Assembly: GCF_015062915.1 (NCBI RefSeq)
Contig: NZ_SUTJ01000001.1
Location: 130,045 to 194,044 of the forward strand
Reading direction: 5' to 3'
From: Methanobrevibacter thaueri
Lineage (GTDB): Archaea; Methanobacteriota; Methanobacteria; Methanobacteriales; Methanobacteriaceae
DNA: 64,000 nucleotides
Shown one piece after another: positions 1-64,000 of the stretch (position 1 is its first letter; the number at the start of each line of letters is the position of its first letter). A program made the position numbers and the translations under genes. The notes under the pieces were generated by a model, which was not told where the DNA came from, searched no databases, and saw only the letters and a program-made list of their open reading frames with translations.

Positions 1-301
1 TAACGGCAGGGTGTTCGATATTGGTGGTAATAATGTGTTTGCCTTTTTTAGCTAGCTTGAATGCAACTCCCTTGATTGCAAGGTTGTCGGATTCTGACCC
101 ACCGCTTGTAAAGATTATCTCTTCAGGTTTTGCATTTATTGAATCTGCCACTCTTTGGCGGGCAAGATCCAATGCCTTTTTGGATTCACGACCTATTCCA
201 TAAAGGGTTGAAGGGTTTCCAAACTCCTCGATGAAATATGGTTCCATTTCTTTAAAAACTTCTTCACTAACTTGAGTGGTTGCTGAGTTGTCCAAATACA
301 T
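1..301 (-). CDS. Cysteine desulfurase (NifS/IscS family), N-terminal part only
   Basis: The first 100 codons of a PLP-dependent cysteine desulfurase read leftward from an ATG at 301; the rest lies beyond the window. The translation opens MYLDNSATTQVSEEVF, continues GNPSTLYGIGRESK and has TSGGSESDNLAIKG and THIEHPAV-like text (TTNIEHPAV), the standard N-terminal signature of class V aminotransferase-fold desulfurases. These enzymes take sulfur from cysteine for Fe-S clusters and thiolation. It is the promoter-distal neighbour of metY, so it fits the sulfur theme of this end of the window. The catalytic Lys and Cys lie outside the window, so IscS, NifS and SufS types cannot be separated. Confidence 0.93.
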   Translation of the reverse strand, partial: MYLDNSATTQVSEEVFKEMEPYFIEEFGNPSTLYGIGRESKKALDLARQRVADSINAKPEEIIFTSGGSESDNLAIKGVAFKLAKKGKHIITTNIEHPAV

Positions 302-356
302 TTTCTTTATCTCCCAATTGTCTTTAATTTAAATTTAAAATGATTTAGATAGTAAA

Positions 357-1652
357 TTATATACTATCTAATGCTTGAGTTAAGTCTGCGATTAAATCAT
401 CAACATCCTCCAATCCGATTGACAGACGGATGAAGTCAGGTGTAACTCCTGTTGCCTCCTGCTCTTCAGGGCTTAGCTGTTGATGTGTGGTACTTGCAGG
501 GTGGATTGCAAGGCTTTTTGCATCTCCGATGTTTGCAAGTATTGAGAAGAGTTCAAGCTTTTCGATTACTTTGCGTCCTGCTTCCTCTCCGCCTTCAACA
601 CCGAAACCTAAAATTCCTGCGAAGTGATCTTTCAGGTATTTCTTGTTGATTTCATATGTTGGGTGGGATTCAAGTCCAGGGTAGTTCACCCATTTGACTT
701 TAGGATGTGATTCTAAAAATTTAGCCACTTTGAGTGCGTTTTCAGAGTGTCTTTTTATACGCACGTCAAGGCTTTCCAATCCTTGTAGGAATAGGAAGCT
801 GTGCACTGGTGCCTGGGTTGCTCCAAGATCTCTTAAGAGTCTTGCTCTTATCCTTACTGTGAATGCAAGGTTTCCAAGTTCAGGCACGTCTCCGAATGCA
901 TCCCAGAATACTAGTCCGTGGTAGCTTGGATCTGGTTTGGAGAAGTTAGGGAATTTTCCGTTTCCCCAGTTGAATTTACCTGAGTCAACAATGTATCCTC
1001 CGACTGCTGTACCGTGTCCGCCGACATATTTTGTAGCTGATGCTGCGATGACATCTGCACCATGTTCCAATGGCCTTACAAGTCCTACACCTACAGTGTT
1101 GTCCACTATCAATGGTATGTCGTGTGAGTGTGCGATTTCAGCTAATGCCTCAAAGTCAGGCACGTCGAGTTTTGGGTTTCCTATTGATTCAACATATATT
1201 GCCTTGGTCTTTTCATCGATTGCCGCTTCAAATGCTTCAAGATCCTGTGAGTCGACGAATTTTACGTCTCTTGCAAGGTCCTTGAATGTGTAGTTGAACA
1301 GTTGATATGTTCCTCCGTAGAGGTTGTCTGCTGATACGATGTTGTCTCCAGGTTCTGTTACATTTAGTATTGCGTATGAGATTGCTGCAAGACCACTTGA
1401 TGTTGAAATTCCTGAGTTACCGCCTTCGATTGCGGCAATTCTTGCTTCAAATACATCACTGGTAGGGTTTGTGAGTCTGGAGTAAATTTGTCCGAACTCT
1501 TGAAGGGCGAATCTCCTTGCAGCTTCATCTGAGTCTTTGAATACGTATGATGTTGTCTGGTAAATAGGAACTGCTTGAGCTCCTGTTACGGGGTCTGGTT
1601 GCTGTCCTGCACGGACGCCTAATGTTGCTAATCCATAATCTTTATTAGTCAT
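357..1652 (-). CDS. metY: O-acetylhomoserine sulfhydrylase / aminocarboxypropyltransferase
   Basis: A 431-aa Cys/Met-metabolism PLP enzyme. It should make homocysteine from O-acetylhomoserine and sulfide in the cytoplasm. Visible landmarks are the N-terminal [20 protein letters not shown], the cofactor-contact stretch [12 protein letters not shown], the Schiff-base lysine in [11 protein letters not shown], and the C-terminal [12 protein letters not shown] followed by VRLSIGLED-like text ([13 protein letters not shown]). The length fits MetY and is longer than the roughly 380-400 aa of MetB/MetC. The ATG at 1652 has an AGGTGAT ribosome binding site. It appears monocistronic, and its leader carries three exact ATAAC-N4-GTTAT inverted repeats also seen at cysK. 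Substrate preference (acetyl versus succinyl homoserine) is inferred from family and length. Confidence 0.93.
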
Positions 1653-1711
1653 TTTTTATCACCTTTATTTTTTTGAAATTTTAGTAAATATATCACGTGT
1701 TATATTACTAT

Positions 1712-1813
1712 ATAACAATAGTTATTTTTTATATATAAATGTTTTCGTCAGCCTAAAAACATCATGTAAAAAATAAATTATAACCTATGTTATACAGATA
1801 TAACATCTGTTAT
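1712..1813 (-). promoter_or_regulatory. Three ATAAC-N4-GTTAT inverted repeats in the metY leader
   Basis: The region upstream of metY holds three exact 14-bp inverted repeats: ATAACaataGTTAT at 1712-1725, ATAACctatGTTAT at 1780-1793 and ATAACatctGTTAT at 1800-1813. A degenerate copy lies at about 1822-1836. The spacing between repeats 2 and 3 is 20 bp centre to centre, about two helical turns, which suits cooperative binding of a dimeric regulator. The same motif occurs at cysK and, with one mismatch, at cysE. The binding protein is unknown; the HTH protein at 8105-8479 is a candidate by position. The rest of the 345-bp gap (1653-1997) is AT-rich with no gene seen. Confidence 0.65.
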
Positions 1814-1997
1814 TTTTAGTATATAAACATTGTTATATTTTCAAAGAAAAATCGAAAACAAATCACATCATAAGTTTTTTTGATATTACACTCTTAAAGC
1901 CAATGACTTTCCCATTTTAAAAATGAATTATTTATAAACGATAAAAATTTCATGAAAAATCCTCATAATCTTATTTAATATACTACAAAAAGTAAAA

Positions 1998-3104
1998 TTA
2001 ATTGCTTTTATTTAATTCCTCTAATGCCAATCTTTTGTAATCCTCAACCCAATCCAATTCATTGTCAAAATTTAATATTTCATCAGCAAAAATAAAAACC
2101 TCTTCCCATTTACCCATATTAAACAATAATATTAATTTATTTTTCAATAAGTTTATATTTTTAGGACATAACTCTAATGCATGGTCATATGCATTTAATG
2201 ACTCATCCAATCGATTTGCATGAAACAAGAATGTGGCATAATTGTCCCAGACAGGACAATTTGTTGAATCTAATTTCAATGCAAATTCACAGCATTTTAA
2301 TGAAACATCAATATTTCCAAGATGAAAATATGAAGTTGCCTTATTAACAATGGCCGGAACACTATTTGAGTCAATGGACAAACATTTATCAAAACATTCC
2401 AATGCATCATGATATTTGCCCATCAAATTATAAATGGTTCCTTTATAATTCCATGCAATAAGATTGTTAGGGTCTAATTCCAAACAAGTATCCAATGTAT
2501 TTAATGATTTGTCATACATCCCCATTTCCTTTAAGCATAAACCTTTATATATTAAAGCATTGCAATTTTTAGAATTCTTTTTTAAACTCAAATCAAAACA
2601 GAATAAAGACTCCTCCATTAATCCCAATTCTAAAAAAAACTCGCCGAGAGACAATGATAAATAATAATCAGGATCACATTCCTTTATTTTTAAAAACAAT
2701 AAATTAAAATTCGCATCAACATTCATATCTTTTAAAACTTTGAATTTATAGAAACATGCCCATAAATTATCAGAATCATTATTTAAAACTTCATCAAAGC
2801 ATTCAATGGCATTGTCATAATCTTTCAAAAGATATAATACATATCCTTTTTGTATTAATAATTCTTCACGATTATATTGTTTATCATTCATCAAGTCGTT
2901 GATTTTATCTAAAAGAACATTTAATGAATTCAATTCTTTATGAATGATAATCAAGTTAGACAACACATAAAATACATGAAAATTTTTTTCCAATAATGTA
3001 TTAAAAATATCTAAAGCTTCAGCATAGTTGCCCATTTCTAAAAAATTCTGTGCTTTATGATATTCCTTTTTATTTTTTAAACTAATATCTTTTAAAAAAC
3101 TCAT
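1998..3104 (-). CDS. TPR-repeat protein, 368 aa
   Basis: A protein made almost wholly of tetratricopeptide repeats. About nine helix-pair units can be read, with recurring motifs such as YDNAIECFDEVLNNDSDN, YHDALECFDKCLSIDSNS and LDESLNAYDHALELCPKN. There is no signal peptide, membrane segment or catalytic motif, so it is probably a cytoplasmic protein-interaction scaffold. It lies 18 bp downstream of a second TPR gene and is the last gene of a leftward run of small membrane proteins and TPR proteins (6497 to 1998). Its codon use is strongly AT-biased compared with the flanking housekeeping genes. Function cannot be assigned. Confidence 0.8.
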   Translation of the reverse strand: MSFLKDISLKNKKEYHKAQNFLEMGNYAEALDIFNTLLEKNFHVFYVLSNLIIIHKELNSLNVLLDKINDLMNDKQYNREELLIQKGYVLYLLKDYDNAIECFDEVLNNDSDNLWACFYKFKVLKDMNVDANFNLLFLKIKECDPDYYLSLSLGEFFLELGLMEESLFCFDLSLKKNSKNCNALIYKGLCLKEMGMYDKSLNTLDTCLELDPNNLIAWNYKGTIYNLMGKYHDALECFDKCLSIDSNSVPAIVNKATSYFHLGNIDVSLKCCEFALKLDSTNCPVWDNYATFLFHANRLDESLNAYDHALELCPKNINLLKNKLILLFNMGKWEEVFIFADEILNFDNELDWVEDYKRLALEELNKSN

Positions 3105-3122
3105 TTAAACACTCTGTTTCAA

Positions 3123-4022
3123 CTATTTAATTAAAATCAATAACCTATCCTTTTCATCTTGAATTTCATCTTTAGGAAACCCATCATATTTAATCAAATA
3201 CTCATCATACAGTTCTAATGCCTCATCATTCTTTCCCATTGTCTGTAAAGCTTGGCCATAATAAATATAGTACATGCTTATTAAACCATAATTATCAATG
3301 CCTTCTAGTGAAATACTTTTAAATCCATTTACTGATTCTTCAAATTCGCCAATATTGGACAATAGCAGATTTCTTGTTAATTGAAGCATCAAATCATTAG
3401 GATTTTGGCCAAGAGCCTGATTGACATATCTCAATGCATTATGATAATCCTGTTTGTTTTTATAGATGTTTGCCATCTGCAATAATGCGGCTCCGTCATT
3501 CGGTTGGATTTCAATACATTTATCCAAGTAGATTAATGCATCATCATACATTTCCAAATCATTGTAATATAATCCCATATTAAGCAAAGCGTCAGAATCT
3601 TCACTGTCAATCTCCAAAACCTTATTGAAATAGCTCAAAGCCAAATCATACTTTTCCAAATAGAGGTAACATGACCCTATTTTATTCAATGAGAAAGTTT
3701 CATCCGGAATATGTTCAATTATCTGATTGAACGAATCGATTGCCAATTCATATTCCCCCATATGATAACATGCCACACCTCTTTTGAGATAAACATTCAA
3801 ATTATTGGAATCTATTTTTAAGGCCTTATCAAAGCATCTGAACGACTCTTCCTTTTGAAATAGAAATGCATGGCACAAACCCTTCAACAACCAACCATCA
3901 ATATTATTTCCATCAATGATTAGAAGTTTATCAAGATAATTAATTGCCTTTTCATTTTCAAACCTATCAGAATAATATTCTGCTTTTTTAAGTAAATTAT
4001 TAGACATACGTTTTTTAAACAT
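3123..4022 (-). CDS. TPR-repeat protein, 299 aa
   Basis: A second TPR protein, with about seven repeats in series, for example KEESFRCFDKALKIDSNN, YELAIDSFNQIIEHIPDE and YDDALIYLDKCIEIQPND. Its last 45 residues (YGQALQTMGKNDEALELY onward, ending DRLLILIK) are closely matched by the end of the shorter TPR ORF at 6069-6497, so the two arose by duplication. It has no signal peptide or membrane span. Only 18 bp separate it from the TPR gene downstream, and 47 bp from the membrane gene upstream, which suggests one transcription unit. The role is unknown. Confidence 0.8.
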   Translation of the reverse strand: MFKKRMSNNLLKKAEYYSDRFENEKAINYLDKLLIIDGNNIDGWLLKGLCHAFLFQKEESFRCFDKALKIDSNNLNVYLKRGVACYHMGEYELAIDSFNQIIEHIPDETFSLNKIGSCYLYLEKYDLALSYFNKVLEIDSEDSDALLNMGLYYNDLEMYDDALIYLDKCIEIQPNDGAALLQMANIYKNKQDYHNALRYVNQALGQNPNDLMLQLTRNLLLSNIGEFEESVNGFKSISLEGIDNYGLISMYYIYYGQALQTMGKNDEALELYDEYLIKYDGFPKDEIQDEKDRLLILIK

Positions 4023-4069
4023 TTGATTTAACCTCTTGATTCAATAAACAAAGCTCATGAGAAATGAAA

Positions 4070-4462
4070 TCAAGTATCTTGCCCAAATTTGATAATAAAT
4101 ATTGCAAGTATAAATAATACAAGAAAAATCAATCCAAACCAATTAAAGTACCATAAAACCGATAATACACAAATAATCCCATATAAAATGCATAGATGAT
4201 TATCATTTTCAATTTTATATGAAGATACATAAATAATAAAAGCCAACGATATGTCAATAATCGTTGTAACAATCAAAGGTATCAGCAAATCAATATCTAA
4301 ATATACATTCAAACCAAATCTTGATATCATAAATATTATGAATAGAATCCATAAAATAAAATAAAAATAAGCGATGCATCTTGCCAATTGACGACCATTA
4401 ACCTTTTTCACAAACATGGCTCTGACTCTCATTGTTAAATATGATAATTTATCATCACCCAT
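4070..4462 (-). CDS. Four-span membrane protein, 130 aa
   Basis: A small integral membrane protein with four hydrophobic segments (roughly residues 27-47, 57-78, 89-104 and 106-125) and a basic N-terminal stretch (MRVRAMFVKKVNGRQLAR) that would stay in the cytoplasm. No family is recognised. The start at 4462 comes 1 bp after the end of the upstream 95-aa membrane gene, and the TPR gene follows, so these were probably co-transcribed. It may act as a membrane partner for the neighbouring TPR proteins; this rests only on gene order. Confidence 0.65.
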   Translation of the reverse strand: MGDDKLSYLTMRVRAMFVKKVNGRQLARCIAYFYFILWILFIIFMISRFGLNVYLDIDLLIPLIVTTIIDISLAFIIYVSSYKIENDNHLCILYGIICVLSVLWYFNWFGLIFLVLFILAIFIIKFGQDT

Positions 4463-4463
4463 A

Positions 4464-4751
4464 CTATAAATACCTGTTTAAATCGTTTTTTGGGAAAAGA
4501 ACATAGGAATATATTAAAAAGAATACAGCCCATGTTAAAAAGAACGATTTGAAATTCAATTCACGATTTAAAAGAACATAACAATTATTCGACAAATAAT
4601 CATAAAACAGAAGTAAAATTCCATCCGAAATCAAAACCATGGCAATGAAGCTCTCAACTGAATGATAAGCAATGATAAAATAACCGAATACAATGAAGAC
4701 ACTTAAAAAAATAATATACAAATACAAAACATGAATATTGTCACATTTCAT
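4464..4751 (-). CDS. Small membrane protein, 95 aa
   Basis: A hydrophobic protein with about three spans (residues 8-27, 33-52 and 67-88). It has no motif I recognise. It sits between the 58-aa membrane gene (6 bp away) and the 130-aa membrane gene (1 bp away) in the leftward accessory run. The tight spacing argues for a real gene in an operon. Function unknown. Confidence 0.6.
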   Translation of the reverse strand: MKCDNIHVLYLYIIFLSVFIVFGYFIIAYHSVESFIAMVLISDGILLLFYDYLSNNCYVLLNRELNFKSFFLTWAVFFLIYSYVLFPKNDLNRYL

Positions 4752-4757
4752 TTAAAA

Positions 4758-4934
4758 TCACCCAAATAGATTATATTTATCCAAAATAATAAGAATGCAT
4801 AACAATATTGTATCAATTATGATGATTTTATAAAAAAATCCATCCCACTTATCAATTCCACGGATTTTATATATGAAATAGACTATTAGACTGAAAACAA
4901 AATAGGATAGGATCATCAGCTTCAAAAAAGACAT
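4758..4934 (-). CDS. Small membrane protein, 58 aa
   Basis: An open frame from ATG at 4934 to TGA at 4758 gives a 58-aa protein beginning MSFLKLMILSYFVFSL and ending ILIILDKYNLFG. It has two hydrophobic helices separated by a short polar linker (KIRGIDKWDG). A GAGGT ribosome binding site lies just upstream (GAGGTTTATAA before the ATG). Its stop is 6 bp before the start of the 95-aa membrane gene, so it belongs to the same unit. It is below usual gene-calling length limits and could easily be missed. No family recognised. Confidence 0.55.
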   Translation of the reverse strand: MSFLKLMILSYFVFSLIVYFIYKIRGIDKWDGFFYKIIIIDTILLCILIILDKYNLFG

Positions 4935-5041
4935 TTATAAACCTCATTTTACTTATTTTACATTTTTAGTTACCTTATTATAAATAAGTACCCCATCATT
5001 GCCATAATCATTACGCCAATTATAAATTCATGTTTATAATT

Positions 5042-5827
5042 CTAAATAAAGTTAATAATAAATAATACTACACTTATCAAGATAACAGCAAATAAGCAAT
5101 ATTTCAACAAACCATCAAAAGTCTTTATTTCAAACGGCAGCATTTTATTCATAATATCTGGAGATAAAATTAAACCGCCGCATAATAATGAAACTGCCAA
5201 TGCAATAATATCATGATTAAATGAATTAGAGTAACCTAATACATCTTTTATAATCCACAATAACGAAATGCCTAATGGACCCCTTCCTAACATGAAACCA
5301 AGAAGAAGAAAAAATACCGGATGATAACCGATAACCTGCTTGCCAGACACTAAACGGCAATTTTCATCACGAAAAACATTCAATCTTAAAAACATGAACA
5401 CAAATGGAAAATACATCGCTAGTCCAAAAGCAACGGCACTGCCCAATCCTTCAAAAGTAAATGCAAGCAATGCAATAAACCAGGACACAGCAAATGTTAA
5501 TGGAAAGAGTATAATCACTACACCCTGATAAGACATCCCCGGAAACCTTCCAGAAATCAAATCGTATTTCTCATCTAAAAAATCCCTCTTATATATCAAT
5601 ATTGAAAACATCACTCCAAGAATAGTTATTCCCAATAATGACAAAACAAAATCAATATGAAGGAAAAAATATAATAATAAACACAAAAATAAACCTAAAA
5701 CTTCCGTGTAAAAAAATAAATAAATTGAATAAACTTTCAGCTCATCCTTATTTAAATTAATCCACCCTTTAGATCTAATGATATTTAAATTAGTAAACAA
5801 AAATACACCTCCAATAGTAATCAGCAA
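5042..5827 (-). CDS. Polytopic membrane protein, 261 aa
   Basis: An integral membrane protein with about seven or eight hydrophobic segments and no recognised family. The frame opens at a TTG (5827), and no ATG with a good ribosome binding site is available, so the start is uncertain. Residues ILSPDIMNKMLPFEIK near the C-terminus match a decayed fragment at 5849-6002. Just after its stop, bases 4960-5040 still encode an out-of-frame tail (FIIGVMIMAMMGYL) that also follows the decayed copy. The C-terminus of this copy may therefore itself be altered by frameshift. Confidence 0.6.
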   Translation of the reverse strand: MLITIGGVFLFTNLNIIRSKGWINLNKDELKVYSIYLFFYTEVLGLFLCLLLYFFLHIDFVLSLLGITILGVMFSILIYKRDFLDEKYDLISGRFPGMSYQGVVIILFPLTFAVSWFIALLAFTFEGLGSAVAFGLAMYFPFVFMFLRLNVFRDENCRLVSGKQVIGYHPVFFLLLGFMLGRGPLGISLLWIIKDVLGYSNSFNHDIIALAVSLLCGGLILSPDIMNKMLPFEIKTFDGLLKYCLFAVILISVVLFIINFI

Positions 5828-5848
5828 CCATTTTACTTTAAATTACCA

Positions 5849-6002
5849 TCATAAATAGTACCCCATCATTGCCATAAGTAGTATTCCAATTATCAAAAAT
5901 TTTTTAACCCATTACTCCTTTTAATTCAAAAGGCAATATTTTATTTGCAATATCTGGAGATAATATGAATGAAACAATCAGTATTGAACAAATACTAGAT
6001 TA
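5849..6002 (-). pseudogene. Remnant of a duplicate of the 261-aa membrane protein gene
   Basis: Reading leftward, bases near 5998-5910 encode ILSPDIANKILPFELKGVMG then stop. This aligns with ILSPDIMNKMLPFEIK of the intact gene at 5042-5827. After a frame change, the tail LIIGILLMAMMGYYL follows, matching the out-of-frame tail downstream of the intact gene. Only the C-terminal part of the duplicate is left. This accounts for most of the 240-bp gap between the membrane gene and the next TPR ORF. Confidence 0.6.
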
Positions 6003-6068
6003 AATATGTATTAACATTATTTTTAACAATCCCCTCCATGACTTTCATCAATGAAATTATAAAAAAAA

Positions 6069-6497
6069 CTATTTAATTAAAATCAACCTATTCTTTTCAT
6101 TTTGAATTTCAACTTTAGGAAATTCCTCATATTTAATTAAATACTCATCATACAGTTCTAATGCATCATCATACTTTCCCATCCTCTGTAAAGCCTGACC
6201 ATATTTTAAATAGAATAACTTAACTAAATTATAATCATCAAAATAAGTGTCATAAACTTTTTCAAAACCTATGACTGCCCCTTCAAAACTTCCAATCGAA
6301 ACTAATAAACAACATCTGGAAATTTGATATGACAAATTGCCAGGATTTAAATCAAGACACCGATCCATTAAATTAATTGCTGCATGATAATCACCCATCT
6401 TAGAAAGTATGTCACTTTTTCTGTCCCTTCCAAAAAAAATATGTAATTTATGGTTAAACTTATTAAAAACAGCATATATAAAGTTTTTCGCATGCAA
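6069..6497 (-). CDS. Short TPR protein, probably a truncated paralogue, 142 aa
   Basis: The C-terminal two thirds carry TPR helices (AAINLMDRCLDLNPGN; YDDALELYDEYLIKYEEFP) and end in NRLILIK, nearly identical in pattern to the end of the 299-aa TPR protein at 3123-4022. The first 30 residues (MHAKNFIYAVFNKFNHK) do not look like TPR, and no clear ribosome binding site precedes the ATG. It is most simply read as the 3' end of a duplicated TPR gene that gained a chance start. It may be expressed as a mini-TPR protein or be a pseudogene. Confidence 0.5.
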   Translation of the reverse strand: MHAKNFIYAVFNKFNHKLHIFFGRDRKSDILSKMGDYHAAINLMDRCLDLNPGNLSYQISRCCLLVSIGSFEGAVIGFEKVYDTYFDDYNLVKLFYLKYGQALQRMGKYDDALELYDEYLIKYEEFPKVEIQNEKNRLILIK

Positions 6498-6580
6498 GCG
6501 CTTACTTACATGGTAAAATTAGAAAAATAATGAAATAAAAAAAGAATTAATAAAAAAAGAAAAGAGAAAATGATTTTCCC

Positions 6581-7927
6581 TTAATCGTTGATTTCATAGC
6601 CTAACTCTTGTAGGCTATCACGTATTTTATCGGAAAGGTCATATTGCTTGTTGGCTCTTAACTCTGATCTTACTTCTGAAATCAAGTTAAGAAGGTCATC
6701 GGAACCTGCATTGACCTCTTCAGTCTCAAAGCTGACTCCCAAAATATGAGCAACATCATCAAGGAATGCCTTTATTGCAATCTTGTCCTCATCTGAGTAG
6801 CTGTCCAACTCGTTTTTGGTGTCATTGATCAATCCGAATATTGCAGCGATTGCCTTTGGAGTGTTGAAGTCATCATCCATGCTGTCGAAGAATTCCTTCA
6901 TGTGAGGTGCCAATGCATCACATTCGAATTTTTCATCTCCGACTTCAACGTCAAGTTGCTCGTAGTATTTCCTGATTCTGTCAAGGCTTCTTTCTGATTG
7001 GTGAAGTGAATCCTTGGAAAAGTCAATCGGGCTTCTGTAATGGGTTGAAAGCACGAAGAATCTGAAAGTGTCCGGTTCATAGCTTTCAAGCAGTTCACGG
7101 ATTGTGATGAAGTTATGGAGTGATTTTGACATCTTTTCTCCATTAACGTTTAAGAATCCTGTGTGCAACCAGTATCTTACCATTGGGGATTTTCCTGATA
7201 CCGCTTCCATCTGTGTGATTTCCGCTTCGTGATGAGGGAATATCAGGTCAAGTCCTCCACCGTGGACATCGTATTGCTCTCCGAAGTAGTATTCAGTTAT
7301 TGCAGTGTCTTCAATGTGCCATCCAGGTCTTCCGTCTCCCCATGGGGACGGCCATGTTGGCTCGTCGACGCCTTCACGTTTTTTCCATAGCGCAAAATCC
7401 TGATGGTTTTTCTTTGTGGTTTCTGCAATTTCCCTGTGGGATTCAAGCTCTTCAACATTCCTGTTTGAGAGTTTTCCGAATTCCTCAAAGGTGTCTATTT
7501 CAAAGTATACTCCATCTTCGGTTTCATAAGCGAATCCCTTATCAATCAGCCTTTGGATCTGGTCGATGATTTCAGGCATGTGATCGGTTGCCCTTGCGAA
7601 TAGGTTGACCCCGTTGACATTCAGTTTGGCCATGTCTTCACGGTAGCGTTTTTCAAACTTGCGTGCCAATTCGCCGGCAGGTATTCCGCTTTCCTTTGAC
7701 CTGTTGATTATTTTATCATCAACATCGGTTACGTTTTGGATATAGAATACTGCATATCCCTTATATTCCAAGTATCTTTTTATTGTGTCGAATGAAATGT
7801 ATGTTCTTCCGTGCCCAATATGTGCGTCATCATAAACTGTCGGACCGCATACAAATAGGTTAACTCTGTTATCGTTAATTGTTACAAAATCCTCTTTACT
7901 GCGAGTTAAAGTTGAATAAATTTCCAT
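6581..7927 (-). CDS. cysS: Cysteinyl-tRNA synthetase
   Basis: A 448-aa class I synthetase that charges tRNA-Cys with cysteine. It has the Zn-ligand/active-site start FVCGPTVYDDAHIGHGR (HIGH motif), the second zinc region WHIEDTAI with FPHHEAEITQ, and the KMSKSLHN loop. A C-terminal DALR-like helical domain follows. Length and motif order are normal. The gene reads leftward just downstream of a tRNA-Cys gene on the same strand, so enzyme and substrate tRNA are neighbours. A GAGGT ribosome binding site (GAGGTTTATTTTT) precedes the ATG at 7927. Confidence 0.97.
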   Translation of the reverse strand: MEIYSTLTRSKEDFVTINDNRVNLFVCGPTVYDDAHIGHGRTYISFDTIKRYLEYKGYAVFYIQNVTDVDDKIINRSKESGIPAGELARKFEKRYREDMAKLNVNGVNLFARATDHMPEIIDQIQRLIDKGFAYETEDGVYFEIDTFEEFGKLSNRNVEELESHREIAETTKKNHQDFALWKKREGVDEPTWPSPWGDGRPGWHIEDTAITEYYFGEQYDVHGGGLDLIFPHHEAEITQMEAVSGKSPMVRYWLHTGFLNVNGEKMSKSLHNFITIRELLESYEPDTFRFFVLSTHYRSPIDFSKDSLHQSERSLDRIRKYYEQLDVEVGDEKFECDALAPHMKEFFDSMDDDFNTPKAIAAIFGLINDTKNELDSYSDEDKIAIKAFLDDVAHILGVSFETEEVNAGSDDLLNLISEVRSELRANKQYDLSDKIRDSLQELGYEIND

Positions 7928-7960
7928 AAAAATAAACCTCGAAAAAAAGTAATTGTAAAA

Positions 7961-8031
7961 GGCAAGTGAGGGATTTGAACCCCCGTATTATGGTCTGCAG
8001 CCACACACCTAAGCCACTCGGTAAACTTGCC
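7961..8031 (-). tRNA. tRNA-Cys (anticodon GCA)
   Basis: Read on the minus strand, 71 bases fold as a cloverleaf. The acceptor is GGCAAGT paired with ACTTGCC, the D arm ACC...GGT, and the anticodon stem TGTGG/CCATA with loop CTGCAGA giving GCA. The T arm has GGGGGTTCAAATCCC. No CCA is encoded and there is no intron. A TATA-like element lies upstream at about 8071-8080. It lies 33 bp upstream of cysS on the same strand. Confidence 0.96.
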
Positions 8032-8070
8032 ATCAACATATATAGGATAATAAAATATTGGTGATTAATA

Positions 8071-8080
8071 GTTTATATAG
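8071..8080 (-). promoter_or_regulatory. TATA-like box for tRNA-Cys
   Basis: On the minus strand the sequence CTATATAAAC lies about 40 bp upstream of the mature tRNA 5' end, embedded in an A-rich BRE-like context (GTAAACTATATAAAC). This matches archaeal TATA boxes, allowing for a short 5' leader. Confidence 0.5.
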
Positions 8081-8104
8081 TTTACTATTTTTCCCAATAT
8101 TTTC

Positions 8105-8479
8105 CTATTCCGCTTCGGAACCCAAGCAAGATTGACAATCTTCGCCAAGCTCATCCTTATTAATGTTAAGTTGCTCTAAAACATCTACTGTTTTAACATT
8201 CTTGCATATTGCACATGTCCTTGGAATCAAGTCAGCTTTTGTAGCTTCCCCTTCAGACAATTGGCGAGCAAATTCATGAATCTTTGCCCTTACATTATCA
8301 TCAAGCTTAATTCCACTGCCTCTTTTATCAGTTATGTACTGGGAAACTGCAGGCTGGGTAATGTCCATGAGTTCGGAAACATCCTTCTGTTTCATTCCTA
8401 AGTTCAAAAGTTCTTTTGCTAGTTCAGATCTGATTGCAGGTATTACATACCATACTACGATTTCACAAGGTGGTTTCAT
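8105..8479 (-). CDS. HTH transcriptional regulator with C-terminal Cys cluster
   Basis: A 124-aa protein with an N-terminal XRE/MarR-type helix-turn-helix (LLNLGMKQKDVSELMDITQP then AVSQYITDKRG, residues about 25-55). The C-terminal region has four cysteines, CAICKNV and CQSCLG, in two CxxC pairs that could bind Zn or an Fe-S cluster. It resembles the predicted archaeal XRE-type regulators of COG2522. The start at 8479 is only 11 bp after the cysE stop, so it is probably co-transcribed with cysE. That makes it the best local candidate for the protein binding ATAAC-N4-GTTAT sites at metY, cysE and cysK. The assignment of target is inference. Confidence 0.8.
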   Translation of the reverse strand: MKPPCEIVVWYVIPAIRSELAKELLNLGMKQKDVSELMDITQPAVSQYITDKRGSGIKLDDNVRAKIHEFARQLSEGEATKADLIPRTCAICKNVKTVDVLEQLNINKDELGEDCQSCLGSEAE

Positions 8480-8490
8480 AAAAATCCCTT

Positions 8491-9198
8491 CTATTTTTTA
8501 AACAAATCCTCTAAATCTTCTTGTTCATCTCGAATATCTTCAGTTAAGCATAGTTCATGCTTTTCAAATAAAATCTCAAATCTTTTATCGTTTTCTTGAA
8601 GATGTTTTTCGAGTATCCTGATTGCATCAGCGACAGGGTCTGGAAGTTTATTGTGGTCAAGGTCGACTTTTTCCGGACGCACTCCTTTGCGCCTTACGAT
8701 ACGGCCAGGAACACCAACACATGTTGATTGAGGAGGAACATCCTTGAGCACTACAGCGCCTGTACCAATTTTTGAGTATTCACCTATGGTAATATTACCC
8801 ATTACCTTAGCACCAGCTCCAATAATCACTCCCTTTTCAATTGTAGGGTGTCTTTTTGTTTTTTCTGTACTTGTACCTCCAAGAATCACTCCCTGATAGA
8901 TTAGGACATCATCGCCAACAATGGCGGTTTCCCCAACAACGACTCCCATACCATGGTCGATAAATACGCGTTTGCCAAATGTTGCACCGGGGTGAATTTC
9001 AATTCCGGTTAAGAACCTAGCTAGATTGGAATTCATACGAGCAAGCAACTTTAAAGAATGATTCCATAACCAGTGACTCACTCTATGAAATAATAATGCA
9101 TAAAATCCCGGATAGCATAAGAATATCTCTAACGTAGACCTTGCTGCAGGATCCTTATCTTTAATAGCTTGTATTTCAGCCCTTAACCCATTGAACAT
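8491..9198 (-). CDS. cysE: Serine O-acetyltransferase
   Basis: A 235-aa hexapeptide-repeat acetyltransferase making O-acetylserine from serine and acetyl-CoA. It has the CysE core [18 protein letters not shown] and [16 protein letters not shown], followed by [16 protein letters not shown] and [15 protein letters not shown]. It resembles the short CysE class with a reduced N-terminal helical domain and an acidic C-terminal extension. The ATG at 9198 has a GAGGGG ribosome binding site. It lies 60 bp downstream of cysK and 11 bp upstream of the HTH regulator, forming a cysK-cysE-regulator series read leftward. Confidence 0.95.
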
Positions 9199-9232
9199 TA
9201 TACCCCTCAGTGATGTTATACTTTAATTTTAT

Positions 9233-9246
9233 ATAACATATGGTAT
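9233..9246 (-). promoter_or_regulatory. ATAAC-N4-GTTAT-like site upstream of cysE
   Basis: ATAACatatGGTAT lies in the 60-bp gap between cysK and cysE, matching the metY/cysK operator at nine of ten arm positions. A half site GTTATA lies at 9215-9220. It suggests that cysE has its own regulated promoter. Confidence 0.4.
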
Positions 9247-9258
9247 ATATAATTTTAC

Positions 9259-10206
9259 TTAATCAAATAACCAGTCTACAGAGAGATATCTCTCACCGTT
9301 ATCCGGTAAGATTGCTATTATTCTTTTGCCTTTATTTTCTTCTTTTTTAGCCAATTCCAATGCTGCCCATGTTGCTGCACCTGATGAAATTCCGGAAAAT
9401 ATACCTTCCTCCTTAGCAAGAGCAAGCAAAGTGTTTCCGGCATCCTCATTTTCAACCGGAATGATTTCATCAATCACCTCAGCGTCATAGATTGAAGGCA
9501 CAAATCCTGCACCGATACCTTGGATCTTGTGAGGTCCTTTTTCGCCTTTTGCCAAGGTCTGTGAATCCTTAGGTTCAACGGCAACGATTTTGACATCAGG
9601 AACTTCCTCTTTCAATACCTTACCGATTCCGGTGATTGTTCCTCCGGTTCCAACACCTGCAATGACAATATCCACGTTTCCTTCAGTGTCCCTTAAGATT
9701 TCCTGAGCTGTGGTTTCAGCATGAATCTTTACATTTGCAGGGTTGTCGAATTGGCCTAAAATAATTGAGTCAGGAGTTTCCTCATTGAGTTCATTTGCCC
9801 TTGCAATGGCTCCGCCCATTCCATCGGCACCTGGAGTCAATACCAATTCTGCACCCAATATGCTTAGGAATTTTCTCCTTTCGATGGACATGGTTTCAGG
9901 CATGGTCAATATCAGCTTGTAGCCTTTGGCAGCCGCTGCAAATGCAAGTCCTATACCGGTGTTTCCACTGGTTGGCTCGATGATTGTTGCACCCGGCTTG
10001 AGAAGGCCTTTTTCCTCTGCATCCTCAATCATTGCAACTGCAACTCTGTCTTTTACACTACCAGTAGGGTTGAATGATTCGATTTTAACGTCGACTTCTG
10101 CTTCTAAATCTTTTGTTAGGTTGTTCAATCTTACAATCGGAGTGTTTCCAATTGCGTCTACAACACTATCAAGTACTCCTCTTTTTAATTTTGGAACGTT
10201 TACCAT
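9259..10206 (-). CDS. cysK: Cysteine synthase (O-acetylserine sulfhydrylase)
   Basis: A 315-aa fold-type II PLP enzyme. Landmarks are the Schiff-base lysine in NPTGSVKDRVAVAM, the substrate loop EPTSGNTGIGLAFAAAAKG, the phosphate-binding GTGGTITGIGKVLKE, and ILPDNGERYLS at the end. It converts O-acetylserine and sulfide to cysteine, and is paired with cysE downstream. Two exact ATAAC-N4-GTTAT repeats lie upstream. A GGAGAAAA ribosome binding site precedes the ATG at 10206. Confidence 0.96.
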   Translation of the reverse strand: MVNVPKLKRGVLDSVVDAIGNTPIVRLNNLTKDLEAEVDVKIESFNPTGSVKDRVAVAMIEDAEEKGLLKPGATIIEPTSGNTGIGLAFAAAAKGYKLILTMPETMSIERRKFLSILGAELVLTPGADGMGGAIARANELNEETPDSIILGQFDNPANVKIHAETTAQEILRDTEGNVDIVIAGVGTGGTITGIGKVLKEEVPDVKIVAVEPKDSQTLAKGEKGPHKIQGIGAGFVPSIYDAEVIDEIIPVENEDAGNTLLALAKEEGIFSGISSGAATWAALELAKKEENKGKRIIAILPDNGERYLSVDWLFD

Positions 10207-10272
10207 AATTTTTTCTCCTTATTTATTAATTGTTTTTACTGGTATATTAAAAGGGTTAATTTAAACGTTAAT

Positions 10273-10314
10273 ATAACATTCGTTATAATAACTATTGTTA
10301 TATAACATTGTTTT
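10273..10314 (-). promoter_or_regulatory. Paired ATAAC-N4-GTTAT operators upstream of cysK
   Basis: Two exact repeats, ATAACattcGTTAT at 10273-10286 and ATAACtattGTTAT at 10288-10301, are separated by 1 bp. A partial third, ATAACattGTTTT, begins at 10303. They lie 67-108 bp upstream of the cysK start. The arrangement resembles the metY leader and supports one shared regulator. Confidence 0.65.
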
Positions 10315-10346
10315 ACTTTATAAATGTTTTGGAAAAAATAGAAAAA

Positions 10347-10976
10347 TCACACATTACCTGCAAAGTAATCGCAGATATCTGTGCATGGACAAATCTCACA
10401 TTGCGGGCCAATTGGCTTGCAGATATTCTGGCCAAACTGCACCATCAGGTCATTCAGCTTAATCCACAAATCCTCAGGAGCAATCTTGCACAGTTCAAGT
10501 TCAGTATCCTCAGGATTTTTAGTATCAACCAAGCCCAAACGGTTTGAAATCCTATGAACATGAGTGTCAACCGGAATAGCCGGAAGCTCAAAAGCAAAAA
10601 CCATCACGCAATTTGCGGTTTTCCTGCCGACTCCTGGAAGCTTAATCATTTCCTCAACGGTATCCGGGACCTCTCCGCCATACTGGTCAATAAGGATTTG
10701 TGAAACCTCCTGAATACGGGCAGCCTTCACATTGTAAAAACCAGCAGGCCTAATCAGCTCCTTGACATCCTCAATAGGTGCATCCACAACTGCGTAAATG
10801 TCAGGATACTTTTCAAACAGGTTATTAGTGGCCTGATCTGTATTCTCATCCCTTGTCCTTTGGGACAGTATTGTTCTGATTAAGACCTTATAAGGGTCAT
10901 GGTCAAGGAAGGTTCTGATTGTAAATACTCCTTCCAACTCTTCAATCAACTTGATAACTCTTTCTTCCTTATTCAT
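10347..10976 (-). CDS. nth: Endonuclease III (DNA glycosylase/AP lyase)
   Basis: A 209-aa HhH-GPD base-excision repair enzyme. It has the helix-hairpin-helix [13 protein letters not shown] with its catalytic lysine, the downstream catalytic aspartate in [15 protein letters not shown], and a C-terminal C-X6-C-X2-C-X5-C cluster ([17 protein letters not shown]) that binds [4Fe-4S]. It would remove oxidised pyrimidines. Its start overlaps the end of aroA by 8 bp, so the two are translationally coupled. Confidence 0.94.
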
Positions 10977-12291
10977 CCTCTAACTCCAGTTCAAATCCTA
11001 ATTCAGCCATGCTTTCAATGAAATTTGGGAAGGACACGTCAAACACTTCCCCATTTGTAATTTTAATGTCATGCTTGAGGCCAATGAGGCTGAATGCCAT
11101 GGCCAAACGATGATCACCATGAGAGTCAACAACACCTGATGTCACGCCACCTGTGATGCTCATGCCGTCCTCATGCTCTTCCAGCCTGCAGCCCAGTTTT
11201 TCAAGTTCCCTGCAGGTGGTGTCAATTCTGTCGGTTTCCTTAACCCTTGCATGAGCCACACCAGTTATATTGGTTGTTCCCTCTGCCATTGCAGCCAATA
11301 CCGCAACAGTTATCAGCAAATCCGGCGCATTGGATAAGTTAACGTCAATGGCTTTCAGATTGCCGTCAGAGACTATCTCAACATAATCCTCTCCACGAAC
11401 TATTGTGGCGCCCATATCCTGGAGAATGTCCAATATGTACTTGTCCCCCTGCTTGGAGTCAAAGAACAGGTTCCTGATTTTAGCCTTTCCACCATTGATT
11501 GCAATCAATGCTAATAAATATGATGCTGAGGAGTAATCTCCCTCGACAGTGTAGTCACAGGCAACATAATCCTGCTTTAAAACCTTATACTCATCAATCC
11601 TGCAGCTTTGATGCTCCTTGTCGCAGGAGTCATGCTTCAGGTAATATCCCTTAAGGACCTTGACTCCGAATTTCCTCATTATATCCACAGTCATGTTCAC
11701 ATAAGGCTTTGACTTGAATTCAGGCAGCACATATAATGTTCCGCCCTTTTCAGACAAAGGTGAAGAGATAATGATTGATGAGATGAACTGTGAGCTCACA
11801 TTACCCATGATGTTGGTTTCACCGCCAAGATAACCCGGCTTGATTAAAATCGGTGCCTTCTCATTGTCATTCAATGATTCGGTTTCAACACCTAACGGCC
11901 AAAGGGCATCCATAAGAAGTCCCATCGGACGGGTTTGAAGCGAATCGTCACCGGTCAATATGACTTCATTGTCGCTTAACGCAGAAACGCTTGTCATGAG
12001 TCTTAAGGTAGTTCCTGAGTTGGCAAGGTCAATCGGTTCGTCTGATGAATTGTGCAACTTTCCACCGGTACCGATTACCTCCAAATAATCATCTTTTTTG
12101 GTAATTTCAGCACCTAAAGCTTCACACACCCTAATGGAAGCTAAGGTATCTTCTGAGTATAGCATGTCATAAAGTTTTGAGGTTCCATTAGCCAGACTGG
12201 CCAGAATTACTGCTCTGTGGGAATAGCTTTTTGATGGTGGTGCCTTGACGACCCCACCGATTTCTGAAATATTTTTTACCTTAAGAATCAT
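10969..12291 (-). CDS. aroA: 3-phosphoshikimate 1-carboxyvinyltransferase (EPSP synthase)
   Basis: A 440-aa enzyme of the shikimate pathway, transferring enolpyruvate from PEP to shikimate-3-phosphate. Motifs include [40 protein letters not shown] and [11 protein letters not shown]. An insertion around residues 200-225 contains CDKEHQSC and is not part of the usual core; it may be lineage-specific. The gene lies leftward and overlaps nth by 8 bp. The bases to its right (12292-12335) separate it from a divergent acetyltransferase gene. Confidence 0.95.
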
Positions 12292-12335
12292 TTTATCAAT
12301 AATATTTTTAATTAAAATTCAATAAATACTTACCT

Positions 12336-12902
12336 ATGAAGGAATTTGACAAAATGCTGGCAGGTCTTGAGTACTGTTATGACGAAGAGGAAATATCCTT
12401 AATGAAATTGCACGCCATTGAAAACGCAAACATATTCAATTCACTTCCCGAGGACGATTTGGACAAGCAACATGAGGTATTGAGTGAAATTTTAGGTTCA
12501 GTGGGTGAAAAGGTATGGATTGCAAAGAGATTCTGCTTTGACTATGGCAAAAACATCCATATCGGAAACAACTTTACTGGAAACTTCAATTTGACAATAC
12601 TTGACATTAACGAGGTTCATATTGGAGACAATGTCATGATCGGTCCAAACACTACAATAACAACCGTTGGCCACCCATTATCACCTAAAAAAAGAAGGGA
12701 ACATATGGGACAGGCCAGTGAAATTAGAATCGGCAATGATGTCTGGTTGGGCGCCAATGTGACAATATTGCCTGGCGTGACCATTGGAGACAATGTGGTA
12801 GTTGGAGCCGGAGCTGTTGTGACAAAGGACATTCCAGACAATTCCCTTGCAGTGGGCGTTCCTGCAAGAGTAGTAAAAGAAATTGAAAATGATTTGGACT
12901 AA
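12336..12902 (+). CDS. Maltose/galactoside-type sugar O-acetyltransferase
   Basis: A 188-aa left-handed beta-helix acetyltransferase. Residues 1-55 form the helical Mac-type N-terminal domain (FDKMLAGLEYCYDEEEI). Then come hexapeptide repeats, with the catalytic histidine in ITTVGHPLSPKKRREHMG and the end VWLGANVTILPGVTIGDN then GAVVTKDIPDNSLAVGVP. It should move acetyl groups from acetyl-CoA onto sugars. The true substrate is unknown. It is followed 8 bp later by a membrane protein gene. Confidence 0.88.
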   Translation: MKEFDKMLAGLEYCYDEEEISLMKLHAIENANIFNSLPEDDLDKQHEVLSEILGSVGEKVWIAKRFCFDYGKNIHIGNNFTGNFNLTILDINEVHIGDNVMIGPNTTITTVGHPLSPKKRREHMGQASEIRIGNDVWLGANVTILPGVTIGDNVVVGAGAVVTKDIPDNSLAVGVPARVVKEIENDLD

Positions 12903-12910
12903 AAAATAAC

Positions 12911-13504
12911 ATGAATTCAAGAAACATTAATATTGCAATAAACCTATTAATTATTATTTTGGAAATCATTGGATTCCTACTGGTTTTTAACGAGCTTGGA
13001 ATTGCTTCATTGGAATATTACACTGAGGACAGCAATTTGCTGCTTTTAATTTCATCTTCAATATTTCTAATATTACTGCTGAAAAATGAGGAACCTCCAT
13101 CATGGTTCAAGTCCTTAAGATTTGCTGCAATTGTCTCAACAACATTGACACTGATAATCGTATTGACCGTATTGTCATGGACAACAGATTTGGGATTGCA
13201 TCATCTCTTATTCGGAGGGTCCATGCTGTATCATCACACGCTTTGTCCGGTTTTAGCAATTTTTGCATTTTCAATTGAAAAATACGATAAATTAAATGCA
13301 ATTCATGGATTATGCTTCACAATAATATATGCCATAATCATGATTGTTTTAAATATCTTAAAAATAGTGGAAGGGCCTTACCCGTTCCTGTTGGTCTATA
13401 ATCAGCCGGTAATCCATTCGATAATGTGGACTGTCGTTATTTTAGCCATTACCTATGCAATAGCTTTAATCTTAAAAAAAGTTAATGGAAAAGTAATCAT
13501 CTGA
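12911..13504 (+). CDS. Six-span membrane protein, Pr6Pr-like
   Basis: A 197-aa integral membrane protein with six hydrophobic spans. [11 protein letters not shown] after the first helix and [20 protein letters not shown] in the middle resemble the Pr6Pr membrane family (YFT-x-SN and LHH-x-P patterns), whose function is unknown. It follows the sugar acetyltransferase by 8 bp and probably shares its transcript. Its 3' end overlaps the convergent valS gene by 8 bp. Confidence 0.6.
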
Positions 13505-16211
13505 TTACTTCCACAATCATATCTAAGTTTTCGGATTGGAGAATATCCACTTTCTTACCGGATGCTCCAACAATATCCTTTTTGATGTTAAGCATGTCTT
13601 CAGGAACAACAATATCTCCGATGGTCAATTCATGGTTTTCCTCTAAGGCAGCACCGATTTCATCGATATCGGTTGATTTGAGATAACCAATGATTTTACC
13701 TGCATCGCCTTTGAATGTTGGTCCGATTTTTGACATTTCAGGTTCAACTTCAATGATTTTTTCATGCACTTCAGGTTTTCCTGAGCTGATTTCCAAATCA
13801 GTGATTTTCAATGTTCCCTTGATGTCTTCATCAAACTGGTTGAAAATGTCAACCAATTCCTCATCGGAAGTGTATACGTTGACTTCCGCAAGTTCTGCAT
13901 TCAATGGGATTTTTGAAGCTGACTTGAATCTTCTGACCTCGTCAATAAGCTCAACGGTGGTTTCACCTTTGCTTTCCATTTCCTCACTGATTAATTCCTC
14001 ATAGACTTCAGGCCATAAGGTAGTGTGGATTGACTCGTCTGAGAAGTATTGGTAAACCTCTTCTGTGAAGAACGGTGCGATTGGAGCCATCAATTTTAAT
14101 GAAGTCTCAACAACAGTTCTTAAAGTGTATTTTGCTGCTCTTCTTGATTCGTCTGAAACATCAGTGTATAATCTGTATTTTACAGCCTCGATGTACTCGT
14201 CACAGAAGTCATGCCAGAAGAACCTTTCGATTGGAGTGATTGTCTGTGCGAAGTTATATTCTGCAAATGCAGTGTCAACAATCTTGTTTAAGTTGTTTAA
14301 TTTTGAAAGAATCCATAAGTCCAATGGCCCTAAATTGTCTTTAACTTCATCATATGTTACTTCCTCATCGAAGATTTGCATGCTTATGAATCTGAATGCG
14401 TTCCAGAATTTTCTTAAGAAACGGTAACCGTGCTTGATGTCTTTCCAGTCGAATATTACGTCAGACCCTGGTACGCTGTTAGCTGCCCATGTCCTTAAGG
14501 AGTCTGCACCGTATTTTTCAATTACCTCTTCCGGTCCGACAACGAATTCAGGACGTGATTTACTCATCTTGTTTCCATCCTCACCGAACACCATACCGTT
14601 GATTACAATGTCATCGAATGGTTTTTTGCCGGTTAAGGCAATGCATCTTAAAGTGGTGTAGAATGCCCATGTACGGATGATGTCGTGTCCTTGCGGACGA
14701 ATGCTAGATGGAAAATGATTTACGTAATCCTCATCAGGCCATCCTGCAATGGATAACGGTGAAATTGATGAGTCCATCCAAGTGTCTAAAACATCCACTT
14801 CAGGAATGAATTCCTCACAACCGCATTCACATGCATGTTTAGGCTTGTCCACTGTAGGATCAATTGGCAAGTCTTCAGCGTCAGGTAAAATTACTTTACC
14901 ACAGTCCTTACAGTACCATACAGGTATTGGGGTTGCAAATATCCTTTGCCTGGAGATACACCAGTCCCATTCCATGGAATCTGCCCAGTTGACCATACGG
15001 GATTTCATGTGTTCAGGCACCCATTTCATTTCATCTGCTGCAACTTTGGTTTTTTCGATTAAGTCACGCACCGCAACAAACCATTGCTCTTTGAGAAGAA
15101 TTTCAACAGGAGTTTTACATCTCCAGCATTGACCTACATTTTGGTCAACTTCTTCCTGTTTTAAAAGATAGCCTTCAGCATCTAAATCTTCAATTGTCTG
15201 TTTTTTACAGCTTTGAAGGTCCATTCCTTCATATCTTCCAGCTGCTGAGGTCAATATGCCTGAATCATCCATGATATCGATTACTTCAAGGTCATATTTT
15301 TGAACCCAACTTACGTCAGTCTTGTCCCCGAAGGTACAAATCATTACTGCACCGGTACCGAATTCCGGATCAACCTCTTCATCTGCAATGATTTTAACTT
15401 TTTGATGTGAAAGAGGAACTTCAACATATTTTCCTAAAAGGTGAGTGTATCTTTCATCTTCGGGGTGAATTACAACTGCCACACATGCAGCCATCAGTTC
15501 AGGACGGGTGGTTGCAATCAAGATTCCCTCATCTTTAGGGTCAGCCTGTTTTCCTGATTCCTGTGATGATGCAATGTCTTCATATGAATCTTCCACAGCA
15601 GGTGGGAAATTGACATAGTTTAAGAATGTAGTGTTGTCTGAGTATTCAACTTCCGCAAAAGCGATAGCTGTTTGACAGCGAGGACACCAGTTTACAGGGT
15701 GTTTTCCCTGATAGATCAAACCTTCCTCATACATTTTTAAAAATGAATACTGGGTCTTTCTCATGTATTCAGGAGTCATTGTAACGAACTCTCTAGTCCA
15801 ATCCTGTGAATAACCCATTGCACGCATCTGTGATTTCATTTTAGCAATATTATCAGTGGTTAAGTCAACACAAAGTTCTCTGAATTTAGCTCTTGAAACG
15901 TCATTTTTCTTGATTCCATGAGTTTCTTCAACCTTAACTTCAGTTGGAAGACCGTGGCAGTCCCATCCCTGGGTGAACAATACGTCATTGCCTTTTTGTC
16001 TTCTGTATCTTGCGTTCATATCAATGTAAACCCAATTCAATACGTGTCCCAAGTGAATGGAACCTGTTGGGTATGGTGGGGGAGTGTCAATGATGTATCT
16101 AGGACGAGAGCCATCTCCAATGTATTTGTAGATGTCTTCATCTTCCCATTTTTGCTCCCAAACCTTTTCTTTTTTAAAGTCATAGTCTTTAGGAATTTCT
16201 TCTTTTGACAT
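13497..16211 (-). CDS. valS: Valyl-tRNA synthetase
   Basis: A 904-aa class I synthetase for valine. The HIGH motif is [17 protein letters not shown] and the KMSKS loop is [13 protein letters not shown]. Two zinc-ribbon-like pairs are visible: [15 protein letters not shown] and [10 protein letters not shown] followed by CECGCEEF. A large CP1 editing domain is present ([19 protein letters not shown]). The ATG at 16211 has an AGGAGAAAATAC ribosome binding site. It is read alone on the minus strand. Confidence 0.97.
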
Positions 16212-16385
16212 GTATTTTCTCCTAGTTAATGTAAGTAAAAATAATATTATTAATTATGTAATTTATTATTTAAAAAAGTAATTGAATTTCAAATCTTTTG
16301 CAAAATAAAATAGATTAATAGTTAAATATATTATATAAAAAAATCAAATTATTAATATTATCAAAAATTAGGACTGTGTATAAAA

Positions 16386-16742
16386 ATGAATTTATTATGG
16401 TTTTACGTGGCCGTTGTTTTGGCTATAAGCGATGTATTGCACACCACATTAATGTGGAAGGTCTTCAACAACTTCTACATAGTGTTGGGAGGATTAATTC
16501 AGCAATCCACTCATTCCACATGGCAGACATGGCTAGCACATGAGACAATGGAAGCAGGATTTCATTTCATAGTTATATCAATAGTGTTCTTAAACCCTGT
16601 TGTCGGTATCCTAGCAGCCCTGATTCATTTTGTGATTGATGTGACTCACACCATCCTAATAAGGGATATGGGTGAGTTGGAACATAGAGCTCTTCATTTC
16701 GTTATTGAATCTCTATTTTTCATGCTTATTTATGGATTATAA
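16386..16742 (+). CDS. His-containing membrane protein, 118 aa
   Basis: A small protein with about four hydrophobic spans and an unusual number of histidines next to or inside them: SDVLHTTLMW, QSTHSTWQTWLAHETMEAGF, IHFVIDVTHTILI and EHRALHFVIE. These could ligate metal or heme within the membrane, which is an inference. No family recognised. Its stop lies 18 bp before pheT on the same strand, so it is probably co-transcribed with it. Confidence 0.65.
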   Translation: MNLLWFYVAVVLAISDVLHTTLMWKVFNNFYIVLGGLIQQSTHSTWQTWLAHETMEAGFHFIVISIVFLNPVVGILAALIHFVIDVTHTILIRDMGELEHRALHFVIESLFFMLIYGL

Positions 16743-16760
16743 ATTAAATGGAGTTATTAA

Positions 16761-18419
16761 ATGCCAGTTATAACATTCAAATACGAAGACTTGAAAGATT
16801 TAGGAATAGATATGGAAAAAGATGAACTGATAGACACCCTTCCTATGATGTCCAGCGACATCGAGGACTTTGACGATGAGGAAATCAAGGTGGAATTCTT
16901 CCCAAACCGTCCGGACAACCTCTCCGTTGAAGGAGTGGCAAGATCATTTAAGGGATTCATCGGTCAGGAAACAGGACTTCCTGACTATCCTGTTGTGCCA
17001 TCCAATGAGGAAGTTATCGTTGAAGCTGAAGTTGCAGCCATCAGACCGTACATTGCCTTTGCAAAAATCGATAATGTTGACTTTACTGGCGATAAACTGA
17101 AATACATTATGGATTTCCAGGAAAACCTTCACTGGGTTATCGGAAGGGACAGGAAAAAAGTGGCTATCGGTATCCACAATGCAGATGTTGTAAACGCTCC
17201 ATTTAAATACATTGCAACCCCAAAGGATGCAAATGCATTCGTTCCATTAGAAAAAGACACTGAAATGACTCCTGATGAAATCTTGACTGAACATGACAAA
17301 GGAAAGGATTACGCTCATTTGATTGAAAACTTTGACAAGTATCCGTTAATCCTTGATAAGGACGACCAGGTATTGTCCATGCCACCTATCATCAACGGTG
17401 AGCTAACCAAAATCAAGGAAGACACCCACAACATCATTGTTGACGTTACAGGTACCGATGAACGGGCAGTCAATCAAGCATTAAACATCATATGCTCATC
17501 ATTTGCTGAAGTGGGCGGCCAAATCAAGTCAATGGAAGTCAAATACGAAGACCACACTGTGGTAAGCCCTGACTTGACTCCTCAAGAGATGAACGTTCAT
17601 GTTGACACAGCAAACGAATTGATTGGAGGAACCAGCCTGACTGCTGAAGACATCAAGGGATTGCTTGAAAAGGCACGTTTTGACGCTGAAATACTAAGCG
17701 ACAATGAAGTAAAAGCAATCATTCCAGCATACAGGGTTGACATTTTACACGAAGTGGATATCGTTGAAAACATTGCAGTGCAATACCACATCAATGCCGT
17801 TGAAGCTAAATTGCCTGAAATCAACACTGTAGCTTATGAAAACGACTGGTTCAGAGCTGAATCAAAAATTCGTGAAGTCATGGTTGGTTTAGGATTCCAG
17901 GAAATAATGAGCCTCATGCTTACAAGCGAAGACGCACACTACACAAAAATGAACCAGGAAGAAAAACCTCATGTTCAAGTGGCAAAACCAATCACTATCG
18001 ACAGGACCATGATCAGGACTAGTCTCATCAACAGCCTCATGGAATTTTTAGAGGACAACAAGCACGAGGACTTGCCTCAAAAGATTTTCGAAATCGGTGA
18101 TGTTTTATACCTTGATGAAACCAAGGAAAACAAGACAGTCTCATCTAAGAAATTAGCTGCATTGATTTGCCATTCAACAGCAAACTTCACTGAAATCAAG
18201 TCCGTGATGACCAGCGTTCTTGCAAACCTCGGATACACTATGGAAATAGCTGACAGTGAAAACAAGACCTTCATTGAAGGAAGAGTGGCTGACGTTAAAG
18301 GTGAGTCTGAAAAAGGATTCATTAAAGGATTCTTCGGTGAGGTTTCACCTGAAGTGATTACCAACTTCACCTTGGAGTATCCTGTAATTGCGTTTGAAAT
18401 AGAATTTATTAACAAATAG
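16761..18419 (+). CDS. pheT: Phenylalanyl-tRNA synthetase beta subunit, archaeal type
   Basis: A 552-aa beta subunit of the archaeal/eukaryotic kind, without the long bacterial N-terminal tRNA-binding extension. The start is [17 protein letters not shown], with [16 protein letters not shown]-type text ([20 protein letters not shown]), a B3/B4 editing region, a B5 domain ([20 protein letters not shown]), and a catalytic-like module near [22 protein letters not shown] ribosome binding site precedes the ATG. The alpha subunit gene is not in this window. Confidence 0.95.
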
Positions 18420-18426
18420 ATTCTTT

Positions 18427-18567
18427 TCAATACCACAATTTTCTCATTTGAGTCTCCATCTGGGAGTAATTGCTCACGCTAGGAGAGACATCATAATTAT
18501 TAAAAACAAGTATGAAAATTAACAATAATATAATTATAACTATCAAGATTATTGTCCATTTTCTCAA
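18427..18567 (-). CDS. Single-span membrane peptide, 46 aa
   Basis: A short frame from TTG at 18567 to TGA at 18427 encodes LRKWTIILIVIIILLLIF then ILVFNNYDVSPSVSNYSQ and ends QMRKLWY. It has one basic-flanked membrane helix and a polar tail outside. GGATGGT lies 6 bp before the TTG. It reads in the same direction as YjbQ and the HTH gene upstream of it. No family recognised; it could be a small regulatory membrane peptide. Confidence 0.45.
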   Translation of the reverse strand: MRKWTIILIVIIILLLIFILVFNNYDVSPSVSNYSQMETQMRKLWY

Positions 18568-18608
18568 TTAAATACCATCCATCATCAAGATTTATTTTTT
18601 TAAATAGC

Positions 18609-18869
18609 TTAACCTATAAGGTCTGCAATATCTTCGCCCTTTGGTGTTAATCTGTATATTCTGTTTTTTCTCTTTTCCTCATTGATGCATTCGGCAACAC
18701 CGCATTCCTTGAGTTCGCGAAGAACCTTTGAAATGTGGTTTGACCTGATTCCAATATCCTCCGCCAAGTCTGTCGGGATCTTATTGGATTCGTTCAATGA
18801 CTTTACAGACCTTTCCCTATAAGAGGAACTTATTACATAACCGTAGGTTTTTAATGTTTCATCATCCAT
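18609..18869 (-). CDS. Winged-helix transcriptional regulator, 86 aa
   Basis: A small MarR/ArsR-like winged helix. The recognition region is KIPTDLAEDIGIRSNHISKV then LRELKECGVAECI, followed by the wing KRKNRIYRLTPKGEDIADLI. There is no ligand domain. An in-frame ATG at 18878 gives three more residues, but the ATG at 18869 has GTGA at better spacing. It is downstream of yjbQ on the same strand. Target genes are unknown. Confidence 0.75.
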   Translation of the reverse strand: MDDETLKTYGYVISSSYRERSVKSLNESNKIPTDLAEDIGIRSNHISKVLRELKECGVAECINEEKRKNRIYRLTPKGEDIADLIG

Positions 18870-18892
18870 AATATTCACATCTTAGTAATATA

Positions 18893-19297
18893 TTATTTCC
18901 CTATTATTGTTAAACTTATTGTTCTTCCATGCCTTGGCCCGTCAAGTTCGACGAAAAACACTGACTGCCATGTGCCCAAATCCAACCTGCTGTTTTTAAT
19001 TGGCAGACACTCGCTTGATGAAAGCAGGAATGATTTCAAGTGTGAACGTGCGTTATTGTCAATCCTGTCATGCTCATATGAGAACTTTTCATCAATCAAA
19101 TTGTCCAATGTGAATTCCAAATCGCTTAAAAGACCAGACTCATTTTCATTGACAACAATTGCTGAAGTTGAGTGTCTTGAAAAGATTGAGACTATTCCGT
19201 TTTCGACATCGATTAAATCATTGATTCTTGATGTGATATCGATGATTTCAAAGTTCTTGTTAGTGTTGATTTTAAAAGAATGAGTTTTGATTTTCAT
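18893..19297 (-). CDS. YjbQ/UPF0047 family protein
   Basis: A 134-aa protein of the YjbQ family, whose members can show weak thiamine-phosphate synthase activity. Conserved text is FSRHSTSAIVVNENESGL, then HDRIDNNARSHLKSFLLSSS, and LDLGTWQSVFFVELDGPRHG with the family's His/Glu/Arg residues. Length is normal. It is followed by the winged-helix gene, so the two are probably co-transcribed. The physiological reaction in archaea is not settled. Confidence 0.88.
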   Translation of the reverse strand: MKIKTHSFKINTNKNFEIIDITSRINDLIDVENGIVSIFSRHSTSAIVVNENESGLLSDLEFTLDNLIDEKFSYEHDRIDNNARSHLKSFLLSSSECLPIKNSRLDLGTWQSVFFVELDGPRHGRTISLTIIGK

Positions 19298-19352
19298 TAA
19301 TAATAATTAGTAATTAATAGTATAAATAAAAGAAAAAAAAGAAAAGAAAATT

Positions 19353-21083
19353 TTATTCAAAATCTTCTCTACGCCAGTACCCATAGATCAGCATTCCCAT
19401 AACGGAAAGAATGCTTAACACTACAAGACCGGATGTATCAGTGATTTCTTTTGAAATCTTGCTTGGAGGTACAATTTCATATGCTTTACCCTCTTCGGAC
19501 ACTTCACCTTCACTGGCATCACCGGCATTAATGTTACCATTAGTCAATGCGCTTTCACCGTTATCTGAGGAATCCTTAAATGACCCTGATGCATTGGTAC
19601 CGTAAACACCTGACTTATTGGAATTTGCATAATGGGCACTGTTTGAAGTTCCATTTTCTCCGTTTCCTTTAGCAACGCCAGTGCTTGCACTGGTTGAAGT
19701 CTGTGAACTAGAACCCTGAGCACCAGTTTTGCCGTCTGTTGACTGTGATGTCTGGGAGTCCTTGTTGTCCCCCTCATCACCTGAGGCAGCCTTATACTTG
19801 TAGGTCACCGGCTTTCCACCAATCATGACTTCCACATCATATTCCTTATCAGGATCAAGAGTGGCATCAATAGTAGCCTTACCATTGACAAACTTCGCAG
19901 TGTAGCGGTTTCCGTTAATGTTGACTGTAGTGTCAAAGGTTCCGAATTCCTTTACGGCCTGACCGCTTGTGTCATACATCTGAAGGCCAATACCGTTCTT
20001 GACTGATATTGTACCCATTTTCATGATTCCTGCAAGAAGCATTGGGCAGACGAATGTGTTTTCGTCATCAGTGGAGTCAAACCAATTGTCACCGAGCTTG
20101 AATGTTGGCAATTCAGGATTGTTTTTGGCCTGATATCCTTCATTATGAGCCAGAACATTGTACTTGACTTCTAATCTTGAAGGATCCCCTTCCTCAGCAG
20201 TCCTGAAATCCGCACCAAACAGCAAACCGTTACCGGATTCAAAAGCCCCCAATTCATAACTAGTGTCTCTACGGTTATAAGTGAATGAATTCGCATTAAT
20301 CACATCATTTTTGGACTGTGAATCAATATAAATTCCATTTGGATTCTCATAAGCCTGATTATGCTTTATGATATTTCCTTTAGAGATATTGAACAATGAA
20401 ATTCCATTGAAATTATTGTGATGAACCGTATTGTTGGTTATGTTACAATAATATATATTGGAAGTTTCAATTCCTGATCTCTTGTTGTATGAGACAATGT
20501 TTTTTGAAATCACTGAATTTTTAACATTCTTCAGTTGAATTCCATTTGAAGTTGCCTTTGAAATATTGTTGTTTGTCAATGCAATATTATCAGAATTCCT
20601 TACTAAAACACAATTTTTACCGCCGGTGATTACGTTCTTGTCAATTGTCACCTTGCTTGATGAGTCGACAATTATTCCATAATCACTATTGGATGCAATA
20701 ATTGTTATTCCAGATAGAACACTGCCTGCGCTATTTGATGTAAAGTAAAATCCGAAAGTGTCAGTTATTCCCAGGCTTTTTGCCTTAGTGTTTAATTGGC
20801 TTGAAGTGTAAACCTTGGAGTTGGTTTTGGATATAATATTCAATTTTTTATCCACAACCAAAGAAACATTATTATATGTTTTGTCTGTAAATTCAAACGT
20901 ATCTCCATCACTGGCTCCATCAAGCATTCCCTGAATATCTTCATTTGACAAATCAGAGGTGATCTGATAATTCACTCCCGCAAGAGTGTTGTCTGTTTGA
21001 TTTTCTTCAGCCGCACTAACGGCAGTCACCAGGAATAAACCGATTAAGCATATGAATAAAATACTTGAAAATCTTTTATTCAT
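19353..21083 (-). CDS. Membrane-anchored beta-helix surface protein, 576 aa
   Basis: A secreted adhesin-like protein. Residues 1-24 are a signal peptide (FSSILFICLIGLFLVTAVSA). Residues about 40-330 form a right-handed parallel beta-helix with NNIS, NNTV and NGI-type rungs. A short beta domain follows (NGNRYTAKFVNGKATIDATL), then a long Ser/Thr/Asn/Gly-rich stalk (residues about 430-530). The C-terminus has a single membrane helix, SGLVVLSILSVMGMLIYGYW, and a charged tail RREDFE. Unlike the other adhesins here it is anchored by a helix and not by Lys-rich Ig repeats. The ATG at 21083 has GGAGAG upstream. It is divergent from the next adhesin. Confidence 0.85.
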   Translation of the reverse strand: MNKRFSSILFICLIGLFLVTAVSAAEENQTDNTLAGVNYQITSDLSNEDIQGMLDGASDGDTFEFTDKTYNNVSLVVDKKLNIISKTNSKVYTSSQLNTKAKSLGITDTFGFYFTSNSAGSVLSGITIIASNSDYGIIVDSSSKVTIDKNVITGGKNCVLVRNSDNIALTNNNISKATSNGIQLKNVKNSVISKNIVSYNKRSGIETSNIYYCNITNNTVHHNNFNGISLFNISKGNIIKHNQAYENPNGIYIDSQSKNDVINANSFTYNRRDTSYELGAFESGNGLLFGADFRTAEEGDPSRLEVKYNVLAHNEGYQAKNNPELPTFKLGDNWFDSTDDENTFVCPMLLAGIMKMGTISVKNGIGLQMYDTSGQAVKEFGTFDTTVNINGNRYTAKFVNGKATIDATLDPDKEYDVEVMIGGKPVTYKYKAASGDEGDNKDSQTSQSTDGKTGAQGSSSQTSTSASTGVAKGNGENGTSNSAHYANSNKSGVYGTNASGSFKDSSDNGESALTNGNINAGDASEGEVSEEGKAYEIVPPSKISKEITDTSGLVVLSILSVMGMLIYGYWRREDFE

Positions 21084-21448
21084 ATCTGTCTCTCCGGTAT
21101 ATACTTATAATCAATATATTACCAATCATGTGAAATTATTTTACTATTGATTGATAATATGTAGTTAAAATGGACCTGTTGCTTTTAAAGAGCAACGAAT
21201 TATATTAACTTTAATATTGACTATATAATAAAATATTTATTCCATATTAGTATATAAACTTTGTTGAAAACTATGGAAAATAAAGCATATGCACGCTTTA
21301 TACTGCTTACATACATTATTAACAATGTTATATCATTAATTAAAGATATTTAAATTTAAATATGATAAAAAATACAATATAAATTGTCTTGCTTATCGAT
21401 TTGTTAAAGCAATACACGAATACAAAAAAATTAAAAAGGGAGAAAAAA
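21084..21448. promoter_or_regulatory. Divergent promoter region between two adhesin genes
   Basis: A 365-bp AT-rich region with no gene. It holds an inverted repeat GTTGCT-N7-AGCAAC at 21178-21196, several TATA-like stretches, and TTAACaatGTTAT at 21319-21331. The last is a 3-bp-spacer relative of the ATAAC-N4-GTTAT sites found elsewhere. No regulator is identified. Confidence 0.4.
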
Positions 21449-24400
21449 ATGAAAAAAAAGAGTTTAATACTTGCTATACTTCTTCTATTTGTTGTAATAA
21501 TGAGTTCAAGTTCTGTATTTGCTGAAGAGATTACAGACGATACTCAACTACAACAAAATGACGATATAGTAATTGAAGAAACTGACGATGATAAATTATC
21601 ATCAGAACAGACAATTACCGCTGGTTCAACTAGCGAACAAATACAGGAAAAGATCAATCAAATGTCCGATGGGGACACTTTGAACTTCGAGGCTGGAGAC
21701 TATAGCGACATCTGTATCTACATTGACAAGAACATTACAGTAAACGGTAATGGCGCAAAGTTGATAGGATATGACACTCCTTCAAAAGACAACACTCCAG
21801 ACCTAATTTGGAAACCAACAAATGAAAGCGGATATGCAATTGGAAACTTCGCAACATTATACATACTAAAAACAACCGGAGTTACAATAAACGGATTGAC
21901 CATAGTTGGAGGTGCAAACAGTGCTCAAACTTACTCCAATGCAGTGGTCTATGCATATCAGGCTAAAAACATAACATTAACCAACAACATCATTGACGGA
22001 TCATCATGGGGATTATACTTCCAAATGTGTAGTGATGGAATTGTTAAGGGAAATACAATTAAAGACCAAGCAGTTACCGGATTTTTAAACTTCGGTTCAG
22101 CTAGAACCCAAATAGAAAATAATAAAATCATCAATGCTAAAAACCATGGTATTGACGTTAGACACGGAACCGGACCAAATGTTCAAGTGATAAACAACAC
22201 AGTAATAGGTTCTAAAGAAGGAATCTATCTCATGCACTCACAAGGCCACACCGCAGCAAACAATACACTTATTAACTGTACTATCAGTTCAATTTCATGT
22301 TACGGATCATCCAACATCAACATCAAAGGAAACAAAATGCAAAAATCAAGAATTGGAATATTATTAGGCGGAGGATACAAGAACATCACTGTTGGGGAAA
22401 ACACCTTCTCTTTAGATAACCTGCCATTCCCACCAACCTTTGTTTACTATGTTGCTGAAGCAAAAGTAGATTATCAAAGCGCTACCAAAATGATGGGTAC
22501 ATTTAGCGATATGTCAAGTTATTCACCAAATTACATCGCATTCACAGGAATTGATGCTCCTAAAGACATTGCAATTGACTATGACACTATCTTGACAAAA
22601 ACCGGAACTGTACATGAGGTTCCTGAAGGATACACAAGTTCACAAATTCAAGCCATTATCGATGGCATGAGCGATGGCGACTCCTTAAGCTTTGCTGAAA
22701 ATGCAGTTTATAATGACATTTGCATCTACACCGATAAAAACATTAAAATATTCGGAAATAATGCTACATTAATCGGACTCACTAACATTGACATTAACAA
22801 TTTACCTGAAAAAATTAGAAACTCAACTGAAAATGGAGGATATGCTATTGCATACCGTGCAGTATTATATGTAGTGAACAGTACTGGAGCAGTAGTCAGT
22901 GACCTGAATATCAAGGCTCAATACACAGGATATGACACTACAAAAGTAACAACAACTACTGATGAATATAAAACAGCCGGAATCTATGCAACAGGAAATA
23001 AAAACATGGTAATTACCGGATGTGACATTACCGGTGCATCATGGGGTATTTTCGGAGAATACTCTTCAAACAGCATCATCAGTAAAAATACAGTGCATGA
23101 CATCTACACTACCGGTATCATGAACTTCGGTTCCCCAAATGCAATCATTGTTGAAAACACAATCACAAATGCGGTCAACCATGGTATTGACACCAGACAC
23201 GGAACCGGACCTAATGTAACAATCGCATTCAACACCATTGCAGGTGCAAAAGAAGGAATATATCTCATGCACTCCAAAGGCCACAGTGTCTACAACAACA
23301 CAGTGAAAGACTGTAAAATAAGTGGAATTACTGCATACGGATCTGGAAACGAAGCTATATTCAACAACACAATTTCCGGAAGCAGAATTGGCATTTTACT
23401 TGGTGGAGGATACTACAACGTGACAATCGGTGAAAACTCATATACATTAGATTACTTGCCATTCCCACCTACTTTTGTTACTTACCTTGCAAGAGCAGAC
23501 AACAAGTACCAAAGCGCTAATGGAGTTATGAGAACTTACTCAGATAAGGAAACCATTACAATCAACGCTCCTGATGTAACCTCTGAATTAAATCAGGACA
23601 GTGCATTGACCATTACATTAATTGACCAAAACAATAAAGTAATGGCTGGAAAAGCAGTTTCAGTTAAACTCAATAATGTAACTTATAATGTGACAACTGA
23701 TGAGAAAGGTATTGCAACTCTTCCTATTGATTTGCCAGTAGGAACATTTACAGCAGAAATTAGCTTTGCGGGAAGCGACAACTATGCAGCTGCAACTTCA
23801 AATGCTTCCGTGACAATCAATAAAATCACTACTGCATTAACCGCAGCGAACAAAAACGTTTACTTGCAAGCGATTGCTAAAGGCAGCAAATACCAAGTAA
23901 CCCTCAAGGATGCAAACGGAAAAGCAATAGCTGGAAAAGAAATACTTGTCAGTTTCAACGGCAAAACCTACAAGGCAACAACCAATGCAAACGGTGTTGC
24001 TACAGTTACTTTAAAAGCTACAAAAACCGGATCTTTAAGGGCAACAGTCAAATTCGCTGGTGATGACACATACAAGGCAGCAAGCAAAACCGCTACTGTT
24101 AAAGTCACCAAGGAGGCTTCCAAATTGACTGCTAAAAAGAAAACTTTCAAGGCTAAAACCAAAACCAAAAAGTACACAGTTACCTTGAAATCCAAATCTG
24201 GTAAAGCGATTTCAAAAGCAAAAGTTACCATCAAAGTTAAAGGCAAAAAATACACTGCAAAAACCAATGCTAAAGGTAAGGCAACCTTTAAAATTACCAA
24301 ATTGACTAAAAAAGGCAAACACAAAGCCACAGTCACATTTGCAGGTAACAAGTACTTTAACAAAGTAAGTAAAAAAGTAAAAATAACAGTTAAAAAATAG
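21449..24400 (+). CDS. Adhesin-like protein with duplicated beta-helix and Ig-like tail, 983 aa
   Basis: A secreted surface protein. The start is the ATG at 21449, preceded by AAGGGAG and followed by a signal peptide (KKKSLILAILLLFVVIMSSS). Two beta-helix modules of about 345 aa follow in tandem; both contain GAKEGIYLMHS, SRIGILLGGGY and PFPPTFV, offset by 1035 bp. The last 300 residues are Big_1-like Ig repeats with NGKTYKATTNANGVATVTLK-type text, growing steadily richer in lysine towards the end (KVSKKVKITVKK). There is no C-terminal membrane helix, so retention probably depends on the basic tail binding the wall. A hairpin and T-run at 24401-24436 follow. Confidence 0.88.
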   Translation: MKKKSLILAILLLFVVIMSSSSVFAEEITDDTQLQQNDDIVIEETDDDKLSSEQTITAGSTSEQIQEKINQMSDGDTLNFEAGDYSDICIYIDKNITVNGNGAKLIGYDTPSKDNTPDLIWKPTNESGYAIGNFATLYILKTTGVTINGLTIVGGANSAQTYSNAVVYAYQAKNITLTNNIIDGSSWGLYFQMCSDGIVKGNTIKDQAVTGFLNFGSARTQIENNKIINAKNHGIDVRHGTGPNVQVINNTVIGSKEGIYLMHSQGHTAANNTLINCTISSISCYGSSNINIKGNKMQKSRIGILLGGGYKNITVGENTFSLDNLPFPPTFVYYVAEAKVDYQSATKMMGTFSDMSSYSPNYIAFTGIDAPKDIAIDYDTILTKTGTVHEVPEGYTSSQIQAIIDGMSDGDSLSFAENAVYNDICIYTDKNIKIFGNNATLIGLTNIDINNLPEKIRNSTENGGYAIAYRAVLYVVNSTGAVVSDLNIKAQYTGYDTTKVTTTTDEYKTAGIYATGNKNMVITGCDITGASWGIFGEYSSNSIISKNTVHDIYTTGIMNFGSPNAIIVENTITNAVNHGIDTRHGTGPNVTIAFNTIAGAKEGIYLMHSKGHSVYNNTVKDCKISGITAYGSGNEAIFNNTISGSRIGILLGGGYYNVTIGENSYTLDYLPFPPTFVTYLARADNKYQSANGVMRTYSDKETITINAPDVTSELNQDSALTITLIDQNNKVMAGKAVSVKLNNVTYNVTTDEKGIATLPIDLPVGTFTAEISFAGSDNYAAATSNASVTINKITTALTAANKNVYLQAIAKGSKYQVTLKDANGKAIAGKEILVSFNGKTYKATTNANGVATVTLKATKTGSLRATVKFAGDDTYKAASKTATVKVTKEASKLTAKKKTFKAKTKTKKYTVTLKSKSGKAISKAKVTIKVKGKKYTAKTNAKGKATFKITKLTKKGKHKATVTFAGNKYFNKVSKKVKITVKK

Positions 24401-24436
24401 AAGAGATTGATTCTCTTCTTAAATTTTCTTTTTTTT
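24401..24436 (+). terminator. Hairpin plus T-run after the 983-aa adhesin
   Basis: AAGAGA-N5-TCTCTT at 24401-24417 directly follows the stop codon, and a T-rich run follows at 24421-24436. This fits a transcription end for the adhesin gene. Confidence 0.55.
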
Positions 24437-24446
24437 AAAAAAATAA

Positions 24447-24662
24447 TTAATAATATTTGTTTTTTCTATCGATTGCAGCGTAAATGATGAATAATCCTAT
24501 GATTATCAGCACTAGCTGTGGAAATATTGCTGCGATGATTGCAGGAATTATTCCCAGGTTAACCAGCAACCATAAGACACCGTAAATCACTATTATTGCA
24601 CCGAATACGATAGCTATCTTATAGAGAAGATCCCTGATATCCGGAATGTCAAACATTGGCAT
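24447..24662 (-). CDS. Small two-span membrane protein, 71 aa
   Basis: A short hydrophobic protein with two membrane helices (IAIVFGAIIVIYGVLWLLV and VLIIIGLFIIYAA) and a charged C-terminus DRKNKYY. No family recognised. It follows rpiA by 7 bp on the same strand, so it is probably the last gene of the egsA-UPF0179-rpiA unit. Confidence 0.6.
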   Translation of the reverse strand: MPMFDIPDIRDLLYKIAIVFGAIIVIYGVLWLLVNLGIIPAIIAAIFPQLVLIIIGLFIIYAAIDRKNKYY

Positions 24663-24669
24663 GTTATCA

Positions 24670-25356
24670 CTATAACTCTTTTGTGCCGTCGTCGGTTCCG
24701 ATTATGACCTTGTCAACCATCTGTGAGAATATACCGTTTTCAACGACCCCTGGAATTGAATTTAAATCAATTTCCAAGTGTGCAGGAGATTCTATCTCAT
24801 CAAACTTGGCATCAATGACGAAGTTGCCGTTATCAGTGATTACAGGACCGTCCTTTCTTTGAGCCATCCTAATCTCACAAGTAGCACCCATGTCCTCAAG
24901 GGCTTTAATTACCATACGAGATGCATCAGGCAATACCTCAACAGGCACTGGAAATGCTCCTAAGGATTCTACAACCTTGGATTCGTCAACAATCACTATG
25001 AACTTGTCTGCAGCATAATCTACAATCTTTTCCTTGGTGTGTGCTGCTCCTCCACCTTTTATCAAGTTAAATTCAGAGTCCACCTCATCGGCACCATCAA
25101 CAGATAAATCGATGTCATGCTCTTCAAGGGTGGTTATAGGTATGTTCCATTGTTTTGCAATCAAAAGTGACTGGAATGATGTCGGAATTCCTAAAACCTT
25201 GATTCCTTCTTCCTTGATTCTCATTCCCACCTTTTCAATGAAAAAGTGTGTGGTTGAACCTGTTCCAAGTCCTAAAACCATTCCATCCTCAACATATTCA
25301 GCTGCCTTGTATCCTGCATTCTTTTTGGCAGAACTATTACTACTGGTATCTTTCAT
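24670..25356 (-). CDS. rpiA: Ribose-5-phosphate isomerase A
   Basis: A 228-aa RpiA that interconverts ribose-5-phosphate and ribulose-5-phosphate. Motifs are [13 protein letters not shown], the catalytic-site text [20 protein letters not shown] and [11 protein letters not shown], and the end [19 protein letters not shown]. Length is normal. It abuts UPF0179 (1 bp), in an operon led by egsA. In methanogens it serves nucleotide sugar and pentose supply. Confidence 0.96.
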
Positions 25357-25794
25357 TTATATCACAAATCCTAAAGTGAGTTTATTAAGTTTATATCCTT
25401 TCTTACATTCCCCTTTATGTTTTCCATCGCTTTCCAAAACGATGCACTTGTCGTTTTCAGCCAAGCCGTCAGGGAAACATAAGTCATGGTAATCACATTT
25501 CTCGTCACAATCTGGAGCATTATATGTGAATGTTGATCCTTCAAAAATACTTTTAGAAGTGGTTAATAGGTCTATTTTAGCTCTGTCGACTTCAACAGGA
25601 ATAACAATACCCTCTGCATGTATTGGACATTTTTGTTCGTTTTCCTTAACATCAACAACAACATATTTTCTGTTCAGTTCAAGGTTTCCAACACAGGATG
25701 ATTTGAATCTGCATGTTTCGCATTCATCAGCAGGCCCAAGGAAAACGAATTCCTGTCCTTTTTTAGCCAAATCCTTACCAATCAATGTTATCAT
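25357..25794 (-). CDS. UPF0179 family protein, Cys-rich
   Basis: A 145-aa archaeal protein of the UPF0179 family, function unknown. Cysteines appear in clusters that could bind metal: CETCRFKSSCVGNL, CPIHAEGI, and CDEKCDYHDLCFP. It begins MITLIGKDLAKKGQEFVFLG. It is packed between egsA and rpiA with no spacer, so it is translated from the same mRNA. The Cys pattern suggests an Fe-S or zinc protein, which is inference. Confidence 0.85.
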   Translation of the reverse strand: MITLIGKDLAKKGQEFVFLGPADECETCRFKSSCVGNLELNRKYVVVDVKENEQKCPIHAEGIVIPVEVDRAKIDLLTTSKSIFEGSTFTYNAPDCDEKCDYHDLCFPDGLAENDKCIVLESDGKHKGECKKGYKLNKLTLGFVI

Positions 25795-26838
25795 CTAAAT
25801 CACCTCTGTTTTATAGGCAAGCTCGTAGGCCGCCTCTTTTGAAATTCCATTGTCTCCAAGTATGGTGTATCTTTCAGGTCTGATAGTATGAGCCATCATC
25901 AATGCTTCAATCACATCCTCATCGGCAATGCCGATTTCAGCTGCAGTGGTTGGTGCCTGAACCGCCTTAAGGGCGTTTCTTATTGCCTTCCAGTCCCCTC
26001 CATGAAGGTACATCATCAGTATGGTACCTATTCCACATTGCTCTCCATGCAAGGCAGGCTTGTCAAGAATCTTGTCAAGGGCATGTGAGAAGAGATGCTC
26101 TGATCCGCTTGCTGGACGGGATGAACCTGCAATGCTTATCGCCATTCCTCCGCTGAATAGGGATTTCATGACTATGCGCGCACTTGCCTCAAGATTAGGC
26201 TTGATGTTAGCCACATTGTCGGTTATGAGATGTGCTGACATTATTGACAGTGCAGCGGCTGATTCGCTTATAGGTTCATGCTTGAGTCTGTGAGCCAATT
26301 CCCAATCCTTGATTGCTGTGAAGTTGGAAATCAAATCCGCACAACCTGCCGCAAGCAGTCTGAATGGAGACTGTGCAATGATTTCAGTGTCTGCAATGAC
26401 CGCTATAGGTGACTGTGCCTTAGCGGATGTTGATGTATTGGGATTTTTAATTGAAGCCAAAGGAGATACGATACCATCATGTGAAGCGGTTGTCGGCATG
26501 GATACGAAGTAAACACCCTGATTATGTGAGGACAGTTTTGCAACATCAATCACCTTTCCCCCACCGATTCCAAGAACTGTGGTGTCTGGAGTGATTAATT
26601 CCTCAACTTCTGATATTGATTCATAGGTTGCCCTCTTGACTTTTATGACATCCCATTCAATATCCTGCTTTTCAAGGCTTTCCATTACAGGAACTGCACC
26701 AACATCATATGTATGGTCACCTGTAACGATTAAAATCTTTTTATCCAAATGCAAAGACTTGCAAATGTCACCAGTATCCTTTATGATACCCGGATCAATG
26801 TAGACTTCACGTGGCATCTGTATTTTCCTGTTGCTCAT
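25795..26838 (-). CDS. egsA: sn-Glycerol-1-phosphate dehydrogenase
   Basis: A 347-aa enzyme that reduces dihydroxyacetone phosphate to sn-glycerol-1-phosphate, the archaeal lipid backbone. NAD(P)-binding GIGGGKVIDVAK and TTASHDGIVSP are present, plus metal-ligand regions CADLISN and LHGEQCGIGTILMMYLHGG. It is a member of the iron-containing alcohol dehydrogenase/G1PDH family. It leads a tight four-gene leftward unit. Together with other archaeal genes it fixes the domain of this genome. Confidence 0.95.
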   Translation of the reverse strand: MSNRKIQMPREVYIDPGIIKDTGDICKSLHLDKKILIVTGDHTYDVGAVPVMESLEKQDIEWDVIKVKRATYESISEVEELITPDTTVLGIGGGKVIDVAKLSSHNQGVYFVSMPTTASHDGIVSPLASIKNPNTSTSAKAQSPIAVIADTEIIAQSPFRLLAAGCADLISNFTAIKDWELAHRLKHEPISESAAALSIMSAHLITDNVANIKPNLEASARIVMKSLFSGGMAISIAGSSRPASGSEHLFSHALDKILDKPALHGEQCGIGTILMMYLHGGDWKAIRNALKAVQAPTTAAEIGIADEDVIEALMMAHTIRPERYTILGDNGISKEAAYELAYKTEVI

Positions 26839-27026
26839 ATTATCTCCTAAAATAAATTATACATTAATATATATGTATGAAATAATTATAAATAACTTTT
26901 CAATTCAACAAACTCATAAAAATGATTCACCCAACATAACCAATTTCCCATTTAAATTTACATAATTAAATTTAATACTCATTAAAAACAGATAATTTAA
27001 TATTATAAAAAATTATTTTAGGTGAT

Positions 27027-28430
27027 ATGGTGGAAAATTTTGACGAATGGTTTCATGACATTTTAGAACAAGCAGACATTACTGATTCAAGATATCCTAT
27101 TAAGGGAATGGCAGTTTGGAGGCCTTACGGTTTTCAGATAAGAAAACATTCCATGAACATAATCAAAAACTTATTGGATAAGGATCATGATGAGGTTCTC
27201 TTCCCAATGCTTGTTCCTGAAAGCGAACTTGCAAAGGAAGGAATACACGTTAAAGGATTTGAGGATGAGGTTTACTGGGTTACAAAAGGAGGTCAAAGGG
27301 ACCTCAACGAACAGCTCGCATTAAGGCCTACCAGTGAAACAGCAATATATCCAATGTATTCATTATGGATCAGGACACACATTGACCTTCCAATCAAAAT
27401 GTATCAAATCGTGAACACTTTCAGATACGAGACAAAACACACAAGACCGTTAATAAGGGTAAGGGAGATTACAACATTCAAGGAAGCACACACTGCCCAT
27501 GCAACCAAGGAAGAGTCCGATGAGCAGGTTGAGGATTTCGTTGAAATGTACAAGGAATTCTTTGATGATTTGGGATTGGCCTACCTCATTTCAAAAAGGC
27601 CTGAATGGGACAAGTTCCCAGGCGCCGACTACACAATGGCATTTGACGTCATAATGCCAAACGGAAAGACCCTCCAGATTGGTACAATCCACAACCTTGG
27701 CCAGACATTCGCAAAAACATTCGACATAACCTTTGAGGACAAGGACGGTGAGCACAAGCTCGTTTACCAGACTTGTGCAGGACTGTCCGACAGGGTAATC
27801 GCATCAGTCATTGGAATGCATGGGGACGATAAGGGTTTACGCCTTCCACCAAAAGTATCACCTAATCAGGTAACCATTATTCCAATCCTCTTCAAGAAAG
27901 GAAAAGAGGAAGTTCTTGGCAAATGCGCTGAAATCAAGGAGCAATTAGAAGCAAAAGGATTGAGAGTCAACATCGACGACCGTGACATCAGACCGGGCAA
28001 GAAATTCAATGATTGGGAGCTCAAGGGAACACCAATCAAGCTGGAACTTGGACCAAGGGATCTTGAAAACAACATTACAATAGCAATGCAAAGGGACATT
28101 GAAGAGAAGATTGAACTCCCATTGGATGACAATCTCGCAGATAATGTGATTGACTTGCTAGACAAATCATCCGAAAGCCTATCCAAGCAATCATGGGACT
28201 TCCAGGAAGAACACGTCAAGTTCGCAGAAAACCTTGATGAAATTCCTGAACTTATCGAAGCCGGAAACGTTGTTAGATTCTACTGGTGCGGAGAAGAGGA
28301 AGTCGGACACGAAATCGAAGAGAAAACCGGTTATGACGTTTTAGGAATTCAGGAAGAAGTGTCCGAAGGAAAATGCATAGCCAGTGGAAAAGACGCCAAA
28401 TACATTGCATTGATTGCTAAAACATACTAG
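27027..28430 (+). CDS. proS: Prolyl-tRNA synthetase, archaeal/eukaryotic type
   Basis: A 467-aa class IIa synthetase. Class II motifs are seen in [18 protein letters not shown], the arginine-rich [20 protein letters not shown], and [20 protein letters not shown]. The tail ([20 protein letters not shown], ending IALIAKTY) is the archaeal C-terminal domain. The ATG at 27027 has GGTGAT upstream. Three more genes follow closely on the same strand (cofC, thiD, DGC protein). Confidence 0.97.
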
Positions 28431-28437
28431 TGATAAT

Positions 28438-29109
28438 ATGGATGACATATACGCAATAATTCCTGTGACAAAGTTCAAAAACGCAAAAACCCGTTTATCA
28501 CCCTTCCTATCAGAAGATGAAAGGGAAAAGCTCCTAAAGGTAATGCTTCAGGACGTGACAGACACATTGAAAAAGCATGTTGACAAGATTTTCATCATTA
28601 GCCGTGACGAGGACGTTTTAAGCTATGCTGAAAGCCTTAATGTCAACACAATCCATGAAAATGAGAACTCAAACCTCAACAAGGCACTGACCCAGGCAAT
28701 GAAACTCTGCAAGGGAAAGGCAAGAAAAGTCATAATCGTGCCGTCAGACATTCCGCTGATTGGAAAGACAAACATCCAGATGCTGATTGACGCATCCAAA
28801 AACCTGGATTTCATCATAGTTCCAGCCAAGGGTGGCGGAACAAACATGATAATCATGAAACCGATGGCAATCCATACTAGATTTGAGGGCTTCAGCTACA
28901 AGGAGCATGTCAATGCCGCCGAAAAGAAAAAATTGAATCCGCAGGTTCATGACTCATTCTTCATGGCACTTGACGTCAACACCACTGAAGACTTGGGCGA
29001 AATCATGATTCATGGGGAGAAAACCCATACCAGACAATACCTTAAAGAATTGAAGGTCAAATTTGAGCCTTACAGGGGCAGTGAAAGGATTAAGGTTACA
29101 AGAGGATGA
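28438..29109 (+). CDS. cofC: 2-phospho-L-lactate guanylyltransferase (F420 biosynthesis)
   Basis: A 223-aa nucleotidyltransferase that activates 2-phospholactate with GTP for coenzyme F420. It starts MDDIYAIIPVTKFKNAKTRL at 28438, 7 bp after the proS stop, with GTGAT as a weak ribosome binding site. Family text includes RLSPFLSEDEREKLLKVML, VIIVPSDIPLIG and DFIIVPAKGGGTNMIIMK. Longer upstream starts would overlap proS without support. It is 4 bp from thiD. Confidence 0.93.
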   Translation: MDDIYAIIPVTKFKNAKTRLSPFLSEDEREKLLKVMLQDVTDTLKKHVDKIFIISRDEDVLSYAESLNVNTIHENENSNLNKALTQAMKLCKGKARKVIIVPSDIPLIGKTNIQMLIDASKNLDFIIVPAKGGGTNMIIMKPMAIHTRFEGFSYKEHVNAAEKKKLNPQVHDSFFMALDVNTTEDLGEIMIHGEKTHTRQYLKELKVKFEPYRGSERIKVTRG

Positions 29110-29113
29110 TTTT

Positions 29114-29848
29114 ATGATTGTAATGAGCATTGCAGGCGTTGACCCATCAGCCGGTGCAGGTGTTTTTGCAGACCTGAAGACATTTCAGGCAGTTGGCGTT
29201 TATGGAACAGGCATTGTAACTGCTCTTACAGCACAAAATCCATATAAGTTCTTCTCAACATTGCCAGTCAGTGAGGATTACATATCCGAGCAGATCGATT
29301 CTGTAATGGATGCCTATGAAGTGGAATATATAAAGACTGGAATGCTTTATTCACCTGAAATAATCAAACTTGTATCTGAAAAGATTACCGAATACAATTT
29401 GAAGGCCGTTGTTGACCCAGTGATGGTTGCCACATCCGGCGGAGACCTTACAAGGGAAGACATTGCAAAGGCTTTCAACAAGTATCTTCTTCCAAAATCA
29501 ATTTTAACAACACCAAACATCTCAGAAGCTGAAAAGCTGACCGGTTTAAAAATCAGCACCAAGGATGATGCAATCAGAGCCACTGAAAAGATCAAATGCG
29601 ACAGCCTGATTACAGGAGGCCACTTGGATGGAATAAACACCATTAACATTGACGGTGAAACATCCATTGTAAAGCAGGAACTTATTGAAACCGACAATCT
29701 CCATGGAACCGGCTGCAATCTCTCAGCAGCAATTACCGCCTACCTGGCAAAGGGCAATGATTTGCACACTTCCATTCTAAACGCATTGGATTATGTGTAT
29801 GATGGAATAGAAAACGGCGATCATGGAACTCTAATAGCTAAATTGTGA
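29114..29848 (+). CDS. thiD: Hydroxymethylpyrimidine/phosphomethylpyrimidine kinase
   Basis: A 244-aa ribokinase-fold kinase for thiamine pyrimidine. It begins MIVMSIAGVDPSAGAGVFAD, has TALTAQNP, DPVMVATSGG, TPNISEAEKLTGL and the anion-hole/catalytic DNLHGTGCNLSAAITAYLA. The ThiN/ThiE C-terminal fusion found in some archaeal ThiD proteins is absent. The ATG at 29114 is 4 bp after cofC. YjbQ, a possible thiamine-related protein, is elsewhere in the window at 18893-19297. Confidence 0.94.
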   Translation: MIVMSIAGVDPSAGAGVFADLKTFQAVGVYGTGIVTALTAQNPYKFFSTLPVSEDYISEQIDSVMDAYEVEYIKTGMLYSPEIIKLVSEKITEYNLKAVVDPVMVATSGGDLTREDIAKAFNKYLLPKSILTTPNISEAEKLTGLKISTKDDAIRATEKIKCDSLITGGHLDGINTINIDGETSIVKQELIETDNLHGTGCNLSAAITAYLAKGNDLHTSILNALDYVYDGIENGDHGTLIAKL

Positions 29849-29852
29849 TAAT

Positions 29853-30230
29853 ATGAGTGATAAAACAGTACTATGCGCTTGCAGCGGAATGAATCCTCGT
29901 GGAGAAGTGGCAAGGGTTAGCGTTTATGATTTAAGTGTTGAATACGATGACATTGAATACTGCTGCATCGTTGCAAGCGGCGGAGATTATAAGAAGTTCA
30001 TTGACCTTGCAAAAAACAATAATGTGATTGCAGTGAACGGCTGTGATAACTGCTGTCCTGAAAATATCCTGAAAACCAAGGATGCGACAGTTGAGTATAA
30101 TCTAAACGTTTCTGAATTATTGAAAAAGAATAATATGAAAGCTCAATGCACCGTTAGAATCAACGATAATGATGAAAAATGCGTTGAGATAATTAAAAAT
30201 GAAATTTTAAATATAAAAAAAGAAATTTAA
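29853..30230 (+). CDS. DGC-domain putative zinc-binding protein
   Basis: A 125-aa protein with cysteines in the DGC-domain pattern: LCACSGMNPRGEVAR, YCCIVASGGDYKKF and VNGCDNCCPENIL. These proteins are predicted metal binders with no proven function. It lies 4 bp after thiD on the same strand and ends the proS-cofC-thiD run. The gene is convergent with an ABC transporter gene, with a hairpin between them. Confidence 0.82.
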   Translation: MSDKTVLCACSGMNPRGEVARVSVYDLSVEYDDIEYCCIVASGGDYKKFIDLAKNNNVIAVNGCDNCCPENILKTKDATVEYNLNVSELLKKNNMKAQCTVRINDNDEKCVEIIKNEILNIKKEI

Positions 30231-30231
30231 T

Positions 30232-30255
30232 GAGAATTAGCCAGTAGCTAATCTC
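30232..30255. terminator. Hairpin between convergent genes
   Basis: GAGAATTAGC and GCTAATCTC flank a short loop, an inverted repeat with one bulged A. It lies between the stop of the DGC gene and the end of the ABC ATPase gene, overlapping the latter's last codons. It could end transcripts in both directions. Confidence 0.45.
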
Positions 30256-31000
30256 CCATATCCAAGTCTTCAACTATTCTTTCCTGAAGAGCTATGAACT
30301 CTTTGGAATCTCTTTTTCTAGGCCTTTCGATATCAACATCAACGACGTATGCAATCCTTCCAGGATTCTTGTCCATGATAACTATCTTATCAGCCAGATA
30401 AACCGCCTCATCAACATCGTGGGTCACGAAAACAATTGTGTTTTCGAACCTTTTCCAAACGCCAATAAGCTGTTCCTGAAGCTTGTGCCTATTTTGCATA
30501 TCCAATGCAGAAAACGGCTCATCCATAAGAAGGATAGGTGAATGGTTAAGCAATGATCTGATAATTGCAACCCTCTGCTTCATACCACCTGAAAGTTCAT
30601 GCGGATAGCTATCCTTGAAGTCAATAAGACCTACTCTTGTGAGATACCTTTCGGCAGTTTCAATGTTCTCTTCCTTTGAGCCCTTGTTGGTCATCTCAAG
30701 ACCGAAGGTTACGTTCTGCAATACTGTGAGCCATGGGAACAGTGAATACTGCTGGAAAATCACTGCCCTGTCACCGGATGGCTTTTCAACCTTTTCGCCA
30801 TTGGCAATGATTTCACCGGAGGTAGGCTGGTCAAGACCTGCGATTAATCTCAAGAGAGTGGTTTTTCCACAACCTGACGGGCCTAAAAGACATACCAGTT
30901 CACCGTCATCGATGGTTAAGTTCACGTCACTTAAAACTGATAATTGGTCATTTTTCTTGCTTTTGAATGATTTGTTAATATTTTTCACTTCAATTGACAC
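30248..31000 (-). CDS. ABC importer ATPase, nitrate/sulfonate/taurine type
   Basis: A 250-aa ATP-binding subunit. Walker A is GPSGCGKTTLLRL, the Q-loop is IFQQYSLFPW, the signature is ELSGGMKQRVAIIRSL, Walker B is ILLMDEPFSALD, and the switch histidine is in VFVTHDVDEAVYLADKI. This set belongs to the SsuB/TauB/NrtD group. It is 8 bp after its permease on the same strand. No substrate-binding protein is next to it, so sulfonate, taurine, nitrate-like anions or a thiamine precursor are all possible cargo. Confidence 0.92.
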   Translation of the reverse strand: MSIEVKNINKSFKSKKNDQLSVLSDVNLTIDDGELVCLLGPSGCGKTTLLRLIAGLDQPTSGEIIANGEKVEKPSGDRAVIFQQYSLFPWLTVLQNVTFGLEMTNKGSKEENIETAERYLTRVGLIDFKDSYPHELSGGMKQRVAIIRSLLNHSPILLMDEPFSALDMQNRHKLQEQLIGVWKRFENTIVFVTHDVDEAVYLADKIVIMDKNPGRIAYVVDVDIERPRKRDSKEFIALQERIVEDLDMGD

Positions 31001-31008
31001 TTTAACAC

Positions 31009-31758
31009 CTACCAGAATATCCTGTCTTGAGCCTTGGTGAATACATAATCAAATATGATACCAATCAGCCCGATATCTAACATACCAACAACTGTTGTTC
31101 CTGGATCAAATAAACTAGTTGCTGTCAAAATCATATAACCTAAACCACTGCTTGAACCAACCATTTCAGCGGAAATGGTACACATTAACGCAATACCTAT
31201 TCCGACCTTAAGACCTGATACAATATATGGAACTGTGGAAGGCAAGATTACCCTTTTCAATACATTCCAATCGCTTGCACCAAGTGTCTGAGCTGATTCT
31301 ATTAAAACCTTATCAGTTCTTTTAACCCCATCAATTGTATAAACTAGAATTGGGAATACACAACCCATGAATATGATGAATACTGCTGGAAACATTCCGA
31401 TTCCAAACCATAAGATTGAAAATGGAATCCATGCAACCGGAGGAATTGGCCTTAAGATACTTATCACCAATGTGGCAATGTCTTCCAGGGTCTTATAGCT
31501 TCCAAGAATGATTCCAAGAGGAATGGCTACAACAGAAGCTAATATTAAACCTCCAAACACTTTATATAATGTGTCTAATGTATTTGCAAGAAGCTTTCCA
31601 TTCAGTATCAATTCCCAAGCGGATTGGCATACTGTGATTGGTCCCGGCAAGATGTATGGATTTACAAGTCCCAATCCTTCTGTAATCAAGTACCAGAAGA
31701 TTATTATGCAAATCGGTAGAATTAATGGAATAAATTTATTTTTATAATCATCTAACAT
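31009..31758 (-). CDS. ABC importer permease, SsuC/TauC type
   Basis: A 249-aa inner-membrane permease with about six spans. The EAA loop for ATPase contact is seen as LIESAQTLGASDWNVLKRVI then LPSTVPYIVSGLKVGIG. The N-terminal text (LPGPITVCQSAWELI) is typical of the sulfonate/taurine/nitrate permease family. It is read just before the ATPase gene. The binding protein is missing from the immediate neighbourhood. Confidence 0.9.
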   Translation of the reverse strand: MLDDYKNKFIPLILPICIIIFWYLITEGLGLVNPYILPGPITVCQSAWELILNGKLLANTLDTLYKVFGGLILASVVAIPLGIILGSYKTLEDIATLVISILRPIPPVAWIPFSILWFGIGMFPAVFIIFMGCVFPILVYTIDGVKRTDKVLIESAQTLGASDWNVLKRVILPSTVPYIVSGLKVGIGIALMCTISAEMVGSSSGLGYMILTATSLFDPGTTVVGMLDIGLIGIIFDYVFTKAQDRIFW

Positions 31759-31845
31759 TAAATCACTTAATTGAAATTTTATACATATATAAATATTACA
31801 ATCATAGTATAAAAACTTTAAAAAAAATGTTAAAAAAAAGAAAAA

Positions 31846-33993
31846 TTATGAAGCGTCAGCTACTTCAATAGCCTCTACTTCAATACCTTTACTGTAATCT
31901 GAGTCCTTAAGAACTGATCTTGTACTCAATGCACCAAACAGCATTGTAGACAAGTTATGTATCATTGAGGATGTTGACGGGGAAATTGCACCAACAACAC
32001 CAAGCACTAAAAGTGAACCGTTGACTGCCACAATATTGCGGTAGTTGGAGTTAATCTTGTCAAGCATTCCAGTACTTAGTTTTCTTAAGGTTACAAGATC
32101 GTACAAGTCATCGGATAGGAGTGATATGTCTGCAACTTCACGTGCAATGTCTGATGAGTTTTTCATGGAAACTGACACATCAGCAGCTGCAAGTGCAGGT
32201 GAATCATTGATACCGTCTCCGACCATGATTACGGTTTTGCCTTCTGCCTTAAGCTCTTCAACAATTCTTGATTTGTCTTCAGGAAGCACTTGTGACCTGT
32301 ATTCAGTGATTCCTAATGCCTTAGCTCCAGCCTTAGCACCGCTTTCACTGTCACCAGTCAGCATTATGACATTTTCAATGCCTAAACTCTTGAGCTCCTC
32401 GATGACGTATTTTGCCTCTTCACGCACAGGGTCATCGATGCAGATGAGTCCTTCAAGTTTTCCGTCAATCGCAAGGTAAACAACAGAGTGTTCTTTTGCC
32501 TCTTTTTCGACCTTCTTCTCTTGAGTCTTGGTCATCTTGACTTTCTCGTCATCGAACAGGAAGTGCTTGGATCCGATTACTGCACGCTTGCCGTCATACT
32601 CGGTTACAATACCATGAGCAACGATATATTGCACTTCACTGTGGTCCTCTTCATGTTTGAGGCCTTCCTCTTCAGCCTGTTTTACGATGGCTGTTGCGAT
32701 ACTGTGTGCGAAGTGCTCCTCAATACATGCTGCCATTCTCAGGATTTCATCCCTATCGTATCTTTTTGACATTGGAATGACCTCCACAACCTTTGGAGTT
32801 GCATTGGTCAGTGTTCCAGTCTTGTCGAATACGATTGTGTCGGCATTTGCATAGCTTTCAAGGAATTTTCCACCCTTAATCATCATCCTGTTGTCTGATG
32901 CTTCGCGCATTGCAGAGATGATTGACAATGGAGTTGTCAACTTGATTGCACATGAGAAGTCAACCATCAGGACGGACAGTGCCTTGGTTGGGTTTCTTGT
33001 AATCAGATATGTCAATGCTGTTGCAATGAAACTGTATGGAACGATTGAATCAGCCAGCTTTTCAGCCTTGCTTTGAGTTTCAGCCTTCAATTCTTCTGAA
33101 TTCTCAATAAGATCAATGATTTTGTTCAATCTTGTTTCCTTGTTCATTGAGTAAACTTCAATGATTAGATTACCTTCCTCTATAACGGTTCCTGCGTGAA
33201 CTGTTTTACCTGGACTCTTATGGATAGCCAATGGTTCTCCTGTCATTGAAGCCTCATTAACCATTCCGTCTCCTTCAATTACTTTACCGTCCACAGGGAT
33301 CACATCACCCATGTGAACCTTGATTTTATCCCCTTTGTCGATGTCTACAGCAGGGCATTGTTTTTCCTCACCATCTTCTCCGACTACCCAGACTGTGTCA
33401 ATGTTTAAGGCCAAACTGTCTTTTAATGTGCTTTTGGCTTTTTGTATTGTATAGTCTTCTAAAGCGTCGGAGATGGACAATAAGAACATCATTGAACTTG
33501 CCGGTTGATATTGTTTATGTAATAATGCACCAGCAACTGCTGCACCATCAAGTAAGGCCACATCAACACGGAAACTGGTCAGACTGTCCAATCCGTGCCA
33601 GACATATTCCAGAGCATGGTAAATTGTTAAAGCATTTCTGATAGGCATTGGAAGGAATAGCTTATATACTCCTCTATGCAATATCATTTTTGTCAATCTG
33701 AGATAGAAGTCTTCACTGATTTCCTTTGAAACCTGAGTTTGAGTAGGTTCGGCTTCAAACAGGTCATCCATGGTGATTGAATCAAGAATGTCAAAAATCT
33801 TTTGCTTGCTTTCAATGCTTCCATCATAGTAAATTAATATGCTACCGTTCCTATGGGATGTGAATACCTCATGGATAAAGCTTTGGTCTAAAAGTAATGA
33901 AGCGAGGCCGTAACCTTCCTCCTTGGTGAAGGCCCATTGGCCGGCACGGACCCTTAAGCGGGACCCGCTATCATGCATTACTTGATATTTCAT
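31846..33993 (-). CDS. Heavy-metal-type P-type ATPase with atypical metal-site motif
   Basis: A 715-aa P1B-like ATPase. The phosphorylation motif is FDKTGTLTNATPK, with TGE in SMTGEPLAIH, TGDSESGAKAGA and the hinge MVGDGINDSPALAAADVS. The N-terminal HMA-like domain (MKYQVMHDSGSRLRVRAGQW) has no CxxC. The usual CPx motif of the transport site is replaced by FSCAIKLTTPL, and the SEHP-type motif of the nucleotide domain reads EEHFAHSIA. The ion is unknown. A DUF6110-like gene lies 26 bp upstream on the same strand. Putative operators lie further upstream at 34330-34395. Confidence 0.88.
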   Translation of the reverse strand: MKYQVMHDSGSRLRVRAGQWAFTKEEGYGLASLLLDQSFIHEVFTSHRNGSILIYYDGSIESKQKIFDILDSITMDDLFEAEPTQTQVSKEISEDFYLRLTKMILHRGVYKLFLPMPIRNALTIYHALEYVWHGLDSLTSFRVDVALLDGAAVAGALLHKQYQPASSMMFLLSISDALEDYTIQKAKSTLKDSLALNIDTVWVVGEDGEEKQCPAVDIDKGDKIKVHMGDVIPVDGKVIEGDGMVNEASMTGEPLAIHKSPGKTVHAGTVIEEGNLIIEVYSMNKETRLNKIIDLIENSEELKAETQSKAEKLADSIVPYSFIATALTYLITRNPTKALSVLMVDFSCAIKLTTPLSIISAMREASDNRMMIKGGKFLESYANADTIVFDKTGTLTNATPKVVEVIPMSKRYDRDEILRMAACIEEHFAHSIATAIVKQAEEEGLKHEEDHSEVQYIVAHGIVTEYDGKRAVIGSKHFLFDDEKVKMTKTQEKKVEKEAKEHSVVYLAIDGKLEGLICIDDPVREEAKYVIEELKSLGIENVIMLTGDSESGAKAGAKALGITEYRSQVLPEDKSRIVEELKAEGKTVIMVGDGINDSPALAAADVSVSMKNSSDIAREVADISLLSDDLYDLVTLRKLSTGMLDKINSNYRNIVAVNGSLLVLGVVGAISPSTSSMIHNLSTMLFGALSTRSVLKDSDYSKGIEVEAIEVADAS

Positions 33994-34019
33994 ATAAATC
34001 CCTTTTTTAAAAAATGAAT

Positions 34020-34286
34020 TTATTCTTTTGATTCAACGTAGATTTCTTTTTTGGTATCAGCGTTTGCGTCAACTACGATGTCTTCTGCGTTTTCTTTCAT
34101 GTCTTGGAAGCATGCTTCAGCATCTTTTTTAGCGGACATTACTGCAGCCATACCTTTGGTGGTGGTGTCTTTGAATGCTTGGGATTTTACAACTTTAGCT
34201 CCGATTAGAGCTGTTGCAACTCCTGCTGCAAAAATTAATGCATGTTTATGTTCTACACAAGTGTTAATAATATCTTCACGTCTCAT
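34020..34286 (-). CDS. DUF6110-like small membrane-associated protein, 88 aa
   Basis: A short protein starting MRREDIINTCVEHKHALIFA with one hydrophobic stretch (ALIFAAGVATALIGAKVV) and an acidic/basic helical tail with one Cys. The pattern resembles the DUF6110 family often found beside P-type ATPases; I recall this association and have not searched it. AAGGATGG precedes the ATG. It lies immediately upstream of the ATPase, so it may be a metal-delivery or regulatory partner. Confidence 0.6.
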   Translation of the reverse strand: MRREDIINTCVEHKHALIFAAGVATALIGAKVVKSQAFKDTTTKGMAAVMSAKKDAEACFQDMKENAEDIVVDANADTKKEIYVESKE

Positions 34287-34329
34287 TATAATACCATCCT
34301 TTTTAGTTAATTTTTTTAGTTATTTTCTT

Positions 34330-34395
34330 GAAGTTTATACTTCAACAATATACTTTTAGTTTTTTTAATATTAATATTTTAGGAATGCCTAAAAT
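34330..34395 (-). promoter_or_regulatory. Inverted repeats upstream of the DUF6110/P-ATPase pair
   Basis: GAAGTttatACTTC is a perfect repeat at 34330-34343. ATTTTAGGAATGCCTAAAAT at 34376-34395 has 8-bp perfect arms around AATG. The second resembles the TTAGG/CCTAA operators of DtxR-type metal regulators and a near copy is present at 35671-35688. Together they suggest metal-responsive control. Confidence 0.5.
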
Positions 34396-34567
34396 ATTTC
34401 TTTTTTATTGCTGGAAACAAAGACTCTTCCGCTCAGCCTAGAAGATATTTTGAACCTGATCTCAAAACTTATGCAAACCTAAAAACAATAATGGATTTGC
34501 ATAAGCCATCTGACAATATATGTTAAATAATTCATTATATATAAATCAATCGGTTTTTAAGGCTTTT

Positions 34568-34605
34568 TTAGGCTAATCTAAGAATAAATATTTAGTTAAA
34601 CTAAA
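34568..34605 (+). promoter_or_regulatory. TTAGG/TTTAG palindromes upstream of the zinc-ribbon gene
   Basis: TTAGGCTAATCTAA at 34568-34581 is close to TTAGGTTAGCCTAA-type DtxR sites. TTTAGTTAAACTAAA at 34591-34605 is a perfect 15-bp palindrome around one base. They lie 120-160 bp upstream of the 62-aa gene in the 440-bp divergent gap (34287-34726), which has no gene of its own. Confidence 0.45.
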
Positions 34606-34726
34606 AAATAATTTATGTGCATCAAAATAATTTTTAGTCCCTCCAAAAAAATAATGAACAAAATATTCATATATGATATAATTGAAAACATCAAGTAATC
34701 CTAACATGAATTAAAGGTGATTAAAA

Positions 34727-34915
34727 ATGAAGATGCATAAACTTTGTCCAAGATGCGGATCCAAAAATGTTGATTGGATTATTCCTCAAAACTGGTCCCA
34801 GTGCATTTGCAGGGATTGTGATTACACCGGACCAATTGTAGAGGGAAACGATGAATTTGCAGATGAAATCCGTGAAGCATATCTTGAATCCCTAAAAGAT
34901 AATGATGAAGAATAA
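34727..34915 (+). CDS. Small zinc-ribbon protein, 62 aa
   Basis: A short protein with two CxxC pairs: LCPRCGSKNVDW and CICRDCDYTGPIVEG, a classic zinc ribbon, then an acidic tail rich in Glu and Asp. The ATG has AAAGGTGAT upstream. It stands alone, divergent from the DUF6110/P-ATPase pair, with palindromes in the shared gap. Such proteins may act in transcription, translation or metal handling. Confidence 0.75.
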   Translation: MKMHKLCPRCGSKNVDWIIPQNWSQCICRDCDYTGPIVEGNDEFADEIREAYLESLKDNDEE

Positions 34916-35337
34916 TTAAGTGAGTTTTACCTTACAACCATCCCAAACACACTAAAATTGCTTTGAATAACATCCTTACTTATTAAATTTCAAAAAAAAA
35001 GACTAAACAATAAAGGCAATTAAATTTAAAAAAGCAAAGGTGTGTACTTGAGGTAAAATCATGCTAAAACATGAAGTAGCTAATTCAAATTTAAAAAGCC
35101 TTTACGGTATAAATTTTGATTATACCATTAATTAATTACTCAATCATAATATTTAAATTAAACGATTATAAATTGAGTTATGCCTAAAAATAGTAATGAA
35201 AATCAGTATTATGGTAAAATAAATTTAACCATACTTAAAAGTTAAAAAATAACATGCAAAAAATACATTAATCTCGACAGCGATAAAACAAAGAGTTAAT
35301 GATATAAAAAAGAAAAGAGATTTCAGATGCTTTAAAC
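34916..35337. other. AT-rich gap with a short possible ORF and an inverted repeat
   Basis: Most of these 422 bases show nothing recognisable. A 24-codon frame, ATG 35061 to TAA 35135, has a GAGGTAA ribosome binding site and encodes MLKHEVANSNLKSLYGINFD then YTIN. GGTATAA-N7-TTATACC (35106-35126) overlaps its end. A half site TGCCTAAAAA is at 35181-35190. Confidence 0.25.
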
Positions 35338-35613
35338 CTATAGCTTGACTTGTGTAAGACAGCTTGGAGGGCATCTGATCACACATCCCAGGCACTGTGT
35401 GCAGCGCCTGTTGTTCAGTGTCCAGGTCTTGTTGTGGACACTGACTGTTATCGCATTTACCGGACATACTGCCTGGCATCTGCCGCATAGGGTGCATCTT
35501 TGGATATCGTTTCCAATTCTCCACCTTGACTTATGAGATGACATTAAAAATTCAGTAAACAAATGCATTCCCAGTTCCAAACCTATTGACGAATGTCCTC
35601 CACGATGCCTCAA
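35338..35613 (-). CDS. Two-[4Fe-4S] ferredoxin-like protein
   Basis: A 91-aa protein with two ferredoxin motifs, CTLCGRCQAVCPVNAI and CTQCLGCVIRCPPSCL, which should hold two [4Fe-4S] clusters for electron transfer. Between them is VSVHNKTWTLNNRR, similar to the ferredoxin-like subunits of Ech-type hydrogenases. The TTG at 35613 has AAGGTGA 6 bp upstream; an in-frame ATG at residue 16 of this reading is an alternative. It is divergent from the CPBP gene, with TTTAGG-type repeats between them. Its partner is unknown. Confidence 0.8.
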   Translation of the reverse strand: MRHRGGHSSIGLELGMHLFTEFLMSSHKSRWRIGNDIQRCTLCGRCQAVCPVNAITVSVHNKTWTLNNRRCTQCLGCVIRCPPSCLTQVKL

Positions 35614-35631
35614 ATACAATCACCTTCACTT

Positions 35632-35688
35632 TTTAGGTATAACTAAATTTATTGCTGATTCTATATAAATATTTTGGAATACCTAAAT
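35632..35688. promoter_or_regulatory. TTTAGG/CCTAAA inverted repeats between ferredoxin and CPBP genes
   Basis: TTTAGgtataaCTAAA lies at 35632-35647 and ATTTTGGAATACCTAAAT at 35671-35688. The second shares the GGAAT(A/G)CC core and flanks with the site at 34376-34395. They lie in the divergent promoter gap, so one regulator could control both genes. Confidence 0.5.
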
Positions 35689-35727
35689 TTTTTCAGTTAA
35701 TGTTAAATAGGAAAAATTGATAAAATA

Positions 35728-36684
35728 ATGTTAAAACAAAAAGCAGGTGTAAAATTGAATGCTCATGAAAAATTCTTCTCAAAAATAGGAGTCAACTACC
35801 TTATATTGGGACTGGTTGCAGTGATAATCCAGATAATCATAACCAATATCATTGCAAACACAAATCCAAACGCATTGAGCGACGTTAACCTGATATACAT
35901 CATATCCGCCATGTGCAACTATCTCATACCATTGCCGATATTCTATTGGCTGATGAAAAGGATTGAAAGCCGTAAAATGAAAAAGGAAAAGGTGGGCATC
36001 TGGACATTCATACTTTACATTGGAATAACAATGACCCTTATGTGGATTGGAAACCTCATTGGGCTTGCAATAACATTCCTTCTTGGAGGGGCAATACAAA
36101 ACGACATAACAAATCCGGTGCAGCAACTCATCAACAGCACCAACATCTGGTTCAACATAGTGATTGTAAGCATCCTCGCACCTATTTTCGAGGAGTTCTT
36201 CTTTAGGAAAATGCTCATTGACAAGACAATAAGATACGGGGCAAAAGTGTCAATAATCCTTTCGGCACTCCTTTTCGGACTGTTTCACGGAAATCTGAAC
36301 CAGTTCTTTTATGCATTCCTGATGGGTGGATTTTTCGCATACGTCTACATCAAAACCGGAAAGATCATATACCCTATAGTGCTTCACGCAATCGTGAACT
36401 TCATGGGGTCTGTGGTGAGCCAGGTAATTTCACAGGCAATGATGAACCTGCAGCAGTCCATAAGCACAACCGATTTGACCATAATCGTGGCATACATGAT
36501 ATTGTTTATCATTTTCATAGTGCTGGGCATAATTGGACTAAGCAGATACAAAAAGGCCAAGTTCAACGGCAAGAAAACAGAAATCGAACTTGAATATAAA
36601 TACACAACAATGTTCATGAATCCAGGAATGATATGCTTTGTGGCATTCTTCATATTCGAAATGATAAGGCAAATGGTAATGTGA
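35728..36684 (+). CDS. CPBP-family intramembrane metalloprotease
   Basis: A 318-aa polytopic protein of the Abi/CPBP (CAAX protease-like) family. The catalytic motifs are EEFFFRKMLIDK (EExxxR), LFGLFHGNLNQFF and HAIVNFMGS, all inside membrane spans. Such proteins cleave prenylated or other membrane substrates, or act in bacteriocin immunity. The ATG at 35728 has little ribosome binding site; a TTG at 35755 behind AGGTGT is an alternative. The substrate is unknown. Confidence 0.88.
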   Translation: MLKQKAGVKLNAHEKFFSKIGVNYLILGLVAVIIQIIITNIIANTNPNALSDVNLIYIISAMCNYLIPLPIFYWLMKRIESRKMKKEKVGIWTFILYIGITMTLMWIGNLIGLAITFLLGGAIQNDITNPVQQLINSTNIWFNIVIVSILAPIFEEFFFRKMLIDKTIRYGAKVSIILSALLFGLFHGNLNQFFYAFLMGGFFAYVYIKTGKIIYPIVLHAIVNFMGSVVSQVISQAMMNLQQSISTTDLTIIVAYMILFIIFIVLGIIGLSRYKKAKFNGKKTEIELEYKYTTMFMNPGMICFVAFFIFEMIRQMVM

Positions 36685-36844
36685 CCCACGAATAATTAAG
36701 AAAGCAATTAATTAAAATGAGTGTGTGAAAAATAGCTTCAATTTAAACAGACATGTTTCAAAGTAAAATGAGTTATTGTGTTATTTACAAACATTAGAGT
36801 GATGCCATCTACATACAAAAAAAGAAAAAAGGCAATGGATTGGA

Positions 36845-37180
36845 TTATTCCTCATCCATTGTTGCAATGACGCTGTTTAGAATCTGAAGTGATTTTGAAA
36901 ATGCAGGCATTCCGGAGGTCAAAAGCACTACCCTCAAAACATCCACAATCTCATCCTTGGTCATTCCAAACTCATGGATTGCGCTTTTTATTTGCTTTTT
37001 GGTGGCTCTTGGATCTGCACGGGAAGCTGTGATTCCAATAGCTATCAATTTTTGAGTCCTGTAATCAAGAACCTTACCTGTCCAAACGGTTTCGTTAATG
37101 TCTTTGACCAATTCGTACAATTCAGGGTATTCCCCTTCAAGTTCACGAATTCCTTTGCCGTAAAATACTTCTCCTTTCAT
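36845..37180 (-). CDS. Carboxymuconolactone decarboxylase-family protein (AhpD-like fold)
   Basis: A 111-aa helical protein of the CMD family: WTGKVLDYRTQKLIAIGITA, then ADPRATKKQIKSAIHEFGMT and EIVDVLRVVLLTSGMPA. It lacks the CxxC of AhpD peroxidase partners, so a redox role is doubtful. A fragment of a second copy lies at 37324-37382, next to the TnpB element. Function in methanogens is unproven. Confidence 0.85.
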   Translation of the reverse strand: MKGEVFYGKGIRELEGEYPELYELVKDINETVWTGKVLDYRTQKLIAIGITASRADPRATKKQIKSAIHEFGMTKDEIVDVLRVVLLTSGMPAFSKSLQILNSVIATMDEE

Positions 37181-37323
37181 ATAACCATCTCAACTATTAA
37201 TTAATACTAATTTACATTTTAAATTATATATAATTAATTAGAAACTGAGTTTTCCTCATAGGTGCCAACCTTGGGCATTTCCTTTAAGATTTGAAAAATT
37301 TCCCTCATGCCATGATATCCGAT

Positions 37324-37382
37324 TATCTTTTTGTTGCAATGACCATTCTGTTTAGATTGTGCATCGGCAATTCGATTTTAAC
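37324..37382 (-). pseudogene. 3' remnant of a second CMD-family gene
   Basis: Leftward, these bases encode KIELPMHNLNRMVIATKR then stop. LNRMVIAT aligns with LNSVIAT at the end of the intact CMD gene (36845-37180), and the two DNA stretches share most bases around TTGTTGCAATGAC. The upstream part of the gene is missing exactly where the TnpB element begins. This indicates truncation by insertion. Confidence 0.45.
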
Positions 37383-38977
37383 ATTATTGTGCAAGAATTC
37401 TCCGGCTTCTTTAAGCCGGGAGATGAATTGCACTTTTAAGAGAGATGTTGAATTTTTAGAATTTTTTTTGCAAAAAAAAATATGCATATTACTTTCCAAA
37501 TGCTCTTAGATAAACTCTATTTATTATAAAGGTATATAAGTTGTTATAAGAAAAAGAAAACATATTCTTTTTTTGATGATTAATCAAAAAAAATTAAAAT
37601 CCATGTTTTTTTTTTCGAGTATACAAATAAAATTAATGACATCTTTGTCTAAAAAAAGAATAAAGTGTGGGGAGCATTTATTTATGGTTGATAAAACTTT
37701 TATTTTGACCGATAAAATTGAGTTTATCCCTGATGAGGATTTAGAAGGGGAATTAAATTTCAATTTACGGGCAACCGGTTATGTATTCAACAAAACATTA
37801 GAATACAGCATTTACCGTGAAAACCTAGTCAAAGAATTTGGAATAGGAAAAACATGTAAAATCAACCGCACTTACACACAAAAAATCGTAAGAACTCTAA
37901 AAAAACAAAAACCATTCCTAAAAAAAGCAGAATCCACCTGCATACAAGCATCCACCGACCGCTTAATAAAAGCATACGAAGGATTCTATGATGGAAGAAC
38001 TGGACACCCTAAATTCAAATCCCTTAAAAAAAATCCAGTAAAATCCATCACACTCAGAAACAACGAATATAAAACTAAAAACGGAATAAAAGCCTCAATA
38101 AGGTGGGAAGATAACAAACTACGCTTAAACAAACTAGGATACATTGAAGTCAAACATAAAAGAGACATCGACGGCAAAATCAAAGAAGCCACAATCCTAA
38201 AAGAAAACGGAAAATGGTTCGTCTGCATAACATATGAAGTAGAAAAAATACAACCACGGGAAACATTTTCCGGCCCTTCTTTATATGTAGGCATAGATTT
38301 GGGATTAACAGACTTCCTAACATTTTCCAACGGAAAAGTCATACACAAACCCGATTTAAAAAAAATAAACCGTAGAATACAATATTACCAACAAAAACTA
38401 GCACGCCAAAAAGAAGGTGGATCCAACTGGAAAAAAACACTAAAAAAACTCCACAAATGGATAAACAAGAAAAACAATGTCGTCAACGACTATTATCATA
38501 AAATATCCTACAATATTGTAAAACACTGCGAATTCATAGCAATGGAAACATTAAACATACGAGGAATGATACGAGCAAGAAGTTTAAGCAGAAGCATTCA
38601 TGAAATAGGCTGGGGAAAACTCATTGAAATGATACGATACAAATCAGAATGGTACGGACGTGAATTCGTACAAATCGATCGATGGTTCCCTTCCAGTAAA
38701 AGATGCAATGTTTGTGGTGAAATAAATCATGGTTTAGGTCGTGATGAAAGAGAATGGGAATGTCCACGCTGCCATAGCATACTTCAAAGAGATGTTAATG
38801 CTGCAAAAAATATTTTAGACGAAGCTCTACGCGCCACTGGTTCAATGGTGCTATGCTTAGTAGATTTCATACCAATTGGTCAAGGCAAATTCGAATATTA
38901 TTACGAATGGAAAGGCCTTGACAAAACAATAGGTATGGCCTAAGAATCTCCAGCTTCTACAAGCTGGAGAGGTTCAA
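37383..38977 (+). mobile_element. Solitary TnpB insertion element (IS200/IS605 group, IS1341-like)
   Basis: The element carries tnpB but no tnpA. At the left, an imperfect hairpin spans 37389-37433, with arms starting GTGCAA and ending TTGCAC and an inner CCGGCTT/AAGCCGG stem. At the right, CTCCAGCTT-CTAC-AAGCTGGAG (38948-38969) is followed by AGGTTCAA, like the TCAA right cleavage site of this group. Exact ends are inferred. Movement would need a TnpA acting in trans. Confidence 0.7.
37684..38943 (+). CDS. tnpB: TnpB (RNA-guided nuclease of IS200/IS605 elements)
   Basis: A 419-aa TnpB with the RuvC-I aspartate in YVGIDLGLTDFLTF, RuvC-II glutamate in FIAMETLNIRGM, a zinc ribbon CNVCGEINHG with CPRCHSIL, and RuvC-III aspartate in QRDVNAAKNIL. 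All catalytic residues are present, so it may be active. The start at 37684 has GGGGAG upstream; the longer frame from 37573 has no such signal and begins with unlike sequence. TnpB uses a right-end RNA as guide; the sequence after the TCAA at 38977 would be the guide. Confidence 0.92.
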   Translation: MVDKTFILTDKIEFIPDEDLEGELNFNLRATGYVFNKTLEYSIYRENLVKEFGIGKTCKINRTYTQKIVRTLKKQKPFLKKAESTCIQASTDRLIKAYEGFYDGRTGHPKFKSLKKNPVKSITLRNNEYKTKNGIKASIRWEDNKLRLNKLGYIEVKHKRDIDGKIKEATILKENGKWFVCITYEVEKIQPRETFSGPSLYVGIDLGLTDFLTFSNGKVIHKPDLKKINRRIQYYQQKLARQKEGGSNWKKTLKKLHKWINKKNNVVNDYYHKISYNIVKHCEFIAMETLNIRGMIRARSLSRSIHEIGWGKLIEMIRYKSEWYGREFVQIDRWFPSSKRCNVCGEINHGLGRDEREWECPRCHSILQRDVNAAKNILDEALRATGSMVLCLVDFIPIGQGKFEYYYEWKGLDKTIGMA

Positions 38978-38995
38978 TAATTTAGTTTATATTGA
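38944..38995 (+). ncRNA. Predicted right-end (omega) RNA 3' segment and guide of TnpB
   Basis: The 3' part of tnpB and the hairpin at 38948-38969 fit the scaffold of a right-end RNA. Known systems place the guide directly after the element end, here beginning TAATTTAGTTTATATTGA at 38978. This is by family analogy; no transcript evidence is visible. Confidence 0.4.
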
Positions 38996-39083
38996 TATAA
39001 ACATTTAGACAAACTTGTAAAAATTATGGACATCATTCAATTTTTTCAAAATAGAATGAATATTAAATTAAAAAAAGTGTGTC

Positions 39084-39281
39084 TTAATCATCAAAGATAA
39101 AGACATTTGCGATGAAATCCTCATTCAGCGCATTTTTAATGTTGTTGGCAGTGATTAAAGAGGGAATTGTCCTATTGTTTTCTATATCATCCAATTCCTC
39201 AACAGATATGTCTGCAAGGCTTGCCAATTGCTCTTGAGAGATATCTAACTGTTCCCTTAACTGTCTAATATTGTTCATCAT
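39084..39281 (-). CDS. XRE-family regulator, 65 aa
   Basis: A minimal helix-turn-helix protein: IRQLREQLDISQEQLASLAD, ISVEELDDIENNRTIPSL, then a short C-terminal part ending VFIFDD. It is paralogous to the 65-aa regulator at 41006-41203 (both have IENNR and end VF-x-x-(D/E)D). AAGGTAAT precedes the ATG codons. It may act on the TGTAAA palindromes nearby. It is downstream of the TnpB element and convergent with it. Confidence 0.82.
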   Translation of the reverse strand: MMNNIRQLREQLDISQEQLASLADISVEELDDIENNRTIPSLITANNIKNALNEDFIANVFIFDD

Positions 39282-39361
39282 ATGATTACCTTAAAAAATG
39301 AAATATATTTTTAACATTAGTATGTTTGATTTCATCATTTAAAAAGGTAATGAAAACAATA

Positions 39362-39751
39362 TCAGTTCGGATTTACAGTGACTTTACCCTCATATGTGCA
39401 GCCAACATACTTGCCGTCACCGGCGAATGTGAAATTGCCATAGTAATTGTCATCCCCTGCATCCGGAAGATATTCTGCGTTTTCAATCGTGAACTCACCA
39501 TTCTCATCGGTTGTCGTATCCACAATTGTTCCCATATCATGGCCAGGCTTGTGGTAAGTTATTGTCTTGTTTGCAACGCCATAGCTGTATGCATCCATAA
39601 GCATGCCTGAAAATGATCCGTTCTCGGCAACCTCTGTCTCATTGACTATTATGAATGTTGAAACGTTATTGTTGAACTGGAACCAGAACACTCCTATACA
39701 TATTACCAATGCCACCAATAGAATTATTAAGTACTTGCTTTGCCTTTCCAC
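39362..39751 (-). CDS. Signal-anchored single Ig-like domain protein, 129 aa
   Basis: An N-terminal membrane anchor (YLIILLVALVICIGVFWFQF) is followed by a Big_1/transthyretin-like beta domain: GMLMDAYSYGVANKTITYHK, TDENGEFTIENAEY and GKYVGCTYEGKVTVNPN. It is a miniature of the Ig tail of the adhesins here, but without lysine enrichment. The frame starts at GTG 39751 with AGGGGAT upstream. A TGTAAAT-N4-ATTTACA site lies about 55 bp before the start. Confidence 0.7.
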   Translation of the reverse strand: MERQSKYLIILLVALVICIGVFWFQFNNNVSTFIIVNETEVAENGSFSGMLMDAYSYGVANKTITYHKPGHDMGTIVDTTTDENGEFTIENAEYLPDAGDDNYYGNFTFAGDGKYVGCTYEGKVTVNPN

Positions 39752-40202
39752 AATATCCCCTGGAATTATATTTGAAAATATATCAAAATAAAGTTATTGG
39801 TCATATGTAAATATAGATTTACAAAATAAAAAAGAAATTATAAACATTTAAAACAAGAAATAAAGATAATTAATAATTTTTAAAAAATAGTTTACCAAAA
39901 TATTTATATAATATAATGCAATAAAATAACAAATATGTAAATATATATTTACATAACTGGTTAGATTTTTGATATTATTAGTTAAATTTCAACTCAATAA
40001 AATCATATCTCCCTTTTAAATCTAACCATTGAAATTAATTTCCAGGCATTGAACCATTCTTGATTGAAAAAGACAAAGAATTCACACTTAAAATTAATAA
40101 ACGCAACTTCAAGTACTACAGGAAGTTTTTTTCAATGAATCATTTATTTAAATCCATCCAAAAAAATAAAAACACCATAATCAATTCTGGAAATTAATTT
40201 AA
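39752..40202. promoter_or_regulatory. Regulatory gap with two TGTAAA palindromes and a possible gene remnant
   Basis: TGTAAATATAGATTTACA lies at 39806-39823. A perfect 22-bp palindrome with half TATGTAAATAT spans 39934-39955. Near 40041-40199 the plus strand keeps an open frame without a start (IEPFLIEKDKEFTLKIN, then NFKYYRKFFSMNHLFK), perhaps a broken gene. No other gene is seen in this 451-bp stretch. Confidence 0.45.
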
Positions 40203-40895
40203 CTACAAATCCGTATATGCCATGCCTGATATTCTTGCAACCATGATGTGGAAGAACGGTTGGAAAAACAACGCTGTTATCAAAAACAGAACCACACTGG
40301 TTAAGCTAAGCGTATGGGAAAAAATTACAAAGCGAACATTGATTATAACACCCAGATAATATGCAAAGTCATCTATGAATAATCCGCATCCCCCATAAAT
40401 TATTATGAAACCGATTAGAATGCCGACCAACACCCTAACTCCAATTCCGTTTAAGATTATGTTGGTTATTTCTTTAAGATTGAAGGCCTTTCTTACGGAA
40501 TCGTGCCTGATCATATGGGCAATTGCAACATATGAATAGCAATACATCACGACAAACAATACTGTAAACAGTGACAGATAGGATAATCCCTGAATAATAT
40601 CCAATCGAAGCAACAACATTAAAAATAATGGAATAATCAAATAAACAAATTTTACAAAATATAATTTAATTCCATTGATGAAAAGCTCCTTAAACCCATT
40701 TAATTCCACCATTTGGGTATTTTCATGGATCATGAGATTAAGGGAATGCTTGATGATTTTATATTGATATCCTGAAACGAAAAACGAAGGTATGAAAAAT
40801 ATGGAGAAAAGCTCAAACAATCCCAACTTTAAAATATTTTTAGGATTGGAAAATGAATATTTCAATGAGTCGTATAGTATATCAAGTATCATCAT
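40203..40895 (-). CDS. DUF4013-like membrane protein, 230 aa
   Basis: A polytopic protein with about six spans. It starts MMILDILYDSLKYSFSNPKN at 40895 after GTGAT, while the longer frame to 40949 has no signal. NPKNILKLGLFELFSIFFIP and the motif GYQYKIIKHSLN fit the archaeal DUF4013 family, function unknown. It follows a 65-aa XRE regulator by about 110 bp on the same strand. GTAAAC-N4-GTTTAC sits between them, so regulator and membrane protein look like a pair. Confidence 0.7.
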   Translation of the reverse strand: MMILDILYDSLKYSFSNPKNILKLGLFELFSIFFIPSFFVSGYQYKIIKHSLNLMIHENTQMVELNGFKELFINGIKLYFVKFVYLIIPLFLMLLLRLDIIQGLSYLSLFTVLFVVMYCYSYVAIAHMIRHDSVRKAFNLKEITNIILNGIGVRVLVGILIGFIIIYGGCGLFIDDFAYYLGVIINVRFVIFSHTLSLTSVVLFLITALFFQPFFHIMVARISGMAYTDL

Positions 40896-40956
40896 ATCAC
40901 ACAACAATTGAAATTTTTTAGAATTGTTCAAAAAGTGAACGAATTTCAACTGTTAT

Positions 40957-40972
40957 GTAAACTTATGTTTAC
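40957..40972 (-). promoter_or_regulatory. GTAAAC-N4-GTTTAC operator upstream of the DUF4013-like gene
   Basis: GTAAACttatGTTTAC, a 6-bp-arm perfect inverted repeat, lies 62-77 bp upstream of the membrane gene start and just after the XRE gene stop. It matches the TGTAAAT-N4-ATTTACA sites at 39806 and 39934 in arrangement and spacer length. Confidence 0.5.
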
Positions 40973-41005
40973 TAATTATTTAAAATTTGTGGAATAAATT
41001 TTTGA

Positions 41006-41203
41006 CTAATCCTCATATAGAAATACATCTTCAATATATTTCTGATTAAGGCAAAACGTTATCTTGAATGCATGAATCAAATTAGGACTCATACGATTGT
41101 TTTCAATGGCGTTCATGGCCTGGCGTGAAATGCCCACCTCTTTTGCCAGCTCTTCTTGGGTAATCCCCTTGGCTTTCCTTAAAATTTTAATATTATTCTT
41201 CAT
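41006..41203 (-). CDS. XRE-family regulator, 65 aa
   Basis: A small helix-turn-helix protein, IKILRKAKGITQEELAKEVG then ISRQAMNAIENNRMSPNLIH, ending IEDVFLYED. ATG 41203 gives 65 aa, the same length as the paralogue at 39084; a GTG at 41221 would add six residues. It lies directly upstream of the DUF4013-like membrane gene with a palindrome between them. This XRE type usually represses its own and adjacent genes. Confidence 0.85.
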   Translation of the reverse strand: MKNNIKILRKAKGITQEELAKEVGISRQAMNAIENNRMSPNLIHAFKITFCLNQKYIEDVFLYED

Positions 41204-41305
41204 GACAATCCGATTATACACTCCATAAGTACAAAATGGAACGGTTTAATAATATTATATGCAACCTTATTATAAAAGTTTGTTTATTGTTACAACTAAA
41301 AAAAG

Positions 41306-41725
41306 TCATCTATCTAAAATGGCCTCGCGAACCTTGTCAACAGCAATCTCTTTTTTAGCTGGAAATGCAGCAACCTTAACCTTTAAGTGTATCGCATCGC
41401 CCTTGTCGAGAATAGTCCATTTCTCGTCTAATGCATCGGTTTTGTCTAAGCGTAAAAACCAGTTACCTTTCTCATCCATCTTGCGTTCCAAGTCATCATT
41501 GAGCTTATCCAAGTCAACGCTTTCAAGAAGTGTGTTGAAAAAAGCCTTTGTGTATCTTTTCTTTGAAACAACACCTGATAAAATAAGTATCCTGTCCTCA
41601 AGCATACCTTCAGCCTCTTCGGCCTCGATTTCAGCTTCAGGAAGTATGTTTAAAATAGCTTGTGAGATCTCGTCTACATCCTCATCCTCATAGACGAAAG
41701 CCCTGAATTTGATATTATGAATCAT
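41306..41725 (-). CDS. RNA-binding protein, COG1325/exosome-associated type
   Basis: A 139-aa protein matching the archaeal RNA-binding family with dsRBD-like fold: IKFRAFVYEDEDVDEISQAI, LSGVVSKKRYTKAFF and NWFLRLDKTDALDEKWTILD. It is annotated in related archaea as an exosome-associated subunit; that role is by family only. It is 35 bp downstream of the eL15 gene on the same strand, so it is probably a translation/RNA-processing operon. Confidence 0.8.
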   Translation of the reverse strand: MIHNIKFRAFVYEDEDVDEISQAILNILPEAEIEAEEAEGMLEDRILILSGVVSKKRYTKAFFNTLLESVDLDKLNDDLERKMDEKGNWFLRLDKTDALDEKWTILDKGDAIHLKVKVAAFPAKKEIAVDKVREAILDR

Positions 41726-41760
41726 TTTATATCAAAAAAATAAAAAAAGGAAAAGAAGGA

Positions 41761-42318
41761 TTATAAATCTCTTCTTCTAGCTTGTTCTGAGCCTTTTCCT
41801 TTAGATTTGATTCCACGTCCTTTGTTACCAGCACTGGTTAAGCCTCTGAGAGCTCTGTTAGTGTGTTTTTTGGAGCAAATCCAATTGATTTTCTTATCGT
41901 TAATGATAGAAGGACTGTTAGGATCAACTAAAATTACTTCATAATATTTATGTTTTCCTGTAGACCATACCCAGTAAGAGTTTAAAACTTCCATGTTAGG
42001 GTATTTTTTAGCTACACGTTCTTCTGCAATTCTTTGAATGGATTTAGCTTGGGTAATTTTGTTTACACCCATTCTTTTAGGTTTACGACCATTGAAACGA
42101 CGGGTTTTCCTTCTTCCACCACGTCTTACTCTGGTTCTTACTACAATGAAACCTTTTTTAGCTCTGTAACCTAAACTTCTAGCTCTGTCGAGTCTGGTAG
42201 GTCTTTCAATTCTTTGAACTGCGCCTTGTTTTGCCCATTTAGGGGCTCTTTGCCACATGAGTTCACGTACGTAGGACTCATCTGGGTTTTTCCATGCGTC
42301 TCTAATATATTTGTACAT
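41761..42318 (-). CDS. rpl15e: 50S ribosomal protein L15e (eL15)
   Basis: A 185-aa archaeal/eukaryotic ribosomal protein. It starts [20 protein letters not shown] at 42318 with AGGTG upstream; the longer frame to 42354 is not supported. Basic segments [20 protein letters not shown] and [16 protein letters not shown] contact 23S rRNA. Length is normal. It is followed by the RNA-binding protein gene. Confidence 0.97.
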
Positions 42319-42500
42319 AAATAACACCTTTTTGTTCAGCCACGAGGGCCACATCCAATTGGGAACTTATCCCAAAAAAAGTAATTATCACTGTCATAAA
42401 ATAACAGTAATAAAATATTTCATTTTATTTATTTATAAAGGTATCGTTAATAGACACTATCATGAAATTTAATACAAAACCAAAAAAAAGAATTAAACAA

Positions 42501-42713
42501 TTACTCATCTAATCGAAGAAATTTATCAAAATCAAAGTCAATGCCTAATTCCTTATTTAAATTAATAAGATCTTCACGAGGATTTGAATCCCATTTGGAA
42601 ACTTCCTCCATAGCCTCATCAATATGATTTAATAACCAATCCTTTTTCATACGAGGGTCAAAATCACTAACAGGATATCCAAATATGTCCAAATTGTCTT
42701 GATTAAAAAGCAT
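42501..42713 (-). CDS. Conserved-looking small protein, 70 aa
   Basis: A 70-aa acidic protein, MLFNQDNLDIFGYPVSDFDP then WLLNHIDEAMEEVSKWDSNP, without signal or membrane span. No family recognised. It lies alone between eL15 and the DUF2149 gene. GGAGTA lies near the start. It is probably a real small gene given the ribosome binding site and helical, charged composition. Confidence 0.5.
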   Translation of the reverse strand: MLFNQDNLDIFGYPVSDFDPRMKKDWLLNHIDEAMEEVSKWDSNPREDLINLNKELGIDFDFDKFLRLDE

Positions 42714-42849
42714 TTTAAGCTACTCCTCATTTTTAATATATATCTTAAAAACATATAAAACAATCAGTTTCAAAAAATAGCAATTTTACAAGGTTAAAGC
42801 AATATTGTAATGAAAAAAAATAGAAAAAAAAGGAGCGTTAACTCCTGAT

Positions 42850-43152
42850 TTAACCCGATACCATCACCAGCTCACCGGTGGTCGGGTCCTCATAGACCTT
42901 TCCGACTTCACTGTATCCGCTGTCCTCGAGTCCGCCAGCATCAGTGTAGTTCTGGGTGAAAGTGTCCGCTGTTGAAACATCCTGTGTGGATTGAGATTGT
43001 GTAATCATATCAGGATTGGCCGATAAAGCCATAATTGCAAAAATCAGAAAGCCCAAGGCCAACACGAGCATTGCATCCGAAAGGTTGTTCAATCCTCCCA
43101 TCGGGTCATCGTCAACAGATTCCGAAATTCTTCTTTTTTTCCTAAGCATCAA
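42850..43152 (-). CDS. DUF2149 protein, ExbD/TolR-like single-span partner
   Basis: A 100-aa protein of DUF2149 type. A basic N-terminus (RKKRRISESVDDDPMGGL) leads to one membrane helix NLSDAMLVLALGFLIFAIMA that contains an aspartate near its cytoplasmic end, as in ExbD/TolR/MotB. The C-terminus is polar and external. It starts 1 bp after the ExbB-like gene, so the two form a channel/partner pair. The partner function is inferred from this layout. Confidence 0.82.
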   Translation of the reverse strand: MMLRKKRRISESVDDDPMGGLNNLSDAMLVLALGFLIFAIMALSANPDMITQSQSTQDVSTADTFTQNYTDAGGLEDSGYSEVGKVYEDPTTGELVMVSG

Positions 43153-43153
43153 A

Positions 43154-43795
43154 TCACCATTTGTTTATTGTTTCAAGTTCCGCTTCCGCAACGGTTTCAA
43201 CATCAATCAGTTCGGACTCATACCATTGCTTTTTATATTTGGAAATCAGGAATGCAACAGCCCCGACGGTCAAACCTGTAACGGTAGTGTCGAATGCTAT
43301 TGTCAGAGATTGTGCAAGGGTTGCAATGTCCCCTGTTCCAAGTGCTGCAAGACCAGGACCCAATGGTATCAATGTTCCCAAAAGCCCAAGGATAGGCCCT
43401 ACACGAACAAGAATGTCTGTCTTGTTGGTCTTTTTAATCAGTCTTGTCTCATGTGCTGAGATGAGTTCGCTTGCAAGTGCCTTTCTTGCTTCAGGACCAA
43501 TGTCATGGTTGTCTGCAATTCTTGTCAGTATCTCCTTTTGATAGTCAAACAGATCACTATTGGATATTTCCTCTTTCATTTGACCTACATTAGTTGAGAA
43601 TGAAACGCGTCTCACCAGATCCTCCAGGTTTGCAGAGGATATGGCCTTTCTTGAAATGAACTCATTGATCAGCCCTCCGAATGCCAGGATAACTATGACG
43701 ATTGATATTACAAGCAGTATGACAACCGGTGTCAATAGGCTTTCGGAGATTATGTGAATCAGTGAGGTCAATGTTTCAGTTCCTTGAATAATCAT
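43154..43795 (-). CDS. MotA/TolQ/ExbB-like proton channel protein
   Basis: A 213-aa protein with three spans. The family core is LVRVGPILGLLGTLIPLGPGL-type text (VRVGPILGLLGTLIPLGP) followed by LAQSLTIAFDTTVTGLTVGA with the conserved threonines. Such proteins use proton flow to drive movement in partner proteins. It abuts a DUF2162-like gene upstream and DUF2149 downstream. No TonB, TolA or flagellar gene is nearby, so what it drives is unknown. Confidence 0.88.
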   Translation of the reverse strand: MIIQGTETLTSLIHIISESLLTPVVILLVISIVIVILAFGGLINEFISRKAISSANLEDLVRRVSFSTNVGQMKEEISNSDLFDYQKEILTRIADNHDIGPEARKALASELISAHETRLIKKTNKTDILVRVGPILGLLGTLIPLGPGLAALGTGDIATLAQSLTIAFDTTVTGLTVGAVAFLISKYKKQWYESELIDVETVAEAELETINKW

Positions 43796-44443
43796 TTATT
43801 TCCCCCTTGTATCATTTATAAGGACACCAGCAACCAAGACAACAATGATTCCTATAACAACGTAAATCAGCTGATAGGTTGGAGTCAATATTAAAAAAGG
43901 ACTGAATTTGGTGTAGTCCAGGGCCATTGTGGAATTGTATGTCAATGCGAAAATGAACATCAATATTGAAAACAGGCTCATGTACTCGCCGATTATTACA
44001 GGATATTGTCTTTTTGCATGATGCAATAATTTTGTGAGTTGATAAACAACAAATAATATTATGAAAACGAATAATGAATATAAAATCATTGATAAAATGT
44101 CAAGACTTGTCTGGGAGGAGAACAATATTGTTGAAACCGCAGATGTCACGAGGATTGCATAAAACGGCAATCTGAAATCATCCCTCTTGATGTAGTACAC
44201 GATAGATGCAAAGATTACTATTGTGATGATTAAAAACAGATAGCTGAAATTATACAATAGAAATGACAATGGAGCATTCAGATAAACTGAAATGCTCATC
44301 AATGCAAAAGTGACTGCGGCACATGCCAATGCCAGCACTATTACCTTTACATTATTCAGCTTATAATTTCCAAGCATCAGTGCGACATTTGCCGCAAACA
44401 ACACCAGAATGATTAACAGATATCCTCCAATCAAATCCATCAT
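43796..44443 (-). CDS. DUF2162-like membrane protein, 215 aa
   Basis: A polytopic protein with about seven spans, starting MMDLIGGYLLIILVLFAANV. It fits the place and size of DUF2162 proteins, predicted transporters that accompany ExbB and DUF2149 in methanogens. Sequence identity to that family is a guess from context and length. It is immediately upstream of the ExbB-like gene with no gap. Confidence 0.6.
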   Translation of the reverse strand: MMDLIGGYLLIILVLFAANVALMLGNYKLNNVKVIVLALACAAVTFALMSISVYLNAPLSFLLYNFSYLFLIITIVIFASIVYYIKRDDFRLPFYAILVTSAVSTILFSSQTSLDILSMILYSLFVFIILFVVYQLTKLLHHAKRQYPVIIGEYMSLFSILMFIFALTYNSTMALDYTKFSPFLILTPTYQLIYVVIGIIVVLVAGVLINDTRGK

Positions 44444-44656
44444 TTAACCTTTTCATACTCGTTATCTAATTTAATATTAGACAACATGAATATATAAGCA
44501 TATCGAAATGAATTAATTAAAAATAAAATAAAGAGCAAATATCAATTTAAATAGTTAAATAAAAATTATAGATTAAAAAATATAAAAATAGATGAAGAAT
44601 TTTGATTTAAAATATAAAAAAATGAAAATTAAAAGAAAAATAAAATACAATATAAA

Positions 44657-45226
44657 TTACTCTTCAATTAACTCGTAATAAGACCCTTCGGCACAGGACT
44701 TGCAAACTGGCTTTCCACCGATGAGCCTATGCCTTCCGTCAGAAACCTTTTCACCGCAAACTGAACAGAACGCCGTGGTGTAAGGCTTGCCCGGCATGTC
44801 CCCCGGACCCAATTCAATTTTTACCTTATCGACCTTGAAAAGCTCTTCAGGAGGTGTTCTTCTGAATCTTGCAATCATTTCCTCTTTTGTTTCCTCATCC
44901 TTGAATTTCTTGTTGGCATCAGCATCAGTTATCCTTAATGCCTCACCAGTGTCCTGGTTCATGAATGTTGCTGCAAACTTGCCGTAATACATTTGTTTCA
45001 GGGTTCTTTTACCCATGGAGCATCCTGTCACTGACTGCACTGCATCGGACATGCACCTGTCGATTTCCAAAAAGACGATAAGGTTCTTGTGCCTTTGGTT
45101 AAGTTCCATTCCCAAAAGCTCTAATCCGTACATTGCAAGCTTTGTTCCAATGGCTATTCCACCACAGATGTGTCCGTGAAACTCAGCGGCCTTAGCCAGT
45201 TGCTCATCATAATCCTTTTCATTCAT
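44657..45226 (-). CDS. FmdE-family protein with zinc ribbon
   Basis: A 189-aa protein with the FmdE domain: FHGHICGGIAIGTKLAMYGL near the N-terminus, DRCMSDAVQSVTGCSMGKRT, and a C-terminal zinc ribbon CSVCGEKVSDGRH with CKSCAEGSYY. FmdE is named from molybdenum formylmethanofuran dehydrogenase operons, but is not a catalytic subunit. The ATG at 45226 has AGGTGAT. It follows the metal-type ABC ATPase by 9 bp, linking it to metal uptake. Confidence 0.92.
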   Translation of the reverse strand: MNEKDYDEQLAKAAEFHGHICGGIAIGTKLAMYGLELLGMELNQRHKNLIVFLEIDRCMSDAVQSVTGCSMGKRTLKQMYYGKFAATFMNQDTGEALRITDADANKKFKDEETKEEMIARFRRTPPEELFKVDKVKIELGPGDMPGKPYTTAFCSVCGEKVSDGRHRLIGGKPVCKSCAEGSYYELIEE

Positions 45227-45235
45227 AATTATCAC

Positions 45236-46039
45236 CTATAAATCTAATTTTAAGTTTGTCTTTAAAGGTACACATACCTTTCTCTCATCATCCAGTTCCA
45301 TCAGCTTAACGTCAATGGAATATGCTTTTCTCAAATTATCCTCTGTAACCACATCATCAGGAGTTCCGAAATCAATGAATTTCTTGTCTTTCATGATTGC
45401 CACTTTTGTTGAGCTTAAGAAAGCGTGATCAGGGAAGTGTGATGACATTATAATGGACAGCCCGCTTTTTGAGAGATTGTCGATTATCTCCAATAGCTTA
45501 ATCTGATTTCCAAAATCCAAATGGGATGTCGGCTCGTCCAATATTAGTATGTCCGGCTTTTGGCACAATACCCTTGCCAGGAAAACGAGCTGCCTTTCCC
45601 CTCCGCTCAGGTTAGTGTATTCCTTGTCCTTCAAATCCTCAATACCAAGAGTCTTGAGGGCTTCAAGGGCGATTTTCTTATCCTCCTCTTTCGGGGAATC
45701 CGTAAGGTTCAGGTATGGTGCCCTTCCCATCAGGACCACATCAAACACCTTGAAAGGGAATGATGGAACATGTGCCTGTGGAATGTAGCCAATATGCTTT
45801 GAGATTTGCTTGAATGACAGTTTCCTGATGTTTTCACCGTTAATCAGTATCTCGCCTGAGTTTATCTCATGAAGTCCGTTGAGGCATTTAATCAGTGTTG
45901 TCTTTCCGGTTCCGTTTGGCCCGAGAATGCACAATACGTCACCCTTTTCAATGGAAAAGCTGATATTGGAGAATATCTCCTCGCCGTCATAGTCAAAGGA
46001 AATGTTTTTGACTTCAAATAGCTTGTCTTCTATGACCAT
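45236..46039 (-). CDS. ABC importer ATPase, FepC/BtuD type
   Basis: A 267-aa ATPase of the iron/cobalamin/molybdate group. Walker A is LGPNGTGKTTLIKCL, the Q-loop GYIPQAHVPSFPF, signature NLSGGERQLVFLARVL, Walker B ILILDEPTSHLDF, and switch MSSHFPDHAFLSS. It overlaps the permease gene by 10 bp. The cargo may be Fe-siderophore, cobalamin or molybdate/tungstate; FmdE downstream makes Mo/W plausible but not proven. Confidence 0.93.
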   Translation of the reverse strand: MVIEDKLFEVKNISFDYDGEEIFSNISFSIEKGDVLCILGPNGTGKTTLIKCLNGLHEINSGEILINGENIRKLSFKQISKHIGYIPQAHVPSFPFKVFDVVLMGRAPYLNLTDSPKEEDKKIALEALKTLGIEDLKDKEYTNLSGGERQLVFLARVLCQKPDILILDEPTSHLDFGNQIKLLEIIDNLSKSGLSIIMSSHFPDHAFLSSTKVAIMKDKKFIDFGTPDDVVTEDNLRKAYSIDVKLMELDDERKVCVPLKTNLKLDL

Positions 46040-47043
46040 TCTGAATAACCCCTCTTAAGTAAGTATAGGAAAATCGGCACTCCAATTATTGCTGTAAGTA
46101 TTCCTATCGGTATCTCGATTGCTATCACTGCACGTGAAATGTTGTCAATCAGCAATAGAAAGCTTGCGCCAAGGCTCAGTGAAGCGGGAAGCAGTACCCT
46201 GTTGTCGGGTCCAACAACCATACGGGACATGTGGGGAATGATCAGTCCAATCCATCCGACAATACCGCTTATTGAAACTGCAGCGGAGGTTAAAAGGGTG
46301 CATCCTGCAATGATCAGCAATCTTGTTCTTGACGGGTTCAATCCCAAGGATTGTGCCTCCTCATCACCCATCGCAAGAAGGTTCATTTGCCATCTCAATG
46401 CCAAAAGCACGACAAGGCCGATAATGACTGGTATTGCAATCATCAATAGCTTGTCCGCATTTATTGAAGCCAATGAGCCCATGAGCCAGTAAACTATTTC
46501 GGGGAGCTTGTCGTCAGGGTCTGCTATGAACTTTATTGCGGATATCAGTGAGTTGAAGAATGCTGATATTGCAACCCCTGAAAGCACAAGGACCAGTATT
46601 CCTCCTGCCTTGTATGATTTTGATATCAAGTATGTTGCAGACACTGAAATCAACCCGAAAACGAATGCGAAAATCTGGGTTATGATGTTGGCTCCGCTTA
46701 AAAGAATTCCCAAAGCGGCACCGAATCCTGCACCGTTTGACACACCAAGCAAATCAGAGGATACCAGTGGGTTCTTGAATATTGACTGGAAAGCGGCACC
46801 TGAAATCGCAAGGCATGCACCAACCACAATTGCTCCGATGATTCTTGGAAGCCTTATCTCAAATACTATTGTGGTTATTGTGGGTGAAACCTCAAGCTGT
46901 GGGAACACTGGTGATAGCAATGTGTTTATCACATCAATTGGACTGATCGGGTATCTTCCAATCAGGAATGATGCGAAAAATAAGACTATTGGAAAAAAGA
47001 TTAGAAGTATGATACTTATAATCTCTTTTGTTTCCCTATCCAT
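46030..47043 (-). CDS. ABC importer permease, FecCD/BtuC type
   Basis: A 337-aa permease with about ten spans. Family motifs are LPRIIGAIVVGACLAISGAA, FQSIFKNPLVSSDLLGVSNG, and GIVGWIGLIIPHMSRMVVGP then NRVLLPASLSLGASFLL. It imports metal complexes with the neighbouring ATPase and binding protein. It is 8 bp downstream of the binding-protein gene. Confidence 0.94.
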   Translation of the reverse strand: MDRETKEIISIILLIFFPIVLFFASFLIGRYPISPIDVINTLLSPVFPQLEVSPTITTIVFEIRLPRIIGAIVVGACLAISGAAFQSIFKNPLVSSDLLGVSNGAGFGAALGILLSGANIITQIFAFVFGLISVSATYLISKSYKAGGILVLVLSGVAISAFFNSLISAIKFIADPDDKLPEIVYWLMGSLASINADKLLMIAIPVIIGLVVLLALRWQMNLLAMGDEEAQSLGLNPSRTRLLIIAGCTLLTSAAVSISGIVGWIGLIIPHMSRMVVGPDNRVLLPASLSLGASFLLLIDNISRAVIAIEIPIGILTAIIGVPIFLYLLKRGYSEWS

Positions 47044-47051
47044 TTGAATCC

Positions 47052-48158
47052 CTATAGGTTTGACTCCTTCAATCCTGAATCAAGCAGAATCTGTTTTGCC
47101 TCATCATCACTCAAGTCGAAGTGGTAGAAGCTTGAGTAGAACTCTTTTGTGGCATCAACCATGTTGATGTCCTTGTAGTCATCAGGATAAATCACTTTTG
47201 CAGTCCATGGAACACCTATAATCATGTTTGCCCCAACTGGCCTGTCGAACCATTTGAATGGGGATTGAGGTGAAAGGTAAACTTCCTTGTTCTTGACTGC
47301 ATCAAGCTTTGCCCAGTTAGGATTGTCATAGACACTTGCATAGAATTCCGGATCATTTGTTATTATTACATCAGGATTCCATGTAATTACCTGTTCGATT
47401 GACACCTGGATTCCGCTGGTGGTGTTTCCCTGGTTCAGTGAGTCAGCCACATTGACACCACCCACAAGATCAATCAATTGTCCGTGTGTTGAGTGTGAAG
47501 GGTTTGTCTGAAGCCCGTCATCGCCCTGTGCATAGTAAACAGTCCTTTTATCACTGTCTGATAGCTTGGATGACTTGTCCTTAACTATTTTCAAGTACCT
47601 GTCGTTGAAGTCGTTCAGTTCCTTTGCCTTGTCCTGGGCTCCAACAATCTCACCCATGAATGTGATGGACTCGCCTATTGTTTCCACATTTGTGGTGTCC
47701 TTAACCGCAATCACAGGTATTGTTCCGAATTTTTCCTGACGTTCCTTGACTGTTGATGCGTCACCGTCACCGCCCTCGTCAATTGATTCGATGACAATGT
47801 CCGGCTCTGATGCGATGAATTCCTCATAGCTTCCATCCTGTGTACCGTACCATCCTCCAACTACTGGGAAGTTCTGGTACTGTGACGGAACGTATTTCAT
47901 CTCGTCATCTGTCCATTGGAAGTTGACCGCCTTCAGCTTGTCCGGTGCAATCATATAAAGCACAGTAGTCATTGGAGGGCTTGTCGCAACGACATTGCTG
48001 ACTGATGCAGGGATTTCAACATCCCTTCCAATCATGTCTGTGACGTTTTTAGACCCTACTGTCTCTACGGTCGAAGGTGTTAAAAACATGTGTGTGGCAA
48101 CTCCCGCCACAACCAAAACAACTAATAATAAAAGTATCACTTTAATTTTCTTTTCCAT
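47052..48158 (-). CDS. ABC importer substrate-binding protein, FepB/BtuF-like
   Basis: A 368-aa class III (TroA-fold) binding protein. The N-terminus is a membrane anchor, KVILLLLVVLVVAGVATHMF, without a lipobox cysteine, so it is tethered by a helix. NVTDMIGRDVEIPASVSNVV and the long-helix linker are typical. FKWFDRPVGANMIIGVPW near the end is like metal-complex binders. A 15-bp palindrome CGAAAACAGTTTTCG lies 12 bp upstream of the ATG. It leads the operon through FmdE. Confidence 0.92.
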   Translation of the reverse strand: MEKKIKVILLLLVVLVVAGVATHMFLTPSTVETVGSKNVTDMIGRDVEIPASVSNVVATSPPMTTVLYMIAPDKLKAVNFQWTDDEMKYVPSQYQNFPVVGGWYGTQDGSYEEFIASEPDIVIESIDEGGDGDASTVKERQEKFGTIPVIAVKDTTNVETIGESITFMGEIVGAQDKAKELNDFNDRYLKIVKDKSSKLSDSDKRTVYYAQGDDGLQTNPSHSTHGQLIDLVGGVNVADSLNQGNTTSGIQVSIEQVITWNPDVIITNDPEFYASVYDNPNWAKLDAVKNKEVYLSPQSPFKWFDRPVGANMIIGVPWTAKVIYPDDYKDINMVDATKEFYSSFYHFDLSDDEAKQILLDSGLKESNL

Positions 48159-48169
48159 TATATAAACCC

Positions 48170-48184
48170 CGAAAACAGTTTTCG
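48170..48184 (-). promoter_or_regulatory. Palindromic operator at the metal-importer operon
   Basis: CGAAAACAGTTTTCG is a perfect palindrome around a central base, 12-26 bp upstream of the binding-protein start. At this position a bound repressor would block transcription or its early elongation. It may be a metal-responsive operator; the regulator is unknown. The remaining bases 48185-48418 hold no gene. Confidence 0.5.
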
Positions 48185-48418
48185 ATAAGAATATATATTC
48201 ACTAAGTTATTAAATAAGTTTTCTAATTGAATTCAATGTAAACAAAAATTAATTAATACGATGTGAAAAATAAATTTAAGAAAATATATGTATAATAATT
48301 AATAAAAAATGTTAAATATTAATTATTTATGAAAAATAATAATTTTAATCGTTAAAAATATTTTTATAATGGATATCATTAAATAACTTTATTAATTTGC
48401 TCAGCCAAACAGATTATT

Positions 48419-48820
48419 ATGAAAATGCCTAGCGAACTCGATTCAAAACTACTTGCCCCATGCGGAATCAACTGCATAAGCTGCGAAAAATTCCAGAACC
48501 CATGTGCAGGTTGCCTGATAAGCGACGACGGCAAGAGCAAGGCAAGCCTGAAGTGCAAGATCAAGACCTGCTTTGACAAGAAGAACTTCAGCTACTGCGG
48601 ACGCTGCAGCGAGTTTCCATGCCCACAGATGAAAAAGCACTCTAAAAAGTATGTTAAAAGGCATGACCTGAATACTTTAGACAGCGCCAAAAGAATCAAG
48701 ACAACCGGCATCGGAAAGATGATGGCACAGGACCGTGAGAAGTGGTTGTGTCCGGAATGTGGCGGTGTTGTGAAATTCCAAACAAAAGCCTGCAGCGAGT
48801 GCGGATTTCAAATTGATTAA
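48419..48820 (+). CDS. DUF3795-like Cys-rich protein
   Basis: A 133-aa protein with many cysteines in the DUF3795 pattern: LAPCGINCISCEKFQNPCAG, CKIKTCFDKKNFSYCGRCSE and FPCPQMKKHSKKY. A zinc-ribbon tail follows, CPECGGVVKFQTKACSECGF. It likely binds several metals; the function is unknown. The ATG at 48419 lacks a clear ribosome binding site, and the next ATG two codons on is equally possible. It is divergent from the metal-importer operon. Confidence 0.85.
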   Translation: MKMPSELDSKLLAPCGINCISCEKFQNPCAGCLISDDGKSKASLKCKIKTCFDKKNFSYCGRCSEFPCPQMKKHSKKYVKRHDLNTLDSAKRIKTTGIGKMMAQDREKWLCPECGGVVKFQTKACSECGFQID

Positions 48821-48923
48821 ATGAAAAATTTAATTAATTAAATGATATTTTTTTAAAATAACTTATAATTTAATTGCATCTATATACAATATTAATGATT
48901 ATAATTTAAAAATAGAAAAAGAT

Positions 48924-48942
48924 GATGTAGTTAATCTACATC
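48924..48942 (-). terminator. Hairpin at the end of the 442-aa adhesin gene
   Basis: GATGTAG-N5-CTACATC is a perfect 7-bp-arm inverted repeat directly downstream of the leftward adhesin stop, followed on that strand by a T-rich run (TCTTTTTC). It likely ends the transcript. Confidence 0.5.
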
Positions 48943-48945
48943 AAT

Positions 48946-50274
48946 TTATTTTTCAACAACAATTTTACCAGTTTTGCTTACAGCCTTGTATGCACCGTCA
49001 CCTGCAAATTTTGCAGTGTACTTGAAAGATCCCTTTTTGGTGACTTTTACCTTAATGGAAGCAACACCTTTGGAATTGGTTTTGGCAGAAAATGTTTTTC
49101 CATTAACTTTGAGGGTGATTTTCTTATTGGCAATAGCTTTACCATTAGATTTTAAAGTTATTGATATCTTTTTAGCCTTCTTGACTTTCAAGGTAGCTTT
49201 TGGTGCTTTCAAGGTTGTTGATTTTTTGCTTACAACTATCTTGCTTGATCCAATTGAGGATTTGTAGTCGTCATCCCCCGCAAAGGATACTGTAACATAA
49301 TGGGTTCCTGCTGAGGAATACTTAACTGAAAGTTTAGCAACACCGCTGCCATCAGTTACAACTTCCTTTGAAACTCCATCGATTATGACAACAACAGTCC
49401 TGTTTGAAAGAGGATTGTTCTGAGAGTCCTTCAATGTGACCTGCAGGTTGCCTGCATCTCCAGCCAAAATGTTCAAGTTGGCAATTGCAATGCTTGACTG
49501 GGACAGTTGCTTGACTTCCTCCTTAGCTGCTGAAATATTATTGGAATTGATGTTTGAAGCGTTGATTGAATTTATGAAACTGTTCACATTGCCCACAACA
49601 ATATTCCTGATTAGGGTGTTGTTGGTGTTGTTCAATATTATGGCATTGAACTGGAAATCCTCAGGATTGTATTTGGATGTTTGCTGGGCAACGCCCACCC
49701 AATTGAATGTCAAGTTCTCCAATACAACATCATCTGCGTCAACATAAACGCCGAACGGATTGTAGATGTTGTTTGCAATGTAGTAAAAGTCGTTTGTAAA
49801 TGAAAATCCACTTAAAACGGTTCCGTTGGCTTCTGGGGAGATGTAGAATATTCCATTTTCCTCAGGGCCTGTGCCGTACTTCATCATGTGGGTGTGGTGA
49901 GGACATACTCCAACACTTGTTCCAGGGGTTGCTATTATGTTTAGTGTCTTGTTGATCATGAAATGGCAATGGACGAATGTTCCGTTAAGAACAATAGTGT
50001 CTCCAGGGTTTGCAGCATCAATTACAGGTTGAACTGTAGGCTTTTGAACCTGGTTAGGATTTTCCGGGTCTGGCTCGACAGTCCATGTTTTAGGCCCAGT
50101 TTCATCCTCGCAGCATGAATCATCAAGTATTTCTTCATTATCGTTTATTTCAATTATGTCATCAATTTCACTGGATAAGGTTACATTATCACTGTCCTGA
50201 GCGGATATTGATCCGATGAATGTCAAACCGACCAGCAGAATTAATGAAAAGATTATAAGTTTATTTATTTTCAT
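48946..50274 (-). CDS. Adhesin-like protein with HCH/CPHHTH motif, 442 aa
   Basis: Signal peptide residues 1-25 (KLIIFSLILLVGLTFIGSIS). A beta-helix region spans about 70-240; at its start is GDTIVLNGTFVHCHFMINKT and then VCPHHTHMMKYG, placing H102, C103, H104 and C124, H126, H127, H129 close in sequence. Two Big_1-like Ig repeats follow, ending in a Lys-rich segment (KVTKKGSFKYTAKFAGDGAY). GGAGA precedes the ATG. TTAAC-N4-GTTAT sites lie upstream. The His/Cys set suggests metal binding or disulfide formation in the N-terminal turns. Confidence 0.87.
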   Translation of the reverse strand: MKINKLIIFSLILLVGLTFIGSISAQDSDNVTLSSEIDDIIEINDNEEILDDSCCEDETGPKTWTVEPDPENPNQVQKPTVQPVIDAANPGDTIVLNGTFVHCHFMINKTLNIIATPGTSVGVCPHHTHMMKYGTGPEENGIFYISPEANGTVLSGFSFTNDFYYIANNIYNPFGVYVDADDVVLENLTFNWVGVAQQTSKYNPEDFQFNAIILNNTNNTLIRNIVVGNVNSFINSINASNINSNNISAAKEEVKQLSQSSIAIANLNILAGDAGNLQVTLKDSQNNPLSNRTVVVIIDGVSKEVVTDGSGVAKLSVKYSSAGTHYVTVSFAGDDDYKSSIGSSKIVVSKKSTTLKAPKATLKVKKAKKISITLKSNGKAIANKKITLKVNGKTFSAKTNSKGVASIKVKVTKKGSFKYTAKFAGDGAYKAVSKTGKIVVEK

Positions 50275-50313
50275 GATTTGTCTCCAAAATAATTTACCTC
50301 AATATGTATTAAT

Positions 50314-50343
50314 TTAACAATCGTTATATTTAACTATTGTTAT
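50314..50343 (-). promoter_or_regulatory. Two TTAAC-N4-GTTAT sites upstream of the 442-aa adhesin
   Basis: TTAACaatcGTTAT at 50314-50327 and TTAACtattGTTAT at 50330-50343 differ from the cysK/metY operator by one arm base each. Their positions are 40-69 bp upstream of the start codon, where an archaeal promoter would lie. Confidence 0.5.
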
Positions 50344-50415
50344 ATTTTTAGAGAGTAATTGAAAATGTTATGAAAAAAAATAAAAAAAGAAGAAATATGT
50401 TAATTAAAACATGTT

Positions 50416-53400
50416 TTAAACTGGAATTTCACTGGAATCCAATGTTTTGTTGACCAGCACCACGAAAGTCCTGTATTGGTCAAACAATGAACCTATTGAA
50501 ACCCTGATTATATTGGATTGTGCATCGAAGCTAGCGGAATCGAATGTGAATGTGCCCACACCGCCAACAACATAGAACTTCAATTCAACCTTGTCATTCA
50601 ATGTAGCATACATTTCAAATTCAGGCAGTTTGGAAGCCACTTCACCACGCTTATAGAATTTTATTGAATATGTTCCAGGACTTACAACCTCAATATCTCC
50701 TGTGGAAATATAGGTTGCATTGATTCTAGGACACATTGTACCGTAACCTGTGATATTTTTGTCATAGTCCCAGGTCACTCTTGCATTCCTACCGAACCAG
50801 TTTGCACCCAACTGCAATTTCTTTGTGTCGTCTTCAGGACCATACTTATAGATACCTTCAGGATTAGCGCTTAACTCTCCCAATATCATCATACTAGGTC
50901 CTTTGGCGTTCCTGTATATTGCATTATCATTAACGTCTGGCTCAACAGCATTTTCAGCGAGGTCATAACCTGCATTGAACCTGATGCCCTCAAGCGCATT
51001 GTCTGAAATCCAGTTGCTTGTAATGACAATTCCTGTTGAATAGTTTGAGTCAACGGAAATTCCCATATAATTGTCCAAAATCCTGTTGTGGGTTATGGAA
51101 ACATTGACTGCTGACTGGTTCAAGAAGATACCGTAACCCAATGGCCCTTCAGGAATATTCATGACATGCAGGCCGATGTTTTTGGTAATTAGGTTTTTGG
51201 TAACGTTTGTGTTTTTAACTCCTACACCATAGGTTATTCCGTAATTGCTCAATGACAATGTATTGTTGCTTATCTCCAAATCATCAGAATCCTTGAGGAA
51301 GATTGCATTTTCAAATGATGAAACATCGTTTTTGGAGACGAGAATGTCGGATGCGTTCACTATTTCAATTCCGTTTCCAGGAATCAATATCTCACCTGCA
51401 CCATATCCATCAACCTTGGACTGGTCTAATGTATTGGATATTGTGTTGTTAATGATGCTTACGTTTCTCACATCCCTGATGACTATTCCAGATCCCTCAT
51501 TTGCATTGATTGTAAGATTTGATATGTTGAAGTTGGAAACCGCAATTGTCAAGACAGGGCTTCCTGCTTTACCATTTAAAACTGTATTTGGAAGGAAAGC
51601 AATGTCCACTAACCTGTCGATTGTGAGGCTAACGTCATTATAGCTATTTCCTAAAAATTCCACTTTTCCACTTGCCTCATTGAATCTGGCCTGGATTTCA
51701 TCTCCCGGCAGGTTCTCATCGATGAATGTGACACCCACCTTATCGGAGATTGTGATTGTGCTTCTGGACTCAGAAGCCCTGTACTGGTTTGTTTGGGAAT
51801 AGCTTGAGACAATGTCATATGTTCCCACACCCAATCCTGAAACATCAATCTTAATTTGACCGTTTTCATCAGTGCTTTTGGAATAATTTTGATTGTTCAA
51901 TGTGTAGGCAATATTCTGATTGCCCATTGCGTTTCCTTTGGAGTCTTTCAATGTAATTGAGTACATTTCAGAGGAATCCTTTGAGAATGTCCTGTTGTAG
52001 CTCACCAAGTCTGTTGTCATTCTTGAAACCTTGATTGTTCCTGCAGCATTTGAATTTTTATATATTGTGGTGCCTGCATAGGTCACGGTTGCCTTATAGG
52101 TATTCTCAACACTGAAGACGGGCTGAATTGTTACCTTACCATTGGAATCTGTTGTTTTGGAATAAGTCTTGCCGTTTATGGTAATCTTCAATGTTTGCTT
52201 GGCCAATGCCTTACCTGTGCTTGTTTTCAAGGTTACAGTGTAAGCTTTTGCAGTGTTCGGATTTGTTTCCATATTAGGGGCAGTGATTTTGGTCACTATC
52301 TTTTGAACTGTAATCTTGCCTGTTGCAGAGGATTTCTTATAGGATTTGGTCTTCTTGTAGGTTGCCTTGACCTTATATGATTTCAATTTTGAGAATTTGA
52401 CCTTGATTGTCGCTTGTCCTTTGCTGTTGGTCTTTTTGGTGTAGGTCTTTCCGTTAACCTTGATTGTGACCTTTTGGCTTTTCAAGGCCTTTCCGTTCTC
52501 ATTTTTCAAGGTTACAGTGTACTTGGTTGAAGTTTTAGGGGTTGTTGTAACCTTAGGGGCAGTCAACTTGGTTTTCAAGACCTGTTTAACAGTGATTTTA
52601 GTGGTCTTTTTGGCAGCTGCATACTTGGCGGTGCCCTTGTAATTCATCACAACCTTGTATTTTCCCTTCTTGAGTTTGAGTTTCAGCTTGATGATTCCCT
52701 TGGAGTTTGTCTTTTTGGTGTAGGTCTTCTTGTTGACCTTGATGGTTACCTTTTGACCAGCCAATGCTTTTCCGGTTGAGTCCTTTAAAGTCAATTGATA
52801 GTAATCCGCCTTCTTTATGAACATTGCATAGTTAGATGCCACGAGTTTAGTGGAAATCTTTTTGACTGTGACCTTGGCCTGGGCGGTTGATGCTGAATAG
52901 TCTATATCGTCACCTGCATATGAAGCCTTAACATTGTATGTGCCTGCATTTTCACTGATCTTGAATGTGGCCTTACCGTTGGCGTCTGTTGTTGCCTTAA
53001 GTGTTTTGGAGCCGATAGTGAATGTGACTTCCTCACCCATAATCGGATTGTTGTAGATGTCTGTCAATGTTACTGCAATATTGGCGTTGGATTGAGGATA
53101 TGTGCTCAAGTCTGAAACGCTGATTTTTGTTGCTGTCACATTTCCTGGAATGAGGCTGTCATCGACATTGAATGTCTTCACATTCTGATATGCATCCCCG
53201 GTAATGTAGTTTGAAGTACCTGGAAGAACAACAGTCACCACGTTTCCAGATTCTTTAAAGTCTTCCGGATAGAATCTGACTGTTGCGGTACCGTCAACCA
53301 TCATGACCTTCTTGTAGACATCCCCTGCTTGAGGTGCAACATAAGTGTTGTTCTTATTCATGTAGAATATTACCGGAATGGAGCTTAATCCCTTTGCCAC

Positions 53401-54681
53401 ATTGCCATTTGCATCAACAATGGAAATGGTGTAGATTCCCTTTTTGGATTGGGACACTTCAGTTAACTGAAGCCTGTAATTTCCATCGGACCATAATATT
53501 GTTTCATATTTATAGTGAAGAATAGGGCAAGCAACATTCTCATTGATTTCAAAGGTGTATCCTAAAAATGCCCCTCCGCTTTTAGCGTTGTTAACCGGCC
53601 TCACATTATTTCCAACGAAATAATTATTGTTGACCACATAATACTTTTCTCCACCTTCCTTGAAGAATCCATGGGCATTTGGTCCGTTGTAGATTTCCCC
53701 ACCACCATCAGGGAATGAATTCATGTAAAAGAAGTTTCCAATGATGTTGAGCTGAATAACCTGACAGTTAACATATACTCCATAGTCACTGTGTTCGGAA
53801 ATGTAATTGCTCAGGATATTAATATTATCACTGGAGGTCAAGGTGATGCCCTTAACATTGCTTGTAATGTTGTTGAAGCTGATTGTAGGATTGCTGGAAG
53901 TTCCTTCTACTAAAATACCTGATTTTTTATTGTTAACGATATTGTTAGAGGTTATGGTTGTTTTTGTGGAATCAACATCATCAATACCATAATTTGAAGC
54001 ACTTATGATGGAATTCTTAACAATAGTGTTTTGGGAATTCTTAATTCTTATTCCGTTTTCCGCATTGGAAATTGAAACATTGTCTATTGTTGCTGCATTC
54101 GTATTTTCTAACCTTATTGCATCTCCGCTATTATCAGTAGAAAATGTACAGTTTCTAATTATCACATTTGAAGCGCCATTCACCAATATGCCATAATCAT
54201 CAGATGAGAAAATATTCCCGTTATCATTTCTAAAATTAAAACCTTCAATTATGGTTCCGCTGGCCTGTGCAGTAATGTAAAAAATTCCACTATGGCCTGA
54301 AACTGCAGTGCTACTGCATGGATTCAATACAGTTCCAACATCACTTTTGATTGTCAATTGCTTATCAATAGTGATATGTACATGATCATAGCTTTGACCG
54401 TTGATGATGAGTGTGTCACCGGCGTTTGCAGAGTTAATTGCATTTCTAATAGTATGTTCGTTCATTTCGTTATGGTCTTCCCCAACATTATCCACATCGA
54501 TTGTTTGAGATGCTGACAATGAGAGTTCATCATTTGGACTAGTTAATAAACTATCCTCTGATTCATCATCAAGATTTAATGAATCAACCGTTTCATTATC
54601 TTCCACAGCAGCTGCAGAGCCAATGCAAATCAATGCAACTAAAATAAAAGATAATAATATAACTGCATTATTAATCTTCAT
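50416..54681 (-). CDS. Large adhesin-like protein with two beta-helix domains, 1421 aa
   Basis: Signal peptide 1-25 (NNAVILLSFILVALICIGSA). A first beta-helix covers about 70-330 (RNCTFSTDN, SNNIVNNKKSGILVEG). A linker precedes five Ig-like repeats (about 520-1000) with TKKTNSKGQATIKVKFSKLK-type text. A second beta-helix runs to about 1330 and has IVIRDVRNVSIINNTISNTL. A final beta segment ends the protein. It is unusual here in having helix domains on both sides of the Ig repeats and no Lys-rich extreme C-terminus. GGGGAG precedes the ATG at 54681. Confidence 0.87.
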   Translation of the reverse strand: MKINNAVILLSFILVALICIGSAAAVEDNETVDSLNLDDESEDSLLTSPNDELSLSASQTIDVDNVGEDHNEMNEHTIRNAINSANAGDTLIINGQSYDHVHITIDKQLTIKSDVGTVLNPCSSTAVSGHSGIFYITAQASGTIIEGFNFRNDNGNIFSSDDYGILVNGASNVIIRNCTFSTDNSGDAIRLENTNAATIDNVSISNAENGIRIKNSQNTIVKNSIISASNYGIDDVDSTKTTITSNNIVNNKKSGILVEGTSSNPTISFNNITSNVKGITLTSSDNINILSNYISEHSDYGVYVNCQVIQLNIIGNFFYMNSFPDGGGEIYNGPNAHGFFKEGGEKYYVVNNNYFVGNNVRPVNNAKSGGAFLGYTFEINENVACPILHYKYETILWSDGNYRLQLTEVSQSKKGIYTISIVDANGNVAKGLSSIPVIFYMNKNNTYVAPQAGDVYKKVMMVDGTATVRFYPEDFKESGNVVTVVLPGTSNYITGDAYQNVKTFNVDDSLIPGNVTATKISVSDLSTYPQSNANIAVTLTDIYNNPIMGEEVTFTIGSKTLKATTDANGKATFKISENAGTYNVKASYAGDDIDYSASTAQAKVTVKKISTKLVASNYAMFIKKADYYQLTLKDSTGKALAGQKVTIKVNKKTYTKKTNSKGIIKLKLKLKKGKYKVVMNYKGTAKYAAAKKTTKITVKQVLKTKLTAPKVTTTPKTSTKYTVTLKNENGKALKSQKVTIKVNGKTYTKKTNSKGQATIKVKFSKLKSYKVKATYKKTKSYKKSSATGKITVQKIVTKITAPNMETNPNTAKAYTVTLKTSTGKALAKQTLKITINGKTYSKTTDSNGKVTIQPVFSVENTYKATVTYAGTTIYKNSNAAGTIKVSRMTTDLVSYNRTFSKDSSEMYSITLKDSKGNAMGNQNIAYTLNNQNYSKSTDENGQIKIDVSGLGVGTYDIVSSYSQTNQYRASESRSTITISDKVGVTFIDENLPGDEIQARFNEASGKVEFLGNSYNDVSLTIDRLVDIAFLPNTVLNGKAGSPVLTIAVSNFNISNLTINANEGSGIVIRDVRNVSIINNTISNTLDQSKVDGYGAGEILIPGNGIEIVNASDILVSKNDVSSFENAIFLKDSDDLEISNNTLSLSNYGITYGVGVKNTNVTKNLITKNIGLHVMNIPEGPLGYGIFLNQSAVNVSITHNRILDNYMGISVDSNYSTGIVITSNWISDNALEGIRFNAGYDLAENAVEPDVNDNAIYRNAKGPSMMILGELSANPEGIYKYGPEDDTKKLQLGANWFGRNARVTWDYDKNITGYGTMCPRINATYISTGDIEVVSPGTYSIKFYKRGEVASKLPEFEMYATLNDKVELKFYVVGGVGTFTFDSASFDAQSNIIRVSIGSLFDQYRTFVVLVNKTLDSSEIPV

Positions 54682-54877
54682 ATTCTCCCCTAATTTTTTT
54701 ATAACAATGACTTAAAACATCAATATATACAAATATATTATCGATATAATTAATGTATTTCGGTTTTTTGTAATAAATTAGAAAAATTTTACAAATTGTT
54801 TAAAGTGATTTGAAGAAAAATACATATAGATATATTTATAAAACTTTATTCAATTGTAAAAAGATGGGGGATTTAAT

Positions 54878-56365
54878 ATTAAAAATGGATTAATTATTCT
54901 TTCAGTGATACTGATTATTTTCGCTACTTTATCCTGTGTAAGTGCAGGGGAGAGCAACTTGACATTGAGCAATGAAAACAAAAATGTGTTGAATGCAAAC
55001 CCTGGTGATTTTTCAACCCTTGCAGATGAAATCAGCAATGCAGAAACAAGATCATTGAATTTGACTACAGATTACCAATATGATGGACAAAAGGACAGCC
55101 AATATCGTGATGGAATAACAATCAATGTCGACGATTTCATCATTGACGGACAGGGACATACGATTGACGCCAATAAACAGGCAAGAATATTTAAAATTCA
55201 AGCCAAAAACGTCATCATAAAAAACATCAACCTGATTAACGGAAATGCAACCTCCCATGGTGGTGCAATCTATTGGACTGGAGACAACGGTTCTTTAATC
55301 AATTCCACAATTAAAAATTCAATTTCCCCAAACAGCGGCGGTGCAGTATTGTTCAAGAACACTGGAAGCATCATGAATTCAAGATTCATTGGCAACACAG
55401 CATATTTTGGAGGGGGAGTGTGTTTTGACAGTGACAGCAAAACGGTCAACTGCCAATTCGAAGACAACTTCGCAACATTTCTTGGAGGCGGATTATACAC
55501 CAGCCAGAACGCCAACATAACCGATTCCACATTCACAAACAATGAGGCAGGAGACGGTGGAGGAATCTATTTACAGTACAACGGCATAATAAGCAATTGC
55601 AGTTTCCAGAAGAATAATGCAATAGGATACGGGGGAGCAATAACCGGAGAAAACAAGGTTATCGTCAGGGATTCAGAATTCCTCAAAAATACAGCAAAAT
55701 ATGCCGGAGCAATATACTTTAAGGGAAATGGATATGTTCATGATTCCAATTTTACTCAAAACTCTGCAGAAGTGAGTGGAGCAGTATATGCTACAAGTGA
55801 TGAACTTGAAATAATCAACAGTGAATTCAACCACAATATCGCCCCTAATGGAGCATCATTATATATCACTGCAAAATCCGCAAAAATTGAAAACACCTCA
55901 TTCAACAATGATCAGTCATCCTATCAGAGTGAAATCTATTCTACAGCAACTCCTACATTAAGCAATGTGTCATTCAACAATATCACTAAAAAGGAGGAGA
56001 GCAAGGATAATGACACTATGCCTGAAAACAAAACCTCACCCAATACAGACAACGGTAAATCCAATACGGTTATAGTTAAAAAGGCAGCTAAAAAAACAAG
56101 GATTTATGCAAAATCAAAGACATTCAAATTAAAGAAAGCTAAAAAATACACTATAACATTAAAATCCGGAAAAACAGTCCTTAAAAAGAAAAAAGTGACC
56201 TTGAAAATAAACGGAAAGACCTACACCAAGAAAACAAACAGCAAAGGAAAATGTGTGTTCAAACTTAAAATGAAGAAAAAAGGTAAATTCAAGGCAGTGA
56301 TTAGATTTAAAGGAGACAAGTCATACAAGGCATCTAAAAAGACAGTGAAAATAAAAATTAAATGA
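54878..56365 (+). CDS. GGA(I/V)-repeat adhesin-like protein with probable ATT start, 495 aa
   Basis: The frame has no ATG near its start. A GTG at 54905 has no ribosome binding site and would cut the signal peptide. GGGGGA at 54866-54871, 6 bp before an ATT at 54878, gives (M)KNGLIILSVILIIFATLSCV, a full signal peptide. The body has PMP-like repeats (GGAIYWTGDN, GGAVLFKN, GGGVCFDS, GGGLYTSQ, GGGIYLQYN), then one Lys-rich Ig repeat (KLKKAKKYTITLKSGKTVLK). It is convergent with the next adhesin, with a palindrome between. Confidence 0.8.
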   Translation: MKNGLIILSVILIIFATLSCVSAGESNLTLSNENKNVLNANPGDFSTLADEISNAETRSLNLTTDYQYDGQKDSQYRDGITINVDDFIIDGQGHTIDANKQARIFKIQAKNVIIKNINLINGNATSHGGAIYWTGDNGSLINSTIKNSISPNSGGAVLFKNTGSIMNSRFIGNTAYFGGGVCFDSDSKTVNCQFEDNFATFLGGGLYTSQNANITDSTFTNNEAGDGGGIYLQYNGIISNCSFQKNNAIGYGGAITGENKVIVRDSEFLKNTAKYAGAIYFKGNGYVHDSNFTQNSAEVSGAVYATSDELEIINSEFNHNIAPNGASLYITAKSAKIENTSFNNDQSSYQSEIYSTATPTLSNVSFNNITKKEESKDNDTMPENKTSPNTDNGKSNTVIVKKAAKKTRIYAKSKTFKLKKAKKYTITLKSGKTVLKKKKVTLKINGKTYTKKTNSKGKCVFKLKMKKKGKFKAVIRFKGDKSYKASKKTVKIKIK

Positions 56366-56384
56366 AGTGTAGGATTCCTACACT
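56366..56384. terminator. Palindromic hairpin between convergent adhesin genes
   Basis: AGTGTAGGATTCCTACACT is a 19-bp palindrome around a single base, filling the 17-bp gap between the two stops and overlapping the stop codon of the leftward gene. It can form a hairpin in either transcript. Confidence 0.5.
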
Positions 56385-59300
56385 ATTTCTTTACTTTTAA
56401 TGTTTTCTTAACCTGATAATTCAGGTACTTTACAGTCACTTTATACTTGCCAACTTTAAGATTCTTAAACTTGACTGTGGCAACACCCTTCTTGTTGGTT
56501 TTGGCCTTATATGTTTTGCCCTTGATTTTGAAAGTGATTTTCTTATTCTTTATGGCCTTGCCCTTGCTTGTCTTTAAGGTTGCTGTGAATTTGATCTTTT
56601 TGGATTTTTTCGCAACCTTATTCTTTACCTTCAAAACGTTTTTGACGATTATCTTGTTTTTAACTGTAGAGCCTTTATAGGTTGTTGTTACGGTATATTT
56701 TCCTGGAGTCAATGCAAATGTCTTTGTGGCATATCCTTTTGCATCGGTTTTCACGTTATATGTTTTGCCATTAACCTTCATGAGTACCACAACATCTTTT
56801 CCGACAACCTTACCGTCTTTTCCGATTACACGCACCTTGAATGTGACTTTACCATTATAGTCAACGGTAACATCCTTATTGTTGGTTATTTTTGATGGAT
56901 TGATTGAAACAGGCAATGAAAGTGACCCATCATACAGTTTTACTGTAATTGAAGAGACTTTCGGAAGGCTTATTGACTTTGAAATGTAACCGTTTGCAAC
57001 ATTTAATGTGTCACCTATAGATAAGCTGACCTTAAGAGTTGGCAGATCAGAAGTGCTCTGCAATTGTGAGACTTCCCCCTTATTATTCATTACCTTGTTA
57101 AGGGAAACTGCAATATTAGCGGATTCATATTGCATTAAATTGGTTGTGGATTCAAAGCCCATTATGATCCAAGTGAAATTGTCAGCAATTGCAAAATTTA
57201 GCAGACTTTCAAAGTCAGGATTGTTGCATCCCCACCAGTTATCTGTCATGTTGCTGTTTTGATTATTGACATAAATCGCATTTCCCTGGGAAGCCTGATT
57301 ATTGAACAATGCGGAGTGTGTCATGTTAATGTCCTTTCTTGCGATTATTGCACCACCCTGAGCTCCTGCAACATTGTTTTCAAATATGGCTCCGTAAATG
57401 TTTAAGACATTATTGTTGTCTATTGCACCCCCATTCTTAGTTGCCTTATTGTTTGTGAATGTGGATTTGATTATAGTTATCTCTCCACCGTTGTCGATTG
57501 CTCCGGCACCATATGCCTGATTATTGTCAAAAATGGTGTTTTCAATTGTCAGCTTGCCTGCATTGTCTATGGCACCACCATAACTAATAGCCTTATTGGA
57601 CAAGAATTGTGAATTGTTTATAAAGATAGTGGCTCCACTATTGAAAATGACTCCACCCTCATCAGAACCCTTGTTTGACTTGAATATAGAGCTTGTTATT
57701 GTTACATTACCGGACAGAATTCCTAAAACTCCATAGGTATGCTCGACAATATTGCTTTCAAAGTTTGAGTTGTCAATAATCAATTGGGACACACTATATA
57801 TGGCAGCTCCTCTGCTTGCCTTGTTGTTTTTGAGGTCACAATTATCAATTGAGGTTGTTTTATCTAAATTGTACAACACACCTCCGATTTGTGCCTCATT
57901 TGAATCCAATTTTGAATTTATCAGTTCCAGATTACCTTTATTATAAGCAACACCACCATAATTGCTTGCCTTATTATTGTTCAGTTTGGAATCGGTAACA
58001 TGAAGCTGAGCATTGTTATAGATGACTCCTCCATTGTTTGCATCATTTTTTTCCAAATTGCTTTTCACTGCGTTTAAATTTCCATTGTTGTAAATTGCTC
58101 CACCCTGAGTGGCGTGATTGAGATTGATTTCACCACCAGTGATGTTTAGATTTTTGGTATTGTAAACTGCACCCCCGTTAGAGGCTGAATTCATGTTGAT
58201 TTTACAATCAAATAAATCTAAAGTGTTCTCATTGTAAATTCCCGCCCCATTGGATGCGGAATTGTTGGTTATGGTGAACTTATTTAATGTTACGATTCCC
58301 TGATTGTAGACTCCCCCGCCAATCTCTGCGGAATTGTTGGCTATTATGACATTTGAAAAGTTCACAGTGATTTTCTTACCTATGTATAATCCTCCACCAT
58401 TTTTGGCGTAATTGTCAAGAATAATGGCATTCTTGACATCGGATTCGAATACGACACATGCCAATCCTCCGCCATTATCGCTTGCGGAGTTGTTTTTAAT
58501 AAGGCAATCCTCCAATGTCAGATATCCCCAACTGCAGTCGATTCCTCCTCCGATTTCAGCGAAATTATTGGTGACTGTTGAATTTTTGATGTCCAAGTGA
58601 CCATCTGAATCTGCGATTATTCCTCCCCCTTCAACGGCATTGTTGTTGTCAAAGATGCAGTTGCGAACGGTCATCAGATACTCTGAGATATATGCTCCGC
58701 CACCTAATTCCCCGGTGTTGTTTCTGATGTCACTATTATATATTTCACAGACTCCCCAGCTTTTGACACCTCCTCCTAAGTGAGATGCTGAGTTTGAATG
58801 GAATTTGGATCCGTTGATTACAAGATATCCTCTATTGTTGTAGATTCCTCCACCGCGTGTTGCGGAATTATTGATGAAAGTGGAATTGATTAGATAAACA
58901 TTACTGAATCTGTTATATATTGCTCCTCCCTCGTGGCCGACATTGTTGATGAATGTGCAGTTGATGATTTGAGAATCTGAGAAATAACTGTCTATTGCCG
59001 CACCAAAGGTTGCAGTGTTTCCTTCAAATACAGAGTTATGTATATTTAGTTTGGAACCGGTTGAACCCCTTATCGCTCCACCTGATGCAAGGTCGGTTGC
59101 CTCGTTATTGATGAATTTTGAATCGAATATTGTTAATTTTCCATTGTTGCTAATCGCTCCACCATCAGAGGCAGTTTTTCCGTTTATGAATGTCAAACCG
59201 TAAACGTTCACATTAACGTTTTTTGAAATTATGAATATGTTTGACTTGTAATCTGCGTCAAGAATTGTGGCTTTGGAACTTGATCCATAGATTGTTATGT

Positions 59301-59523
59301 CCTTATTAATCTTTACTGCAGAACCATTGCTTGTATATGTCTTGTTTTCCAAGTAAATTGAATCGCCTGATTCGGCATTGTCAATAATGTTTTGAATTGA
59401 ATCGAAACTGTTTTCATCAATTGTTTGATTGATTTCGACATCTTCCGCACATACTGTGTTGACTAGTAATATCGAAAAAAATAGTATAAACACCAAAATA
59501 ATGTTAAATTTAAGTTTTTTTAT
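56383..59523 (-). CDS. GGAI-repeat adhesin-like protein with probable ATA start, 1046 aa
   Basis: An ATG at 59574 would put 17 odd residues before the signal peptide and has no ribosome binding site. GGGGGA at 59535-59530 sits 6 bp before an ATA at 59523, giving (M)KKLKFNIILVFILFFSILLV with the usual lysines. About 20 PMP-like repeats follow (GGAISNNGKL, GGAIYNRFSN, GGGIYNNRGY, GGAVYNTKNL). Two Ig-like repeats end in lysine-rich KVGKYKVTVKYLNYQVKKTL. It is the largest repeat protein of this type here. Confidence 0.8.
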   Translation of the reverse strand: MKKLKFNIILVFILFFSILLVNTVCAEDVEINQTIDENSFDSIQNIIDNAESGDSIYLENKTYTSNGSAVKINKDITIYGSSSKATILDADYKSNIFIISKNVNVNVYGLTFINGKTASDGGAISNNGKLTIFDSKFINNEATDLASGGAIRGSTGSKLNIHNSVFEGNTATFGAAIDSYFSDSQIINCTFINNVGHEGGAIYNRFSNVYLINSTFINNSATRGGGIYNNRGYLVINGSKFHSNSASHLGGGVKSWGVCEIYNSDIRNNTGELGGGAYISEYLMTVRNCIFDNNNAVEGGGIIADSDGHLDIKNSTVTNNFAEIGGGIDCSWGYLTLEDCLIKNNSASDNGGGLACVVFESDVKNAIILDNYAKNGGGLYIGKKITVNFSNVIIANNSAEIGGGVYNQGIVTLNKFTITNNSASNGAGIYNENTLDLFDCKINMNSASNGGAVYNTKNLNITGGEINLNHATQGGAIYNNGNLNAVKSNLEKNDANNGGVIYNNAQLHVTDSKLNNNKASNYGGVAYNKGNLELINSKLDSNEAQIGGVLYNLDKTTSIDNCDLKNNKASRGAAIYSVSQLIIDNSNFESNIVEHTYGVLGILSGNVTITSSIFKSNKGSDEGGVIFNSGATIFINNSQFLSNKAISYGGAIDNAGKLTIENTIFDNNQAYGAGAIDNGGEITIIKSTFTNNKATKNGGAIDNNNVLNIYGAIFENNVAGAQGGAIIARKDINMTHSALFNNQASQGNAIYVNNQNSNMTDNWWGCNNPDFESLLNFAIADNFTWIIMGFESTTNLMQYESANIAVSLNKVMNNKGEVSQLQSTSDLPTLKVSLSIGDTLNVANGYISKSISLPKVSSITVKLYDGSLSLPVSINPSKITNNKDVTVDYNGKVTFKVRVIGKDGKVVGKDVVVLMKVNGKTYNVKTDAKGYATKTFALTPGKYTVTTTYKGSTVKNKIIVKNVLKVKNKVAKKSKKIKFTATLKTSKGKAIKNKKITFKIKGKTYKAKTNKKGVATVKFKNLKVGKYKVTVKYLNYQVKKTLKVKK

Positions 59524-59712
59524 TTTTATTCCCCCAATAAACCAATAATATAAATTAAAAATAATTAAATTCAAATAAATTTAGAATTAAACTTATAAAT
59601 TCAACTTAATTATTTTTGTTATGATATAATATGCAAAACGTTAATTATTCATTTATTAAAAATAATATTTAAAGATTTGATAAAAAAAAGAAATGAAAAA
59701 AAGGAAAAAGCA

Positions 59713-61878
59713 TTATTTTTTGACAATCACTTTCACGGTTTTTGAACTTGCCTTAAAATTGGCGTTTCCTAAGAATTTCATTGAAACCTTATATGTTTTG
59801 ACCTTTTTAAGTTTAATGGAAAGCTTTGCAATTCCCTTCTTATTGGTTTTAAGAGTGTATGTCTTGCCGTTCAACTTGACAATTATCTTTTGGCTCTTGA
59901 TGGCCTTGCCGGCACTGGTTGTTAATTTTAACTTGAATGTTTTCTTCTTGTTCTTCTTAACCTTGATGCTGGAAGCCTTTATTTTTGACTTTTTAGAACC
60001 TGTTTTGACAATAATGCTTGATGTTAACTTGGCACTATTATGATTATCGTCGCCACCATATGCAATTGTTACAGCATATGTTTTTTTAGTGGTTAGAGAA
60101 ACCTTTACCTTGGCAATGCCCTGTGCATCAGTTTTAACATTGTATGTCTTTCCATTGAATTTGATGGAAACCTTTTGGTTAGCGATTGGATTTCCCTTGC
60201 TGTCAACAAGTTTTGCTGAAAAATAACTGTCGGACAATGGAAAAGTGGTCAGCTTGGTTGCAATTATCTTAGTTGCCGGGCTGATCGGGATGTTGGAATC
60301 ACTTACATTAAACTGGGAATTTGGATTCCTTTCAACGTCATCTGACAATCCGTTAAATGCTGCAGTGACAACATTTCCAGAAGTCTTGAATGATGCATAT
60401 GAGCTTCTGAAGTCTGCTGTAGCAACCCCATTTTGAATTAAAACCTTCTTGTAAACATTATTCTCTTGAGGTTCAATGGTGGAATATTCATTTAAGAAGA
60501 ATGTGACGTATCCTGAGTTGAAGATAGTTGCCACATTTCCCTTAGAGTCAACAATTGACACCTGATACACTCCATTGCTGGTTTGTCTTATTTCGCCTAA
60601 CCTTAATGAGAGGTCATATTTGCCGTTATTGTTTGGGGCTTCAACTGCCCATGGAATCTGTGTTGTGTAATATGTGAAGCCGCATGGAACGTCCTGATAT
60701 ATGAATGCCCTTTGCATATATACATATGTTTTTCCTTCCACATAATTTCCATTATCTGATGGGAAGAATATGTCGTTTGCCTCATCATATGCCATGGTTC
60801 CGTAGGACCTTTCCACATAGATTCTGTGGTGCAGAATCATTGATGAATGTCCTTCAAAGTAGTTGCAGTCCACTATTGTCAATTGGTCTGCGCCTTCACT
60901 ATTGTCCAGATTTCTTGCGCGGTAATCATACATTATGGCATGAAGGCCGTTGGATATGAAGATATTTCCAGTCACGACAAGTTTTGTGACATTTGTATTG
61001 ACATATATTCCAGATCCGCTATCAGAATTTTCCAAACCATTGTTTTCAATCAGGTTGTCAGTGACATAAACATAATCTGCAACGGTCAGGTTAATGCCTG
61101 ATTTTCCGTTATTCCTTATTGAATTAGAGTTGATTTTGACATTTCTGGAGTTTCCGACTACAGTGACTCCGTAATTGTCATTATAACTTAATATACAATC
61201 TGTGATTTCAACGTTTGATGAATTGATTATTGTAATTCCATTGATTGTATTGTTGACAATCAGATTGGATAGTTTGATGTTGTTTGAATTTCTGACAATA
61301 ATTCCTGTAATCTTATCAGCATTTTCATTAACATAATCCATTGTACAGTCCTTAATTGTCACATCACTTGCCCCATCTATCAGAATGCTGAATGGGGTTT
61401 TGGACTTATCCTTATTGGTGAATGTGAATCCCTGAATTGTTGAGCCGCTGCCCTCAGCAGTTATATAAAATACACCATATTCCTCCAGTCCCTCGTGGGT
61501 ATGGTGGGGACATGCGTCAATGGTTGTTCCTTCACCTGCAACAATATTCAATCTCTTGTTTATGGTCAAATGACAATGAACCGGATTGCCCTCTATTATT
61601 ATGGTGTCTCCAGGATTTGCGCCGTCAATTGCAGGTTGAATCTTTGGCAGCAATACCTCATTAGGATTATACCTGTCAAATGGGACCACTATAGTTTTTG
61701 GAGATTCCGATAAAACATCATCATTTGATGATTCCAGAATATTCGTATCAATATCATTTATTGAATCATCAACTGCAGTCGTATTGTCATTTGAATCTTC
61801 TGCGGCGGATATTGCTCCAATGAGTAATGTGAAAATGACTGCTATTGAAATCATCATCATAAACTTATAAATTTTCAT
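59713..61878 (-). CDS. Adhesin-like protein with HCH/CPHHTH motif, 721 aa
   Basis: The start at 61878 has GAGGGA and gives signal peptide MKIYKFMMMISIAVIFTLLI; the longer frame to 61917 is unsupported. Residues 90-130 carry GDTIIIEGNPVHCHLTINKR then ACPHHTHEGLEEYG (H101, C102, H103, C123, H125, H126, H128). A beta-helix follows (KITGIIVRNSNNIKLSN, NSNSIRNNGKSGINLT), then an Ig-like repeat pair ending KANFKASSKTVKVIVKK-type text. An ATAAC-N4-GTTAT site lies just upstream. Confidence 0.87.
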   Translation of the reverse strand: MKIYKFMMMISIAVIFTLLIGAISAAEDSNDNTTAVDDSINDIDTNILESSNDDVLSESPKTIVVPFDRYNPNEVLLPKIQPAIDGANPGDTIIIEGNPVHCHLTINKRLNIVAGEGTTIDACPHHTHEGLEEYGVFYITAEGSGSTIQGFTFTNKDKSKTPFSILIDGASDVTIKDCTMDYVNENADKITGIIVRNSNNIKLSNLIVNNTINGITIINSSNVEITDCILSYNDNYGVTVVGNSRNVKINSNSIRNNGKSGINLTVADYVYVTDNLIENNGLENSDSGSGIYVNTNVTKLVVTGNIFISNGLHAIMYDYRARNLDNSEGADQLTIVDCNYFEGHSSMILHHRIYVERSYGTMAYDEANDIFFPSDNGNYVEGKTYVYMQRAFIYQDVPCGFTYYTTQIPWAVEAPNNNGKYDLSLRLGEIRQTSNGVYQVSIVDSKGNVATIFNSGYVTFFLNEYSTIEPQENNVYKKVLIQNGVATADFRSSYASFKTSGNVVTAAFNGLSDDVERNPNSQFNVSDSNIPISPATKIIATKLTTFPLSDSYFSAKLVDSKGNPIANQKVSIKFNGKTYNVKTDAQGIAKVKVSLTTKKTYAVTIAYGGDDNHNSAKLTSSIIVKTGSKKSKIKASSIKVKKNKKKTFKLKLTTSAGKAIKSQKIIVKLNGKTYTLKTNKKGIAKLSIKLKKVKTYKVSMKFLGNANFKASSKTVKVIVKK

Positions 61879-61890
61879 AAATTCCCTCAA

Positions 61891-61904
61891 ATAACTATTG
61901 TTAT
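61891..61904 (-). promoter_or_regulatory. ATAAC-N4-GTTAT site upstream of the 721-aa adhesin
   Basis: ATAACtattGTTAT is an exact copy of the cysK operator variant at 10288-10301. It lies 13-26 bp upstream of the start codon, next to the ribosome binding site, so it may act as a roadblock or reflect a very short leader. Confidence 0.5.
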
Positions 61905-61932
61905 ATTTTTCAAGCAAAAAAAAGAAAAGAAA

Positions 61933-61957
61933 AAAGTAATAAGTGAATTATTACTTT
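61933..61957 (-). terminator. Hairpin at the end of the right-edge adhesin gene
   Basis: AAAGTAATAA-N5-TTATTACTTT, with 10-bp perfect arms, lies 3 bp past the leftward stop and is followed on that strand by T-rich sequence. Confidence 0.55.
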
Positions 61958-61960
61958 ATC

Positions 61961-64000
61961 TTATTTTTTTACTTTGATTTTTACTTTTTTGGTTACTGCT
62001 TTGTAAGCGCCGTCACCAGCAAATTTGACTGTTGCGGTGAATTTACCTTTTTTAGTCACTTTAACCTTAATGGTTGCAACACCTTTAGCATTGGTTTTAG
62101 CCTTGAAAGTTTTCTTGTTAACTTTAATGGTCACAACTTTCTTAGCTAAAGCTTTACCTTCAGATTTTAAGGTAACTTTAACTTTTTTAGCCTTTTTAAC
62201 TTTTAAGGTTGCTTTTTTAGCAGTTAAAGTGGTAGCCTTTTTAACAACAGTGATTTTAACAGTCTCTAAAGAAGACAAGTACTTACCGGTAGTGTCAACA
62301 TATGAAATGTAAGCGAATTTAGTTGTAGCGCTTGCATATTTAACAGGCACGTTCACAACACCATTAGCATCGGTAGGACCGATGAACAATGGTTCACCAT
62401 CAACTTGAACAACAATCAAATCATTAGCAATAGGATTACCATTTTGATCTTTCAAGGTGATTTTCAAATTACCATTATTACCCGCTTTAATTGTAATAGG
62501 ACTTGCAGTAATTGCAGTACCAATCAATTCAACAGGAGTTTCAACATCAAAGACTTTATCACCAGTAGTTTCAACAACAGCAGCTTTAACATTATCAGCT
62601 AAAACATTACCTGAAACATTGATAGGAGCGGAAAGGTTTAAATCACCATTTCTGCAGTAGATGCTGAATAAAACAATATTATATGCTTTGGAAGCACCGT
62701 TAGCCAAAGTAACATTGTTACCAGTCACATTGATGTTACCTAATGAAGATGGGAAACCGTGAGCTTCATTACCTTGCTCAGCAGCAATCAATACACTATT
62801 ATCAAGAGCAACGAAATCATTGTCCACAATGGAAATGTCGTTAGCAGCTTTTTGAATACTGATTACAGGCAATTCAGTCCAAACAATAGTTCCTTCTTCA
62901 AAGTAACCACAGTTAATGAACTTGTTGTTTCTAATTACAGAGTTTTTAGTTGAAGATCCACCGAAGTAAATAGAGTAAGTGTTACCAATGAAAGTGTTGT
63001 TTTCCACAATGTTGGATCCACTACCTTGAGCAATGGAAACACCATCAAGAATAGGGCCTTCAAAGGTATTGTTCCTTACAGTAATCTTGGAAGATTGTCT
63101 GTAAATGTTAAGAGACTTGGAACCTTTTTCAACATTAACAGTAGGATCATTAGCAATCACAGTAGTATAACCACCAGTAAACTTGTTGTTTTCAATAACA
63201 ACATCAGTGGAACCTTGAACCACAACCGCACTACCGAAATTGGTAAATGTACAGTCAGAGATTAATCCACCGGTTACACCTCTCATGTTAACTCCCCAAC
63301 CGTTTACAGAACCACCATAAACAAAGATGTTGCTAGGGTTAACATCAACAAAGTCAAATCCTTGGATAGTTACATTGGAACCGGTAATATAGAATAAACC
63401 ATTTCCAACACCGTTACCGATAATACGGGTGTTGTCACCTTTTAATGTAATGTTGTCTTTAGCGATTGTGATACCGTCATCACCAAAGTCAAAACTAGGA
63501 ACAGCAGTTAAATCAATTACAGCACCAGGGTTAGCAGCATCAATAGCAGCTTGAATATCAGCAGCAGTGTTATTTAAAACAGCCACTTCTTCACCCCAAG
63601 CAGTGTACCAAACCACATATTCACGAACACCACTAGCTAAAGTGTTATCATCAACTTTTAATGGTGCAAATAAGTTCAATTCAGTATCATCTCTGCATAA
63701 AACATGGAACAATACAACGGACCTACCATCTACATCAGCAGCCAAATCAACTTGGTTACCTGTTACGTTGATGTTACCTAATGATGATGGGAAACCGTGA
63801 GCTTCGTTACCTTGCTCAGCAGCAATTAAAACACTATTAGTGAGAGCTGTGAAATTATTGTTTTCAATAGCAATATCATTGGAAGCCTTTTGAATGCTGA
63901 TAACAGGCAATTTGTCCCATTCAACATCCCCTTCCTTGAAGTAACCACAATTAATGAACTTATTGTTCCTAATTATAGAGTTTTTAGTGGATGAACCACC
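61961..64000 (-). CDS. Adhesin-like protein with tandem 346-aa modules, 5' end outside window
   Basis: An open frame continues to the right edge, so the start is missing. Two tandem beta-helix modules are visible, offset by exactly 1038 bp (LPVISIQKA at 63910 and 62872). Both contain NSVLIAAEQGNEAHGFPSSL then GNINVTGN. An Ig-like repeat follows, and the last 85 residues are lysine-rich (KKATLKVKKAKKVKVTLKSE), nearly the same as in the adhesin at 48946-50274. No membrane anchor is present. Confidence 0.88.
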   Translation of the reverse strand, partial: GGSSTKNSIIRNNKFINCGYFKEGDVEWDKLPVISIQKASNDIAIENNNFTALTNSVLIAAEQGNEAHGFPSSLGNINVTGNQVDLAADVDGRSVVLFHVLCRDDTELNLFAPLKVDDNTLASGVREYVVWYTAWGEEVAVLNNTAADIQAAIDAANPGAVIDLTAVPSFDFGDDGITIAKDNITLKGDNTRIIGNGVGNGLFYITGSNVTIQGFDFVDVNPSNIFVYGGSVNGWGVNMRGVTGGLISDCTFTNFGSAVVVQGSTDVVIENNKFTGGYTTVIANDPTVNVEKGSKSLNIYRQSSKITVRNNTFEGPILDGVSIAQGSGSNIVENNTFIGNTYSIYFGGSSTKNSVIRNNKFINCGYFEEGTIVWTELPVISIQKAANDISIVDNDFVALDNSVLIAAEQGNEAHGFPSSLGNINVTGNNVTLANGASKAYNIVLFSIYCRNGDLNLSAPINVSGNVLADNVKAAVVETTGDKVFDVETPVELIGTAITASPITIKAGNNGNLKITLKDQNGNPIANDLIVVQVDGEPLFIGPTDANGVVNVPVKYASATTKFAYISYVDTTGKYLSSLETVKITVVKKATTLTAKKATLKVKKAKKVKVTLKSEGKALAKKVVTIKVNKKTFKAKTNAKGVATIKVKVTKKGKFTATVKFAGDGAYKAVTKKVKIKVKK

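Follow-up and report, generated by a model that had tools for sequence, protein, structure and literature searches.

The bacterial gene infC, which encodes initiation factor IF3, starts with ATT in Escherichia coli and with ATC in Streptomyces (PMC5472188). Streptomyces sigR has a GTC start that is repressed by IF3, and its replacement by a canonical start deregulates the regulon (PMC5472188). Among annotated starts of 36 prokaryote groups, a switch from AUG to AUU was recorded for 1 of 61,358 ancestral AUG starts (PMC5622118). For archaea, the portion of a review dealing with start codons gives AUG, GUG and UUG, and AUU, AUA and AUC are not described there (PMC7531240). Our search of the open-access literature found no report of unusual starts, AUU included, in Methanobrevibacter or archaea generally, nor of AUU, AUA or AUC starts (hereafter AUH) in Methanobrevibacter adhesin-like proteins. 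Such proteins are large and secreted in M. ruminantium M1, where many have a C-terminal domain weakly resembling Big_1 (PMC2812497).

Here we analyzed two convergent genes, A and B, in a stretch of 64,000 nucleotides from Methanobrevibacter thaueri (contig NZ_SUTJ01000001.1, positions 130,045 to 194,044; hereafter the window). Similar to the M1 proteins, their products are large, secreted and from a gut methanogen (PMC2812497). They also fit the adhesin-like traits of Methanobrevibacter, namely a signal peptide, beta-helix repeats and a C-terminal Ig-like domain, the Ig-like match of A being sub-threshold. The features are as follows.

54866..54871, plus strand: Shine-Dalgarno GGGGGA of gene A, kept in orthologs; median duplex energy of the family -8.4 kcal/mol.
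54878..54880, plus strand: proposed start codon ATT of gene A; AUH in 10/10 sequences (ATT 6, ATA 2, ATC 2).
54878..56365, plus strand: gene A, encoding a 495-aa secreted adhesin-like protein that has a beta-helix (Chlam_PMP/GGAI repeats) and an Ig-like domain at the C terminus.
56383..59523, minus strand: gene B, encoding a 1046-aa secreted adhesin-like protein that has a beta-helix and, at the C terminus, Ig-like domains (Big_1/Big_3_5).
59521..59523, minus strand: proposed start codon ATA of gene B; AUH in 25/25 sequences (ATT 13, ATA 12).
59530..59535, minus strand: Shine-Dalgarno GGGGGA of gene B, kept in orthologs; median duplex energy of the family -9.5 kcal/mol.

Gene A ends with TGA (56363-56365), and the stop codon of gene B lies at 56385-56383 on the minus strand. 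In Pfam, the A product matched PF02415 (Chlam_PMP) above and PF16640 (Big_3_5, Ig-like) below cut-off, and the B product matched PF02415, PF13229, PF02369 and PF16640, all above cut-off. The signal peptides, judged by inspection, are IKNGLIILSVILIIFATLSCVSA for A and IKKLKFNIILVFILFFSILLVNTVCA for B. Spacers of six bases, TTTAAT in gene A and ATAAAA in gene B (minus strand), connect GGGGGA to ATT and ATA, respectively. Re-reading of the coordinates confirmed the original prediction that GGGGGA, six bases, ATT or ATA and a signal peptide succeed one another in both genes; of the lysine codons said to follow the start directly, gene B has two (ATA AAA AAA) and gene A just one (ATT AAA AAT). The pattern GGGGGANNNNNNATHAARAA (GGGGGA-N6-ATH-Lys-Lys/Asn-type) had two matches in the whole 2.0 Mb draft genome, genes A and B, and none in a reversed control.

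To compare start regions, we searched 67 genomes of the genus for A and B at the DNA level, aligned the stop-to-stop frames and read the starts. The pair is present in many species, often still convergent. ATT, ATA or ATC occupied the start position in all 10 A and 25 B sequences, and ATG, GTG or TTG never did; the tree of B contains at least five ATT/ATA switches and zero AUG. The claim that ATT and ATA are real starts is thus strongly supported by relatives. In genus g9, B homologs (including that of the complete genome G085) carry an ATG or TTG overlapping the Shine-Dalgarno sequence (SD), just before ATA, and their start is ambiguous. A permease-like gene of G085 (L204:3213, plus strand) reads GGTGGGATTTT-ATT, possibly another AUU start.

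Two further families displayed AUH starts. Family C, a third secreted family (~540 aa; own-genome member G000:C22:216331), comprised 16 clear cases after omission of two ambiguous members, with ATA in 8, ATC in 5, ATT in 1 and ATG in 2 (14 AUH, 2 AUG). Its sister sequences L114 and L125 have flanking sequence in common and start with ATA and ATG, respectively, which marks that codon as the start. The gene for prephenate dehydratase, pheA (identity assigned from sequence; own copy L105:7747), had ATT or ATA in 30/30 closest orthologs, with at least three AUU/AUA changes and no AUG among them. AUH was also found in pheA of other genera of the taxonomic family (G106, G104, G076, G068, G073 and G074), and pheA has an AUG start within ~1–2 codons in G007, G002, G004 and most of genus g9. 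Taken together, the four families (A, B, C and pheA) had AUH at 79/81 start positions, and the first two codon positions (AT) were invariant in 81/81; the third base was, in the adhesin families, as variable as other third positions.

We then considered whether AUH is an internal isoleucine, with the real start at a GTG, TTG or ATG upstream or downstream. In-frame candidates do occur in places: a TTG at 59574, 17 codons before the ATA of gene B, a GTG within the SD of some family C members, and an ATG overlapping the SD in L072_1. However, the TTG lacks an SD, and in four B orthologs (L065, L076, L080 and L084) an in-frame TAA is the codon directly before the start, so that the frame cannot be entered upstream. 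The stretch from the upstream in-frame stop to AUH contains no ATG, GTG or TTG codon in 46/81 sequences (6/10 for A, 15/25 for B, 5/16 for C and 20/30 for pheA). Downstream starts would truncate the signal peptide or the PheA core, as would the in-frame GTG of gene A, which lies within the signal peptide 9 codons after ATT, and AUH alone suits the SD spacing. The ATG at 54864 near gene A is out of frame, overlaps the SD and opens only nine codons (MGDLILKMD, then a stop). We consider an internal isoleucine very unlikely.

The same comparison bears on whether these are silenced genes able to revert, as the original prediction had allowed, or products of sequencing error. AUH is one base from AUG, and one sister pair of family C differs by exactly that. 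Against this, the 10 A and 25 B sequences all share the AUH position, the open frame and the signal peptide, and the long frames are intact over ~25 species at 46–62% protein identity. Independent assemblies agree on the position; both B and pheA start with ATA in the complete single-contig genome G008, indicating that assembly error is not the cause. Moreover, a mixture of AUG and AUH is absent in A and B, and swapping among AUU, AUA and AUC without one AUG is the opposite of loss and reversion. Silencing or error is accordingly the least credible of the readings, and we regard it as extremely improbable.

SD strength also distinguished these starts. Duplex energies were at or below -6 kcal/mol in 81/81 starts of the four families, a level reached by only 44% of the first ATGs of 515 own-genome ORFs. 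Median energies were -8.4 (A), -9.5 (B), -15.9 (C) and -10.1 (pheA) versus -5.1 kcal/mol for those ATGs; here the anti-SD was assumed to be the usual 16S 3' end rather than taken from the own genome, and because SD and signal peptide had helped to place the AUH positions, the comparison is only partly blind. The initiation machinery looked standard for archaea, with SD-led initiation, Met-tRNAi, aIF1 and aIF2 in common with the account of it in the review (PMC7531240). The initiator tRNA is ordinary (anticodon CAU, A1-U72, GGGG/CCCC anticodon stem). Among 33 tRNA matches (one tRNA-Ile(GAT)) in the 92% complete genome, none was an additional initiator-type tRNA carrying an Ile anticodon, and no extra aIF1 was found beside its one SUI1/aIF1 gene, which has an AUG start.

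Own-genome stretches totaling 852 kb (43% of the 2.0 Mb draft) contained ~10 AUH starts. These fell on 7/90 signal-peptide-like proteins versus 3/466 others (Fisher p = 0.0002), an enrichment obtained with a crude secretion predictor, a sample partly picked around adhesin hits and candidates judged by eye. The earlier remark that ATG is used by the other adhesins holds for the neighbors in the window (48946-50274, 50416-54681 and 59713-61917) but not for the genome, where the 852 kb include at least five additional secreted proteins with a probable AUH start. A genome-wide tally of SD plus codon showed no AUH excess and was too noisy for so few AUH starts, and a loose SD scan for AUH starts returned mostly internal false positives.

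Several other genes displayed unusual starts. Probable ATT, ATC or ATA starts behind an SD were seen in more secreted proteins of the same genome (G000:C3:6588, G000:C12:7297, L104:6315 and G000:C22:200484, all plus strand). The secreted protein at L129:2089 (plus strand) has an apparent ACG start behind GGAGGTGAAAAT, with ATG in its paralog L099_14. In a methyltransferase-like gene (G000:C24:35775, minus strand; L342-L371; hereafter the C24 gene), ATC, ATG and GTG alternate at one aligned start column across the genus. The CTP synthase gene pyrG (G000:C22:37924, minus strand; L372-L421) has a CTG start behind GGAGAGGATT in 46/50 genus genomes, the complete genome G007 included, and TTG in 4; an in-frame stop directly precedes CTG in L392 and L407, and an in-frame ATG overlaps the SD in many other genomes.

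Replacement of AUH by AUG in family C and in the C24 gene makes plain tolerance the main rival: ribosomes would accept AUU, AUA and AUC (and CUG), and starts would drift near-neutrally, with no regulatory meaning. The two AUG starts of family C, the AUC/AUG/GUG swaps of the C24 gene, the genus-wide CUG of pyrG and the AUG of pheA in some lineages all fit such drift, and the first two indicate that not every AUH start is selected against AUG. However, AUG, one base change away, occurs in none of the 65 sequences of A, B and the closest pheA orthologs, even though AUU and AUA have interchanged in B and pheA, and this absence argues for selection. The strong SD at all these starts, together with the rarity of AUH and its concentration in secreted proteins, also speaks against drift, and we consider relaxed machinery unlikely, though still a serious alternative.

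We favor a different reading as probable: ATT in gene A and ATA in gene B would be genuine starts, members of an AUH set behind strong SDs that selection keeps as a low-output setting dependent on proofreading. A small set of Methanobrevibacter genes, comprising several secreted beta-helix adhesin-like families and the enzyme PheA, would keep third-base near-cognate starts behind unusually strong SDs. The SD may recruit the 30S subunit efficiently, and the third-base mismatch with Met-tRNAi would lead aIF1/aIF2 to reject most attempts; aIF1 is reported to destabilize initiation complexes on non-AUG mRNA (in work cited in PMC6237735). Initiation would thereby run at a low set point governed by start-codon stringency, with selection excluding AUG, and the protein would presumably begin with methionine. 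Damping of expression by weak starts, which had also been suggested originally, is still the best functional guess. A further extension, a translational regulon in which a change in how strictly starts are selected, through aIF1/aIF2 activity, would shift adhesins and pheA together, perhaps with pyrG (CUG), is rather doubtful.

Genes A and B resemble bacterial infC in that an AUH start is kept while its third base changes. Archaea have aIF1 in place of bacterial IF3. Whereas infC is a single bacterial gene that encodes the fidelity factor itself and is autoregulated by IF3, the present case concerns an archaeon and spans metabolic genes as well as several families of surface proteins, and the archaeon's own aIF1 gene starts with AUG. 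The conserved non-canonical start is likewise shared with sigR, for which low expression was tested experimentally and here is suggested by inference. The two differ in that sigR is one regulator gene with GTC, and here sequence comparison points to AUH and CUG in many genes. Collectively, the kind of start is known in bacteria (infC, sigR), and a conserved set of them in an archaeon appears to be new.

Gene finders normally take only ATG, GTG and TTG as starts, so AUH genes are likely to stand in databases without a signal peptide or with false N-termini. Such lost or false N-termini touch the lists of adhesins and vaccine targets for rumen and gut methanogens. Furthermore, AUU, AUA and AUC starts kept in an archaeon would offer natural test genes for third-base discrimination by aIF1/aIF2 and for its possible exploitation by the cell.
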